This document shows, in pieces, positions 1 through 64,000 of a stretch of 64,000 bases of DNA (its first letter is position 1; every line of letters begins with the position of its first letter). The position numbers and the translations under genes are program-made. Under the pieces are notes generated by a model. The model searched no databases and was not told the DNA's origin. It saw nothing but the letters and a program-made list of their open reading frames with translations. The DNA is from Ornithinibacter sp. GTDB taxonomy: Bacteria; Actinomycetota; Actinomycetes; Actinomycetales; Dermatophilaceae. Where the stretch lies: NCBI GenBank assembly GCA_029266735.1, contig JAQSWG010000019.1, positions 1-64,000 on the forward strand, written 5' to 3'.

Positions 1-3000
1 CGGCCGCCCCGAAGCCGAGGGAGGCGCAGGCCCCGAAGGAGTCGGGCCCGCTCGGCAGCGTCGAGCAGACGCCCATCCGGGGAGCCAGCGCGCGCGTCGT
101 GACGAACATGGAGAGCTCGCTGCAGGTCCCGACGGCGACGTCGGTGCGCGCGGTGCCCGCCAAGCTCCTCATCGACAACCGCATCGTCGTCAACAACCAC
201 CTCGCCCGGAGCCGGGGCGGCAAGGTGAGCTTCACCCACATCATCGGCTTCGCCCTCGTCAAGGCCATCGGCGTCATGCCCGAGATGAACAACGGCTTCG
301 GGCAGGACGAGAACGGCAAGCCGGTGCTCGTGACGCCGGCGCACGTCAACCTGGGTCTCGCGATCGACCTCGCGAAGCCGGACGGCACCCGCCAGCTCCT
401 CGTGCCGTCGATCAAGGCCGCCGAGACCATGGACTTCGCCCACTTCTGGACCGCCTACGAGGAGATGGTCAAGAAGGCGCGCGGCGGCAAGCTCACCGTC
501 GAGGACTTCCAGGGCACGTCGATCTCGCTGACCAACCCCGGCACGATCGGAACCGTGCACTCGGTGCCTCGCCTCATGCAGGGTCAGGGCACCATCATCG
601 GGGTCGGGGCGCTCGAGTACCCCGCCGAGTGGGCCGGCGCCAGCTTCGAGACGCTGAACCGCAACGCGGTGAGCAAGATCCTCACGCTGACGAGCACCTA
701 CGACCACCGCATCATCCAGGGCGCGCAGTCCGGCGACTTCCTGCGTCAGGTCCACGCGCTCCTCCTCGGTGAGAACGGCTTCTACGACGAGATCTTCGAG
801 AGCCTGCGGATCCCGTACGAGCCGATCCGCTGGGTCCAGGACGTCGACACCTCCCACGACGACGACATCAACAAGGTCGCCCGGGTGCAGGAGCTCATCC
901 ACGCCTACCGGGTGCGTGGCCACCTCATGGCCGACACCGACCCGCTCGAGTACCGCCAGCGCCGCCACCAGGACCTCGACGTCACGACCCACGGACTCAC
1001 CCTCTGGGACCTGGACCGCACCTTCGCGACGGGAGGTTTCGGCGGCCAGCCGTTCCTCAAGCTGCGCAAGATCCTCGGCATCCTGCGCGACTCGTACTGC
1101 CGGACGATCGGCGTCGAGTACATGCACATCCAGGACCCGGAGCAACGTGAGTGGATCCAGGACAAGATCGAGGTCGGCTACGCGAAGACGACTCGCGAGG
1201 AGCAGCTGCGCATCCTCCGCCGGCTCAACGCCGCGGAGGCGTTCGAGACCTTCCTCCAGACCAAGTTCGTCGGCCAGAAGCGCTTCTCGCTCGAGGGCGG
1301 CGAGTCCGTCATCGCCCTCCTCGACCGCGTGCTCTCCCGCGCGGCGGAGGACCAGCTCGACGAGGTCTGCATCGGGATGCCGCACCGCGGTCGCCTCAAC
1401 GTGCTCGCCAACATCGCCGGCAAGTCCTACGGCCAGATCTTCCGTGAGTTCGAGGGCAAGCAGGACCCCCGGTCGGTGCAGGGCTCCGGGGACGTGAAGT
1501 ACCACCTGGGCACCGAGGGCACGTTCACGGGTGAGAACGGTGCCACGACGCGGGTCTACCTCGCCGCGAACCCCTCCCACCTCGAGGCCGTCAACCCGGT
1601 GCTCGAGGGGATCGTGCGTGCCAAGCAGGACCGTCTCAACCTCGCGGGGGAGGACTTCACCGTGCTGCCGGTGCTCATGCACGGCGACGCGGCGTTCGCC
1701 GGCCAGGGCGTCGTCGCCGAGACGCTCAACCTCTCTCAGCTGCGCGGCTACCGCACGGGCGGCACGGTGCACCTCGTCATCAACAACCAGGTGGGCTTCA
1801 CGACGTCGCCCAGCGCCTCGCGCTCCTCGACGTACTCGACCGACGTCGCCCGGATGATCCAGGCGCCGATCTTCCACGTCAACGGTGACGACCCCGAGGC
1901 GTGCGTCCGGGTGGCCGAGCTCGCCTACGAGTTCCGCAAGGATTTCCACAAGGACGTCGTCATCGACATGGTGTGCTACCGCCGACGCGGCCACAACGAG
2001 GGTGACGACCCGTCCATGACGCAGCCGCTCATGTACAACCTCATCGAGGCCAAGCGCAGCGTGCGCAAGCTCTACACCGAGTCGCTCATCGGTCGTGGCG
2101 ACATCACGGTCGAGGACGCCGAGGCCGCCCTGCGGGACTACCAGCAACAGCTCGAGCGCGTCTTCGTCGAGACCAAGGCCGCGCTCAAGGAGGCCGAGAG
2201 GGAGGCGGCGGACGAGAACTACTCCGGCACCGACGTCGAGGGCCACACCGGCCTCGAGCCGCCGGCGGCCCAGGCCCGCGACGCCGACGCGACGAGCTAC
2301 TCCTCGACCGAGACGGCGATCACCACGGAGGTGCTCCACCGCCTGGGTGACGCCTTCGTGGACGTCCCCGACGGCTTCACGGTGCATCCCAAGCTCCGGC
2401 AGATGCTCGAGAAGCGCGCGGCCAGCGTGCGCGAGGGCGGCATCGACTGGGGCACCGGCGAGCTCATCGCCTTCGGCTCCATGCTCATCGAGGGCACCCC
2501 CGTTCGGCTCGCCGGCCAGGACAGCCGCCGTGGCACCTTCGTCCAGCGCCACGCCGTCCTCATCGACAAGGAGAACGCCGCGGAGTGGACCCCGCTGCTC
2601 TACCTGGGCCAGGGCCAGGGCAAGTTCTGGGTCTACGACAGCCTCCTGTCCGAGTTCGCCGCGATGGGCTTCGAGTACGGCTACTCGGTCGAGCGGCCGG
2701 ACGCCCTCGTCCTGTGGGAGGCCCAGTTCGGCGACTTCTTCAACGGCGCCCAGACCATCGTCGACGAGTTCATCTCGAGCTCGGAGCAGAAGTGGGGCCA
2801 GCGCTCGTCGGTCGTCCTGCTCCTCCCCCACGGCTACGAGGGGCAGGGGCCCGACCACTCCTCGGCCCGGATCGAACGGTTCCTCACGATGTGCGCCGAG
2901 GGCAACATGACGGTCGCCTACCCCTCGACCCCGGCGTCCTACTTCCATCTCCTGCGTCGGCAGGCCTATGCACGCCCCCGTCGCCCGCTCATCGTCTTCA

Positions 3001-3476
3001 CCCCCAAGTCGATGCTCCGGCTCAAGGCGGCGAGCAGCGCACCCGAGGACTTCACCCAGGGCAGGTTCCTCCCGGTCCTCCCGGACCGGCCCGGCTCCAC
3101 GAGCGGCAAGGTGACGAGGATCCTCATCGCGGCCGGCAAGGTCGTCTACGACCTCGAGGCAGAGCGGGCGAAGCGCGGCGACACCGCGACCGAGATCCTC
3201 CGTCTCGAGCAGTACTACCCCCTGCCGGCGGCTGACCTGGCGGCGGCCCTGGCGCGGCACCCCGGTGCCGAGGTGGTCGTCGTCCAGGACGAGCCGCGCA
3301 ACCAGGGGGCGTGGCCGTTCCTCGCGCTCAACCTTCCCGAGGCCCTCGCGGCGCAGGGCGAGCACCGCCCGCTCCACATCGTCTCGCGGTCGGCGTCGGC
3401 GTCCCCGGCCACCGGCTCCACGAAGAAGCACCAGGCGGAGCAGGCAGACCTCGTCGCCCAGGCGTTCGACCGCTGA
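1..3476 (+). CDS. kgd: Multifunctional 2-oxoglutarate decarboxylase/dehydrogenase (E2-like catalytic domain fused to E1), 5' truncated by window edge
   Basis: Reading frame is open from base 3; N-terminal acyltransferase-like region ([17 protein letters not shown]) followed by SucA-type E1 ([49 protein letters not shown]). Confidence 0.95.
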
Positions 3477-3568
3477 GCGGACACTCGACGACTCCGTGGC
3501 CGCCCGACACGCCGCCCTCAGCGGGCCGGGCGGCGGTCCCCCCGCGGCACGCCCGGTAACCTCACACC

Positions 3569-3745
3569 GTGTACTTCACGGACCGCGGCATCGAGGAGCT
3601 GCAGGCCCGCCGTGGTGACGAGGAGGTCACCTTCGACTGGCTGGCCGAGCAGTTTCGCACGTTCGTCGATCTCCACCCGGACTTCGAGGTTCCCGTGGAG
3701 CGGCTCGCGACGTGGCTGGCCCGGCTGGACGACGAGGACGAATGA
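3569..3745 (+). CDS. DUF6104-like small protein (58 aa)
   Basis: GTG start, MYFTDRGIEELQARRGDEEVTFDWLAEQFRTFVDLHPDFEVPVERLATWLARLDDEDE; TAACCT element 6 nt upstream. Confidence 0.75.
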   Translation: MYFTDRGIEELQARRGDEEVTFDWLAEQFRTFVDLHPDFEVPVERLATWLARLDDEDE

Positions 3746-4375
3746 GCGAGCCGATGTCCGAGCACCAGCCGGACGCCGCTCCGGCGCCCATCGAGTTCCG
3801 CCCGAGCGCCGACAACCTCGCTCGTGACCGGGGTCGGGGACCCGAAGGGGCAGGGCTGGGTCACCCGGGTCGTCGGGCGGACCCACCACCCCGACCTGGA
3901 GCTGACGGCATACAACCTCGGCGTGCGTGGCGACACCTCCGCGGACCTCCTCCACCGGTGGGAGAGCGAGGTGCCCCGGCGATGGGCCGGGCGCACCGAG
4001 CGCAGGGTGGTCGTCTCGGTGGGGACGACCGACGTCCTGCAGGGCATCACGCTGGCGCGTCACCGGCTCAACCTGGCCAACCTCCTCGACGACGCGACGA
4101 GGTCCGGGGTCGGCACGTTCGTCGTCAGTCCCCCGCCGGCCGACGACCCGGAGCTCGACGCCCGCCTCGAGGTGCTCGTCGAGGCGCAGGCCGACGTGTG
4201 CGCCCGGCGAGGCGTTCCCTTCGTCGACTGCTTCGCCCCGCTCATGGGGCACGACCAGTGGCGCACCGACCTCGCGACGAGCCGCGTTCCGCACCATCCG
4301 GGGCAGGCGGGCTACGGCCTCATCGCCTGGCTCGTGCTGCACAACGGCTGGGCGGAGTGGCTCCAGATCGACTGA
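3742..4375 (+). CDS. SGNH/GDSL-family hydrolase, apparently frameshifted inside the N-terminal catalytic block
   Basis: Coupled ATGA start at 3742 is in frame 1 but the conserved body (SLVTGVGDPKGQGWVTRVVGRT...YNLGVRGDTS...HPGQAGYGLIAWLV) is in frame 2 from about 3815. Confidence 0.7.
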
Positions 4376-4404
4376 CGCCGGGTGGTCGTCGACCCCGAAG
4401 GTCG

Positions 4405-5253
4405 TCAGCTCGACACGACGAAGTCGCGGAGCAGGTCCGCGAAGCGGTCAGGGTCGTCGAGGTGCGGGAAGTGCCCCGCGCCCTCGAAGAGCTCGACGCG
4501 GCACCCGGGGATCGAGCGCTGGGCCGTGATCGCGTGCCACGCCGGGATCATCCGGTCCTTCGTGCCCCAGACCACGAGGGTGGGAACCGTGCGTGCCTCC
4601 GGGAGATAGTCGTGCGCACTGACGCTCTGGCCGCCGCGGTCGATGACCGAGCGGGTGGTGGCGAGGAAGGCCCGCCGGCTGTCGGCGTCCGCGAGCGACG
4701 TGAACCCCTCCCACACGGCCGTGAGGTCGGAGCCGGGTCGCCACCCCACCACGGCGAGGGCCCGCCCGGTCGACTCGAGGCGCCCCCGGACCCAGCCCGA
4801 CGCGAGGACGGGCAGCACCCACTCGGCGCCCGGCAGGGTGGCGGAGCGCAGGACGGCGTGGACGTCGCGCCCGAGTCCGCCACTCGCCACGAGCACGAGG
4901 CGGTCCACCCGCTCCGGGAACAGGTAGGAGAACACCATGGCGATGCCGCCCCCGAGCGAGTGGCCGACGAGCGTCACCGACTCGATGCGCAGGCGGTCGA
5001 GGAGGTCGCGAAGCGTGGCGGCGTGTGCACCGAGGGAGTAGTCCCCGACCGGTTTCGCCGACGCCCCGTGACCGAAGAGGTCGGGGATGACGACGCGCTG
5101 GTCGTCGTCCATCCGATCCAGCAGGTGGGCCCAGTTGCGGTGGGAGCCCAGCAGACCGTGGATGAAGAGCACGGCGGAACCGCTGCCACTGTCCAGGTAG
5201 GACAGCTCGTGGCCGTGCAGGGTGACGGTGTGGGCCGTCGGCGGTGCGGGCAC
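4405..5253 (-). CDS. Alpha/beta fold hydrolase
   Basis: VLFIHGLLGSHRNW, VTLVGHSLGGGIAM nucleophile elbow, C-terminal GAGHFPHLDDPDRF; SD GGAGGTGATC. Confidence 0.9.
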   Translation of the reverse strand: MPAPPTAHTVTLHGHELSYLDSGSGSAVLFIHGLLGSHRNWAHLLDRMDDDQRVVIPDLFGHGASAKPVGDYSLGAHAATLRDLLDRLRIESVTLVGHSLGGGIAMVFSYLFPERVDRLVLVASGGLGRDVHAVLRSATLPGAEWVLPVLASGWVRGRLESTGRALAVVGWRPGSDLTAVWEGFTSLADADSRRAFLATTRSVIDRGGQSVSAHDYLPEARTVPTLVVWGTKDRMIPAWHAITAQRSIPGCRVELFEGAGHFPHLDDPDRFADLLRDFVVSS

Positions 5254-5364
5254 GTGATCACCTCCGGCGGGTCGTGCGCTGCCCTGAGGCTACGTGGAGG
5301 GGGGTCGGATGTGCCCGCGGTCGTGTCCGGCACCACAGAGCCGCGGACCTCGCCTCGCCGCCCC

Positions 5365-6336
5365 TCACCCGACGGTGAAGACGACCTTGCCCGACACCTC
5401 GCCGTCGACCATGCGGCGGAAGCCCTCCCGCGCCTCGGAGAGCGGACGCACCGAGTCCACCAGCGGTTCGATGGCTGCGTCGACGACGAAGCGGGCGAGA
5501 CGCTCGAGCTCGGTGCGGGTGCCCATGGTGGACCCCACGACGCGAAGCTGCTTGAAGTAGATCTTGGTGAGCTCGGCCTTCGCCGGGGCGTCCCCCGACG
5601 TCGCGCCCGAGATGACGACCGTGCCCCCAGGGCGGAGGCTGTTGATCGAGTGGGACCAGGTGGCGGCACCGACGGTCTCGAGAACGGCATCCACGCGCTC
5701 GGGCAGTCGGGCCCCGCTCTCGAAGGCACGGTCCGCGCCGAGCGCCACGGCCTGGTCACCCCTGGCGGCATCCCGGCTCGTGACCCACATGCGGATGCCG
5801 GCCGCGGAGCCCAGCTGGACCAGCGCCGTCGCGACGCCGCCCGCCGCCCCCTGGACGAGGACGGTGGCTCCGGGTTGTACCCCGGCGTTGGTGAAGAGCA
5901 TGCGGTATGCCGTGAGCCAGGCCGTCGGCAGGCACGCAGCGTGTTCCCACGAGAGTCCGTCGGGCTTGGGCACGACGTTGTGGCGCGGGACCGCGACGAC
6001 CTCCGCCAGCGTGCCGTCGTAGACCTCGGACAGCAGGCTCCGTCGTGGGTCGAGCGTCTCGTCGCCGGTCCAGCCCGGTGAGGGAACCACGGCGTGGACG
6101 AGGACGTCGTCGCCGTCGGCGTCGACCCCCGCACCGTCGCAGCCGAGGACCATCGGCAGTCGGTCCGCGGGGAGCCCCACTCCACGCAGGGACCACACGT
6201 CGTGGTGGTTGAGCGCGGCGGTGCGCAGCCGCACCGTGGTCCAGCCCTCCGGTGGGGTGGGCTCGGGGCGGTCACCGACCTCGAGCCCCGACAGGGGGTC
6301 GTCGGCGGACTGGCGGACAGCGGTGGCGGCGAGCAT
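5365..6336 (-). CDS. Zinc-binding dehydrogenase / quinone oxidoreductase-like MDR protein
   Basis: LNHHDVWSLRG, VLGCDGAG, VLVQGAAGGVATALVQLG. Confidence 0.9.
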   Translation of the reverse strand: MLAATAVRQSADDPLSGLEVGDRPEPTPPEGWTTVRLRTAALNHHDVWSLRGVGLPADRLPMVLGCDGAGVDADGDDVLVHAVVPSPGWTGDETLDPRRSLLSEVYDGTLAEVVAVPRHNVVPKPDGLSWEHAACLPTAWLTAYRMLFTNAGVQPGATVLVQGAAGGVATALVQLGSAAGIRMWVTSRDAARGDQAVALGADRAFESGARLPERVDAVLETVGAATWSHSINSLRPGGTVVISGATSGDAPAKAELTKIYFKQLRVVGSTMGTRTELERLARFVVDAAIEPLVDSVRPLSEAREGFRRMVDGEVSGKVVFTVG

Positions 6337-6378
6337 GGTCCGACCCTATTCCGCTCGGGCGGAGGGCCGCCGCTCACG

Positions 6379-7229
6379 TCAGCCGGTGAGGACGGTGGGG
6401 GCGGCGCGCCGCAGGGCGTCGCGCCAGTGCGGAAGCGGCGAGAGACCGGCGGCCGTCCACATGTCGTGCGAGAGCACGCTGTATGCGGGCCGCGGGGCGG
6501 GCAGCGGGAAGTCCGCGGTGGTGACCGGCGTGACCCGAGCGGGGTCCAGGCCGAGCTCCTCGAACACGGCTCTGGCGAGCTCGTACCACGAGCACTGTCC
6601 ACCACCCGTGGCGTGCCAGATGCCGAACGGCGCCCCTGCGTCGACGATGCGCACGATGCCCTCGGCCAGGTCCACCGTCCAGGTCGGCTGGCCCACCTGG
6701 TCGGCGACGACCGTGAGCACCTCACGCTCGCCGGCGAGGCGACGCATCGTGGCCGGGAAGTTCGTGCCGCCTGCGCCGTACAGCCAGGACGTGCGGACCA
6801 CCCATGACCGTGGGCACTCGGCCCGGACCGCCCACTCCCCGGCCGCCTTGGTCCTCCCGTAGGCCGATGCCGGCGCCACGGCGGAGTCCGCGGCATACGG
6901 CTCGGAACCGTCTCCGGCGACGACGTAGTCCGTCGAGAGCTGCACCATCGTCGCGCCGACCGCCGAGGCGGCGCGTGCGAGGTTCGCGGCACCGACCGCG
7001 TTGACGGCGAATGCGGTGGCCTCGTCCGCCTCGGCGGCGTCGACGGCGGTGTAGGCGGCCGAGTTGACGACGACGTCATGACCCTCCGCGTGTGCCGCGC
7101 ACTGTGCCGGGTCGAGGATGTCGAGCTCGGGGAGGTCGGCACCGGTCACCTCGTGCCCGCGCTCCTCGAGCACCCGGCAGAGGTCGCGGCCGAGCATTCC
7201 GGCAGCGCCGGCGACCAGCCACCGCGCCA

Positions 7230-7230
<1 letters not shown>
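6379..7230 (-). CDS. rfbD: dTDP-4-dehydrorhamnose reductase
   Basis: MARWLVAGAAGMLGRDLCRVLEERGHEVTGADL; AYTAVDAAE; Rossmann GxxGxxG; start overlaps rfbB stop (TGATG). Confidence 0.92.
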
Positions 7231-9278
<2,048 letters not shown>

Positions 9279-9279
<1 letters not shown>

Positions 9280-9887
9280 TGCGCATCGAGCGCCTCGCCA
9301 TCGACGGCGCCTTCGTCGTCACCCCCCGCCAGCTACGTGACGACCGCGGGACCTTTTTCGAGTCCTTCCGCGGTGACCACCTCGCCGAACACCTCGGACA
9401 CCGCCCCGACGTCCTCCAGACGAACGTGTCGGTGTCCGTGCGAGGCACCGTGCGCGGCATCCACTTCGCCGACGTGCCGCCCGGGCAGGCCAAGTTCGTC
9501 ACGGCCGTGAGTGGGTCACTCCTCGACTACGTCGTGGACATCCGCGTGGGGTCACCGACCTTCGGGCGCTCGGAGGCGGTGCTCCTCGACACGCTGGAGC
9601 GGCGCGCGGTGTACCTCTCCGAGGGCCTCGGGCACGCGTTCTGCGCGCTGGAGGACGGCACGACGGCCATGTACCTGTGCACGGCGACGTACAACCCGGC
9701 CGGCGAGCACGGCATCCATCCGCTGGACCCCGCGGTCGGCCTGCCCCTCCCGGAGGATGTCGACCCCCGGCTCTCCCCCAGGGACGACGCGGCCCCCTCG
9801 CTGGCGGAGGCGGAGGCCTCGGGTCTGCTGCCCTCGTATGCCGTGTGCACGGCGTGGGCGGCCACGCTGGCTCAGCGCGGGAACTGA
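9279..9887 (+). CDS. rfbC: dTDP-4-dehydrorhamnose 3,5-epimerase family protein
   Basis: DDRGTFFESFRGDHL, GTVRGIHFADVPPGQAKFVTAVSGSLLDYVVDIRVGSPTFG; ATG overlaps rfbA stop. Confidence 0.93.
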
Positions 9888-10507
9888 CGCTCCCACGTCG
9901 TGATCGTGCGCACGGCGGGCTCGAGCTGCTCCCGCATCCGGTCGAAGACGGCGTCCTCTCGCTTGAACGGGTCGACCACGTCACGGTCGAGCCCGCGTGG
10001 CCGGCGCCAGTTCGCGCCGATCACGGCGGGGAGCTGGCGCCAGCGGGAGACGACGTCGTCGGCACCAGCCGCGGCGAGGAGCGCGGCCCAGTTCTGCCGC
10101 TCGCCGATGTCGTCGAGGGCGTGCGCGAACTCGAGGATCGTGAAGGTCCGGCGGAAGGCCGGCGGTGACTCCTCCAGCACACGCTCCTTGTGGGCCGAGG
10201 TCATCACGAGGACGAGCGCCTGGTCGCGGAGCACGCGGCTCGTCGCCAGCCGCGCCCGAAACTCTGCGTCGGCCAGGCCGAGGGCGGCGAGTCGGCTGGC
10301 CGAGCCCTCGTCGATCGGGCGCCCGACGAGAGCCTGGGTGCCCGCGCTCGTGACCTCGAAGGCGCCGGGACGCACCTCTTCCAGCCCGTGCCGCAGCAGG
10401 ACCGCCGCATACGGGGAGCGGCAGATGTTGCCGGTGCAGACGGTGAGGATGCGGACCGGTCCGGCGCTGGTCGAGTCCCAGGCGGTGACGTGGTCGGGGA
10501 CAGTCAT
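9872..10507 (-). CDS. Low-molecular-weight protein tyrosine phosphatase-like protein
   Basis: ILTVCTGNICRSPYAA (CX5R P-loop), VVDPF motif; 3' end overlaps rfbC by 16 bp. Confidence 0.88.
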   Translation of the reverse strand: MTVPDHVTAWDSTSAGPVRILTVCTGNICRSPYAAVLLRHGLEEVRPGAFEVTSAGTQALVGRPIDEGSASRLAALGLADAEFRARLATSRVLRDQALVLVMTSAHKERVLEESPPAFRRTFTILEFAHALDDIGERQNWAALLAAAGADDVVSRWRQLPAVIGANWRRPRGLDRDVVDPFKREDAVFDRMREQLEPAVRTITTWERQFPR

Positions 10508-10525
10508 GACGCCCGCAAGCCTAGG

Positions 10526-11719
10526 TCAACGGGAGCCGGGGTGGTTCCGCTGGTTCCCCGCCGGCGCGAGGCGGTGCACCGCGTCGGCCACGGCTTCGGC
10601 CACGCCGTCCTGGAACACCGAGGGCACGATCCGCTCCGGCACGGGATCCTCGACGAGGTCGGCGATGGCCCGGGCCGCCGCCAGCTTCATCGCCTCGGTG
10701 ATCTCCGTGGCGCCGGCGTCCAGGGCGCCACGGAAGACTCCCGGGAAGGCCAGGACGTTGTTGATCTGGTTGGGGAAGTCCGACCGGCCGGTCGCGACGA
10801 TCGCTGCGTGACGACGCGCGACGTCCGGGTGCACCTCCGGGGTGGGGTTGGCCAGGGCGAACACCATCCCGTGCGGGGCCATGGTGGCGATCTCCTCCTC
10901 CAGGACGGTGCCACCGGACACCCCCACGAAGACATCGGCGCCGGCGAGGGCGGCCGCCAGCCGGCCGGTGAGGGCGCGCGGGTTGGTCGTCGCTGCGAGA
11001 CGGTCCTTGTGTCCCGTGAGGTCCTGGCGGGAGGCGGAGACGATGCCGCGGGAGTCGCACACGACGATGTCCCTCACGCCCGCCCGCTGGAGCAGCCGCG
11101 TCACCGCGACGCCCGCCGCCCCCGCGCCCGCGATGACGACCCGTAGTCCGGCAAGCGGGCGGCCGAGCACCGTGGCGCCGTTGAGGAGCCCGGCGAGGAC
11201 GACGATGGCCGTCCCGTGCTGGTCGTCGTGGAACACCGGGATGTCGAGCCGCTCCTGAAGCTGCTCCTCGATGTCGAAGCACCGGGGCGCCGAGATGTCC
11301 TCGAGGTTGATGCCGCCGTAGGAGGGGGCGATCCGGACGATGGTCTCGACGAGGTCCTCCACGGTGCCCGTCTCCATGACGACGGGAACGGCGTCGACGC
11401 CGGCGAAGTGCTTGAAGAGCACGGCCTTGCCCTCCATCACCGGCAGGGCCGCGAGGGGGCCGATGTCGCCCAGGCCCAACACGGCCGTGCCGTCGCTGAC
11501 CACCGCGACCGTGTTGCCCCGGGACGTGTAGCGCGTCGACAGGCACGGGTCGGCGGCGATGGCGAGGGACACCTCCGCAACCCCAGGGGTGTAGAGCAGC
11601 GAGAGGTCGCGCGCGTCGTGAAGCGGCTGCGTGGCGTGTACCCCCAGCTTTCCACCCTCGTGAGCGCGGAAGACCGGGCTCTGCGGGTCGTGGAACGGGA
11701 CATGGGGTGTCGCAGCCAT
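10526..11719 (-). CDS. NAD(P)-dependent malic enzyme
   Basis: [58 protein letters not shown]. Confidence 0.93.
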
Positions 11720-11966
11720 GGGGGCGGCTCCTTCGGAGGGCACGGGGACGGCCCGCCGAGCGGTCGGCAGAGCCAGGTCGAGGTGCGGTTCCGAGGGGGG
11801 TGCGTCTCGGGACGTCGCGCTGCGCGGGGGTGGCCCGCGGGGCTGCAATCATCGCACAGCCGGATTGTCATCAGGCTGTGACGCGCATCCCCCGACGCCC
11901 AGTGGCAGGATCGGCCACGTACCCGTGCTGGGGCGATCCCAGCATCCCGCGAAAGGACCGCTCCTC

Positions 11967-12884
11967 ATGTTCCCCACCCGTGCCCTTGCGGTGGCCGCAG
12001 CCGCCACGACCGCCTTGGCCCTCGGCGCCTGCGGCTCCGACTCACTGTCCGAGGGCGACTCCACGACCAGCGCCCCGGCCACATCCGCGGCCACCTCCGG
12101 CCCCGACGAGGCGCTCGTCGCCAAGCTGCCCGAGAAGATCAAGAGCGCCGGCACCATCGTGATCGGCACCGACGCCACCTACCAGCCGAACGAGTACCTC
12201 GACACCGACGGGAAGACCGTCGTCGGCATGGACGTCGACCTCTTCAACGCCGTGATGTCCAAGTTCGGCGTGAAGACCGAGTGGGTGCCCTCTGCGTTCG
12301 ACGCCATCATCCTCGGCGTGCAAAGCGGCAAGTACGACATCGGCATCTCGAGCTTCACCATCAACCCCGAGCGCCTGGAGCAGGCCACCATGGTGAGCTA
12401 CTTCAAGGCCGGGACGCAGTGGGTGACGCAGAAGGGCAACCCCAAGGGCGTGGACCCCGACGACGCGTGCGGCAAGACGGTCGCCGTGCAGAAGGGCACC
12501 GTGCAGGCCGACGAGGACCTCCCTGCCCGCAACAAGACGTGCACGGATGCCGGGAAGCCGGAGATCAAGGTCCTCGTCGACGCCGACCAGGCGAAGGTCA
12601 CGGCGACGGTTCAGTCCGGGAAGGCCGACGCGATGCTCGTCGACCTGCCCCCGGCCATCGCCGCGGTCGACCTCACCGGCGGCGCCCTCGAGCTGGTCGG
12701 CGAGCAGTACGACTCGGCGCCCTACGGCTACGTCCTCAAGAAGGAGGACACCGCCTTCGGCGAGGCCATCGTCGAGGCGCTCAAGCAGCTCAAGGCGGAG
12801 GGCACCTACGACGAGATCCTCACGCAGTGGAAGACCGAGGGCGGTGCCATCGACGACTTCGCGGTGAACCCGCAGGTGTCGTGA
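11967..12884 (+). CDS. Polar amino-acid ABC transporter substrate-binding lipoprotein
   Basis: Lipobox LGAC; IVIGTDATYQPNEYLDTDGKTVVGMDVDLFNAV. Confidence 0.93.
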   Translation: MFPTRALAVAAAATTALALGACGSDSLSEGDSTTSAPATSAATSGPDEALVAKLPEKIKSAGTIVIGTDATYQPNEYLDTDGKTVVGMDVDLFNAVMSKFGVKTEWVPSAFDAIILGVQSGKYDIGISSFTINPERLEQATMVSYFKAGTQWVTQKGNPKGVDPDDACGKTVAVQKGTVQADEDLPARNKTCTDAGKPEIKVLVDADQAKVTATVQSGKADAMLVDLPPAIAAVDLTGGALELVGEQYDSAPYGYVLKKEDTAFGEAIVEALKQLKAEGTYDEILTQWKTEGGAIDDFAVNPQVS

Positions 12885-12888
12885 CCTC

Positions 12889-13833
12889 ATGACCTCGACC
12901 ACGTCGGACCGGCCGGGCGCGATCGACGCCCGACCGGTCCCGCACCCGCTGCGCTGGGTAGCCATGGTCGTCATCGCGGTTGTCGTCGCGATGCTCATCA
13001 GCTCGTTCGTCACGAACGACAAGTGGAACTTCCCGTTCGCGTTCGAGATCATGCAGCAGACCCCCGTCATCGAGGGTCTGTGGAAGGGCACCATCTTCGG
13101 CACGGTGGGGGCGATGGTCCTCGGCATCGCCCTGGGTGTCCTCATCGCCATCATGCGGCTGTCGGCCAACCCGGTCCTGCGTGGCGTCGCGTTCGTCTAC
13201 ACGTGGTTCTTCCGGGCCATCCCGCGCTACGTGCTGCTGGTCCTCTTGGGCACCGGCCTGGTGTTCCTCTACCCCGTCTTCGACATCGGCGTCCCCTTCG
13301 GCCAGCAGATCGCCGGCGTGCTCGGGCTGGAGAGCAACCTCACCTTCGCCCAGTTCGACTACCGGTCACTGTCGAGCACCATCTGGGTGGGCATCATCGG
13401 GTTGGGGCTCTCCGAGGCCGCCTACATGGCTGAGATCGCCCGCGCGGGCATCCTGTCGGTCGACCGGGGGCAGGCCGAGGCCGCCCAGGCGCTCGGGATG
13501 CCGCCCGGGCGCACGATGCGGCGCATCATCCTCCCCCAGGCGATGCGGGTCATCGTGCCGCCGACCGGGAACGAGACGATCGCGATGGTCAAGGACACCT
13601 CACTGCTCATTGCGGTACCCGTCATCGTCGAGCTGTTCTACCAGTCGTACCAGTTCGGGCAGCGGACCTTCCAGATCATGCCCGGCATCGTCGCGGCGAC
13701 CCTGTGGTACCTCATCGTCTGCTCCATCCTCATGGTCGGCCAGGCCTGGCTGGAGCGCTACTTCGGACGCGGCTTCGGAGCCGTGCCCACGAGGACCCAG
13801 CAGAAGCTCACGAAGATCGAGGCGGACCACTGA
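12889..13833 (+). CDS. Amino-acid ABC transporter permease
   Basis: [56 protein letters not shown]. Confidence 0.95.
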
Positions 13834-14774
13834 TGAGCCAGACGACCACCGGAGCGCACCCCGACGCCACGTCGGCACCGTCGGACCAGGCACTCGTCCA
13901 CGCCGTCAACGTGACCAAGGCCTTCCACGGCACCGAGGTGCTCAAGGGCATCGACATGGACGTGCACCGGGGCGAGGTCGTGGTGCTCTGCGGCCCCTCC
14001 GGCTCGGGCAAGACGACCTTCCTGCGCTGCATCAACCAGCTCGAGACCATCGACGGCGGCCGCATCTTCGTCGATGGCGATCTCATGGGCTACGAGGACC
14101 GTGGCGGTACCCTGCACCGGCTCCCGGACAAGCGCATCGCCGCGCAGCGTCGCGACATCGGCATGTGCTTCCAGCGCTTCAACCTCTTCCCCCACAAGAC
14201 GGTCCTCGCGAACATCATCGAGGCGCCGAGGCAGGTGAAAGGCACCTCCCGGCGGGAGGCCGAGGCCAAGGCGCACGAGCTCCTGGAGCAGGTCGGGCTC
14301 GGGGACAAGCCGTCGGCGTACCCAGCGCAGCTGTCCGGCGGCCAGCAGCAGCGAGTGGCGATCGCCCGGGCGCTGGCGATGGACCCGAAGCTCATGCTCT
14401 TCGACGAGCCCACGAGCGCCCTGGACCCCGAGCTCGTCGGCGAGGTGCTCAAGGTGATGCGCGACCTGGCCAAGGGCGGGATGACGATGATCGTCGTCAC
14501 GCACGAGATGGGCTTCGCACGTGAGGTCGCGGACCGCGTGGTCTTCATCGACGGCGGTGTCGTCATCGAGCACGGCCCGCCGAACCAGTGCCTCCTGAAC
14601 CCCCAGCACCCGCGCACCCGCGCCTTCCTGTCCCGGATGCGGCAGGAGGAGGCGGCGCACGCCGAGGCCGTCGTCGCGACGGTGACCGGCAAGGCCAGCG
14701 CCCTCGAGGCCGTCGCCGCCCCGGACGACGGGGCCGCGCCCGAGGAGGCGGCCGGCCGGCCTCCGAGTGCATGA
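13833..14774 (+). CDS. Amino-acid ABC transporter ATP-binding protein
   Basis: Walker [28 protein letters not shown], Walker [15 protein letters not shown]. Confidence 0.96.
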
Positions 14775-15121
14775 GCCCGTGGAGGTCGGTGCTGTCTCGC
14801 CTGCCACGGCCGGCACTGGTCCGCGTGCGCGGCCGGTCCATGTGGCCGACCTACCGTGAGGGCGACGTCCTCCTGGTCATCGCGGGGGCGCCGCCGCGCG
14901 CCGGTCGCGCCGCCGTCGTGAGGCTGCCCCGGGACGGTGCCGGCCGGGCCCGCCCGCTCTCCGTCAAGCGCCTCACGCGCCCGGATCCCGAGCGCCCCGG
15001 GCACTGGTGGGTGGGCTCGGACAACTCGGTCGAGGGGGTCAGCTCCCTCGACGTCGGCACCCTGACCAGCGAGGACGTCGTGGCGGTCGTCGCCTGTCGG
15101 GTGCGCCGAGGCCTGGGGTAG
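14771..15121 (+). CDS. sodX: Nickel-type superoxide dismutase maturation protease (S26-like)
   Basis: [20 protein letters not shown] (Ser in GRSMWPT), LSVKRLT; directly precedes sodN; ATGA overlap with ATPase gene. Confidence 0.88.
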
Positions 15122-15159
15122 GTTGGTTCGGACCGCAGGCCCGACCCGAGGAGAGACCC

Positions 15160-15555
15160 ATGCTGTCCCTGTTCCGCATCACCGACGTCTCGGCGCACTG
15201 CGACCTGCCGTGCGGCGTCTACGACCCCGCGCAGGCGCGCATCGAGGCCGAGTCGATCAAGGCGATCATCGCCAAGGTCGCCGACAACCCCGATCCCGAC
15301 TTCCGGATGCGCGCGACGATCATCAAGGAGCAGCGCTCAGAGCTCGTCAAGCACCACCTGTGGGTCCTCTGGACCGACTACTTCAAGGCGCCGCACTTCG
15401 AGAAGTACCCGCAGCTGCACACCCTCTTCAACGAGGCGACCAAGCTCGCCGGTGCGGCGGGGACGAAGGGTGAGTTCGACGCAGGGAAGGCCGACGAGCT
15501 CCTCGGGAAGATCGACGAGATCGCCCGCGTCTTCGCCGAGACGAAGGCCGCCTGA
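15160..15555 (+). CDS. sodN: Nickel-containing superoxide dismutase
   Basis: MLSLFRITDVSA|HCDLPCGVYDPAQARIEAESIKAI: Ni-hook HCDLPCGVYD after a short leader. Confidence 0.97.
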   Translation: MLSLFRITDVSAHCDLPCGVYDPAQARIEAESIKAIIAKVADNPDPDFRMRATIIKEQRSELVKHHLWVLWTDYFKAPHFEKYPQLHTLFNEATKLAGAAGTKGEFDAGKADELLGKIDEIARVFAETKAA

Positions 15556-15585
15556 CCGGTGGCGTGACCGTCGCCCGACCGACGT

Positions 15586-15622
15586 CACGAGGCGCCCGCG
15601 GCCCGGCCGTGGGCGCCTCGTG
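15586..15622. terminator. Bidirectional hairpin terminator between convergent sodN and manA
   Basis: Perfect 12-bp inverted repeat CACGAGGCGCCC...GGGCGCCTCGTG. Confidence 0.7.
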
Positions 15623-15647
15623 CGTGCCTGCGCGGGTTCCAGCCGGC

Positions 15648-16802
15648 TCAGAAGTGGGGGACCGAGACGAGGTACACCTCTCCGGCTCCGTCCAGCAGCA
15701 CCTGCCCCTCGCCTGCTGGAACGAAGGCGGAGCCGGCGTCACCGAGCTCGAGGGTGCCGGAGCGGCTGCTCAGGGTGACCCGTCCGCGGAGGCAGAACAC
15801 GATGCGGGGTGAGCCGTCCGCGGGAAGGGGGCGCCGGGGGGTGACCCGGTGCAGGCGGAACCGGTCCGACGCTGTGTCGAACACCTCGAGGCCCGGTTCT
15901 ACCGAGCGACCGCGACCCGGGATGCCGTCGGCGAGCGGGTCAACCACTCGGAGCAGCTCGGGCACGTTGACCTCCTTGCTCGTCAGTCCCGCTCGCACGA
16001 CGTTGTCCGAGTTGGCGAGGACCTCGATGCCAAGCCCCCTCACATAGGAGTGCAGCACCCCCGCAGCGACGTCGATGAACTCCCCCGGGTGGAGGACACG
16101 GTGGTGCATGAGGAGCAGGACGACGAGACCGATGTCGTCCGGATGGTCCTCCGCCACGGCGACGATCGCGGCACTGGCCGCCCCCAGCTCACCCTCGGAC
16201 GCCCCCAGCCGCACGCAGGCGGCCACGACCTGCCTCGCGAAGTCGGCCGCCTCCCACGGGGGCGTGGCCAGCACGCCGGCAAGGACAGCGTGCAGCCGAT
16301 CCTCCGCCTCGGCGGCACGCCGGACGATCGCCGTGAGCCGCCCGACGCCGAGGGCCGCGGCGATCTCGGCGACCTCGTTGTACGGCCGCATGCCGACGAA
16401 CACCTCGAAGGGTGCGGTGGCGAGCAGGAGCTCCGGTTTGGCCTCGTCGTCGACGTACACCGTGTCGCCCGTCACGGCCCGCACCGCCCTGGCCCGCTCG
16501 GCGGTGGGGTGCACCTGGATCGAGATGGCGCGACCGGGCGCGAGCACCTTGAGGAGGTACGGAAGCCGGGCCCCGAAGTGCTCGACGCACCACTCGCCCA
16601 GCTCGCCCACCGGATCGGCGGCGACGACCGCGGCGAGGTCAGGGGCACCCGGTCGGTCCGTGACCGACGGGCCTGCCTCGTGTGCGCCCATCCACAGCTC
16701 CGACTCCGGCTCCGGGCTCGGGATACCGCGTCCCTGGAGGCTCGCGATAGCGACGTGTGAGCCCCAGGAGTCCGTGAAGACCACGGGTGTCAGGTGATCC
16801 AC
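15648..16802 (-). CDS. manA: Mannose-6-phosphate isomerase, class I
   Basis: ESELWMGAHEAGPS, LPYLLKVLAPGRAISIQVHPTAERA, DDEAKPELLLA, HPGEFIDVAAGVLHSYVRGLGIEVLANSDNVVRAGLT. Confidence 0.95.
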   Translation of the reverse strand: MDHLTPVVFTDSWGSHVAIASLQGRGIPSPEPESELWMGAHEAGPSVTDRPGAPDLAAVVAADPVGELGEWCVEHFGARLPYLLKVLAPGRAISIQVHPTAERARAVRAVTGDTVYVDDEAKPELLLATAPFEVFVGMRPYNEVAEIAAALGVGRLTAIVRRAAEAEDRLHAVLAGVLATPPWEAADFARQVVAACVRLGASEGELGAASAAIVAVAEDHPDDIGLVVLLLMHHRVLHPGEFIDVAAGVLHSYVRGLGIEVLANSDNVVRAGLTSKEVNVPELLRVVDPLADGIPGRGRSVEPGLEVFDTASDRFRLHRVTPRRPLPADGSPRIVFCLRGRVTLSSRSGTLELGDAGSAFVPAGEGQVLLDGAGEVYLVSVPHF

Positions 16803-16838
16803 GGGACCTCTCCGGAACGGGTCGGGGCGGCCCCGATG

Positions 16839-18188
16839 TTAGCGCCCGGCAGGCTCCCGCTCCTGGACCCGCCCCACCATGGCGTCGGCAGTCGCCACCG
16901 CGAGTGCCTCCACGACCTGGGGGTCGTACTCGTAGCCGAGGCCGAGGTGGATCCGTTCCATGGCGGCGAGCGATGTCCTGGGGTGGGACCGTCCACCGGT
17001 GAGGTCGTCGAAGGCGTTGGCGACCTTGATGATCCGGCTCGGCAGGGGCACGACCTCACCGAGCTCGCGCACCTGGCGGTACGGCGTGGTCTGTGCCTCG
17101 ACATAGTCGGCCACAAGGTCCAGGCCCTCCGCATGGCGGACGATGCGGGCCCCTTCCACCGCGATGTCCCGCTGGTCGCTCGGTGCCGCGAGAACCGTGG
17201 CGCCGCCGGGGATCGGCTGCCGCAGGGAGAGCTGGCCGAGGTCGTGGAGGAGGGCGGCGTACTCGAGGTCGCGCAGCTCGCGGTCGGAGAGGCCGAGCAG
17301 GCGGCCGATGCGCACGCTGAGGTCCGCGACCCGCTCCGCGTGAGCGACGGGGGTGTACCCGCCGTGCTCCGTCAGCTGGGACAGGGTGGCGATCGTCTGG
17401 CGGTAGGTCATGCGGTTGCGGGCATACCGCTCGACGGCGACGTAGGTGATGGCCAGCGGGAAGAGTGCCGCGGGCAGCGAGGCCAGGCCGAAGACCGGGG
17501 CCATGAGGGCGACCAGGGGACCGGAGGTGACGACGGCGAAGGTGAGCGGGGCGACCTCACCGGTCTCGTCCCGCAGGGCTGCCGACCACGGAGTGCGTTG
17601 GCGCTCGGCGCGTACCGCCGACGACAGGACGATCTCCACGACGAGGCCGATGGCGGCAACGACGACCATCGACGTCGCGACGAGTGGTCGGGGGACGTCC
17701 TGGTCGAGGGTCAGGTCCCAGAGCGATCCCCTGTCGCCCCCCACGTCCCGGGTCAGGACGGCTGCCACCGCGACACCGATGAGCCGGGCCGCCAGCTGGT
17801 CGACCCCCGCAGGCCCGCCGCGCACCCGCCGGACCACCGCCGCGATGCCGAGACCGGCGGCGACGAGGAGCACGACGAACCCACTCGGCACGTCGAAGTC
17901 CGGCTCGCCGTCGATCTGGCAGAGGAAGGCGACGGCCAGGGCCGACGCGGAGGCGAGCGGGGCCGCGTCCCGCCCACTCGGCATCGGGAGCCGCACGAGC
18001 TCGCCGACGGTGACGGCGACGACGAAGGCGAGAACCGTCACCTCGTGCACGGTGATGAGCTCGCCGAGCTCCCGACCACCGGCCAGGACGCCCTGGCCGA
18101 GGACGAGGACCCCCACAGCGAGAACCGTCCAGGCCATCGGCCGATCCGATCGTACGGCTCGCACCGTTCCTGCCGTCCGCCCCCTCAC
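16839..18188 (-). CDS. Membrane protein with C-terminal HD phosphohydrolase domain (HD-GYP-like without GYP)
   Basis: Multiple TM stretches then HAERVADLSVRIGRLLG...LEYAALLHDLGQLSL; no GYP motif found. Confidence 0.8.
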   Translation of the reverse strand: MRGRTAGTVRAVRSDRPMAWTVLAVGVLVLGQGVLAGGRELGELITVHEVTVLAFVVAVTVGELVRLPMPSGRDAAPLASASALAVAFLCQIDGEPDFDVPSGFVVLLVAAGLGIAAVVRRVRGGPAGVDQLAARLIGVAVAAVLTRDVGGDRGSLWDLTLDQDVPRPLVATSMVVVAAIGLVVEIVLSSAVRAERQRTPWSAALRDETGEVAPLTFAVVTSGPLVALMAPVFGLASLPAALFPLAITYVAVERYARNRMTYRQTIATLSQLTEHGGYTPVAHAERVADLSVRIGRLLGLSDRELRDLEYAALLHDLGQLSLRQPIPGGATVLAAPSDQRDIAVEGARIVRHAEGLDLVADYVEAQTTPYRQVRELGEVVPLPSRIIKVANAFDDLTGGRSHPRTSLAAMERIHLGLGYEYDPQVVEALAVATADAMVGRVQEREPAGR

Positions 18189-19459
18189 GTGCTCGGCCCG
18201 CCGGTCCGGCCGATCGCGTGCTCCAGGGCCCCGACGAGCTCACGGCGACGTTCTGACGCACCGCCCAGAGTACGCAGGGCGTCCTCCGGCTCGAGGACAG
18301 CCCCGTCCGGAGTGCCCACCTCGGTCAGGAGGTCGTACTCGTCCGCCAGACCGACGATGCGCGCGGGCAGGTCGTCCGTCTCGATGGCGCCCTCGAGGAG
18401 ATGGGCCTCTCGGTGGCGGCTGATGGCGTCGAGCGACCCTGACAGGAAGCTGAGGTCGCGCAGCAGGTCAGCGCCACGTGCCGGGTAGCTGCGGACCAGG
18501 TCTCCACCGGTGTCCTCCCCACCGCGCACCAGGGGGGTCGGCAGCGTCGTCTGGCCAAGGTCATGGAGCATTCCGGCGACCCGCGTGTCCGCGACCACCT
18601 GGCCGCGCAGCCCGAGGTGCTCGGCCATGCGGGCGCTGAGGTCGGCCACCCGCTCACTATGTCCCGTGAGGTGGGGGGCCTTGGCCTCGACGGCCGCCAC
18701 GAGCACGTGGAGGGCGCGCTCGTGCGCCTTGAACTCCTCCGCATACTGCAGGTAGGCCCACCGGGCCACGAGGAGGGGCGGCAGGATGAGGGCGACGCTC
18801 GCCGGCCCCACGTCGGCGGGCTGCCACAGCACGACGAGGAGGAACGCGACGACGCCGTACCCGAGGTACGCCGGGCCGGTACTGCCGAGGAGCCGGAGCA
18901 TCTGGTTCCGCATGGGTGCGCCACCGGCGACCCGGATCACCCCGGCCAGCAGGACGAGGTTGACCGCCACCTGGACCAGGTCCGCGACGAAGACGGGTAT
19001 CGCGATCTGGCGCATGATCTCCCACGCGCCGATCACGTCGCTGCTGTCGCGCGGACCGCCCGCCGCGCGGTACGCGGCGCCGCCCAGCACGCCGAGGGCC
19101 GCGGACATCCCGGTGTTGAAGACGCGGGCCCGTAGGGGGACCTTCCCCCGCTGGAGGGGGCCGACGAGGATGCCGACGATTCCCGCGCCGGCAGGGCCGA
19201 GCAGGGCCATGGCGGCGAGCAGGACGATGCTCGAGAAGGTCAGGGTGACGTTGTTCGCCACGACGATGCGTCCCGACCACCACGTCAGCACCGCAAGGAA
19301 CCCGAGCACGACGAGCGGGCCGTCGATGACGAGACCCTCGCGGATCACCGCGGCGGTGGTGAGACCGATCCCCAGGGCGGCGACGAGGCCGATGTAGACG
19401 GTCGTTGCCGGCGTACCACGTGCCGGGGGACGGCTCTGCCCGCCGGACTCAGCCGTCAC
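18185..19459 (-). CDS. Membrane protein with C-terminal HD phosphohydrolase domain (paralogue of downstream neighbour)
   Basis: TM N-terminus then TGHSERVADLSARMAEHLG...VAGMLHDLGQTTLP; GTGA overlap with the next gene. Confidence 0.8.
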   Translation of the reverse strand: MTAESGGQSRPPARGTPATTVYIGLVAALGIGLTTAAVIREGLVIDGPLVVLGFLAVLTWWSGRIVVANNVTLTFSSIVLLAAMALLGPAGAGIVGILVGPLQRGKVPLRARVFNTGMSAALGVLGGAAYRAAGGPRDSSDVIGAWEIMRQIAIPVFVADLVQVAVNLVLLAGVIRVAGGAPMRNQMLRLLGSTGPAYLGYGVVAFLLVVLWQPADVGPASVALILPPLLVARWAYLQYAEEFKAHERALHVLVAAVEAKAPHLTGHSERVADLSARMAEHLGLRGQVVADTRVAGMLHDLGQTTLPTPLVRGGEDTGGDLVRSYPARGADLLRDLSFLSGSLDAISRHREAHLLEGAIETDDLPARIVGLADEYDLLTEVGTPDGAVLEPEDALRTLGGASERRRELVGALEHAIGRTGGPST

Positions 19460-19470
19460 AGGTCACCGCA

Positions 19471-19608
19471 TCACGGAAGCCAGTGCCAGTTCTCCATCTT
19501 GACGATGACGCCACTCTTGTCCGTGGGGGCGGCGTCGGCGGCGGCCGGGACGAGCGCGGCCATAGCCACGAGCAACGTCGCGGCGACGAGGGAGCGCATC
19601 CTGCTCAT
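19471..19608 (-). CDS. Small secreted peptide precursor (45 aa)
   Basis: MSRMRSLVAATLLVAMAALVPAAADA|APTDKSGVIVKMENWHWLP: Arg n-region, hydrophobic core, AxA-type cleavage site; stop lies 11 nt upstream of the HD gene start. Confidence 0.6.
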   Translation of the reverse strand: MSRMRSLVAATLLVAMAALVPAAADAAPTDKSGVIVKMENWHWLP

Positions 19609-19758
19609 GAGGGGTGTTCCTTTCCGAGGGGGTACCAGGGCCGCTGTCCGGGGCGGCTCTCCCGATGCCTGAAGTCTCGCATGGGCTCCGGTGTGCCACA
19701 ATCTGTGGGACCGGCGTCTCATGACGGCCCGACGGACCGACCCGACGAAAGGCACCCG

Positions 19759-19833
19759 ATGAGCAAGCGCGCCCGCAAGCGCCGCTCGCGCAAGGGCAAC
19801 AAGGCCAACCACGGCCGAAAGCCGAACGCCTGA
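19759..19833 (+). CDS. 50S ribosomal protein bL37 (24 aa)
   Basis: MSKRARKRRSRKGNKANHGRKPNA, matching the actinobacterial bL37 pattern (basic, ...ANHGxxPNx); followed by a terminator. Confidence 0.8.
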   Translation: MSKRARKRRSRKGNKANHGRKPNA

Positions 19834-19843
19834 GCGCAACGAC

Positions 19844-19877
19844 GACGCCCGGTGTGCCGACAGGCACACCGGGCGTC
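19844..19877 (+). terminator. Hairpin terminator after bL37
   Basis: Perfect 15-bp stem GACGCCCGGTGTGCC / GGCACACCGGGCGTC, 4-nt loop; no T-run. Confidence 0.75.
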
Positions 19878-19974
19878 ATGCTCGAGGCGGTGTCGCGGGG
19901 GTGAGTGCGTCGTCTCGATGGGCCGCCCCGGTGGCGCCCTCTCACCGCGCGTCGGTCTCACGCAGTGGACCTCG

Positions 19975-20244
19975 TCAGCCGTCGTGCTCCAGGCGGACGG
20001 TGGTGATGCGCTGCATGATCTGCAGGCGGACCGCCAGGGGGGCGGTCTCCCCGGAGCAGGAACGGCGCACGACCTGCTTGAGGGCCACGTCGAGGTCGTG
20101 CTCTGCGAGACAGGGTTGGCACTCGCCGAGGTGCGCCGCGACCCGACGCACGTCCTCGGGGCTCATCTCCCCGTCGAGGTACTCGTAGATGCGGTGCAGG
20201 ACCTCGGAGCAGTCACCGTGACCGGCGTGGGCGTCCTGGGTCAT
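19975..20244 (-). CDS. rsrA: Mycothiol-system zinc anti-sigma-R factor
   Basis: [36 protein letters not shown] (HxxxCxxC zinc anti-sigma motif), next to sigR. Confidence 0.93.
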
Positions 20245-20876
20245 GACTCCTCCTCCGTGCCGAAGCCGCGCTCGCGCGCATACCCCGTGAGCAGGCCGCG
20301 CAGCAGCCGTCGCCCGCGGTGCAGACGGGACATCACGGTCCCGATGGGGGTCCCCATGATCTCGGCGATCTCCTTGTACGCGAAGCCCTCGACGTCAGCG
20401 AGGTAGACGGCCATCCTGAAGTCCTCCGGAAGCTCCTGGAGGGCACGCTTGACCTCGGTGTCGGGCAGGTGCTCGAGCGCCTGGACCTCCGCCGACTTCA
20501 ACCCTGCGGACGTGTGCGACTCCGCGCGGGCGAGCTGGTAGTCCTCGACCTCGGCGGCGTCGGACTGCAGCGGCTCCCGCTGCCGCTTGCGGTAGGTGTT
20601 GATGTAGGTGTTGGTGAGGATGCGGTACATCCACGCCTTGAGGTTCGTGCCCGGCTGGTACTGGTGGAAGGCGGCATACGCCTTCGCGTAGGTCTCCTGC
20701 AGGAGGTCCTCGGCGTCGGCCGGGTTGCGGGTCGTGCGCATCGCGGCGGCATAGAGCTGGTCGAGCAGCGGCAGCGCCTCGCGCTCGAAGCGCGCCTGGC
20801 GCTCGGCAGTGGTCTCGGTGGCGACGTCGACCTCGACGGTCGCAGTGTCCTCGAGGGGGGTCGGTGGAGTGCTCAT
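20241..20876 (-). CDS. sigR: ECF RNA polymerase sigma factor SigR/SigH-type
   Basis: [99 protein letters not shown]. An upstream in-frame GTG (20930) is an alternative start. Confidence 0.95.
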
Positions 20877-20966
20877 CGTCTCCAAGCCTAACCGGGCCCG
20901 GTTGGGGGCTGAGGTGTCGAGGACGAACACGGGATGCCTTTCCGGAGGCGGCTCGGACAGGTCGGT

Positions 20967-20994
20967 CAACGCCGCCCCTGCGCCGGTCATTCCC
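20967..20994 (-). promoter_or_regulatory. Candidate sigma-R-dependent autoregulatory promoter
   Basis: Minus strand GGGAAT-N18-GTTG, matching the SigR/SigH consensus GGAAT-N18/19-GTT, about 90 nt upstream of sigR. Confidence 0.75.
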
Positions 20995-21005
20995 CCGGGC
21001 CGGCC

Positions 21006-21647
21006 TCAGGCCGGCGGCCCGGCGACGGCGGGGGTGGTCAGCCGCGCGACGACGAGAGCGGCCACCCGTGTCGCCGACCCCCCGAGCGAGTGGGTGCCGG
21101 TGACGGCGTCCACCGTGCTCCCGGCGGGGAGGGCCGCGGCGACCTCGTCCGGACCCCCGAACGGGTCGGTGCGCCCCTGGATGACGTGCACGGGGATGCC
21201 GGCAGCGCCGGGCAGGGCGAGCTCGCCCGCGCGCGACCTCTCCGGGCGGCCCGGAGGGTGCAGCGGGAAGGAGAGCGCGACGACGGCATCCGCCCCGACG
21301 GCAGCTGCGGTCCGGCAGGCGACCCGAGCCCCGGCGCTGCGGCCGCCGACGACGAGTAGACCATCGCCGCCGGACACGTGGACGCTGTCGAGGACCGCAC
21401 GCCAGGCCCGGTCGAGGGCCGGGGGGGCAGGCCCCAGTCGCCGTCCCGCGACCCGCCATGGCTGGTCGACGAGCACCACCGTCCACCCGGCGGCCACCGC
21501 TGCGTCCCGGACGGCGAGCACGTCCTTGGTCCAGCGGAGACCGCCGGCCCCGTGACCGAGCACCAGGGTGCCCAGGCCGGGCTCGGTGGGCGTGCTCGTC
21601 GTCGTTCGTGCGGAGCCTTGGGGTGTCTCCACCAGCATCTCGTTCAC
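21006..21647 (-). CDS. Alpha/beta hydrolase, dienelactone hydrolase-like (KANL3/TEX30-type)
   Basis: GTLVLGHGAGGLRWTKDV, LLVVGGRSAGARVAC, HVIQGRTDPFGGPDEV; GTGA overlap with SRAP gene. Confidence 0.8.
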   Translation of the reverse strand: MNEMLVETPQGSARTTTSTPTEPGLGTLVLGHGAGGLRWTKDVLAVRDAAVAAGWTVVLVDQPWRVAGRRLGPAPPALDRAWRAVLDSVHVSGGDGLLVVGGRSAGARVACRTAAAVGADAVVALSFPLHPPGRPERSRAGELALPGAAGIPVHVIQGRTDPFGGPDEVAAALPAGSTVDAVTGTHSLGGSATRVAALVVARLTTPAVAGPPA

Positions 21648-22483
21648 CCGGCACCCCCGAGCGCCGCGCCGGTCATCGGGTCGACGACGCCGACGAGCTC
21701 CTCGGCAGGAACCGGCTCGAGGAGGTGGGCGCCGTTCGACCGGTTGCTGCTCACCTCCCTCGAGACGGGGTATGCCGTGAAGCGGCCCGGTGGGTGCGGG
21801 TCGAGGAGAGGGAGAACGTCCGCGGCAGGTGTGCCCGGGTCGAGCCAGGTCTCCCACTCGTTCCGCTCGAGGACGAGTGGCTGGCGATCGTGGATCCGGT
21901 CCAGGCCGGGCTCGGCGGGCCCGGTGATGACCGTGAAGGTCGTCACCCACGCGCGCGGGTCGTCGGGGTCTGCGGCCGCGGGGTCACGCCAGAACTCGTA
22001 GAGACCCGCCATGGCCACGGTGGTGCCGTCGACGCGTGAGGTGAAGAACGGCTGCTTGCGTGGCTTCCCCTTGGCGTCGACCACGGTCGGCGACGCCTGC
22101 CACTCGTACCAGCCTCGGGCCGGGACGAGGCAGCGCCGAGTCGCCAGGGCTCGCGCGAACGCCGGCTTGTCCGCGACCGACTCGACCCGCGCGTTGATCA
22201 TCCGCGCCGCACCCTTGGTGTCCTTGGACCAGCTCGGCACCAGCCCCCACGTCAGCAGGCGCAGCTGGCGCCTCGGTTCCTCGGAGGGGTCGTTCCGGCT
22301 CCCCCTGGTGAGGACGACCGGCGCCTGCTTCGTCGGGGCCATGTTGTGGTCCGGACGTCCGGGCGGTGGGTCCTGCGGGGCGGCGAGGACGCTGCGCCCG
22401 GCCTGCGCCGTGCGGTCCTCCTCGACCTCGAACTCGACGACCAGCTCGTCGGGATTGGCCGTCGCTGCATACCGACCACACAT
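21644..22483 (-). CDS. SOS response-associated peptidase (SRAP/YedK/HMCES family)
   Basis: MCGRYAATANPDELV (catalytic Cys2), NMAPTKQAPVV, WGLVPSW, INARVESVADKPAFA, GWYEW, HDRQPLVL. Confidence 0.95.
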   Translation of the reverse strand: MCGRYAATANPDELVVEFEVEEDRTAQAGRSVLAAPQDPPPGRPDHNMAPTKQAPVVLTRGSRNDPSEEPRRQLRLLTWGLVPSWSKDTKGAARMINARVESVADKPAFARALATRRCLVPARGWYEWQASPTVVDAKGKPRKQPFFTSRVDGTTVAMAGLYEFWRDPAAADPDDPRAWVTTFTVITGPAEPGLDRIHDRQPLVLERNEWETWLDPGTPAADVLPLLDPHPPGRFTAYPVSREVSSNRSNGAHLLEPVPAEELVGVVDPMTGAALGGAG

Positions 22484-22567
22484 GCACCTCAGGCTACGCA
22501 CCCGCTCACCGAGCAACTACCGTAGGCATCGACGTCCTGACCAGCAGGAGCCGACCGGAGGACCCCC

Positions 22568-23110
22568 ATGACCCTGGTGCGACGAATCGCCCGCCCGATG
22601 CTCGCCGCGATGTTCGTCGCCGGGGGCCTCGACCAGCTCAAGCACCCTGGGCGCACCGTCCCCTCCGCGCGCCCGCTCATCGAGAAGGTGGGGCCCACCC
22701 TGGGACTCCCGGACGACCCCGAGCTCCTCGTGCGCGCCAACGGCGCCGCGATGCTGGGTGCCGGCACCCTTCTGGCGCTCGGCCGGCTGCCACGCATCGC
22801 CGCAACGGTGCTGGCCGCGACGGTGGTGCCGACGACCATTGTGTCGCACCCGTTCTGGGCCGAGCACGACGACGCAGCCCGGGCCAGGCAGAAGGAGCAG
22901 TTCCTCAAGAACCTCGGGCTGCTCGGTGGTCTGCTGCTCGCCACCGTCGACACCGAGGGTCGCCCGGGCATTGCCTACCGGGCACGGATGGTGGGTCACA
23001 GCGCGTCACGAGCGGCACGCACCACGCGGCGACAGGCGCGGCACGCGGCCCGTACGGCCGCGCGCGAGGCGAAGCTGAAGGCGGTCCAGGCCCAGCATGC
23101 CCTCGGCTGA
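22568..23110 (+). CDS. DoxX family membrane protein
   Basis: [19 protein letters not shown]...[27 protein letters not shown]...[31 protein letters not shown]. Confidence 0.85.
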
Positions 23111-24386
23111 CTGGTCGGCGCCCACCGCCCCCGGTCCCCTCGATGCAGAGGTCGTCCTCCCGGGCAGCAAGTCCCTCACCAACCGCTACCTCGTCCTCGC
23201 CGCCCTCGCCAACGACGTCTCCCGTCTGCGGCTGCCACTGCGCTCTCGCGACACCCTGCTCATGGCGCGGGCCCTGCGCACCCTCGGCGCGACGGTCGAC
23301 GACGTCGACGACGACTGGCTCGTCGCGCCCGGCCGCCTCGTCGGTGGCGGGACGGTGGACTGCGGTCTCTCGGGAAACGTCATGCGGTTCGTCCCCCCGC
23401 TCGCCGGGCTGGCCCACGGAGACGTCGGCTTCGATGGTGACCCACCCGCCCGACGCCGGCCCATGGAACCGGTGCTGGGGGCGCTGCGCGCACTCGGCGT
23501 GACGGTCGCGGACGACGGCCGCGGGAGCCTCCCTTTCACGGTCCGCGGGCGGGGCTCGGTCCGGGGCGGCCCGGTGACGCTCGACGCGTCCGCGTCCTCG
23601 CAGTTCGTCTCGGGGTTGCTCCTGTCCGGAGCGCGCTTCGAGCACGGTGTCACGGTGCACCACGAGGGCGCCGCCGTTCCGAGCCTGCCCCACATCGAGA
23701 TGACCGTCGAGACCTTGCGAGACGCCGGCGTCGTCGTCGACGACGGAGACCTCCACACGTGGCGGGTCGAGCCCAGCGAGGTCAACGCCCTCGACGTCCA
23801 GGTGGAGCCCGACCTGTCCAACGCAGCGCAGTTCCTCGCCGCGGCACTCGTCACCGGCGGCAGGGTCCACGTGCCCGGCTGGCCCCAGTACACGACCCAG
23901 GGCGGTGACTTCATCCGTGAGGTGCTCGACATGATGGGCGCCGACGTCGTCCTCGACCGGGCCGGTCTCACCGTCTCCGGCGGCGACGGCATCTCCGGCG
24001 TGGACATCGACCTGCGCGGCTCCAGCGAGCTCACCCCCGTGGTCGCGGCGCTGTGTGCGCTCGCGGACACCCCGAGCGTCATCCGAGGCGTGGCCCACAT
24101 CCGTGGGCACGAGACGGACCGGCTCGCTGCGCTTCGTGACGAGCTCACCGCCCTCGGCGGCGATGTGGCCGAGACCGAGGACGGCCTGCGGATCAACCCT
24201 CGCCCGCTGCACGGCGGCACGTTCCGTACGTACGCGGACCACCGGATGGTGATGGCGGCGGCCGTCCTCGCCCTCGTCGTGCCGGGGGTGGTCGTGGAGG
24301 ACGCCGGGACGGTGGCGAAGACGATGCCCGACTTCACCTCCCTCTGGGGGCAGATGCTGGCCGAGCGAGCCGCGGCGGAGGCCTGA
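23097..24386 (+). CDS. aroA: 3-phosphoshikimate 1-carboxyvinyltransferase
   Basis: [34 protein letters not shown], DPSxxQFVS-like [30 protein letters not shown]. Confidence 0.96.
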
Positions 24387-25411
24387 TGGCTCGCTCGGCC
24401 GGCTCGTACGACGAGTCCGACGTCCGGATCCGGCCGAGCCGGCGAGGGTCGCGGCCACGCAGCAAGGACCGGCCCCCGCACGCGGATGCCGTGCCGGCGC
24501 GAGTCACGCAGGTGGACCGGGGTCGGTACACCACGCTCGTGGAGGAGGCCGGCTCGCGGCGGGTCGTCATCGCGATGCGCGCGCGGGAGCTGGGGCGCAA
24601 GGGAATCGTCGTCGGGGACCTCGTCCACGTCGTCGGGGACAGCTCCGGCTCCGACGGCAGCCTGGCGCGCATCGTGCGCCTCTCGCCACGGGAGACGGTC
24701 CTGCGCCGAACGGCTGACGACACCGACCCCGTCGAGCGCGTTCTCGTCGCCAACGCCGACCAGCTCGTCGTCGTCTCGGCCCTGGCCAACCCCGAGCCCC
24801 GCCCGCGGCTCATCGACCGGTGCCTCGTCGCGGCATACGACGCCGGGATGGAGCCGATCCTCGTGCTCACCAAGGCGGACCTCACCGACCCCGCACCGTT
24901 CCTCGAGCAGTACGCCCCGTTGTCGGTCCGACACGTGGTGACGGCACGACGGGAGACCACCACCGACGGCCTGGACGAGCTGCGCGCTGCGCTCGCGGGC
25001 AGGCGCAGCGTGCTCGTGGGCCACTCAGGGGTGGGGAAGTCGACGCTGGTCAATGCCTTAGTGCCGGACGCGCTCCGGGCGGTCGGTGTGGTCAACGTCG
25101 TCACCGGTCGGGGCCGGCACACCTCCAGCTCGGCCGTCGCACTGCCCCTGCCCGACGACGACGGCTGGGTCATCGACACTCCCGGGGTCCGCTCGTTCGG
25201 CCTGGCCCACGTCGACCTGTCCCGGATCGTCCAGCACTTCCCCGACCTCGAACCGGGCACCTCCGAGTGCCCGCGCGGCTGCACCCACGACGAGGAGGAG
25301 TGCGCGCTCGACGCATGGGTCGCCAGCGGGGCGGCCGGACCAGCCGGTGCGGCGCGGCTCGACTCACTTCGCCGGCTCCTCCGGGCCCGGACACCGGCGA
25401 ACGGCGACTGA
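24386..25411 (+). CDS. rsgA: Ribosome small subunit-dependent GTPase A
   Basis: GHSGVGKSTLVNAL, IDTPGVRSFGL, Zn motif ECPRGCTHDEEECAL. Confidence 0.95.
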   Translation: MARSAGSYDESDVRIRPSRRGSRPRSKDRPPHADAVPARVTQVDRGRYTTLVEEAGSRRVVIAMRARELGRKGIVVGDLVHVVGDSSGSDGSLARIVRLSPRETVLRRTADDTDPVERVLVANADQLVVVSALANPEPRPRLIDRCLVAAYDAGMEPILVLTKADLTDPAPFLEQYAPLSVRHVVTARRETTTDGLDELRAALAGRRSVLVGHSGVGKSTLVNALVPDALRAVGVVNVVTGRGRHTSSSAVALPLPDDDGWVIDTPGVRSFGLAHVDLSRIVQHFPDLEPGTSECPRGCTHDEEECALDAWVASGAAGPAGAARLDSLRRLLRARTPANGD

Positions 25412-25449
25412 GCAGCGGCTCGGTCCTCCCCGGAGCAGCTGCCCAGGTC

Positions 25450-26688
25450 TCAGCGGGTGGGGCGGTCGTCCCCCGGCTGCTCGTCGACCAGCCGCGTGGT
25501 GTCCTGCGGAGCCTGGTCGGTGTCCGGGTGCAGCGCCGAGGATCGCTCGACGCCCGCATCGGCCGCAGAGGAGCCCAGGTCCTCGCCGCCACCCGCGGCG
25601 CCCAGTCCTGATCCGAGGTCGCTCATGTCCTGGACCTCGGTGCCGGCGAACCGCGTGTCGGGCTCCACGTCGCTGACGTCGACCGTCTCGAGGATCAACC
25701 GCGGCTCCGCGAAGTGGCACCGGGAGAGATGGGCACCCACGCCGTCGGGACGCATCTCGAGCTCCGGCTCGTCGATGGTGCAGACCTCCTGGGCCTTCCA
25801 GCACCTGGTGTGGAACCGGCACCCGGACGGGGGGTTCGCCGGGGACGGCACGTCCCCCTGCAGGACGATCTGGTCCCGCTTTCCCCGCAGGGTCGGGTCC
25901 GGGACCGGGACGGCCGAGAGGAGTGCCTGGGTGTACGGGTGCGTCGGACGACTGTAGACCTCGTCCTCCTCACCGAGCTCGGCCATCCGGCCGAGGTACA
26001 TGACCCCCACACGGTCCGAGATGTGTCGCACGACCGACAGGTCGTGGGCGATGAAGACGTAGGCCAGCCCGAGCTCGTCCTGCAGCTTCTCCATGAGGTT
26101 GACGACCTGGGCCTGCACCGACACGTCGAGCGCCGAGACGGGCTCGTCACAGACGAGCACCGAGGGGTTGAGGGCGATTCCGCGCGCGATGCCGATGCGC
26201 TGGCGCTGGCCACCGGAGAACTGGTGCGGGTAGCGGTTGATGTGCTCCGGGTTGAGGCCGACCAGGTCGAGCAGCTCCTGGACACGCTTGCGCCGTCCGC
26301 CCTTGGGGACCACGTCGGAGTGGATCTCCAGAGGCTCCCCGACGATGTCACCGACCGTCATGCGGGGGTTGAGCGAGGTGTACGGGTCCTGGAACACGAT
26401 CTGGATGTTCCGGCGCATCTGGCGCAGCTTGCGGCCGGAGGCACCGCTCCAGTCCTCGCCACCGAAGATGACCTTCCCCGAGGTGGGCTCCTCCAGCCGC
26501 ATGAGAAGGCGGCCCAGCGTGGACTTGCCGCAGCCAGACTCGCCGACGATCCCCAGGGTCTCGCCCTTGTGCAGGTCGAAGCTCACCCCGTCGACGGCCT
26601 TCACCTGCCCCGCGACCCGACGCAGGACGCCACTGCGGATCGGGTAGTGCTTGACCAGGTCCTGTGCGCTGAGAATGACCTCAGGCAT
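25450..26688 (-). CDS. Oligopeptide/dipeptide ABC transporter ATP-binding protein (OppF/DppF-like)
   Basis: [59 protein letters not shown]. Confidence 0.93.
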
Positions 26689-27727
26689 TGATGACCTCCT
26701 CGGCGAAGTGGCAGGCGGCGAGGCGACCTGGGACCACCTCGCGCAGCTCGGGACGGTCCCTGCGGCACACGTCCTCGGCGCGGCGGCACCGCGGGTTGAA
26801 CGGACAACCGGGCGGGATCCGCATGAGGTTCGGCGGCAGCCCTCCGATGGCCGCCAGCGTCTGGCCCTTCTGGTCGAGGCGAGGGATCGACTCGAGCAGG
26901 CCGCGCGTGTACGGGTGGGCGGGAGCAGAGTAGAGCTCGACGACGTCGGCCTTCTCCACGAACCGCCCGGCATACATGACGGCGATCCGGTCGGCGACGT
27001 CGGCGACGACGCCCAGGTCGTGGGTGATGAGGATCAGCCCCATCTGGCGCTCCTGCTGGAGCTCCTCGAGCAGGGCCATGATCTGCGCCTGCACGGTGAC
27101 GTCGAGGGCCGTCGTCGGCTCGTCCGCGATGAGGACCGCAGGGTCAAGGGCGATGGCCATCGCGATCATGATGCGTTGGCGCATGCCACCGGAGAACTGG
27201 TGTGGGTAGGCCTTGACGCGATCTCGCGCCGCCGGGATCTGTACCCGCTCCATGAGGCGGATCGCCTGCTGGAGAGCGTCACTCTTGTTGACCCCACGGT
27301 GCATCCGGAACATCTCGGCGATCTGCCAGCCCACCGGGAACACCGGGTTCAGTGACGACAGCGCGTCCTGGAAGATCATCGAGACCTCTGGGCCTCGGGT
27401 CCGCCGGCGCTGGTCCTCGGGCATCGAGAGCAGGTCCTGGCCGCAGTACCTGATGTGCCCGCCGGGGATGACGGCCGGAGGCATGTCGAGGATGCCCATG
27501 ATCGCCTGGGCGGTCACCGACTTCCCGGAGCCCGACTCCCCGAGGATGGCGAGTGACTCGCCCTGGTGGAGGTCGAACGAGACCCCGTTGATCGCCGTGG
27601 CGATGCCGTCCGGCGTGTGGAACTCGACGTAGAGGTCCTCCACCTCCAGGAGCAGGCCGTCCTCTGGCGTGTAGGTGACGCCCGAGGTCTTCTCCTTGGG
27701 CGTGGTGGTGTCCTGCGTGGTCGTCAT
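26681..27727 (-). CDS. Oligopeptide/dipeptide ABC transporter ATP-binding protein (OppD/DppD-like)
   Basis: [57 protein letters not shown]. Confidence 0.94.
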
Positions 27728-27743
27728 GGGTTCTCCGTCGTCC

Positions 27744-28673
27744 TCAGCGGGTCTTCGGGTCGAGCGCGTCACGCACGGCGTCACCCATGAGGATGAAGCC
27801 GAGCACGGCCAGGGACAGGAAGAGGCTGGGGAAGAACAGCATGTGCGGGGTCGTGCGCAGCCCGACGATGGCGGCACTGATGTCGATCCCCCACGAGATG
27901 GCGGGCGGCTGGAGGCCGATGCCCAGGAACGACAGGGTCGCCTCGATGGCGATGTAGCCGCCCAGCGAGATCGTCGCGACGACGATGAGGGGAGCCAGCG
28001 AGTTGGGGAGGATGTGCGAGCGGATGATCCTGGAGGGGCTGGCGCCGAGGGCCCGCGCGGCCTGGACGTAGTCGTTCGGCTTCACCTGGATGACGCTGCT
28101 CCGCATGAGGCGCGCGAGGCTCGGCCAGCCGAGGAAGGCCAGGGCGAGCACGACCTTCATGATGACGAGGAAGTAGTTCTCGTTGAAGAACTCGGGCAGC
28201 GACGACAGGAAGATGATGGCGCCGAGCAGCAGCGGGATGGAGAAGAAGATGTCCCCGATGCGCGAGAAGGTCGCGTCCCACACGCCACCGAGATACCCCG
28301 AGATCATGCCGATACCGCCGCCGATGACGACGACCATCGTCGTCGTCAGCACCCCGACGAGGATCGAGGCGCGGGCGCCGTAGATGCACCTGGCATAGAT
28401 GTCGTAGCCCTGGATGTCCCGGCCGAACCAGGTGCCGTCCCCCGGTCGGGAGCGCGACTCGGCGAGGATGGCCTCCCGGGGGTCGGTGTTGGTGAACAGG
28501 CTCGGCCAGATGGCCATGAGGGTGAAGACGGCGATAAGCACCGCGGACACCCAGAAGATCGGGTTGTGGCGGAGGGCGCGCCACGCGTCGGAGGCGAGGG
28601 AGCGCTCCTCCTCGCGGGTGCCGGCGTCCCGCGGCTCGGCGACGGTTACTTCGGCGACAGCGGCGTCAGTCAT
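27744..28673 (-). CDS. Oligopeptide/dipeptide ABC transporter permease (OppC/DppC-like)
   Basis: DIQGYDIYARCIYGARASILVGVL, VQAARALGASPSRIIRSHILPNSLAPLIV. Confidence 0.94.
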   Translation of the reverse strand: MTDAAVAEVTVAEPRDAGTREEERSLASDAWRALRHNPIFWVSAVLIAVFTLMAIWPSLFTNTDPREAILAESRSRPGDGTWFGRDIQGYDIYARCIYGARASILVGVLTTTMVVVIGGGIGMISGYLGGVWDATFSRIGDIFFSIPLLLGAIIFLSSLPEFFNENYFLVIMKVVLALAFLGWPSLARLMRSSVIQVKPNDYVQAARALGASPSRIIRSHILPNSLAPLIVVATISLGGYIAIEATLSFLGIGLQPPAISWGIDISAAIVGLRTTPHMLFFPSLFLSLAVLGFILMGDAVRDALDPKTR

Positions 28674-29595
28674 GGCTGATCCTCGGGTCGAGCAGGCCGT
28701 AGAGCAGGTCCACGAGCAGGTTGACGAACAGGAAGACGATGACGAGAACGGTCACCGTGCCGACGACCGACGCACCGTCCCGGGCGCGGATCGACCGGAA
28801 GAGGTATCCCCCCACTCCGGGGATGTTGAAGATGGCCTCGGTGACGATGGCCCCGCCGAGGAGGAACCCGAAGTCGAAGCCGATGAACGTCACCACGGGG
28901 ATCAGCGAGTTTCGCAGGGCGTGCAGCCCGATCGACCGTCGGCGCCTCAGGCCCTTCGCCGTCGCGGTTCGGACGTAGTCCGAGCGCAGGTTCTCGACGA
29001 GGCTGGTGCGGGTGAGACGTGAGATGTAGGCGAGCGAGATCGAGCCGAGGACCATCGCGGGGAGCATCAGCTGGTAGAACGACGGGTTCGCCGAGGTGAC
29101 CGTCACGGGGAAGAGACCCAGCTTCACCCCCAGGAAGTACTGGGACAGACCACCGACCACGAACACCGGGATCGAGATGACGACGAGGGTGGAGATGAGG
29201 ACGAGGTTGTCGAGGAACCCGCCTTTCTTGATCCCGGTGAAGACACCGACCGTGATGCCGACGATCGCCTCGAAGGCCAGGGCCATCAGCGCGAGCTTCG
29301 CCGTGATCGGGTAACGCGCCTTGAGCTGGTCGATGACCTTGATGCCGTTGGTCGTCTCACCGAAGTCGCCCTGCGCGAGGTTGCCGACGTACTTGCCGTA
29401 CTGGATGGGGAGCGGGTCGTTGAGGTTGTACTTCTCGCGGAACGCCGCGGCATACGCCGGCGGACACGGCCGCTCTCCGCACTTCCCCGCCAGGGGGTCG
29501 CCCGGGAGGGCGAAGACCATCGTGAAGATGAGGAACGTCGCTCCCAGGATCACTGGGATCATCTGCAGCAGGCGACGGATGACGTAGGTGCCCAC
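28666..29595 (-). CDS. Oligopeptide/dipeptide ABC transporter permease (OppB/DppB-like)
   Basis: MGTYVIRRLLQMIPVILGATFLIFTMV; YVRTATAKGLRRRRSIGLHALRNSLIPVVTFIGFDFGFLLGGAIVTEAIFNIPG. Confidence 0.95.
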   Translation of the reverse strand: MGTYVIRRLLQMIPVILGATFLIFTMVFALPGDPLAGKCGERPCPPAYAAAFREKYNLNDPLPIQYGKYVGNLAQGDFGETTNGIKVIDQLKARYPITAKLALMALAFEAIVGITVGVFTGIKKGGFLDNLVLISTLVVISIPVFVVGGLSQYFLGVKLGLFPVTVTSANPSFYQLMLPAMVLGSISLAYISRLTRTSLVENLRSDYVRTATAKGLRRRRSIGLHALRNSLIPVVTFIGFDFGFLLGGAIVTEAIFNIPGVGGYLFRSIRARDGASVVGTVTVLVIVFLFVNLLVDLLYGLLDPRISHD

Positions 29596-29734
29596 GTCAC
29601 CTCCCTGGGTCTCGAGCCGTCACTTCGTCGCTGGAGGACGGCGTGCTGTCTGTACCGAACTGAACCTAGCCCACTGGGGGCGGGCCGAACACCCGACCGG
29701 TCGGCCGGTCGCGCGTGTGGCGGACCACGCGGCC

Positions 29735-29766
29735 GTCGGCCTGCCAGCGAGTGCTGACAGGCCGAC
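29735..29766 (-). terminator. Intercistronic stem-loop between oppA-like and oppB-like genes
   Basis: GTCGGCCTG...CAGGCCGAC 9-bp stem extended by CAGC/GCTG. Confidence 0.55.
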
Positions 29767-29801
29767 GACGTGCGGGTGGTGGCACCGTGGTGCCAGCTAC
29801 C

Positions 29802-31463
29802 TCACTTCAGGGAGATCGACGAGTAGTCGAGCGTTCCGAAGGCGGTGATCTGCACACCGGTGACCTTGTCGGACCAGCCGACGACGGCCTTGCCGTACCA
29901 CAGCGGGATCGACGGCATGTCGGCCGCGAGCAGGGCCTCGGCCTCCTGGTACTTGGCGTTCGCTGCAGCCGGGTCCTGCTGAGCGGCGGCCTCGGTGAGG
30001 AGCGCGTCGAACTCCGGGTTGGAGTAGTCGCCGTCGTTCGAGGACGCACCGGTCTTGAAGATCGGCGTGAGGAAGTTCTCGATCGAGGGGTAGTCCATCT
30101 GCCAACCGGTGCGGAACATGCCCTTCTGCTTGCGGTCACCGACCTGCTGGCGGAGCGTCGCGAAGTCGGGGACACCAACAGCGGCGCACTCGACACCCAG
30201 GTTCTGCTTGATGCTGTTGCAGGTGGCCTCGGTCCAGTCCTTGTGCGCCGCGTCGGCGTTGTAGGCGAGGGTGATCTTGTCGCCCTTGAAGCCGCCGGCC
30301 TCCTGGAGGAGGGCCTTGGCCTTCGCCGGGTCGAACGTGCAGAACTCACCGCACTGGTCGGCCTTGTAGCCGTCGACGACGGGGGAGACCCAGCCGGTGG
30401 CCGCCACGCGGGTGCCGTTGAAGATCTGCTTGATGATCGTCTCGCGGTCGATCGCCATCGAGATCGCCTGACGGATCTTCGGGTCCGCGTACAGCGGGTC
30501 CACGTTGACCGGCGCGAAGGTGACCGTCTGGATGACGCCTTCCTCCTTCTGCGCGTTGCGGTCGGGCAGGTCCGTCTGGTACTTGTCGTCGATCAGCGCG
30601 CTCGTCGGAATCTCGTCGGTGGCGTCGAGGTTGTTGGCGAGGACGTCGTTGTAGGCCGCGTCGGCGTCCTGGTAGATCTTGTAGTTGATCTTGTCGAGCT
30701 TCGCACCGAACTCACCCGAGTAGTCGGCGAACTTCGACAGGACGATCGCCTGGTCCTTGGTCCACGAGTCGACCTTGAACGGGCCGTTGCCGATCGGCTT
30801 GTCACCGAACGCCTCCGGGTCCGCGAAGAACACGTCCGGGAGGGGGGAGAAGGCCGAGTAGCCCAAACGGACAGGAAGGTTGGAGACCTTCTCCGTCGTC
30901 TTGATCGTGAAGGTGTGGTCGTCGACGACCTTGAGGCCGGTCATCTCCTTGGCCTTGGGCGTGAATCCCTCGCACGGGTCCTCGGGGTTCGCGGTGCCGG
31001 CGCACTGGAGGTCGGCGAAGCCCTCGATCGGCTCCATGAAGTAGCCGCTGGACTGGGCGTTCGGGGCATACGCGCCGTAGTTCCAAGCGTCGACGAAGTT
31101 CTTGGCCTTGACCTCGGTGCCGTCGTGGAACTTGTAGCCCTGCTTGAGCTTGACGGTGAAGGTCTGGTTGTCCTCGGTCTCGATGGACTCCGCGACGTCG
31201 TTCTTGGGGGCCGCGGTCTCCGATTCGTAGTGGACCAGCTTCGAGAAGGCAGCGTCGATGACGGTGCCACCACAGGTCTCGGTCGTGTTCTGCGGGATCA
31301 GCGGGTTCTCGGGGTTGCAGCCGCGAACGGTGATCTCGCCGCCGGTCTTGGCTTCGGCAGCCGGGGTGTCGGTCTCGCCGTCTTCGCCGCTGCCGCAACC
31401 TGCGGCGAGAAGCGCGACGGCGGACAGGGCCGCGACCGCGACCTTGCGAGTGGTTCCTCGCAT
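29802..31463 (-). CDS. Oligopeptide/dipeptide ABC transporter substrate-binding lipoprotein
   Basis: Lipobox LLAAGCGSGEDGE; KFHDGTEVKAKNFVDAW; IRQAISMAIDRETIIKQIFNG. Confidence 0.94.
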   Translation of the reverse strand: MRGTTRKVAVAALSAVALLAAGCGSGEDGETDTPAAEAKTGGEITVRGCNPENPLIPQNTTETCGGTVIDAAFSKLVHYESETAAPKNDVAESIETEDNQTFTVKLKQGYKFHDGTEVKAKNFVDAWNYGAYAPNAQSSGYFMEPIEGFADLQCAGTANPEDPCEGFTPKAKEMTGLKVVDDHTFTIKTTEKVSNLPVRLGYSAFSPLPDVFFADPEAFGDKPIGNGPFKVDSWTKDQAIVLSKFADYSGEFGAKLDKINYKIYQDADAAYNDVLANNLDATDEIPTSALIDDKYQTDLPDRNAQKEEGVIQTVTFAPVNVDPLYADPKIRQAISMAIDRETIIKQIFNGTRVAATGWVSPVVDGYKADQCGEFCTFDPAKAKALLQEAGGFKGDKITLAYNADAAHKDWTEATCNSIKQNLGVECAAVGVPDFATLRQQVGDRKQKGMFRTGWQMDYPSIENFLTPIFKTGASSNDGDYSNPEFDALLTEAAAQQDPAAANAKYQEAEALLAADMPSIPLWYGKAVVGWSDKVTGVQITAFGTLDYSSISLK

Positions 31464-31489
31464 GGATGTCCTCCTACTGAAGTGGTGTC

Positions 31490-31510
31490 ACCACCCGTTG
31501 GTCGGGTGGT
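31490..31510. repeat. 8-bp inverted repeat in the oppA/hisN divergent intergenic region
   Basis: ACCACCCG TTGGT CGGGTGGT. Confidence 0.6.
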
Positions 31511-31586
31511 CGTGTCCATGAGGCGTCCCGGGTGAGGGACGTCTCGGATGCAGCGCCCTCCGGCGATGCGACCCCCATGAAAGACC

Positions 31587-32300
31587 ATGGTCCGGGCCGA
31601 GGACCTCCGAGTGGAGACCAAGCCGGACCTCAGCCTGGTGAGCGACGCCGACCGGGACGCCGAGGAGCTCATCCGGGGTCAGCTCAAGCGCACCCGGCCC
31701 CGCGACGCCGTCATCGGTGAGGAGTTCGCCCCGACGGGCTCCAGCCCGCGGCAGTGGGTCGTAGACCCGATCGACGGCACCCACAACTTCGTCCGCGGCG
31801 TTCCGGTGTGGGCGACGCTCATCTCCCTGGTCGACGACGGCCGGCCGGTTCTGGGGCTCGTCGCCGCCCCAGCGCTCGGTCGCCGGTGGTGGGCCGCCCT
31901 GGGGTCGGGCGCCTGGGCGGGCCGCAGCCTCACGTCGGCGAAGCAGCTCCACGTCTCGGGCATCGCGCGCCTGGAGGACGCCTCGCTCTCGTGCTCGAGC
32001 TACACCTCGTGGTCGAGCGTGGACCGCGAGCGAGAGGTGCTCGACCTCGCGCGGGCCTGCTGGCGGGAGCGCGCGTTCGGCGACTTCTGGTCGTACATGC
32101 TGCTGGCGGAGGGCGCCGTCGACATCGCGGCGGAGCCGGAGCTCGGGCTCCACGACATGGCAGCGCTCGTGCCGATCGTGACCGAGGCCGGAGGTCGGTT
32201 CACGTCGCTGGCGGGGGTCGACGGCCCCCACGGCGGGAACGCGGTGGCGACCAACGGGCTGCTCCACGACGAGGTCCTCCGCCGCATCGGCACCGCCTGA
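31587..32300 (+). CDS. Inositol monophosphatase family protein, histidinol-phosphatase-like (HisN), apparently short at the N-terminus
   Basis: LRVETKPDLSLVSDADRDAEE, VIGEEF, VVDPIDGTHNFVRGVPVWATLI, WSYMLLAEGAVDIAAEPELGLHDMAAL. Confidence 0.88.
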   Translation: MVRAEDLRVETKPDLSLVSDADRDAEELIRGQLKRTRPRDAVIGEEFAPTGSSPRQWVVDPIDGTHNFVRGVPVWATLISLVDDGRPVLGLVAAPALGRRWWAALGSGAWAGRSLTSAKQLHVSGIARLEDASLSCSSYTSWSSVDREREVLDLARACWRERAFGDFWSYMLLAEGAVDIAAEPELGLHDMAALVPIVTEAGGRFTSLAGVDGPHGGNAVATNGLLHDEVLRRIGTA

Positions 32301-32328
32301 CGGCATCCGACCTCGTCAGCTTGCACCG

Positions 32329-32814
32329 TCAGAACAGGGCGTCCTGGTCCGCCTCGGTGGCCACCCGCTCGAGGCGGAGGAGCAGCGCCTTGCGCTCGAG
32401 CCCCCCGGCATACCCCGTCAACGTCCCGTCGGACCCGATGACCCGGTGGCAGGGGAGCACCACGGGGATGGGGTTGGCGCCGTTGGCGGCACCGACCGCC
32501 CGAGCGGCGCCCGGCGGTAGCCCCAGACGGACAGCGAGGGCCCCATAGGTCGTCGTGGTCCCCCACGGGACGGTGGCCAGCACGTTCCACACCCGTCGCT
32601 GGAAGTCGGTCCCGCGAGGGCGCAGCGGGAGGTCGAAGGTCCGCCGCTCCCCCGCGAAGTACTCCCTCAGCTGGTCGTGCGCGCGGCGCAGCAGGTCCGA
32701 TCCACCACGTTCGTGCTCGGGTGACCCGTCGACCGGGGCGTCGAACCGGATCGCCACCAGCGTGCCACCGTCGTCGACGAGCTCGAGCCGTCCGATCGGG
32801 GTGCTCAGGACCAC
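32329..32814 (-). CDS. ogt: Methylated-DNA--protein-cysteine methyltransferase
   Basis: [65 protein letters not shown] (PCHR). Confidence 0.95.
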
Positions 32815-32845
32815 CGAGCGCGTACGCCCACCCCCACGTGCACGC

Positions 32846-34198
32846 TCAGAGGTCAACGGTGACCACCGGTCCGGCCACCCGGCCCTCCAGCGCGGGCACG
32901 ATGGTCCCGGCATCCCCGACGAGGACGACGGTCCACTCGCCCCTCGCCACCCGGCGGTACGCGGCGTCGAGGTCGTCACGAGTGAGCCCCGGCAGGGCAC
33001 GCAGCGTCCGGGTCGTGAAGTCCAGCGGCAGCCGCTCCAGCGCCAGCGCCGCGGTCTCGTCGGCCACCGCGTCGGCGGTCGCATAGCGTCCCGGGGCGGT
33101 CTTGGCGACGTAGTCCACGCCCGCGCGCAGCTCGTCGTCCGTGAAGCCGGCCCGAGCGGCGCCGTCGAGGATGGTGAGGAGGATCTCGACCGCCTCCCCG
33201 GTGACCTCCGAGCGCACCGACCCCGCCGTGACGAACGAGCCACCCGCCACCCGCGGGCGGAACGCCGAGCGGATGCCGTACGTGTAGCCCTTCTCCTCGC
33301 GCAGCACGGCGTCGATCCGGGCGCTCGGTGAACCGCCGAGGACGAACGAGATCACCGGGTGCGGAGCCCACCCGTGCGGCGTCGAGCGGTCCGGACCGGG
33401 GCGGCCCACGGAGATCTCGGTCTGGACGGAGTCCGGCCGGTCCACGACGACGACCCTGGCGGCGTCCGGCGCCGGCACCGGAGCGGCCGGCGGAGGTACC
33501 TGGCGGTGGCGTGGGGCGGACCAGGTGCCGAGGGTTCCCTCGAGCACCTCCGCGACCGGGACGCCCGTGAGGTCCCCGGCGACCACCACCGTGGCGCCCT
33601 GCGGGCCTACCGAGGTCGCGTGGAACTCGACGAGGTCGTCCCGGGTCAGCGCACCGACGGTCTCCCGGGTGCCGCCGGTGGGGAGGGCGGCCCGCTCGCC
33701 GGGCGCCCACAGCGTGCGGGCCAGCTCCTTCGCGGCACGGTGGGAGGCAGACGCGCGCTCCTGCTCGATCTCCGCCAGCCGGTTGCGCAGGATGCGCCGG
33801 ACCTCGGTCTCGGGGAAGATCGCGTCCGCGACCGCCTCCCGCACCAGACCGGCCGCCGTCTCGAGGTGTCGCTTCGGGACGTCGACGTCGACCAGCAGAC
33901 CCCCGTCCGAGACACCGGCGCCGAGCACCATCCCACGCCGTTCCATGAGCTCGGCGAACGCCTCGGCATCATGCGCCGAGGTCCCCTCGTCGAGCAGCCG
34001 GGCCGTCATGGCGGCGATGCCCTCCTTGCCGGGAGGCTCGGCGGACAGCGCCGTGGGAACCACGACGCGCAGCGAGAGGACGTACTGCCCCGGCAGGTCG
34101 TGGGCGAGGACGCGGACCCCGTTACCCATGAGGTGCTCGGCCGCGACCGGGTAGGTCCACGGACGGGGCGGGGCCACCTGGGGCCGGACGAGGCTCAC
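32846..34198 (-). CDS. M16 family peptidase homologue lacking the HxxEH zinc motif
   Basis: M16-like architecture; the region equivalent to the zinc motif reads [17 protein letters not shown]; has R/Y-type C-domain [15 protein letters not shown]. Confidence 0.88.
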
Positions 34199-35520
34199 GC
34201 GACGGCCTCGCTACCGGCATCCTCGGAGTTCTCGTCGGCAGCATCTTCGGACCCGAGGTAGGCGACGACGGCCCGGCTCTGCGGACGCAGCCAACGGTGG
34301 GCGGCCGCGACGACCTGCTCCGCGGTCACCGCACGCAGCCGGTCGAGGTGGGTGTTGACGACCTCCGGGTCGTCGTGGAGCAGCAGGTGGTGGCTGATGA
34401 GGTCGGCCCGCTCCTCCTGGCTCGCCAGGGCCGAGAGCCAGGACCGCTCCGACTGGGCGAGGGATGCCTCGAGCTCGACCTCGGTCGGGCCGCCGGCGAG
34501 GAAGGCGTCCAGCTCCTCGGCGAAGGCGGCCTCCACGGTCGCGGCGTCGACGCCGGGAGCGACGTCGAGCACGACGAAGCCCAGCGACGCACCGTCGACC
34601 AGGCCCCATGCCGTTGCGTGCGCACCGAGCGCCGTCTGCTCACGCCGCACGAGCCGCTTGACGAGGCGCGAGGTACCGAGGCCACCGATGCAGTCCAGGG
34701 CCACGGCCGCAGCGAGGAACTCGTCCGTCTCGTCGACGGGGAGCCGGAAGGCGATGTGCAGCCGGTCGTTGGGCACGACCTCGTGGCGGTCGACCCGCAC
34801 CGGCTCCGTGATCGGTTCGAGCTGCGCGTGATGCGCCCGGGCCTTCCCCGCGCTCGACGGCAGCCCACCGAAGTGGCGCTCGACCAGCTCGAAACCGGCG
34901 TCGGGCGTGATGTCACCGCACAGGGTGAGCACCGTGTTGTCCGGTGCGTAGTAGCGACGGAAGAACGCGTGGACGTCCGCGAGGCTCGCGGCGTCGAGGT
35001 CCTCCATCGAGCCGATCGTCGGGTGGTGGTACGGGTGACCTTCCGGAAAGACGGCGGCGTAGACGTCGATGAGGGCAGTGCCGTACGGCTGGTTGTCGTA
35101 CCGCTGGCGCTTCTCCTCCTTGACGACGTCACGCTGGTTGTCGAGGTTCTCCTGCGTCACGGCGTCGAGGAGGTGCCCGTGCCGGTCCGCCTCGAGCCAG
35201 AGGGCCAGCTCCACTGCCCCGGTGGGCACGGTCTCGAAGTAGTTCGTGCGGTCGAACCAGGTCGTGGCGTTGAGCCGTCCGCCCTCGGCCATGAGCGCTT
35301 CGAAGTGCTCACCGCTGCGCACGTTGCGTGACCCCTGGAACATGAGGTGCTCGAAGAGGTGCGCGAAGCCGGTGCGTCCGAGGGTCTCGTGACGCGAGCC
35401 GACGCCCACCCAGAGGTTGACCGTGACGTTGGGGACCGTGTGGTCCGGGCTCACGACGACGCGCAACCCGTTGGGGAGCGTCCGACGGTGGATGGGGTAG
35501 TCCAGCGGCATGCCGGTCAC
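34195..35520 (-). CDS. M16 family zinc peptidase (active-type)
   Basis: TGFAHLFEHLMFQGS (HxxEH), with downstream Glu-rich region; overlaps the partner gene by 4 bp. Confidence 0.93.
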   Translation of the reverse strand: MTGMPLDYPIHRRTLPNGLRVVVSPDHTVPNVTVNLWVGVGSRHETLGRTGFAHLFEHLMFQGSRNVRSGEHFEALMAEGGRLNATTWFDRTNYFETVPTGAVELALWLEADRHGHLLDAVTQENLDNQRDVVKEEKRQRYDNQPYGTALIDVYAAVFPEGHPYHHPTIGSMEDLDAASLADVHAFFRRYYAPDNTVLTLCGDITPDAGFELVERHFGGLPSSAGKARAHHAQLEPITEPVRVDRHEVVPNDRLHIAFRLPVDETDEFLAAAVALDCIGGLGTSRLVKRLVRREQTALGAHATAWGLVDGASLGFVVLDVAPGVDAATVEAAFAEELDAFLAGGPTEVELEASLAQSERSWLSALASQEERADLISHHLLLHDDPEVVNTHLDRLRAVTAEQVVAAAHRWLRPQSRAVVAYLGSEDAADENSEDAGSEAVA

Positions 35521-35567
35521 CCTACGTCGGGCTCGGGTGGACAGCCGGCGGATGCCGGAACAGCGGT

Positions 35568-36983
35568 TCAGGCGCTGGTGCGGCGGCGGTCCTCGAGCTC
35601 GGCGACCCCGGTGACCTCACCGTCAGCCGGGTCGCTGGGGATCGAGGGGGCCTGGTCCGCCGTCAGCGAGTCCATGGCCCGGCGACCGAACACCTGCTGC
35701 TGGGTGGCGACCCGCTGGGCGCGCCCGCGTCCGAGGAAGCTGACCGCCCAGTGGAGCAGGGTCGTGACGCGGTGCTTGAACCCGATGATGTAGACGAGGT
35801 GGATGGCGAGCCACAGCACCCACGCGAAGAACCCGGAGAAGCGCAGGCGGCCGATGGAGGCGACGGCGCTGAAGCGCGAGATCGTCGCCATCGACCCCTT
35901 GTCGAAGTACTCGAACCGCGGTTCGGTCTCCTTGCCGTCGAGGCGCCGGGTGATCTGCCGAGCGGCGAAACGGGCGCCCTGGATGGCGACCTGGGCGACG
36001 CCCGGGAGGTCGTCGAGCGACATCATGTCCCCGACCACGTAGATCTCGGGATGCCCGGGCACGGTGAGGTCGGGGAGCACCTTGATCCGCCCGGCCCGGT
36101 CGACCTCCACGCCCGACTGCTCGGCGATCTGTCGGCCGAGCGGGCTCGCCTGGACTCCGGCCGCCCACACCTTGGTCAGCGCCTCGACGCGGGTGGAGCT
36201 GCCGTCCGGCTCCGTCACGGTGATGCCCGTCGCGTCGACGTCGGTGACGGTCGTCCCCAGGCGCACGTCGACACCCATCCGGTTCAGCCGTGCGCGGGCC
36301 GCCTCCCCGAGGCGGTCACCGAACGCCGGAAGCACCTGGTCGACGGCGTCGAGGAGGATGATCCGCGCCTTGGTGGGGTCGATTCGCCGGAAGTCGTTCC
36401 GGAGCGTGCGGTTCGCGAGCTCGGCGATCTGGCCCGCCATCTCGACGCCCGTGGGTCCAGCGCCCACGACGACGAAGGTCAGGGCCCGCTCCTGCTCCGC
36501 CGGGGTCCGGGCGAGCTCCGCGATCTCGAAGGCGCCGAAGATGCGGCCGCGCAGCTCCAGAGCGTCGTCGATGGACTTCATGCCGGGCGCGTGACGGGCG
36601 AACTCGTCGTTGCCGAACCACGACTGACCGGCGCCGGCGGCGACGAGCAGCGAGTCGTACGGCGTCACCCGCTCCCGGCCCAGCACCTGCGAGGTGACGG
36701 TGCGCGCCTCCAGGTCCACGCCCGTCACGGTTCCCAGCAGGACCGTGGCGTTCCTCTGACGAGCCAGCACCTCGCGGGTGCTGGGGGCGATCTCCCCCTC
36801 GGAGAGGATCCCTGTCGCGACCTGGTAGAGCAGGGGCTGGAACAGGTGGTGCGTCGTCGAGGCGATCAGGGTGATCTCGACGTCCTTGCGGCGCCGGAGA
36901 GCCTGGGTGCCGAAGAGACCGCCGAAACCGGAACCGATGACGACGACGCGATGGGTGCTCACGGGAGGTCCAACGCGGCTCAC
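35568..36983 (-). CDS. ndh: Type II NADH dehydrogenase (NAD(P)/FAD-dependent oxidoreductase)
   Basis: RVVVIGSGFGGLFGTQALRR, VVVGAGPTGVEMAGQIAEL, YVVGDMMSLDDLPGVAQVAIQGARFAARQI; GTG start chosen by CATACT element 6 nt upstream. Confidence 0.93.
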   Translation of the reverse strand: MSRVGPPVSTHRVVVIGSGFGGLFGTQALRRRKDVEITLIASTTHHLFQPLLYQVATGILSEGEIAPSTREVLARQRNATVLLGTVTGVDLEARTVTSQVLGRERVTPYDSLLVAAGAGQSWFGNDEFARHAPGMKSIDDALELRGRIFGAFEIAELARTPAEQERALTFVVVGAGPTGVEMAGQIAELANRTLRNDFRRIDPTKARIILLDAVDQVLPAFGDRLGEAARARLNRMGVDVRLGTTVTDVDATGITVTEPDGSSTRVEALTKVWAAGVQASPLGRQIAEQSGVEVDRAGRIKVLPDLTVPGHPEIYVVGDMMSLDDLPGVAQVAIQGARFAARQITRRLDGKETEPRFEYFDKGSMATISRFSAVASIGRLRFSGFFAWVLWLAIHLVYIIGFKHRVTTLLHWAVSFLGRGRAQRVATQQQVFGRRAMDSLTADQAPSIPSDPADGEVTGVAELEDRRRTSA

Positions 36984-37162
36984 CGAGCCAGTATGCCGGG
37001 GGCGCCCCACCGTGGTGGAGGTCACGTCGCGGTGGTCCGACGTCCCGCTCACCCCGTGCGGATGATGCCGCGCCGACCCGACGAGCGTTGGCTGGACGCA
37101 GCGCCCCCGCCCCTGTGCCGGTGGTGGCGGCCCGACTCATCCCGACGGATCAGGAGGCCGAC

Positions 37163-38002
37163 ATGTGTCGTTGGCTCGCGTACTCCGGCTCACCGGTGCT
37201 CCTCGAGGACCTCCTCTACAAGCCGGCGAACTCCCTGGTGGTCCAGAGCAAGCACTCACGGATGGGTGCGACGACCACCAACGGCGACGGCTTCGGCGTC
37301 GGCTGGTACGGCGCGTACGAGACCCCGGGGCTGTTCCGGAGCACGGAGCCGGCCTGGAACGACCTCAACCTGCGTGAGCTGTCCGCCCACGCGCGAGCCG
37401 GCCGGGTGTTCGCCCACATCAGGGCCTCGACGGGCTCAGCCGTGCAGCAGACCAACTGCCACCCGTTCCGTCACGGGAACTGGCTGTGGATGCACAACGG
37501 CTACCTCGCGGGCTTCCGCGAGATGAAGCGCGACCTCGCGATGGAGGTGGACCCCGACCTCTTCGCCGACATCGAAGGCTCCACCGACTCCGAGATGCTC
37601 TTCTTCCTCGCGCTCAGCTTCGGGCTGCGCGACGACCCCCGGGCCGGCGTGGCGCGCGCGGTCGGGCTCGTCGAGGAGGTGGGACACAGCCATGGCATCG
37701 ACTTCCCGGTGCAGATGACAGTGGCCACGACCGACGGGGACACCACGTGGGCCTTCCGGTACTCCAGCGAGGGGATGTCGCGGTCGCTGTTCCAGAGCAC
37801 CGACGTCTCGACGCTTCGGGCGCAGTACCCGGACAACCCGGTGCTGCACGACCTCTCGGACGACGCCCGCCTCGTGGTGTCCGAGCCTCTGGGCGACCTG
37901 CAGGGAGCCTGGCGCGACATCCCGGAGGCGTCCAGCGTCATGGTGCACGGCGCCGATGACGAGGTGGTGCCGTTCGCGCCGACGTCCCCGGTCGCGCTCT
38001 AG
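37163..38002 (+). CDS. Class II glutamine amidotransferase (EgtC/YafJ-like)
   Basis: MCRWLAYSGSPVLLEDLL (Cys2), HSRMGATTTNGDGFGVGWY, FAHIRASTGSAVQQTNCHPF, MHNGYLAGF; SD CAGGAGG. Confidence 0.93.
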   Translation: MCRWLAYSGSPVLLEDLLYKPANSLVVQSKHSRMGATTTNGDGFGVGWYGAYETPGLFRSTEPAWNDLNLRELSAHARAGRVFAHIRASTGSAVQQTNCHPFRHGNWLWMHNGYLAGFREMKRDLAMEVDPDLFADIEGSTDSEMLFFLALSFGLRDDPRAGVARAVGLVEEVGHSHGIDFPVQMTVATTDGDTTWAFRYSSEGMSRSLFQSTDVSTLRAQYPDNPVLHDLSDDARLVVSEPLGDLQGAWRDIPEASSVMVHGADDEVVPFAPTSPVAL

Positions 38003-38034
38003 CAAGGCCTCCGCACCCGAGGAGCCCGGGAATG

Positions 38035-38072
38035 GAGAAGGTCCGGCCGGCTGCTGCCGGTCGGACCTTCTC
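38035..38072. terminator. Hairpin terminator between glutamine amidotransferase gene and tRNA
   Basis: GAGAAGGTCCGGCCGG CTGCTG CCGGTCGGACCTTCTC, one mismatch. Confidence 0.75.
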
Positions 38073-38079
38073 GATCGTG

Positions 38080-38153
38080 TAGCGGGGGCAGGATTTGAAC
38101 CTGCGACCTCCGGGTTATGAGCCCGGCGAGCTACCGAGCTGCTCCACCCCGCG
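38080..38153 (-). tRNA. Initiator tRNA-Met (CAU)
   Basis: CGCGGGGTGGAGCAGCTCGGTAGCTCGCCGGGCTCATAACCCGGAGGTCGCAGGTTCAAATCCTGCCCCCGCTA folds as a cloverleaf; three G:C pairs flank the anticodon loop and position 1:72 is unpaired, both initiator hallmarks; no encoded CCA. Confidence 0.95.
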
Positions 38154-38264
38154 TCGAGTGAGTCACGGCTCCGAAGAACCGCGCTCGGTATGGCCCGAGC
38201 GTACGTGACCCAGCCGTTCCGGGCCAAATCGACGCCTCGCCCCGAAGCGCCACCCCATCGAGAT

Positions 38265-38310
38265 GAGGCAACACGCCGACCGGACCCGGGGTCCGCCTGC
38301 GTGTTGCCTC
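38265..38310 (-). terminator. Nested hairpin downstream of the UPF0182 gene
   Basis: GAGGCAACACGC...GCGTGTTGCCTC 12-bp perfect repeat enclosing GGACC/GGTCC. Confidence 0.65.
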
Positions 38311-38327
38311 CTCTCGACCGTCTCGGC

Positions 38328-41300
38328 TCAGCCGGTCGGGGACGGACTGGGTGACACCGCCGCCGACCCGCCGGGTGACGGGCTCGGCGACGGAGTGGCG
38401 GCGTCCGGGATGAGCTGGGGGGCGATGGCCTGGGCGCGCTTGATCGCCGCGTCCAGCCGCTGCTGGGCGACGCCGTAGGCGGCGAAGTCACCCGCCTTGA
38501 GCGCCTCCTGCCCCGCCGCGTAGGCGTTCTGGATCTCGGTGAGCGCCGCGGCGAGCTGCGCCGCAGCGGAGCCACTGGGTGTGGACGGCTCACTGGGCTC
38601 GGCCGGCTCGCCGGGTTCCGGCGGGCTGTCCCCCGGCTGCTCCGCGCCGAAGAGCCCGCTGACCGCCTGCTCCAGCGTGTCTCCCCACGCGACCGTGGTG
38701 CCGTACACGGCGACGTTGATCTTGTTCTGCGGGAAGGACCCGGAGCCCGAAGCCGCCTGGACGTAGATGGGCTGCACGTAGAACATCCGACCCTCGAGCG
38801 GGAAGGTGAGCAGGTTGCCGAAGGTCAGCTCCTTGCCGGACTGCGAGTTGTTGGTGATGTACTGCGCCAACGACAGCTGCTCGGCGGGGTTCTGCGACCT
38901 CACCGGAGAGTTCTGGATCTGGTTGAGCACCTGCCCCGGTCCGGCCGGAGTCGTCGAGCCGAACTCCAGGAGTCGCAGGGATCCGTAGTCCTCGGCCGGT
39001 CGGCCGGCCTCGGAGCCGGCGTCGGCGTCGACCGCGAGGAGGCCACGGAGGATCTCCCGGCCCGCCTCGTCGTTGCTCGCGGGCACGAACGGCGAGGTGA
39101 TCGAGAACGCCGCCTCGTTCTCACCGGGCATCGCGATCGACTGGAAGACGACCGGCTGGTCCTGGAGGGGTGCGAACGGGTCTCGGGGCACCCTCCACCG
39201 GTCCGACCCGCTGTAGAAGTCGCCCGGGTTCGTCACGTGGTACTCGGTGATGAGCTCACGCTGGACCTTGAGGAGGTCCTGCGGGTAGCGGATGTGGGCC
39301 ATGAGGTCACCCGAGATCTCCGAGAGCGGGCGCACCGTCCCGGGGAAGGCGTTGTTCCACGCCTTGAGGATGGGGTCGCCGGTGTCCCACCCGTAGAGCT
39401 TGACACTGCCGTCATGGGCGTCGACCGTCGCCTTGACCGCGTTGCGGACGTAGTTCACCTGACCGGCGCCGACGGTCACGACGTTGGACCGCTGGGCGAC
39501 GGAGTCGGACGTCGCCTCGGCCAGCTCGAGGAGCCGGCTGTTGGGGTAGCTCGCCGAGGTGGTGAAGCCGTCGACGATCCACTGGACCCGGCCCTCGACG
39601 ACGGCGGGGTAGACGTTGCCGTCGAGCCGCAGCCACGGAGCCACGCGCTCGACCCGCTCGGTCGGAGAGCGGTGGTCGAGGATCCGGGAGGAGCTGTTGA
39701 CCGCGTCGGAGAGGAGGAAGTTGGCCTCCCGGTACTTCACGGCGTAGGCGAACCGGCGCAGGGCGGATCCGATGGGGACCCCGCCCTCCCCGGCATACGT
39801 GTTGTTGACCGCGACCTCGCCGTCCCCACCCGCGGGGAAGTCGAACTCGCGAGGGGACGCACCTGCGGGGGCGCCCACGACGGAGTACGTCGGGGACAGC
39901 TCGCCGAAGTAGACCCGCGGCTCGTACTCGCCGAGCGAGCTTCGACCGCCGCCCTCGAAGAACACCGGGTCACCTTCGGCGCTCCGCTGGTTGCCGTAGG
40001 CGGCGTAGAACCCGTAGCCGTGGGTGTAGATGGTGTGGTCGTTGAGCCAGTTGCGCTGGTTGTCCGGCAGGCCGTCGAGGTTGATCTCCCGCACGGCCAC
40101 CACCGCGTCACGGGTCTGCTCGTCGATGGTGTACCGGTCGACGTCGAGCGTGTCCGGGAAGGCGTAGTAGTCGCGCTGACCCTCGAGCTGCCGGAAGGTC
40201 GGGGCGACGACGTTCGGGTCGATGATGCGGACGCCGGGGATGTCGTTCGCCGCGGCGCGGACCACGTCCTGGTTGTCTGCGTCCGTCGCAGCCGGGTTGG
40301 GGATCCGCTCGACCCGGTTCAGCCCGAACGCCGTGCGCGTGGCCGTGATGTTCCGCTGGATGTACGGAGCCTCCAGCGACTTCTCCGACGGCCGCACCCG
40401 CAGCGACTGGATCAGCGCCGGATAGGCGCCCCCGACGACCACGGCCGTCACGACGAGCAGCACGACGCCCGTGATCGGCAGCCGCCAGCTGCGGCTCCAG
40501 ATGGCGGCGAGGAAGAACGCGGCGCACATCAGGGCCGCGACGGCGAGGATGGCCTTGGTCGGGAGGACCGCCTTGTCGTCGGTGTACGTGATGCCGGTGA
40601 GGAGCTGCCCCTTCTCGGTGGCCAGGGAGTAGCGGTCGAGCCAGTAGGAGGCCGCGCGGGTGAGCGCGATGAGGGCGCCGAGGACGCCGAGGTGGACGTA
40701 GGCCGCGCGGGTGGTCGGTCCGCGGCCCGGCAGCTGCAGGCCGCCGTAGACGTAGTGGGTGAATGCCCCGGCGATGAACGCGAGGACGAGCACCACCGTC
40801 ACGAAGCTCACGATGAAGCGCAGCCAGGGCAGCGTGAAGACGAAGAACCCGACGTCCATGCCGAACTGCGGGTCCTCGACACCGAAGGGCTCGCGGTTCG
40901 CCCACAGGAGGAAGGTGCGCCAGGCGCCCATGGACCCCGACCCGGCGAGCAGTCCGAGGACGACGGGGATGACGATGACGGCGAGGCGGCGCAGCGGCTC
41001 GATGGCCTGGCGGTACTGCTCGAGCACCTGCTGGGCCTGCGTGACGGGCACGTACAGCGGGCGGGTGCGGTAGGCGACGACGAGGCTGGCACCGACCGCC
41101 GCGCCGGTGAGGAGGGCGGCGCCGACGAAGATGCCGAGCTTGGTCGTCAGCTCCTTGACGAACACCGAGCGGAAGCCGACGGAGTCGTACCACCAGATGT
41201 CCGTGAGGAGGTCGGCCGCGATGCCGCCCAGGACGACCACGGCGAGCAGGACGACGATGGTCGTGCCGAGCGGCCCCCTCCGGCGCCGCGTGGCAGGTCG

Positions 41301-41393
41301 GGCCGGGGCGGCAGGGCCGTCGCTCCCGCCCCGGGGGCGTGCCGAACCGTCATCCGGACCCGCAGGCCCGTCGAACCACTCCGAGCGACTCAC
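38328..41393 (-). CDS. UPF0182 family multi-pass membrane protein (COG1615-like)
   Basis: About 7 TM segments then soluble domain (QRNITATRTAFGL, WLNDHTIYTHGYGFYAAYGN, PRVYFGELSPTYSVVG); Ala/Pro/Ser-rich tail. Confidence 0.92.
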   Translation of the reverse strand: MSRSEWFDGPAGPDDGSARPRGGSDGPAAPARPATRRRRGPLGTTIVVLLAVVVLGGIAADLLTDIWWYDSVGFRSVFVKELTTKLGIFVGAALLTGAAVGASLVVAYRTRPLYVPVTQAQQVLEQYRQAIEPLRRLAVIVIPVVLGLLAGSGSMGAWRTFLLWANREPFGVEDPQFGMDVGFFVFTLPWLRFIVSFVTVVLVLAFIAGAFTHYVYGGLQLPGRGPTTRAAYVHLGVLGALIALTRAASYWLDRYSLATEKGQLLTGITYTDDKAVLPTKAILAVAALMCAAFFLAAIWSRSWRLPITGVVLLVVTAVVVGGAYPALIQSLRVRPSEKSLEAPYIQRNITATRTAFGLNRVERIPNPAATDADNQDVVRAAANDIPGVRIIDPNVVAPTFRQLEGQRDYYAFPDTLDVDRYTIDEQTRDAVVAVREINLDGLPDNQRNWLNDHTIYTHGYGFYAAYGNQRSAEGDPVFFEGGGRSSLGEYEPRVYFGELSPTYSVVGAPAGASPREFDFPAGGDGEVAVNNTYAGEGGVPIGSALRRFAYAVKYREANFLLSDAVNSSSRILDHRSPTERVERVAPWLRLDGNVYPAVVEGRVQWIVDGFTTSASYPNSRLLELAEATSDSVAQRSNVVTVGAGQVNYVRNAVKATVDAHDGSVKLYGWDTGDPILKAWNNAFPGTVRPLSEISGDLMAHIRYPQDLLKVQRELITEYHVTNPGDFYSGSDRWRVPRDPFAPLQDQPVVFQSIAMPGENEAAFSITSPFVPASNDEAGREILRGLLAVDADAGSEAGRPAEDYGSLRLLEFGSTTPAGPGQVLNQIQNSPVRSQNPAEQLSLAQYITNNSQSGKELTFGNLLTFPLEGRMFYVQPIYVQAASGSGSFPQNKINVAVYGTTVAWGDTLEQAVSGLFGAEQPGDSPPEPGEPAEPSEPSTPSGSAAAQLAAALTEIQNAYAAGQEALKAGDFAAYGVAQQRLDAAIKRAQAIAPQLIPDAATPSPSPSPGGSAAVSPSPSPTG

Positions 41394-41488
41394 TGCTCTC
41401 CTCGTCCCGTCGGCGGGGGTGCCCCGCGTCGACCGTGGGCGACGAATGTACCCCGGCTTCCTGCACGAGGATCGGGCACCATGGTCCG

Positions 41489-42028
41489 GTGCCCCAGACC
41501 CCTCACCCCGTCACGGATCCCCTCACCCTCGCGGCCCTGGACACCGAGCGGCACGTGGCGCGGTCCGGCTGGGACCAGCCGGTGCGGCTCTTCGCCCTCG
41601 TGCCGACGGCCGAGCTGCTCATGCACGAGCCACACCTGGCCGACGGGCTCGCCCTCCACGACGCCGTGACCGGCGCCCTCAGTGCCGTCGAGCAGGACGA
41701 GCTGCCGGAGGCGGCCGGACTCGAGGAGCTGCTCGGGCAGATCGCGTGGCCCGAGCAGGTCGCGGGGTGCGCCCTCGCCGTGGAGCGGATCGTCGTACCC
41801 CCGGATGCCGAGCGGGATCTCCCCCAGGACGCCGACGCCGCGCTGCGGGCGGTGGCCGAGCACGCGCAGCGCTCGGACGTGCGCCTCCTCGTCGCCGTGA
41901 CGCGCGACGGGGCGGCGCGGTGCCTGCTGCGTCAGCGGGCCCATGACAGCGACGACCGGGTGGCGCTCGGCGAGGAGATCGCACCGGGCCTGGTCCACGC
42001 GCTACGGGCCACCTTGGCTCCCGCCTGA
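41489..42028 (+). CDS. PPA1309-like family protein
   Basis: DTERHVARSGWDQPVRLFALVPTAELL...EQDELPE...LGQIAWPEQVAGCALAVERIVVPPDAERDLP...RLLVAVTRDGAARCLLRQRAHDSDDRV. Confidence 0.8.
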   Translation: MPQTPHPVTDPLTLAALDTERHVARSGWDQPVRLFALVPTAELLMHEPHLADGLALHDAVTGALSAVEQDELPEAAGLEELLGQIAWPEQVAGCALAVERIVVPPDAERDLPQDADAALRAVAEHAQRSDVRLLVAVTRDGAARCLLRQRAHDSDDRVALGEEIAPGLVHALRATLAPA

Positions 42029-42040
42029 TCCAGGGATCAC

Positions 42041-43201
42041 TCAGCCGCAGGTGGGCAGGGACGCTGCGTCCCCTGAGGCGATGTCCCGCACTGCGGCGAG
42101 TCCCTCGTCGAAGGTCGCCACCCTGACGACGCGCAGACCGTCGGGGACGTGTCCGGCGACGTCGGAGCAGTTGTCCGCAGGGGCGAGGAAGAAGTCGGCT
42201 CCCGCGGCCTGAGCCCCCACGAGCTTCTGCCGGATGCCGCCGATGGGGCCGACGGTGCCGTCGTCCTCCATCGTCCCGGTCCCCGCGATCTCCTTGCCGC
42301 CGGTGAGCTCCCCGGGCGTCAGCACGTCGTAGATGGCAAGGCTGAACATCAGTCCCGCCGACGGGCCGCCGACGTTGCCCGTCCGCAGGCTCACGTCCAC
42401 CGGCAGGTCGTAGTCGAGCCGGAGCCCCACCCCGATGACGGTGCCCCGGGCCGACTCCGCCGGGCGCACCGCGACGGTCCGCTCCTCACCCTCCCTCAGG
42501 ACGACGACGGGGACCGTGTCGCCTGGCTCCGTCCGCTGCACCGCGGCACGGACGGCATCCGAGGAGGATGCCTCGGCGTCGCCGACGGAGACGAGCACGT
42601 CACCCGGCTCCAGGACTCCCTGTGACGGACCGCCCTCGAACACGTCGGCGATGACCACGGTCTGTTCGACCTCGCGGCCCATGGCGCGCAGGGCCGTGGC
42701 GGTCGCGACGGACTGCGAACCCGCCATCTCGGCCGCCCCCTCCTCCTCGACCTCCTCCTGGCTGGAGTCGGGGGGGAACACGTCGTCGACCCGGAGCACC
42801 TCCTCGGTGTCGGAGAGCCATGCGCGGGCGACGTCGTAGACCGTGATGGTGACCCCTGGGCCCCCGTCCACGCTGACGGTCGTGAAGTCGAGCCGCCCCG
42901 TCGTCGGGTACGTGGTGGCGCCCTCGACGGCGAGCAGCGGCTTGCCGTCGATGTTCCCCAGGATGTTCGTCGCCGGCCCGGGCGACATGACGACATACGG
43001 GAGCCCGACGAAGGTCAGAGCAGCCGCCAGGGCGATGGCGAGGAAGGTTGCGGTGAGCAGCGCGGCCGGGAGCAGGCCGGGGCGGAGGGCAGAGCGGCGG
43101 CGCCCGGCCGCCAGCCCTCGCTCCGCACCGTGTCCGTCCGCGTCGCGGGGATCACCCGGGTAGCCGCTGTTCGCGACGACGTCGGCGTACGGCCCGCTCA
43201 C
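42041..43201 (-). CDS. PDZ / Lon (S16)-like secreted protease, YlbL family
   Basis: N-terminal TM; PDZ-like GGPSQGVLEPGDVLVSVGD; S16 GNVGGPSAGLMFSLAIYDVLTPGELTGGKEIAGTGTMEDDGTVGPIGGIRQKLVGA (Ser-Lys). Confidence 0.9.
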   Translation of the reverse strand: MSGPYADVVANSGYPGDPRDADGHGAERGLAAGRRRSALRPGLLPAALLTATFLAIALAAALTFVGLPYVVMSPGPATNILGNIDGKPLLAVEGATTYPTTGRLDFTTVSVDGGPGVTITVYDVARAWLSDTEEVLRVDDVFPPDSSQEEVEEEGAAEMAGSQSVATATALRAMGREVEQTVVIADVFEGGPSQGVLEPGDVLVSVGDAEASSSDAVRAAVQRTEPGDTVPVVVLREGEERTVAVRPAESARGTVIGVGLRLDYDLPVDVSLRTGNVGGPSAGLMFSLAIYDVLTPGELTGGKEIAGTGTMEDDGTVGPIGGIRQKLVGAQAAGADFFLAPADNCSDVAGHVPDGLRVVRVATFDEGLAAVRDIASGDAASLPTCG

Positions 43202-43632
43202 GGGGTCCCCACCCACTCCGACGACCCGTCGGCGAGGTGCTGATGCTTCCAGATGGGCGTCTCCGTCTTCAGGGTGTCGATGAGGTCGCGGCAGGCGTCG
43301 AACGCCTGGGCCCGGTGCGGCGCCGCGGCGGCCACCACCACGGCGAGGTCACCGACGCGCAGGGCGCCCACGCGGTGGACCGCCGCGACCCGGACCGCGT
43401 CGGTCCGCTCGGCGACGGCCTGGCACGTGCGGACCATCGCCTCGAGGGCCGCCGGGTGTGCCTCGTAGTCGAGGGCCTCGACACCGTCGCCGTGGTCGCG
43501 GTCGCGGACGACGCCCACGAACAGTGCGACCCCGCCGCACGACGGGTGGCGAACGGCATCCAGAACCTCATCGACCGACACCCGATCGTCGCGCAGCGCG
43601 ACGAGCGCGACGGCGTCGTGGTGGACGGACAT
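43198..43632 (-). CDS. moaE: Molybdopterin synthase catalytic subunit-like protein
   Basis: GGVALFVGVVRDRDHGDGVEALDYEAHPAALEAM, VAAVHRVGALRVGDLAVVVAAAAPHRAQAFDACRDLIDTLKTETPIWKHQHLADGSSEWVG. Confidence 0.92.
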   Translation of the reverse strand: MSVHHDAVALVALRDDRVSVDEVLDAVRHPSCGGVALFVGVVRDRDHGDGVEALDYEAHPAALEAMVRTCQAVAERTDAVRVAAVHRVGALRVGDLAVVVAAAAPHRAQAFDACRDLIDTLKTETPIWKHQHLADGSSEWVGTP

Positions 43633-43730
43633 GGGGCTCCTCGGTGACCCCGGCGCGGAACTCTCGGGGCGAGATCGTGGTTGGCTGTATCGAGACGACA
43701 TCCTCTCACCCCCACGCGAGGGAGCCCGGC

Positions 43731-45060
43731 GTGACCAACATCCCCGACGACGACCAGCCCGACCTTCCGCCGGACATCGAGCGCCTGCTGCGCGGGCTCA
43801 CCGGTGGTGGAGAGCTGGACCCCCAGGTCGCGTCGATGATGCAGGGGATGGGGCTCGACAAGGTCGACCCACAGATGCTCGCGATGGTGATGAGCCAGGT
43901 CCAGGCGATGTTCGCCGCGCCTGAGGGAAAGACCGCGGTGAACGTCGAGCTCGCCACGGACATCGCGCGCAAGACCGTCGCCGCCGCGGGTGACTCGCTC
44001 GCCGCCGACGCGGACCGCCGGGCCGCCGAGGAGGCGGTCCAGGTGGGGGGCATGTGGCTGGATGCCGTCACGGACCTGACGTCACCCGGCCTGCGGGGCG
44101 CCGCCTGGAGCCGCGCCGAGTGGGTGGAGGAGACGATGCCGGTGTGGACCGACCTCGTCGAGCCGGTGGCGGAGGGTGTCACCGCCGCGGTGGGGAACGC
44201 GCTCTCGAGCCAGCTCGAGCAGCTCGGGGATGCCGGCCTGCCCCCGGGCCTGGTCGACCAGGCCGGCCCGATGCTCCGGCGAATGCACGGCTCCATGTTC
44301 TCGATGCAGCTCGGCCAGGGCACGGGGACGCTGGCCGGAGAGGTGCTGACCGGCTGCGAGGTCTCGCTCCCGCTCGTCGCCGCTCCCACCGTGGTGCTCA
44401 TGCCCGCGTCCGTCCGCACCTTCGCCGAGGGGCTGCAGGTCGACGAGCCCCAGGCCCGCCTGTACCTCGCGGTCCGGGAGGTGGCGCGCGTGCGCCTGTT
44501 CGGCGCCGTGCCGTGGCTGGCCCCGGCACTCCTGGCCGCGGTTCGCGACTACGCCGCCGACATCCGCATCGACACCGACGCCATCGAGGAGGCGGTCCGC
44601 GCGATCGACCCGTCCGACCCGGAAGCGGTCCAGGACGCCCTCCAGGGACGGATGTTCGCTCCACAGCAGTCACCGGCCCAGAAGGCCGCCCTCGCCCGGC
44701 TCGAGACGCTGCTCGCCCTCGTCGAAGGCTGGGTCGACGTCGTCAGCGACCGGGCGACCCGGCAACATCTCCCGCAGGTCGATGCACTCGGCGAGGCGGT
44801 CCGCCGAGAAGGCCTTCGGTGCCCTCGTCGGCCTGGAGCTGCGGCCCCGCCGCCTGCGCGACGCGGCGAACCTCTTCGCAGCCCTCGAGGACCGCGGTGG
44901 GCCGGGCGCGCGCGACGCGGCATGGCGCCACCCTGACCTCGCTCCGGGCGCCGACGACCTCGACGACCCCCTGGGCTACGTCGAGCGGGCCGGACGTCCC
45001 GACGGCGACGAGCTGGACGACGAGCTCGACCGCCTGCTCAGCGGCGAGGACCCTGCGTGA
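43731..45060 (+). pseudogene. Zincin-like metallopeptidase homologue (DUF2342/zinc-dependent metalloprotease family) with an internal frameshift near 44810
   Basis: Frame 3 reads ...LARLETLLALVEGWVDVVSDRATRQHLPQVDALGEAVRR then loses homology; frame 1 from about 44805 reads AEKAFGALVGLELRPRRLRDAANLFAALEDRGG...LDDPLGYVERAG to a stop coupled with the next gene. Confidence 0.65.
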
Positions 45061-45719
45061 CCGCACCCTCCCCTCCGGGAGAAGCGGGAGGGGGTCGTCA
45101 GGCGGAGGACGCCGTCGTCGCGGCGGCATACGCCCACCTGCTCGCCGACGCACAGGCGGTCCTCGAGCGCTGGCCGGCGCCCGACGCGGGTCAGGAGACG
45201 CTGCGGCGCGACTACCTGCGGCACCTGGCCGCGCACCCGGACGGCGTCGCGCGGGGCGGGCCACCGGCCCACCTCACGGCGTCCTGCGTCGTCCTCGACG
45301 GGACGGGCGAACAGGTGCTGCTCACCCTTCACCGCAAGGCCCGGGCCTGGTTCCAGTTCGGCGGCCACCTCGAGGAGGGTGACGCCACCCTCGTTGCGGC
45401 CGCACGTCGTGAGGCTCGCGAGGAGTCGGGCATCGGCCTGCTCGAGCCGCTGCCACATCCCGTCCAGCTCGACCGGCACGTGCTGGTCGGTGCGTTCGGC
45501 CGGTGCCGCGAGCACCTCGACGTCCGGTATGCCGCGGTGGCGCCGGAGGGCTCGTGGCCGCGGGTCAGCTCCGAGTCCGACGACGTGCGCTGGTGGCCGG
45601 TCGGCGCACTGCCCGACGGCACCCGCGCGGAGCTGGTGCCGCTCGTGTCAGCCGCCCGACGGGCCGTCCGACAGGTCACCCACGTCGCCGGCGCCCGCGA
45701 CGTCGCCGGCCCCGCCTGA
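45057..45719 (+). CDS. NUDIX hydrolase
   Basis: Nudix box: GGHLEEGDATLVAAARREAREESGI. Confidence 0.93.
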   Translation: MTAPSPPGEAGGGRQAEDAVVAAAYAHLLADAQAVLERWPAPDAGQETLRRDYLRHLAAHPDGVARGGPPAHLTASCVVLDGTGEQVLLTLHRKARAWFQFGGHLEEGDATLVAAARREAREESGIGLLEPLPHPVQLDRHVLVGAFGRCREHLDVRYAAVAPEGSWPRVSSESDDVRWWPVGALPDGTRAELVPLVSAARRAVRQVTHVAGARDVAGPA

Positions 45720-46259
45720 CTCGAGCGCGCCGTCGTCGAGCGGGTCGTCCCGACCGGCCGGCCTTCCCTCTGCGTGGGCGAGCCCGTCGAGGAAGCCGCG
45801 TGCCCGGTCCAGGCGGGGATACGAGGCGAGGAGGCGCCAGAAGGCCGGGCCGTGCCCGGGCACGAGCAGGTGGGCCAGCTCGTGGAGCAGGACGTAGTCG
45901 ACAACGTGCTCGGGCACGTCACGCAGTCGGTCGGACACCCGGATCGTCCCGTCCGTGGGGGTGCACGAGGCCCAGCGGCGGCCCATCGTCGACACCCAGC
46001 GCACGCTCGCCGGCCGTGCGTGGCCACCGAGGTAGTGGGTGGAGAGGCGGACCGCCCGGGCGGTGAGCGCCTCGTCGGTCGTCTGGCGGCGCCGGTCACC
46101 CGCGGCCAGCCGGGCGAGCATCCGCTCGACCCAGGCGGCTTCCTCGGCGGGGCTGAACGAGGCCGGGACGAGCACGACCGTCCGATCCCCCTCCCGGTAT
46201 GCGCTCACGGTGCGCCGGCGCCGACGGCTGCGGCGGACCTCGACGTCCGGGGTGGTCAC
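45648..46259 (-). CDS. M48/YgjP-like (DUF45) metallopeptidase
   Basis: VVDYVLLHELAHLLVPGHGPAFWRLLASYPR (HExxH...H); WASCTPTDGTIRVSDRL. Confidence 0.92.
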   Translation of the reverse strand: MTTPDVEVRRSRRRRRTVSAYREGDRTVVLVPASFSPAEEAAWVERMLARLAAGDRRRQTTDEALTARAVRLSTHYLGGHARPASVRWVSTMGRRWASCTPTDGTIRVSDRLRDVPEHVVDYVLLHELAHLLVPGHGPAFWRLLASYPRLDRARGFLDGLAHAEGRPAGRDDPLDDGALESGGAGDVAGAGDVGDLSDGPSGG

Positions 46260-46472
46260 TGGACGAGCGTAGGGCGCCCTCGGTTCGTGCGCCCAACGGC
46301 ACTGCTGGGACCGATGGGACCGCTGGTACCGGTGGTGGATGCCGTCGCGCCCGCCAGCGCGTCAACGGCTTCCGTGGCACCCGGCGTGGCTAGGGTTGTG
46401 GGGTCCAGGCCGCCAGTGCGGCACCATCGCATCGACGCGGCGCGCCGTGGTCGACGAGAAGGAGAAGCTTCC

Positions 46473-46634
46473 ATGGCTGACGAGACCTACAAGGGCGAGT
46501 TCTACTGCGTGAAGTGCAAGGAGAAGCGCGAGGCGGAGGGGAAGGTCGTCGTGTCCGAGAACGGACGCCGGATGGCCAAGGGCGAGTGCCCCGTCTGCGG
46601 CACCAACCTCAACCGGATCCTCGGGAAGGCCTGA
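46473..46634 (+). CDS. DUF5679-like zinc-ribbon protein (53 aa)
   Basis: MADETYKGEFYCVKCKEKREAEGKVVVSENGRRMAKGECPVCGTNLNRILGKA (CxxC...CxxC). Confidence 0.88.
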   Translation: MADETYKGEFYCVKCKEKREAEGKVVVSENGRRMAKGECPVCGTNLNRILGKA

Positions 46635-46672
46635 GACACCGCTCGGCACGGCCCGAGACACGAGTCTCGCCT

Positions 46673-46706
46673 CGAAGGCCCCGACCCCCGCGGGTCGGGG
46701 CCTTCG
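46673..46706 (+). terminator. Hairpin terminator after DUF5679 gene
   Basis: Perfect 15-bp stem CGAAGGCCCCGACCC CCGC GGGTCGGGGCCTTCG. Confidence 0.75.
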
Positions 46707-46755
46707 CCGTTCGGAGCCTGTGGACGACCGATGGCGACCACGCCACCCCGGCAGG

Positions 46756-47436
46756 ATGGCAGGCGTCGAGAGGCCGGCACGTGGGCCGGTGCACCGGGAG
46801 CAAGGGGGCGGCGTGGGCGGCGTGGACGGCGGGTCCGCAGCCGGCGTGGGCCACGTCCCGTTCGGCCTGGATGCCGTGGCAAGCCGTCCCCAGGTCCCGC
46901 CGGGCGCGGGGGGTGTCCACGTCGTCGTCGACGGCTGGGGGCCACTCGCCGAGGAGGCGTCCGCACAGCTCCGCCGCTGCCGCGTTGCCGTCCAGGGCGG
47001 CCGGCACGCCGCGGACGGCGCCGAGGTCGCCCTCGGGCTCGATGGACGGAGACCGGCCGCGGTGGTCCTCGTCGCCGAGGGCCGCCGCCCGGGCTGGGTG
47101 GGCGCCCCCTGGCAGGCGCGAGGGGTGCCCCACCTCCCGATCGTCCTTCAGGTGGACCGGGTCGTCGTCGGCCCGCTCGTCCTCCCGGGACGGACCGCGT
47201 GCCTCGAGTGCGCAGCGCCGGACCGGTCCGAGGTGAGCGGGCCCGGAGCAGTGCCGCCCGAGAGCGTCGTCCTCGCCGCCGCCGTCGCGACGGTGACGGT
47301 GCTCGCGGTGCTCCGTGGTGACCCTGGGCTCGGAGGGATCTCGACCGAGATCGGGCTCTCCGGCCTCAGCGTGACGCACCGCCTGTGGAACCCTGTACCG
47401 GGCTGTCGATGCGCACGGGGGAGAATGGCCGGGTGA
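46756..47436 (+). CDS. E1/ThiF-like (TOMM cyclodehydratase partner-like) protein, short form
   Basis: HVVVDGWGPLAEEASAQLRRC; HLPIVLQVDRVVVGPLVLPGRTACLECAAPDRSE; C-terminal CRCARGR; GTGA overlap with ubiB-like gene. Confidence 0.55.
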   Translation: MAGVERPARGPVHREQGGGVGGVDGGSAAGVGHVPFGLDAVASRPQVPPGAGGVHVVVDGWGPLAEEASAQLRRCRVAVQGGRHAADGAEVALGLDGRRPAAVVLVAEGRRPGWVGAPWQARGVPHLPIVLQVDRVVVGPLVLPGRTACLECAAPDRSEVSGPGAVPPESVVLAAAVATVTVLAVLRGDPGLGGISTEIGLSGLSVTHRLWNPVPGCRCARGRMAG

Positions 47437-48770
47437 CCGACATCCCCCGGAGCTCCATCGCCCGGACCGCCAAGCTCGTCGGACTCCCCCTCGGTCACGC
47501 CGGACGCGCCGCCCTCGGCATGGGGAAGCGCGTGGGCGGGCGCCCGGCCGAGGTCGTGGCGGCCGAGCTGCAGACCCGCACCGCAGAACAGCTCTTCGCG
47601 GTCCTGGGCCAGCTCAAGGGTGGGGCGATGAAGTTCGGCCAGGCGCTCTCGGTCATGGAGGCCGCGATGCCGGAGGAGCTGGCCGGTCCCTACCGGGCGA
47701 CCCTGACCAGGCTCCAGGAGTCCGGGCCACCCATGGGCAGGGACCGGGTCCACGAGATCCTCGCTCGCGAGCTCGGCCCCCGGTGGGCGACCACGAAGCT
47801 CGTGGAGTTCGACGACGTCCCGGCAGCGGCGGCATCCATCGGCCAGGTCCACAAGGCGGTGTGGCGGGACGGGCGCGAGGTCGCGGTGAAGATCCAGTAC
47901 CCGGGTGCCGCAGCCGCCCTCATGTCGGACCTCAACCAGCTGTCCCGCGTGGCCCGCCTCGCCGGCTCCTGGGTGCCCGGCGTGGACGTCAAGCCGATCA
48001 TGGACGAGCTCAAGGCCCGGATGAGCGAGGAGCTCGACTACCACCTCGAGGCGAGGCACCAGCGGTACTTCGCGCAGGCCTTCCGCGACGACGACGACGT
48101 GCTCGTGCCCGACGTCCTCGTCGACTCCCACCACGTCCTCGTCACGGAGTGGATCGACGGACGGCCCCTGTCCCGGATCATCACCGACGGCACCCAGGAG
48201 GAGCGGGACGAGGCAGCCACCCTGTACCTCGAGTTCCTCCTCCGCGCCCCCAACCGGGCACGGCTCCTGCACGCCGACCCCCACCCCGGCAACTTCCGGG
48301 TCACCGCCGACGGCAGGCTCGGCGTCCTCGACTTCGGCGCGGTCAACCGGCTGCCTGCAGGGCTACCGGCCTCCCTGGGCCGGGTGCTCACGGAGGCCCT
48401 CGCGGGGGACGGCGAGGCGTTGGAGGCGGTGCTCCGGTCTGAGGGCTTCATCCGCCGGGGTGTGGACATCGACCCCCAGGTTCTCCTCGAGTTCCTCACT
48501 CCGCTCGTGGAGCCGCTCATCCACGAGGAGTTCACCCCGACGCGCGCGTGGCTGCGGGGGGCAGCGGCACAGATCCAGGACCCTCGCCGACCACAGTTCC
48601 TCATCGGGCTCAAGCTCAACCTCCCCCCCGAGTACCTCCTCATCCACCGGGTGTGGCTCGGGGGCATCGGTGTCCTGAGCCAGATCGGCGGCACGGTCCC
48701 ACTGCGCGAGATGGTCTGCGCCTATCTGCCCGGACTGGACGAGTCGCGCTTGCCGCCACCGCCGGTCTGA
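47433..48770 (+). CDS. ABC1/AarF/UbiB kinase family protein
   Basis: GGAMKFGQALSVME, AAASIGQVHKAVWRDGREVAVKIQYPG, LHADPHPGNFRVTADGRLGVLDFGAVNRLP. Confidence 0.95.
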   Translation: MTDIPRSSIARTAKLVGLPLGHAGRAALGMGKRVGGRPAEVVAAELQTRTAEQLFAVLGQLKGGAMKFGQALSVMEAAMPEELAGPYRATLTRLQESGPPMGRDRVHEILARELGPRWATTKLVEFDDVPAAAASIGQVHKAVWRDGREVAVKIQYPGAAAALMSDLNQLSRVARLAGSWVPGVDVKPIMDELKARMSEELDYHLEARHQRYFAQAFRDDDDVLVPDVLVDSHHVLVTEWIDGRPLSRIITDGTQEERDEAATLYLEFLLRAPNRARLLHADPHPGNFRVTADGRLGVLDFGAVNRLPAGLPASLGRVLTEALAGDGEALEAVLRSEGFIRRGVDIDPQVLLEFLTPLVEPLIHEEFTPTRAWLRGAAAQIQDPRRPQFLIGLKLNLPPEYLLIHRVWLGGIGVLSQIGGTVPLREMVCAYLPGLDESRLPPPPV

Positions 48771-48862
48771 GCCGCAGATCCTGCTGCTACGCGCCGGCCA
48801 CCATCTACCGCTCGTATGGTCTGGTCCAGCCGATCAAGAGCGTGCGGTCCCCCCGGCGAAGG

Positions 48863-49069
48863 TCACCACCAGGCGCGGTCGAGCTTGCCCTCGATGCTGC
48901 GCAGGTGGTCACGGCTGCACGGCGGACAGGTCCACACCCACCCACCGTTCTCCACACCGCGTGCCCACGTGAGCCTCGCGAGCCCTGTCGCGTGGGCGCC
49001 GACCACCGACGTCCCGCACGTCGCGCAGACGAGCGGTGTGCCGGCATCCGGTTCGTCGAGGTCGGCCAC
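48863..49069 (-). CDS. Small zinc-ribbon-like protein (68 aa)
   Basis: LVCATCGTSVVGAHATGLARLTWARGVENGGWVWTCPPCSRDHLRSIEGKLDRAWW. Confidence 0.7.
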   Translation of the reverse strand: MADLDEPDAGTPLVCATCGTSVVGAHATGLARLTWARGVENGGWVWTCPPCSRDHLRSIEGKLDRAWW

Positions 49070-49074
49070 GTCGA

Positions 49075-49647
49075 TCAGGAGGAGTCCCGAGGTGCCGCCT
49101 TGGCGGCCTTCTTGAAGTCCCGCACCTTCTGCAGCGAGTCGGCATCCACGACGTCCGCGACCGAACGGAAGGAGCCCTGCTCCGCGTACGCGCCGCAGGC
49201 CTCCTCCCAGCCGGGTGGGCGAACCCCCAGCTGCTTTCCCAGCAGCGCGGCGAAGATCCGAGCCTTCTGCTCACCGAAACCGGGAAGAGCCTTGAGCCGC
49301 GCCACGACCTCGGCCCCGGTCTCGGCCTCCTGCCAGATCGATGCCGCGTTCCCGCCGTAGTCATCTCTCACGACGGCAGCCAGCGCCTGGATCCGCCCGG
49401 CCATCGACCGGCCGTAGCGGTGCACGGCCGGTGGCGTCGCACAGATCTCGGCGAAGGACTCCGGGTCGGCGTCGGCGACCGCCGAGGGGTCGAGGGTGCC
49501 GAAACGCTCGAGCACCTTTGCCGGTCCCGCGAACGCCCGCTCCATGGGGAACTGCTGGTCGAGCAGCATGCCGACGAGAAGAGCGAAGGGGTCCTCGGAC
49601 AGGACGCGGTCCGCGGCGGGGTCCTGGGCGATCCTGAGCGTGGCCAT
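49075..49647 (-). CDS. HhH-GPD base excision repair protein
   Basis: MATLRIAQDPAADRVLSEDPFALLVGMLLDQQFPMERAFAGP; LPGFGEQKARIFAALLGKQLGV. Confidence 0.88.
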   Translation of the reverse strand: MATLRIAQDPAADRVLSEDPFALLVGMLLDQQFPMERAFAGPAKVLERFGTLDPSAVADADPESFAEICATPPAVHRYGRSMAGRIQALAAVVRDDYGGNAASIWQEAETGAEVVARLKALPGFGEQKARIFAALLGKQLGVRPPGWEEACGAYAEQGSFRSVADVVDADSLQKVRDFKKAAKAAPRDSS

Positions 49648-49674
49648 GGCCTCAGGGTAACGAGGGCGCACCCC

Positions 49675-51774
49675 TCAGGCACCGGAGCCGTTGGACGCCG
49701 TGCTGGCGCCGATCCGGTAGGGCCGCATCATCTCGTTGTCCTCGTGCTCCACGATGTGGCAGTGCCACACGAACTGCCCCGGGTTGTCGAAGTGGGCTCG
49801 GATCCGAGTCACCTGAGCCGGATACGCGATGACCGTGTCCTTGGCGCCCGTCTCCCACGGCTCGCACGGATGGCGCTCCGATCCGGGCTGCACGAGCACG
49901 GCGGTTCCCTCCTCGTCCACGACGATGTCCTGCCGGTCCACGACCTCGAAGGTCGTCTCGTGCACGTGCATCGGGTGCGCGTCGCCTGTCGTGTTGTAGA
50001 GCTCCCACACCTCGGTGTCGCCCACCACCGGGTTCTCGGTCACGGGCTCGTGCCAGCCCAGCGGCACCCAGTCGGCGGGACCGGCGTTGGGGTCACCGGT
50101 GACAGTGCCGAGGAGGGCCTCCGCCGGGGCGTCGTCGAAGTGCATCGACATCTCCTCGACGAGCGCGAGCGGTCGGGTGACCGTCATCGGTGGCAGTGGC
50201 TCGTATGCCGGCAGCCGGAGGTGGCGCGGCGGTGTCGTGGTGTCGCGGTCCACCGCCGGGCCGACCCGTAGCTGGAGAACCTGGCCGGTGGATGATGGGT
50301 CGGCCACCGGGAAGTCCTTGCCGGGGACCCCGCCGCCGAACGGCTCGTCGGGTCCGACGTTGCGCAGGACGTGGTACCCCACAGGGACGTTCGTGAGGTC
50401 GACGATGAGGTCGACTCGCTCGGCCAGGCCGAGGACGATCCGGTTGTCGTGGTCGGCGGTGAGGTCGACGGGACCGGTGAGGAACCCGCCCTCGTTGCCG
50501 ATGACCCACACCTCGACGCCCGGGATCCCGGAGAAGTCGAGGATGAGGAACCGGGACTGGCACCCGTTGAGCACCCGGAACCGGTAGCGCCGCTGTTCGA
50601 CGTCGAGGTGAGGCCATGTGCGGCCGTTGACCATGATGGTGTTCCCGAAGAACTCGGGGTTCCACGCCGGGGAGATGTCGGTGTGCGGGATGTAGGGACC
50701 CTCGATGCCGTCGAAGAAGGCGCGGGAGGAGGGGTAGAAGAGCGAGCCGTCCGCACCGAAGGACCGGTCCTGGATGGCGAGCGCGATCTCGCGGTAGCGC
50801 TTGGGGGAGGGGAACGGGTCGTGCTCCTTCGGCGCCGGCCCCGGCAGCACCGCCGGCTCCCCGGTGCGCGCGTCGACCACTGCCCCGTCGCCCGCGGAGC
50901 CACCGCGCAGCAGGAAGAAGCCCGCCGGCCCCGCATAGACGTTGAGCCGGGTCATCCCGAGGGTGTGGTCGTGGTACCAGAGCGTCGCCGCACGACCGGT
51001 GTTGGGGTACTGCGCAGTGGCCGTGCCCGGCGCCCAGGAGACCCCGAACCGGGATGCCGCCTTCTCCGCGAAGAAGTCGTACCACGTGCCGACGCGGGCG
51101 AAGCCGTCCGGGACGTCGACGGCGTCGGGGAGGAACCACGCCTCCGGGTAGCCGTCACTCTCGTCGCCGACGCCGTCCGCCCCGTGCAGGTGCGTGACGA
51201 GCGGGACCGGGCCGGTGTACGGCGCTGGCGTGTCGCTCCAGCTCGGCTCGGCGTCCCGCCCATCCGTCCCGCCGGGCGGGTTGGCCCAGTGGAGGGTCTG
51301 GTCGACGGGCAGGAGGTGGGGCAGGAAGTGTCCCTCGTCGTCGACGAGGTCGTTGACCCACGTGACCCGGACCGGTCGGCCGTGGCGGGCCTCGATGGTG
51401 AGGGACGGGGCGTGGTGCAGGAGCAGCGCTCGGGGGTGCCGCGCCTCCACCGGGCCGTATCCCCACACGGTCGTCATAGGCATGCCGTCCGGGAGCACCT
51501 GCTGGTCGAGCTGCCGGACCGAGATGACGTACTCGTCGATCGGGGGCCCACCGGGTCGCGGGATGCGACCCGACCGGGGCATGACCGGAGGGATGAGCAG
51601 GGCGCTCTGGAACTTCGGGACGGCGGTCGCGTCGAGGAGCCCACCTGGAACGGCGAGCGCGGCCGGCAACCGGAACGCCTGGCCGCCGACCTGACCGATG
51701 AGCATCAGTCCCGCACCAGCCCCGCCGATGCGGAGGAAGTCACGGCGTGTGGGGCGCGAGCGGTCCATGGTCAT
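49675..51774 (-). CDS. Tat-secreted multicopper oxidase (CotA/bilirubin oxidase-like)
   Basis: TRRDFLRIGGAGAGLMLIG Tat signal; LVTHLHGADG, WYHDHTLGMTRLNVYAG, HPMHVHETTFEV, FVWHCHIVEHEDNEMMRPY copper motifs. Confidence 0.93.
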   Translation of the reverse strand: MTMDRSRPTRRDFLRIGGAGAGLMLIGQVGGQAFRLPAALAVPGGLLDATAVPKFQSALLIPPVMPRSGRIPRPGGPPIDEYVISVRQLDQQVLPDGMPMTTVWGYGPVEARHPRALLLHHAPSLTIEARHGRPVRVTWVNDLVDDEGHFLPHLLPVDQTLHWANPPGGTDGRDAEPSWSDTPAPYTGPVPLVTHLHGADGVGDESDGYPEAWFLPDAVDVPDGFARVGTWYDFFAEKAASRFGVSWAPGTATAQYPNTGRAATLWYHDHTLGMTRLNVYAGPAGFFLLRGGSAGDGAVVDARTGEPAVLPGPAPKEHDPFPSPKRYREIALAIQDRSFGADGSLFYPSSRAFFDGIEGPYIPHTDISPAWNPEFFGNTIMVNGRTWPHLDVEQRRYRFRVLNGCQSRFLILDFSGIPGVEVWVIGNEGGFLTGPVDLTADHDNRIVLGLAERVDLIVDLTNVPVGYHVLRNVGPDEPFGGGVPGKDFPVADPSSTGQVLQLRVGPAVDRDTTTPPRHLRLPAYEPLPPMTVTRPLALVEEMSMHFDDAPAEALLGTVTGDPNAGPADWVPLGWHEPVTENPVVGDTEVWELYNTTGDAHPMHVHETTFEVVDRQDIVVDEEGTAVLVQPGSERHPCEPWETGAKDTVIAYPAQVTRIRAHFDNPGQFVWHCHIVEHEDNEMMRPYRIGASTASNGSGA

Positions 51775-51864
51775 CCACTCCTCGGGTGTCTTCGTCGACA
51801 CCGTCTGGACCCCACCATAGGCGCAGGTCGCGCGCCTGCACAGGCCTTCCTGGAATGACGGCGG

Positions 51865-52032
51865 TCACTTCCGGCGGCGCCGCGGCACCAGCACGAGCGT
51901 CGCCGCCACGGCGCGCCAGAAGTCCCGCTCGGTGAGGCGTGCCGTGGGCCGGTCGATCGCGGTGTGCAGCCCGAGCAGCACCGCCCCCGACACGGTGTCG
52001 GGGGCGGTGCGCTGGTCGGTCGCCGGAGTCAT
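51865..52032 (-). CDS. Hypothetical small protein (55 aa) coupled to the upstream 43-aa ORF
   Basis: MTPATDQRTAPDTVSGAVLLGLHTAIDRPTARLTERDFWRAVAATLVLVPRRRRK; ATGA overlap with the upstream ORF; contains a 15-bp hairpin. Confidence 0.4.
   Translation of the reverse strand: MTPATDQRTAPDTVSGAVLLGLHTAIDRPTARLTERDFWRAVAATLVLVPRRRRK
51978..52010 (-). repeat. 15-bp perfect hairpin within the 55-aa ORF
   Basis: GCACCGCCCCCGACA CGG TGTCGGGGGCGGTGC. Confidence 0.85.
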
Positions 52033-52160
52033 CGCACGTGCGTGTACATGACCACCCGCATCTGCTCGCGATCGGCCGCGACCTGCGCCATGCGCTGCAT
52101 CTCGTGGACGCGGCGCTGGTGCGCGGTACGGCGGATGCGCTGCATCGCCCTGGTGTACAT
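52029..52160 (-). CDS. Hypothetical basic small protein (43 aa) downstream of whiB7
   Basis: MYTRAMQRIRRTAHQRRVHEMQRMAQVAADREQMRVVMYTHVR; SD AAGGAGAG 5 nt before ATG. Confidence 0.55.
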   Translation of the reverse strand: MYTRAMQRIRRTAHQRRVHEMQRMAQVAADREQMRVVMYTHVR

Positions 52161-52241
52161 GGTGCTCTCCTTGTGGATGTCGTCGTTGGGTCGTAGTGGT
52201 GGTGGTGGCTCGGCAATGCCGGCCACGGTGGTGTGCGGTCC

Positions 52242-52529
52242 TTACGCCGCGACGTCGTCCTTGCGGGGCCGTCCGCGGGGACGCTTTCGGGCGACGATCT
52301 CGCCCTGGACGAACAGCTCGCCGCCCCAGACGCCCCAGGGCTCACGCCGGTGGAGGGCTCCCGAGAGGCACGCGGCCCGTGCCGGGCACGTCCCGCAGAG
52401 TGCCTTGGCGAACTCGACCCCCTCCGGCGTGTCGGCGAACCACAGCTCTGCGTCGTTCTCACGGCAGGGAACGCCATCGCCGGTCGTTCCGGACGACTCG
52501 TGCAGGTCGAGGAGCTCGGTCAGCTGCAT
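52242..52529 (-). CDS. whiB7: WhiB7-type iron-sulfur transcriptional regulator
   Basis: MQLTELLDLHESSGTTGDGVPCRENDAELWFADTPEGVEFAKALCGTCPARAACLSGALHRREPWGVWGGELFVQGEIVARKRPRGRPRKDDVAA: four Cys, GVWGGE turn, RGRPRK AT-hook; SD AAGGAGGTGAC before this ATG. Confidence 0.95.
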   Translation of the reverse strand: MQLTELLDLHESSGTTGDGVPCRENDAELWFADTPEGVEFAKALCGTCPARAACLSGALHRREPWGVWGGELFVQGEIVARKRPRGRPRKDDVAA

Positions 52530-52697
52530 CGGGGTGTCACCTCCTTGCTCGGCGCGCCCGGTGGGGCGCTCGGTCATCTCGGTGCGCCAGCTGCGGCGCG
52601 CGGTACTCGGTGGGCGGCCGGTGTCGGTCCGCTCGGTGGTCGTGGTCATCTCGGTGCCTCGCGTGGTCTCGGTCCGTGCTGGTGAGCGGGTACGAAA

Positions 52698-52731
52698 AGG
52701 CCGCGGATCCCGGTGTCGGGATCCGCGGCCT
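52698..52731 (-). terminator. Intrinsic terminator in the whiB7 leader
   Basis: Minus strand AGGCCGCGGATCCCG ACAC CGGGATCCGCGGCCT TTTCG: perfect 15-bp stem followed by a T-run. Confidence 0.85.
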
Positions 52732-52773
52732 CGAGGTGACCTGTCAGCTGTCAGACAGGTGGTGCCTCGAGGC
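52728..52773 (-). promoter_or_regulatory. Candidate antiterminator stem in the whiB7 leader
   Basis: Minus strand GCCTCGAGG-CACC-ACCTGTC-TGACAGCT-GACAGGT-CA-CCTCGAGGC: 9+7 bp; the 3' arm shares AGGC with the terminator 5' arm. Confidence 0.65.
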
Positions 52774-52984
52774 GTGGATACACGACTCCCGTGATCGGGG
52801 CGATGGCGTCGACGCCGGTGGCGCGCTGGTCCACGACGAGGTCGCGACCGAGGAACCCGGCGAAAGGCACAGTGCGCCCCTGGACGGAGCGGAACGTGCC
52901 TGCGTGAGCGGTGTTGGCGCCACGCCAGGGACGCGCGGCATCACGGACAGCGCTCATCGCCGTCGTCGTCGTCATCGTCTCCAT
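52751..52984 (-). CDS. Leader ORF of whiB7 (77 aa)
   Basis: METMTTTTAMSAVRDAARPWRGANTAHAGTFRSVQGRTVPFAGFLGRDLVVDQRATGVDAIAPITGVVYPRLEAPPV; SD GAGGAGG; its stop lies inside the antiterminator loop. Confidence 0.6.
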   Translation of the reverse strand: METMTTTTAMSAVRDAARPWRGANTAHAGTFRSVQGRTVPFAGFLGRDLVVDQRATGVDAIAPITGVVYPRLEAPPV

Positions 52985-53054
52985 CAGGGCCAACCCTCCT
53001 CACTGCTGCTCGGTTCGACGCGCGTCCGGGGCGGACACGCGAGGTGCTCTGACG

Positions 53055-53093
53055 AGGGTAGAGGAGCCGGCGCGCGGCAGGCAACGCATTAAT
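53055..53093 (-). promoter_or_regulatory. Candidate whiB7 promoter with AT-rich patch upstream of -35
   Basis: Minus strand ATTAAT-GCG-TTGCCT-N18-TACCCT. Confidence 0.55.
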
Positions 53094-53104
53094 CTCGGGC
53101 TGCA

Positions 53105-53128
53105 GCGCCATGAGTACTCGCATGGCGC
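53105..53128 (-). terminator. Hairpin downstream of uvrD2
   Basis: GCGCCATG AGTACTCG CATGGCGC, 8-bp perfect stem 16 nt after the uvrD2 stop. Confidence 0.55.
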
Positions 53129-53143
53129 CAGATGGCTTGTCCC

Positions 53144-55267
53144 TCAGGGTGACTCGTCGTCGGAAAAATCTTGGAGAAGGTCGAGCACCGCCTCGCCATA
53201 CCTCTCGAGCTTGGCGGGACCGACCCCCGTGATCCGCGCCAGCGCCGCGACGTCGGCGGGCATCTGCTCGGCGATCGCGACGAGGGTGGCATCGGTGAAG
53301 ACGACGAAGGCGGGCAGGTCCGCTGCTCGGGCCGTCGTGAGGCGCCACTCGCGCAACGTCTCGAAGAGCCGTTCGTCCATGGTCGTGGGGCACGACGAGC
53401 AGCGCCCGATCGTCCGCTCCCTGGCGGTCGAGAGGGCGACGCCGCACGACCGGCAGGTCGACCGCACCGGGGTGAGGGCCTTCCCGGCACCGGACGTGCG
53501 TCGTCTGCGCGGCTGTGAGCGAGCCGCCTCACCGAGGACGGCCGCCGTCCCCTCCAGGAACCGTGAGGGGCGGCGAGACGGCTTCGCGCCCGGGGTGCGG
53601 GCTCCGGCATACGACAGGACGAGGCGTTGACGCGCGCGCGTGACGCCGACGTAGAGCAGCCGACGCTCCTCCTCGACGGCCTCCGGTGTGTCGGCCATCG
53701 TGATGGGGAGCAGACCCTCTGAGCATCCGACGAGGAAGACGGTGTCCCACTCGAGGCCCTTCGCCGCGTGCAGGGAGGCCAGCGTCACGCCCTGGACGGT
53801 CGGTGCGTGCTGCGCCGACGCGCGTTCGTCGAGCTCGCTGACCAGGGCCGGCAGCCGGGCCGTGGGATCGGCGGCGTGCACGTCGTCGGCGAGGCCGGCG
53901 AGCGCCGCCAGCGACTCCCAGCGCTCCCGTGCCGCCCCGCCGCTGGTCGGCGGCTCGCGCGTCCACCCCGCCCCGAGGAGCACGTCGCGGACGAGATCGG
54001 GAAGCGGCACCTCCCCGTCGTCCGAGCGGGCGGCACCCCGCAGGAGGACGAGTGCGTCGCGGACCTCCTTGCGCGAGAAGAAGCGCTCGCCACCCCGCAC
54101 GAGGTACGGGATGCCGCGCTCGGCCAGGGCCGACTCGAACCCCTCGCTCTGCCCGTTGGTGCGGAACAGGACCGCGATCTCCGATGCCGGGTGCCCCTCG
54201 TCGAGGAGGGCGGAGACCCGCGCGGCGACGCCGGCTGCCTCGTCGGGCTCGTTGTCGGCGACGACCAGCTCGGGTGCCGGGCCGTCGGACCGCTGGGCTC
54301 GCAGCTCGACGGCGCCGGAACGGCGCTCACCACCGGGGCCACGCAGGACGAGGTTGGCGAGCCCCACCACCTGTGGCGTCGACCGGTAGTTGCGCACGAG
54401 CTCGACCGTGCGTGCCTCGGGGTGGCGGGACCGGAAGCCGAGGAGGTGTTGGGGCGAGGCCCCGGTGAACGAGTAGATCGTCTGCGCGGGGTCACCCACG
54501 ACACAGATGTCGTCCCTCTCCCCCAGCCACAGCTCCAGAAGGGTCTGCTGGAGACGGTTGACGTCCTGGTACTCGTCGACGACGAAGTGGCGGTACTGGC
54601 CGCGAACGGCCTGGGCGACCTCGTCGTGCTCGCGGAGGATGCCGACCATGAGCAGCAGGACGTCCTCGAAGTCGATGACCCCCCGCTCGGTCTTGACCTC
54701 CTCGTAGGCGGCGACGAGCCGCGCCATCGCCGTGGCGTCCAGGCCGGCCGGCGGTTCGCGGCGTCGGGCCGTGACCGCCGCGGCATACGACTCGGGGGTG
54801 AGGAGCGAGACCTTCGACCACTCGATCTCGGACGCGAGGTCGCGCACGGCCGGTCCGTCGAGCCGCAGCCGCAGCCGGGCCCCGGCCTCCGCCACGGCAC
54901 TGGCCTTGTGCGGCATGACCTCCGGGGCGGCTCCTCCGACGGCCTGCGGCCAGAAGTAGTGGAGCTGACGCAGCGACGCGGCATGGAACGTCCGAGCCTG
55001 GACGCCCCCCACGTGCAGATCCCGAAGCCGCGACCGCATCTCTCCGGCCGCGCGGGCCGTGAAGGTCACGGCCAGGACCCGCTGCGGCTGGTACACCCCG
55101 GAGAGGACCCCGTAGGCGATGCGGTGGGTGATGGCCCGGGTCTTGCCCGTGCCGGCCCCGGCCAGGACGCACATCGGTCCGCTCGGGTGCGCCGCGACCT
55201 CGCGCTGCTCGGGGTCGAGGGCGTCGAGGACGGCGTCCGCTCCGGGGTGCACGGGCAGGCTGGCCAT
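53144..55267 (-). CDS. uvrD2: ATP-dependent DNA helicase UvrD2
   Basis: VLAGAGTGKTRAITHRIAYGV, FVVDEYQDVNRLQQTLLELW, CVVGDPAQTIYSFTGA, TLASLHAAKGLEWDTVF, linker Cys motif TCRSCG...CSSC, C-terminal HRDC. Confidence 0.95.
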   Translation of the reverse strand: MASLPVHPGADAVLDALDPEQREVAAHPSGPMCVLAGAGTGKTRAITHRIAYGVLSGVYQPQRVLAVTFTARAAGEMRSRLRDLHVGGVQARTFHAASLRQLHYFWPQAVGGAAPEVMPHKASAVAEAGARLRLRLDGPAVRDLASEIEWSKVSLLTPESYAAAVTARRREPPAGLDATAMARLVAAYEEVKTERGVIDFEDVLLLMVGILREHDEVAQAVRGQYRHFVVDEYQDVNRLQQTLLELWLGERDDICVVGDPAQTIYSFTGASPQHLLGFRSRHPEARTVELVRNYRSTPQVVGLANLVLRGPGGERRSGAVELRAQRSDGPAPELVVADNEPDEAAGVAARVSALLDEGHPASEIAVLFRTNGQSEGFESALAERGIPYLVRGGERFFSRKEVRDALVLLRGAARSDDGEVPLPDLVRDVLLGAGWTREPPTSGGAARERWESLAALAGLADDVHAADPTARLPALVSELDERASAQHAPTVQGVTLASLHAAKGLEWDTVFLVGCSEGLLPITMADTPEAVEEERRLLYVGVTRARQRLVLSYAGARTPGAKPSRRPSRFLEGTAAVLGEAARSQPRRRRTSGAGKALTPVRSTCRSCGVALSTARERTIGRCSSCPTTMDERLFETLREWRLTTARAADLPAFVVFTDATLVAIAEQMPADVAALARITGVGPAKLERYGEAVLDLLQDFSDDESP

Positions 55268-55333
55268 CGGCCCGATCCTAGGTCTGCGGGGTGACGCTCC
55301 GTCGAGCCTCTGGACGACGGTGGGACCGGCGGC

Positions 55334-55360
55334 GGGAAGCATCCCGCCGTGCCGCGCGTT
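55334..55360 (+). promoter_or_regulatory. Candidate sigma-R-type promoter of mycoredoxin
   Basis: GGGAAG-N18-GTT, 41 nt upstream of the mrx1 ATG. Confidence 0.6.
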
Positions 55361-55400
55361 CACGGGACCGAGTCCCGACCATCCCGCGAGGAGCCTGCAC

Positions 55401-55670
55401 ATGAGCGCCGTGTCCGGCCAGACCCTGCCCGCCCCCGGCACCGTCACGATGTTCACGACGACGTGGTGCGGCTACTGCCGACGGCTGAAGGTGCAGATGG
55501 AACGCGAGGGGATCGGCTTCACCGAGGTCGACATCGAGCACCAGCCGGAGAGCGCCGACTTCGTCATGTCGGTCAACGGGGGCAACCAGACCGTGCCGAC
55601 GCTGCTCTTCCCGGACGGCTCCGCCGCGACCAACCCGTCGATCGGACAGGTTCGGGAGCGCCTCGCCTGA
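55401..55670 (+). CDS. mrx1: Mycoredoxin
   Basis: VTMFTTTWCGYCRRLKVQMEREGIGFTEVDIEHQPESADFV...NGGNQTVPTLLFPDGSAATNPS (CGYC). Confidence 0.94.
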   Translation: MSAVSGQTLPAPGTVTMFTTTWCGYCRRLKVQMEREGIGFTEVDIEHQPESADFVMSVNGGNQTVPTLLFPDGSAATNPSIGQVRERLA

Positions 55671-55678
55671 CCCGGGGG

Positions 55679-55762
55679 CTCCCCGACTTCGTCTGTCACG
55701 CGGTCGTCGACACGTCGCCCAGGCGGCGTGTGGGCGGCAGGCCGACAGACGAAGTCGGGGAG
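55679..55762. terminator. Long-armed inverted repeat between convergent mrx1 and nudC
   Basis: 19-bp perfect arms CTCCCCGACTTCGTCTGTC / GACAGACGAAGTCGGGGAG enclosing a nested ACACGTCGCC/GGCGGCGTGT stem. Confidence 0.7.
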
Positions 55763-55774
55763 GACGCCGCCACG

Positions 55775-56710
55775 TCAGCGGGGCGCGACGTCCACGGTGT
55801 CGAGGGGGCGGCCGTACCAGTGCTCGATGAGCCGACGTGAGATCGAGATGCGGCCGGACACGACGACCGAGCCGTCGGCGAGCGCCCCGGTCAGCTCGTC
55901 CCGGCTGAACCACCGGGCGGCCTCGATCTCCGCCTCCTGCAGCCGCAGCTCGGTGGCCACCGCCCGAGCGGTGAACCCGAGCATGAGCGATGAGGGGAAC
56001 GGCCAGGGCTGGTCGCCGACATAGGTCACGTCCCGCACGTCGACACCCACCTCCTCGGCGACCTCGCGCACCACCGCACCGACCAGGGTCTCTCCCGGCT
56101 CGACGAAGCCAGCGAGGACCGACATCCCGCGAGCTCGGAACCCGCGGCCACGGGCGAGGAGGATCCGGTCGTCGGCGTCGACGACGGCCACGATGACGGC
56201 CATGTCGGTGCGTGGGAAGTGCTCGCTGTCGTCCCGGGGACACCGGCGGATCCAGCCGCCGAGGTCCGGCGCCGTCGGCGCACCGCACCTCGGGCAGTGG
56301 CCGTGCGCGCGGTGCCAGTTCGCCAGCGCCAGGGTGGTGACGTACGTGGCCGCCCCGACGTCGTCGAGCTCCGCACCCACCTGGCGCAGCGTGCGCAGCG
56401 CCGCGTCCCCGTCACCCTCCGCGACCAGGTCGTCCGCGACGACCCCGACGTATGCCGTTCCACCGGCCTCCCCGAGGTAGAACGCGAGCCGACTCCTGTC
56501 CGCGTCCGAGGGAGGGCTCACCCAGACCCCCAGTCCCGGGCCCTCGACGTCACGGACACGGACCCGGTCCCCGACGAGCCGGAGGACCGCGGTGCCGGGG
56601 TCGGCCAGGAGCCGGGGCAGGAGCCCGGGGTCGGTACGCAGGTCAGCACGGCGGTCGAGGACGGGTCTGCTCAGGGGCAGGTCATGGATGACTGCGTGGC
56701 CTCGGGGCAC
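55775..56710 (-). CDS. nudC: NAD(+) diphosphatase / NAD-capped RNA hydrolase (NUDIX)
   Basis: HGHCPRCGAPT...RRCPRD zinc site; Nudix box GFVEPGETLVGAVVREVAEEVGV; QPWPFPSSLMLGF. GTG start (56710) chosen by TAGGCT 7 nt upstream. Confidence 0.94.
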   Translation of the reverse strand: MPRGHAVIHDLPLSRPVLDRRADLRTDPGLLPRLLADPGTAVLRLVGDRVRVRDVEGPGLGVWVSPPSDADRSRLAFYLGEAGGTAYVGVVADDLVAEGDGDAALRTLRQVGAELDDVGAATYVTTLALANWHRAHGHCPRCGAPTAPDLGGWIRRCPRDDSEHFPRTDMAVIVAVVDADDRILLARGRGFRARGMSVLAGFVEPGETLVGAVVREVAEEVGVDVRDVTYVGDQPWPFPSSLMLGFTARAVATELRLQEAEIEAARWFSRDELTGALADGSVVVSGRISISRRLIEHWYGRPLDTVDVAPR

Positions 56711-56751
56711 GGGTCCCAGCCTAGGCCGGGGACGAGGCATACCGTGGCCAC

Positions 56752-57960
56752 GTGGACCGCAGCCCCGCCTTCCTCGCAGCCCTCGCCAGCGCGGCGGTGC
56801 CCGGGCTCGACCCGATGAGCGTCGAGGCGCTCCCGAGCACGCCGGACCAGTCCTTCGACGTCGCGTTCGTCCAGGACACCGAGCACCGCCGGTGGGTCGT
56901 CCGGGCGCCCCGTACCGATGTCGCCGGAGCGGAGATGGACCGCACGGTGGCGCTGCTCGCCCTGTTGGGCAGGCGGATGCCCTTCGCCGTGCCGGCGCCG
57001 AAGGGCTTCGTTGCCCTGGCGGAGGGCGGCCGTGCCGCGGTCTACCCGTACCTGCCGGGCCACAACCTCGACTTCGCCGAGCTCCCGGCGGGCCCGGGGC
57101 TCGCGGCCGAGCTCGGCCGCGCTCTCGCCGCGCTGCACAACACCGATCGCGCGTTGTTCGACGAGGCCGGCGTCCCCAGCTACGACGCCGACGCCTACCG
57201 GACGCGCCGGCTCGCCGAGCTCGACCGCGCCGCCGAGACGGGTCGGGTCCCGACGACTCTCCTCGGCCGGTGGGAGTCCGCTCTCGAGGACGTCTCGCTG
57301 TGGCGCTTCGCGCCGACCCCCACGCACGGTGACCTCACCGGCGACCACGTGCTCGCCGTCTTCGAGGACGACTCGGACGCCTCCACCGGTCGGGTCCGCG
57401 CGATGACCGGGTGGGAGGGCGCCAAGGTCGCCGACCCGGCGGACGACTTCGCCGCCCTCGTGGCCGACGCACCAGCCGAGGCGCTCGAGACGGTCCTGGA
57501 GGCCTACGCACATGCCCGCGTGGAGCGACCCGATGCGAACCTCCTCGTGCGGGCCCGCCTCGTCGGCGAGCTCGGCCTGCTGTCCGCTCTCATGGGTGGC
57601 CTGGCCCGCCAGGACGCGGGGGCCGTGGAGGTGCTCACGACGCAGCTGCGACGGCTCGATGACGCTGTCCACGGCGTGGAGGAGCTCGACGACTACCAGC
57701 AGACGTCCCTCGCCCCGGTCGGGATCCGTCCGACGACGCGGCCACCGGCCCTCGTGGTCGACGAGGACGAGGAGGAGCTGCCGCAGGTGCAGTCGGCGGC
57801 CGCTCCAGAAGGCATGGAGGCCGCGAACACCGCGGACCAGGGGGCCGGTCCCTCACCACCGTTCAGCGCGGTCGCCGAGTCGCGCCCGGTCGGCACCGAC
57901 GACGACGTGAGCGACCCGCCCGAGGTCAGCCCGGACGAGCAGCGCGCAGCACCCGGATGA
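56752..57960 (+). CDS. Aminoglycoside/macrolide phosphotransferase-like protein with acidic tail
   Basis: HGDLTGDHVLAVF; VADPADDFAAL; long Glu/Asp/Pro-rich C-terminus. Confidence 0.82.
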   Translation: MDRSPAFLAALASAAVPGLDPMSVEALPSTPDQSFDVAFVQDTEHRRWVVRAPRTDVAGAEMDRTVALLALLGRRMPFAVPAPKGFVALAEGGRAAVYPYLPGHNLDFAELPAGPGLAAELGRALAALHNTDRALFDEAGVPSYDADAYRTRRLAELDRAAETGRVPTTLLGRWESALEDVSLWRFAPTPTHGDLTGDHVLAVFEDDSDASTGRVRAMTGWEGAKVADPADDFAALVADAPAEALETVLEAYAHARVERPDANLLVRARLVGELGLLSALMGGLARQDAGAVEVLTTQLRRLDDAVHGVEELDDYQQTSLAPVGIRPTTRPPALVVDEDEEELPQVQSAAAPEGMEAANTADQGAGPSPPFSAVAESRPVGTDDDVSDPPEVSPDEQRAAPG

Positions 57961-60900
57961 TCTCCTCCGGGCCTGGCAGCTCCGGCCAGACGGTGTCCCC
58001 CGTCGCGGCATGGAAGAACGCACCGCGCACCCGCGACTCGGGGACCCCGCGAACCCGGGCCCAGGCAAGGCGGTAGGCGCCGAGCTGGAGGGCGCGAGCC
58101 GTCGCCCGTGCCCCGCTCGGTGGAACCCCGGTCTTCCAGTCCACGACGACCCAGCCGGTCGTGCCGTCGGCGGCCACCTCCTCGAACACGGCGTCTATCC
58201 GGCCTCGCACCGCGATGCCGTCGACGACCGTCTCGACGCTCGTCTCGACCTCGACGGGAGCACGGTCGGCCCACTCGCTGGCGAGGAACGCCTCTCGCAG
58301 GGCGCCGAGGTCGGAGTCGCCCGCGGTGTCGTCCGCCGAGCCGGGGAGCTCGTCGACGTCGACGAAGGCCGCTCGCGAGTAGTGCTCCTCCACCCAGGCG
58401 TGGAAGGACGTCCCCCGCCGCGCCGCCATGGCGGGGGGCACGGGCATCGGCCGGCGGAGATCGACGGTGAAGCGATCGGCGTCCTCGGCGAGCGCGACGA
58501 GGGCGGACGTCGACAGGTGCGCCGGCAGCACGACGTCGACCTGGGCGCCGTTGCGCCGACGGGCCCTCTCGTCGAGGAGCATCCTCAGCTCGGCGTCCCA
58601 CTGGCCACCGCTCGGCCGGCCGTCCGTCCTCCCACCAGCCGGGGACGACCCAGGAGCCTGCGAAGCGTCGTCGCCCGGGCCGCTGTCACCCGCGCGGCGA
58701 AGTGCGGCGAGGGCGTCGAGCACGGCGCCCGCCGGCCCGACCAGGGCCGCTCGTCGCCCACGGTGGTCCAGCGTGGGCCAGTCCACCCTCACCTCCTCGG
58801 CGGTCCGCGGATTCTGCGGCGTCGGCTCCACGGGCGGCAGATCCACCCAGGGCCCCGGCGCGATCACGAGGGGCGAGCTGCGGGCCTCGTCGAGGAAGCG
58901 GGAGGTGATCCGCGGTGTGCTCGCCGTCCCCCACACGTGCGCCGTGAGGAGGAGGTCTCGACGTGCCCGGGTGACTGCCACGTACGCCAGCCGGCGCTCC
59001 TCGACGATCCCGTGCTCGGCGACCGCCTCCCGGAAGCGCTGGAACTCGAGCGCGACGTCGTCCCAGCCGGAATGGCCGGCCCAGGCGAAGCGGGGCAGGC
59101 CATCGGCGTCGCCGCGCAGGTCGTACGGCAGGCTGGCGAGACCGGTGAGCCAGCCCTTGTCCGTCGGTGGCGGGTGACCCCACGCCCCGTCGCGCACCGA
59201 GGTGCGGCCCGAGTGAGCCGGGAAGGAGGCCTCCACCAGTCCCGGGACCGCGACGACGTCCCACTCCAGACCCTTGGCCGCATGGACCGTCATGACCTGC
59301 ACGGCGTCGGTGCGCGCCTCGACCCACCCCAGGTCGAGCCCCCGCTCCTCCGCGACAGCCGCATCGAGCCATGCCAGGAACCCGCCGAGCGTCGCCCGGT
59401 CGGCGCTCGCCGCGAAGGTGGCGGCGACATCGGCGAACGCGTCGAGGTGAGCCCTCGCTGCGCCCGGCGTCCACCCGACTCGGGCCAGCACCTCGATGTC
59501 GAGGCCGAGCGCGACCTCTGCCTCGGCCGCCAGCTCTGCGAGCCCGAGACCGGTGAGCGCACGCAGTCGACGCACCGCGGCGCCGAGCCCGCTCAGCCGC
59601 TCGAGTGCCACCCGGGAGATCGACTGTCCCTCGGGGCCTGACCAGGCAGAGGTCGGCAGGTCGTCCAAGGCCTCGACGATGCTGGTCTGCTCGCTCGCGT
59701 CGCGGGCGAGGTCGGCTCCCCGGTGGGCACGAGCCGATCGCTGCCGGTGGCGGGCCCACGCGCCCAGCCCGTCGAGGTCGGCTGCTCCGAGCCGGCAGGA
59801 GGGGCCGGTCAGCAGGCGCATCAGGCGGTCACCGCGGGTGGGGTCCTGCACCACCCAGAGCAGGGCGACGAGGTCCGCGACCTCCGGCGTGTGGAGGAGA
59901 CCGCCGAGCCCGACCACCTCGTACGGGATGCGGCGGTCCTCCAGGGCCTCCACCACCGCGTCGAACTGGGAACGCTTGCGACACAGGACGGCGGCCGTCC
60001 GGCGGCCGGGGCGAGCCCGGCGCTTCTCGAGCCAGGCAGCCACGTGACGCGCCTCGTCCTCCACCGAGGCGAGCCGGGCCGTGGCGACGTGCCCGACGCC
60101 GGCACCCGGGCGCGCCGTCAGAGAGGCGACGGGGACGCGGGTGCTGCGGGACAGCGGTTCGGCGACGATGTTGGCCAGGTCGAGCACCACCCGGTCGTTG
60201 CGCCAGCTCGTGGACAGGGGCAGCACCACCGGGGGCTCCGGGTCGACGAAGTCCGAGCGGAACCGGTGAAGGGTCGTCGAGCTGGCCCCCCGCCAGCCGT
60301 AGATCGACTGGTGCGGGTCCCCGACGGCGGTGACGGGCACCGGTTCGCCCGGTGCGACGAACAGCGCGCGAAGGAGCTGCAGCTGCGCCTCGGACGTGTC
60401 CTGGAACTCGTCGAGCAGCACCGCCCGGAACCGCGTCCGCTCCATGGCGCCCACCTCGGGCACCGTGGTCGCGATGCGGGCGGCGAGAGCCACCTGGTCC
60501 GCGAAGTCCAGGGCGTCGCGCTCCCGCTTGAGGTGCCGGTAGCGCTCGACGAGCGGAAGGATGGCACGCCGCTCCCGGAGCACCGTGATGGCATCGCGGA
60601 TCTCCGAGGGAAGCGTGCGCCGCGTCGTCGTCCCGCTCGGGACCTCCTGCAGCGCCGTGATGACCTCGTCGAGGTGGTGAGCGATGTCGTCCACGCCCAC
60701 GAGGTGCTCGGTCATCTCCGCAGCGAGGTCGACGACGGCCGTGGTGACGGTCGACTCGGCCTTCTCCACCCCCTCCATCGGTCCGTCCCACGACGTGACC
60801 GCCTCGTGGGCCACCTGCCACGAGGCCGCCTCACTGAGCACGCGGCTCTCGCGCTCCACGCCGAGCCGCACCCCGTGCTCGCGTACCAGCCGGCCCGCGT

Positions 60901-61375
60901 AGGCGTGGTAGGTCGACACGGTCGGGACGTCGTCGAGGACCGATGCGTCCTCGTCGGTGCGCGGGCTCCAGATTCCCGCGGCCCGCAGGCTCGCGAGCCG
61001 TGCGGAGAGGCGCTCGGAGAGCTCACCCGCTGCCTTGCGGGTGAACGTGAGTCCCAGCACCTCGTCGGGGTGGACGAGCCCGTTCGCCACCAGCCACACG
61101 ACGCGGGCCGCCATGGTCTCCGTCTTCCCCGATCCCGCGCCGGCGACGACGAGCAGCGGCCGCAACGGGGCCTCGATGACCGCGACCTGCTCGGGCGTGG
61201 GCGCGTGCTCCTGGCCCAGCGCTCGGGAGAGCTCGTCGGCGCTCCAGCGCACACCACCCGTCCCCTCACCGCCCCCGGCGTCCGTCCGCCCGTCGAAGAC
61301 GCTCGCGGATGCCGTGCCGCCCGGGGGGCTACCCACGGACACCGCCCCACCGGATGCCGTGCCGTCGTTCCTCAC
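57926..61375 (-). CDS. adnB: UvrD/REP-type helicase-nuclease subunit AdnB-like
   Basis: LLVVAGAGSGKTETMAARVVWLVANG, LTFTRKAAGELSERL, VLLDEFQDTSEAQLQLLRALF, TVHAAKGLEWDVVAVPG; C-terminal PD-(D/E)XK RIDAVFEE...WVVVDWKTG. Confidence 0.93.
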   Translation of the reverse strand: MRNDGTASGGAVSVGSPPGGTASASVFDGRTDAGGGEGTGGVRWSADELSRALGQEHAPTPEQVAVIEAPLRPLLVVAGAGSGKTETMAARVVWLVANGLVHPDEVLGLTFTRKAAGELSERLSARLASLRAAGIWSPRTDEDASVLDDVPTVSTYHAYAGRLVREHGVRLGVERESRVLSEAASWQVAHEAVTSWDGPMEGVEKAESTVTTAVVDLAAEMTEHLVGVDDIAHHLDEVITALQEVPSGTTTRRTLPSEIRDAITVLRERRAILPLVERYRHLKRERDALDFADQVALAARIATTVPEVGAMERTRFRAVLLDEFQDTSEAQLQLLRALFVAPGEPVPVTAVGDPHQSIYGWRGASSTTLHRFRSDFVDPEPPVVLPLSTSWRNDRVVLDLANIVAEPLSRSTRVPVASLTARPGAGVGHVATARLASVEDEARHVAAWLEKRRARPGRRTAAVLCRKRSQFDAVVEALEDRRIPYEVVGLGGLLHTPEVADLVALLWVVQDPTRGDRLMRLLTGPSCRLGAADLDGLGAWARHRQRSARAHRGADLARDASEQTSIVEALDDLPTSAWSGPEGQSISRVALERLSGLGAAVRRLRALTGLGLAELAAEAEVALGLDIEVLARVGWTPGAARAHLDAFADVAATFAASADRATLGGFLAWLDAAVAEERGLDLGWVEARTDAVQVMTVHAAKGLEWDVVAVPGLVEASFPAHSGRTSVRDGAWGHPPPTDKGWLTGLASLPYDLRGDADGLPRFAWAGHSGWDDVALEFQRFREAVAEHGIVEERRLAYVAVTRARRDLLLTAHVWGTASTPRITSRFLDEARSSPLVIAPGPWVDLPPVEPTPQNPRTAEEVRVDWPTLDHRGRRAALVGPAGAVLDALAALRRAGDSGPGDDASQAPGSSPAGGRTDGRPSGGQWDAELRMLLDERARRRNGAQVDVVLPAHLSTSALVALAEDADRFTVDLRRPMPVPPAMAARRGTSFHAWVEEHYSRAAFVDVDELPGSADDTAGDSDLGALREAFLASEWADRAPVEVETSVETVVDGIAVRGRIDAVFEEVAADGTTGWVVVDWKTGVPPSGARATARALQLGAYRLAWARVRGVPESRVRGAFFHAATGDTVWPELPGPEEIIRVLRAARPG

Positions 61376-64000
61376 AGTCGTCGCCCCTCGGGGTAGGCGG
61401 GGCAGGAGTCCTTGAGCTGGCAGGTTGCGCACGCTGGTCCCGGCGTTGCGGCGAAGACGGCTCCACCCATCACCGCAGCCACCTCCTCGACGAGGTCGCG
61501 CGCCCACCCGGGCTCGTCGTCCGACTCCAGGGGATTCTGGAGCTGCAACGTCGTGCGGGCGCCGGCCGCCCGCCCGAGCTGCAGAAGGGCCGCGCCACCG
61601 GAGCGGACACCGTGCTCCCCGAAGGCGCCCTCCTCGACGGCCAGCTGGTAGGCCCCCAGCTGCCCGTGGCGGCGCAGCTCGTCGGCCGTCGGTTTGGTCG
61701 CCCCCGTCTTCAGGTCGATGATCCGCACTCGGCCGTCGGCGGCGACCTCGACGCGGTCGACCCGCCCGGTGACACGGGCCCGCCCCAGGGCCACTGACAT
61801 CGCCGCCTCGGATGCCGCTCTCCGCCACCCGGCCGCCTCGGACTCGGCGACGTGACGGGCGAGCCGGTCGGTCATCGCCCGGGCCCGGGCGAGGTCACGC
61901 CGGCTGAGCCAGCCCGGTGCGAGCCCGAGCCTTCCCCACCGGCGTTCCAGCTCACCGGCATACGTCACGGCGTCGGTGTCACCGAGGTCGTGCGCCACCT
62001 CGTGGACCAGGGTGCCGATGTCTTGGGCACCCATGGACGGACCGTCGCCGCCGGCCGCTCGCAGGACCCACTGGAGCCGACACCGTCCGAACTGGTCGAT
62101 GGTCGACGGTGCAACGGTCACCGGAGCCGACGGGGGACGGCGAGGCCGGTCATCGGTGAGGTCGCGCAGGGCCCACCACTGGGCCGGATCGGCACCGGGC
62201 ACTCCCTCGACCGCCAGGGTGGCGAGCGCCGTGATCGCCGCCCCCCGGGTCGCCGGGTCGTCGCCGGCGGCCTCCCGCCGCAGCTCCGCCACCAGCCCGG
62301 GCAGGGTGGCCGGACGCGGGACGTCGGTGAACCGCCGCGGCTCGGAGAGGGGGTCGACGACGTCGAGGTACGGCGAGGGTTGCTCCTCCTCGCTGCGCAC
62401 GGCCGTGACGACGAGGCGATGTCGTGCCCGGGTCACCGCGACGTGGAAGAGCCGCGTCTCGTCGTGGCGCACCTGGGCACGGGCCGCCCGAGGGTCGGTG
62501 CCGCGGCCGGTCACGACGTCGACGAGATGCGAGGAGCCGAGCAGGGAACCGCGCGTGCGCAGGTCCGGCCACACCCCGTCCTGCAACCCGGCGACGACCA
62601 CGAGGTCCCACTCTCGGCCGGCCGATCCCGCCGGGGTGACCAACGCCACCGACTCCCCCGCCGGTGCGCGGGCGACGAGCGTGTCCCCCGGGACGTCCTG
62701 GCCGACGACGTGGTCGAGGAAGTCCCCCGGGAGGGCCCCGGGCAGGCGGTCGGTGAACCGGGCCGCGGCATCGAAGAGGGCGAGCACGGCATCGAGGTCA
62801 CGGTCGGCACGGGCGCCACCCTTCCCTCCCGCAAGGGCCGCCTCGCGCCACGGCCCCGCGAGGCCGCTCGCGCTCCACATCGCCCAGAGGACCGCCTCGA
62901 CACCGAAGCCTCGCTGCAGGGCGTGCACGGCGGCCGCAAGGACCCGGGTCGTGCGCCGGGCCGGAGCACCCTCGGGCCCGACGCGGTCGAGGGGAAACGG
63001 GTGGAGCACGGCCTCCGCCAGGAGCACGTCGCTCGGGCGCCCCCCACCGTCGTCGAGCTCGAGGCGGCGCAGAGCCCGGCGCAGCCTCCGCAGGGTCACG
63101 GCATCCGCGCCACCCACCGGAGAGGTGAGGATCTCCACGACGTCCGCGGGGTCCAGCTCCTCGGCTCCCGCGACGACGTCGAGTGCGCAGCGCAGGATGG
63201 TGAGGAACGGCCGCACGGCCACCTCCTCGTGGACGGGAAGGTCGGCCGCGGCGGTCTCGAGGGGGACTCCTGCACCACGGAGCACCCGACGCAGCGTGGC
63301 GGTGCGAGGGCCACCGCGCACCACCACGGCCATCCTCGACCAGGGCACGCCGTCGAGAAGGTGGGCCGCCCGCAGTCGGGCCGCGACATAGCTCGCCTCC
63401 TGGGCGGGAGTGCGCAGGAGGTGGGCCTCGACGGCTCCCCCGTGCGCGGCCGGAGTGACCTCCCGGTGACGCACGCCGGCGACGACCCCGACGTGGCCCG
63501 CGACCCGTAGGGCCGCCTGCATCACGTCACCCCCGCACCGGTAGGACGTGGCGAGGGTCAGGGTGGGGGCGTCGGGCCATGCCGTGAGGAAGAGCCGCGG
63601 GTCGGCCCCCCGGAAGGTCTGGGTTGCAGAGTCAGGGTCACCGAGCAGCACGAGGTCGACCGCACCTCGCCCGACGACGACCTCGAGGAGGCGCTGTGCG
63701 GCCGGCGTGAGCTCCTGCGCGTCGTCGACGACGACGAGGCGCAGCCGCGAGCGCAGCCGGTCGAGGGCACCGGGGTCGGCCTGCAGGGTGTCTGCTGCAG
63801 CACCGAGGATCCACGCGGGGTCGAACGCCCCGGGGGCTGAGAGGGCCGTCACCTCGTCGTACTCGCGAAGGACGTGGGCCGCTGCCACCCACTCCTCGCG
63901 GCCGTGCTGCCGGCCGAGGCGCTCCAAATCCTCCGGGTCCAGACCCAGCTCGACGACCCGCATGAGGAGGTCGCGGAGCTCTCCGCGAAAGGTCCGGGTG
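61372..64000 (-). CDS. adnA: Helicase-nuclease subunit AdnA-like, 5' end outside window
   Basis: VVVDDAQELTPAAQRLL, TSYRCGG, VAVTRARHRLVVTAV; nuclease RVDRVEVAADGRVRIIDLKTGATKP; Cys cluster ACATCQLKDSCPAYPEGRRL; frame open to window end. Confidence 0.92.
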   Translation of the reverse strand, partial: TRTFRGELRDLLMRVVELGLDPEDLERLGRQHGREEWVAAAHVLREYDEVTALSAPGAFDPAWILGAAADTLQADPGALDRLRSRLRLVVVDDAQELTPAAQRLLEVVVGRGAVDLVLLGDPDSATQTFRGADPRLFLTAWPDAPTLTLATSYRCGGDVMQAALRVAGHVGVVAGVRHREVTPAAHGGAVEAHLLRTPAQEASYVAARLRAAHLLDGVPWSRMAVVVRGGPRTATLRRVLRGAGVPLETAAADLPVHEEVAVRPFLTILRCALDVVAGAEELDPADVVEILTSPVGGADAVTLRRLRRALRRLELDDGGGRPSDVLLAEAVLHPFPLDRVGPEGAPARRTTRVLAAAVHALQRGFGVEAVLWAMWSASGLAGPWREAALAGGKGGARADRDLDAVLALFDAAARFTDRLPGALPGDFLDHVVGQDVPGDTLVARAPAGESVALVTPAGSAGREWDLVVVAGLQDGVWPDLRTRGSLLGSSHLVDVVTGRGTDPRAARAQVRHDETRLFHVAVTRARHRLVVTAVRSEEEQPSPYLDVVDPLSEPRRFTDVPRPATLPGLVAELRREAAGDDPATRGAAITALATLAVEGVPGADPAQWWALRDLTDDRPRRPPSAPVTVAPSTIDQFGRCRLQWVLRAAGGDGPSMGAQDIGTLVHEVAHDLGDTDAVTYAGELERRWGRLGLAPGWLSRRDLARARAMTDRLARHVAESEAAGWRRAASEAAMSVALGRARVTGRVDRVEVAADGRVRIIDLKTGATKPTADELRRHGQLGAYQLAVEEGAFGEHGVRSGGAALLQLGRAAGARTTLQLQNPLESDDEPGWARDLVEEVAAVMGGAVFAATPGPACATCQLKDSCPAYPEGRRL

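Follow-up and report, generated by a model that had tools for sequence, protein, structure and literature searches.

The leader of whiB7 in the 64,000-nucleotide stretch of DNA analysed here (the window) is very probably a transcription attenuator controlled by an upstream open reading frame (uORF). whiB7 controls the intrinsic resistance of actinobacteria to ribosome-targeting drugs, and the attenuator mechanism itself is already known, the window copy being one further lineage. The useful part of the analysis is the comparison between leaders, in which a pause-like motif recurs at an almost constant distance from the leader start codon and in-frame Pro-Pro is avoided except at the end of the leader peptide. 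Both conserved features suggest how RNA polymerase (RNAP) and the leading ribosome stay in step over ~80 codons, and they should make the timing of the switch testable by mutation.

All elements of the leader lie on the minus strand. A sequence-only reading of this DNA had listed a promoter, a 77-codon leader ORF, an antiterminator spanning the leader stop and an overlapping terminator, and our analysis confirmed that these parts are real, positions included. The promoter (53055-53093) consists of the AT-rich sequence ATTAAT (53093-53088), the 3 bp GCG, a -35 element TTGCCT (53084-53079), 18 nt, and a -10 element TACCCT (53060-53055), from which transcription would start ~65 nt 5′ of the leader ORF. 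The published WhiB7 motif is AT-rich and sits 3 bp 5′ of the -35 element (PMC10727445); the window promoter has this arrangement and is thus predicted to bind WhiB7 and to be autoregulated. An AT-rich sequence plus TTG..TANNNT lies upstream of the leader ORF in 143 of the 153 non-redundant leaders compared below, versus 1.8 in shuffled sequence; a sigma-70 scanner gave no score for the window promoter. Next come a Shine-Dalgarno (SD) sequence, GAGGAGG (52995-53001), and a leader ORF of 77 sense codons (52751-52984; METMTTTT...YPRLEAPPV*) that runs from an ATG at 52984 to a TGA at 52753-52751, with Pro-Pro-Val codons directly before the stop (52754-52762). Helix 1 of the antiterminator pairs a 5′ arm inside the leader ORF, GCCTCGAGG (52765-52773), with the 3′ arm CCTCGAGGC (52728-52736), while helix 2 pairs ACCTGTC (52754-52760) with GACAGGT (52739-52745). 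The intrinsic terminator (52695-52731, with the hairpin at 52731-52698) has a 15-bp stem, an ACAC loop and a short T-tract. whiB7 itself (52242-52529, ATG at 52529) is preceded by the SD sequence AAGGAGG (52546-52540), and its product carries a WhiB-like Cys motif and a C-terminal RGRPRK AT-hook, which identify it as a WhiB7 orthologue, although NCBIfam gave it no name. The locus therefore has an SD-led uORF and, between it and whiB7, an intrinsic terminator.

Relatives of whiB7 were present in 98 of 110 genomes of the family and in 103 of 118 genomes of the class, the best matches across the family being 58-98% identical; the nearest named relatives of the window genome are Phycicoccus, Pedococcus and Knoellia, so that it probably belongs to a Dermatophilaceae-type actinobacterium. 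At family, order and class level we gathered 231 whiB7-region loci, some of which are duplicates of one genome, and the same anatomy (an SD-led ORF that stops shortly before a hairpin with a T-rich tail) was found in 213 of them. The terminator core could be anchored in 211 loci, which yielded 153 non-redundant leaders (<85% identical in their final 20 codons). In this set the leader ORF has a median length of 80 codons (IQR 68-94), so the proposal that the window uORF, with 77 codons, is unusually long was rejected. Related leader peptides were recovered by tblastn in 10 loci, and an Rfam scan returned no family; all that it gave was a microRNA match well short of its gathering score, attributable to chance.

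Both hairpins are much more stable than expected from composition. Folded alone, the window antiterminator reaches -28.4 kcal/mol (z -5.4) and the terminator -34.3 kcal/mol (z -7.8), and in each case 0 of 200 shuffled sequences were as good. The terminator hairpin occurs in a single copy in the 3.16-Mb genome (a 161-contig assembly) and ranks among the strongest few of the 153 leaders. A generic terminator scanner reported nothing at this position because the U-tract amounts to only about four T. The sequence AGGCCGCGGA..CCGCGGCCT of the terminator is kept across the class, from the family of the window to Streptomyces. At stem position +8 of the 5′ arm, an A faces another A in 58 of the 153 leaders and is bulged in 17 more, and in 51 of these 75 leaders the antiterminator is predicted to pair this A with U; this pattern seems to reflect a terminator weakened in the antiterminator's favour. 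The window differs from this half of the leaders in that its stem is perfectly paired, with neither mismatch nor bulge at +8, and is unusually strong.

The sequence-only reading had inferred that the two structures are mutually exclusive because they share AGGC. The overlap exists (52731-52728, the final 4 nt of the helix 1 3′ arm and part of the terminator 5′ arm), but the description was incomplete: it missed an outer helix by which the leader tail can also pair with the greater part of the terminator 5′ arm. In the window, the outer 5′ arm CGGGAGTCGTG (52781-52791) is predicted to pair with 52727-52717 of the terminator, through 52791-52787 with 52721-52717 and 52785-52781 with 52727-52723, and the antiterminator so extended would reach -41.6 kcal/mol before the terminator 3′ arm is made. 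The same composite is predicted in relatives, one helix using the bases immediately 5′ of the terminator together with its first bases, and an outer helix taking most of the remaining arm. The leader tail captures a median of 10 of the about 14 bases of the terminator 5′ arm, and at least 8 in 88% of leaders, so this composite is the norm and, like the uORF length, runs against the idea that the window holds an unusual version of the attenuator.

Since the helix register slips between relatives, column-wise covariation of the antiterminator in MAFFT alignments gave no clean column count, and we used native versus swapped pairing together with a synonymous-codon null instead. Native tail/arm pairs reach -25.6 kcal/mol compared with -22.4 kcal/mol for swapped partners, an advantage of 3.2 kcal/mol (P 9e-14), and leader tails beat their synonymous recodings in 88% of leaders (mean z -1.25). 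The window tail captures 14 bases of the arm versus 9.2 expected under synonymous recoding (P 0.0145), while its antiterminator energy is borderline when taken alone (P 0.056). Both sides of the helix change base-pair type among relatives; as the pairs come from predicted folds, the variety is informative and the pairing is not. One clear compensatory change, C-G to T-A, was seen within the genus, between 52769/52732 of the window and loci L003 and L004. The check for covariation that had been suggested was thus positive by swapped-partner pairing and by the synonymous null, alongside this one compensatory change, albeit not as a clean column-by-column count. Taken together, these results point to an antiterminator that would form from the uORF tail and terminator sequence and would be mutually exclusive with the terminator.

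Constrained folding is consistent with such a switch. A ribosome placed on the stop codon leaves the full 16-bp terminator as the predicted fold, and for a transcript that ends after the terminator 5′ arm the antiterminator is predicted. Once the transcript is complete, the terminator is thermodynamically favoured even with no ribosome present, and readthrough must therefore depend on kinetics, with the antiterminator presumably forming first. From this arrangement we infer how ribosomes would occupy the leader, when readthrough would follow and which drugs would induce it. In unstressed cells a ribosome would reach the leader stop and cover the last codons, which form the 5′ arms of the antiterminator; the terminator would then form and RNAP would halt before whiB7. 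If translation slowed down or stalled at any upstream point, the leader tail would be left free to capture the emerging terminator 5′ arm, the terminator could not fold in time, and whiB7 would be transcribed. Ribosome-controlled attenuation agrees with published work on whiB7/wblC, which describes a uORF, a terminator and an antiterminator with overlapping sequence and induction by stalling (PMC11550727, PMC10727445, PMC9618640), linezolid being an exception for whiB7 (PMC10937400). The central proposal of the sequence-only reading, that a ribosome at the stop leads to termination and an upstream stall to readthrough, is thus supported by anatomy, constrained folding, comparison and the literature, unlike the unusual character that it added.

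Inside the whiB7 leader ORFs we found a conserved nucleotide motif, AGGGGNNNNNT(S)TGTCC. The peptide QGxx(V/L)S of 27 leaders first drew attention to it, in the form AGGGGNNNNNTSTGTCC, and among 126 held-out leaders 20 score 11 or more out of 12 (0.14 expected from codon shuffles) and 44 score 10 or more (1.75 expected), counts in which the leaders are related and the events hence not independent. The motif lies 118 nt after the start codon (IQR 115-121 in the 46 leaders scoring 11 or more), and its distance to the stop is about twice as variable as that to the start (sd 33 versus 15), both distances carrying some uncertainty from leader start codons picked by SD score. When each position was scored with itself left out, G-11 was found in 94%, G-10 in 87%, T-3 in 88%, Y-1 in 97% and G+1 in 88%. 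The elemental pause signal has been defined as G-10, Y-1 and G+1 (PMC12288461); the leader motif fits this signal and is predicted to pause RNAP. Selection appears to act on nucleotides, since the third base of an NNT codon within the motif is T in 88% of cases, versus 13% in the background, while the residue varies (T, S, G, A, R). The same observation disfavours a peptide signal. An internal ribosome start (AGGGG followed by GTG) is disfavoured as well, with CTG in 36-39% of cases and the T at -3 left unexplained. Pairing of the motif with the tail, the terminator or the SD region brought no gain over swapped partners, and a search for a pause hairpin upstream of it found none. Nor is the motif a general genomic element: it is rare, with 13 exact matches in 35 genomes, 6 of them in the whiB7 leader. 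The window copy, AGGGGCGCACTGTGCCT (52865-52881), scores 10/12 and contains GG-N6-TGTG (52879-52868), with a predicted RNAP 3′ end at 52869. A bare GG-N6-TGYG is common in the window and not significant (109 matches, 133 expected), so the weight of this copy comes only from its conserved position.

The leader peptides also share a pattern of proline use. Their bodies contain 4 Pro-Pro versus 36 in shuffles, and at the nucleotide level CCNCC occurs twice in frame versus 35 expected, while the other two frames give 390 versus 412 and 74 versus 115; avoidance is thus confined to the reading frame. Ordinary ORFs of the window do not avoid Pro-Pro (76 versus 86 expected). By contrast, residues -3 and -2 are Pro-Pro in 46% of leaders, and PPV* ends 57 of the 153 non-redundant leaders; the third positions of its codons vary, so it is the peptide that seems constrained. 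In Streptomyces the leaders often end in DPA before the stop, where others have PPV. Avoidance in the body would be expected of an attenuator because a stall there would wrongly switch whiB7 on, and a slow step at the terminal Pro-Pro would prevent the antiterminator from closing.

The motif and the proline pattern together suggest a built-in timing device. In a tentative version, which we regard as possible but somewhat short of probable, a pause ~118 nt after the start codon would let the first ribosome catch up with RNAP, the leader body would offer no Pro-Pro at which to stall, and the terminal Pro-Pro would hold it over the antiterminator until the terminator forms. We found no report of either the pause-like motif or the proline rule in the literature searched, which left out Lee 2022 and the alanine-starvation paper, and both may be new.

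Conserved C-terminal PPV/DPA motifs, together with the published induction of whiB7/wblC by amino-acid starvation (PMC11550727), would also fit a leader that sensed hungry codons, or nascent-peptide arrest at one specific site, instead of a general slowing of translation. We consider this unlikely: a ribosome stalled at the terminal Pro-Pro would still cover the antiterminator, which is the wrong place for an inducing arrest, and the body peptides differ widely between clades, with no shared arrest motif seen besides the nucleotide-level element. It is very improbable that the hairpin is a constitutive terminator ending the transcript of an ordinary small-protein gene, with the whiB7 promoter elsewhere, in the 169-nt spacer; such a gene would account for the good SD, for a peptide recognisable in close relatives and for an antiterminator that loses on the finished transcript, but not for tail/terminator pairing that is kept throughout the class over and above the peptide. 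In addition, the spacer is very variable in length between relatives, and the mycobacterial and Streptomyces leaders have been described as attenuators.

As a uORF-controlled attenuator, the window leader closely resembles those of whiB7/wblC in Streptomyces and mycobacteria (Lee, Lee and Roe 2022; Burian and Thompson 2018; Dinan 2014), with the same gene, a long leader, an SD-led uORF, a Rho-independent terminator, an antiterminator overlapping uORF and terminator, and an autoregulatory AT-rich promoter. It differs in that its uORF is longer than those of the Mycobacterium loci compared (about 50 codons) and its helix 1 5′ arm is palindromic. In the ilvB1 attenuator of M. tuberculosis and in classical amino-acid leaders, a ribosome at the leader stop likewise masks the antiterminator and an upstream stall permits it (PMC13236596); however, the whiB7 signal would be general translation stress and not branched-chain amino acids, and its leader ORF is long and lacks a run of regulatory codons. 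The vmlR and tlrB leaders of B. subtilis are also antibiotic-resistance attenuators with an RNAP pause in the leader (PMC12288461), which in whiB7 is predicted. Their pauses are NusG-dependent and use TTNTTT, whereas the putative whiB7 pause motif resembles the elemental G-10/Y-1/G+1 signal.

Two further features flank whiB7 on the minus strand. Directly after it, at 52160-52029, lies a basic small protein of 43 aa with its own SD, which had no NCBIfam match and is kept in 13 loci of the nearest relatives. On the 5′ side, an in-frame extension of 40 codons (52649-52530) precedes the whiB7 start and is recognisable in seven close loci; it may be a spacer or an alternative start.
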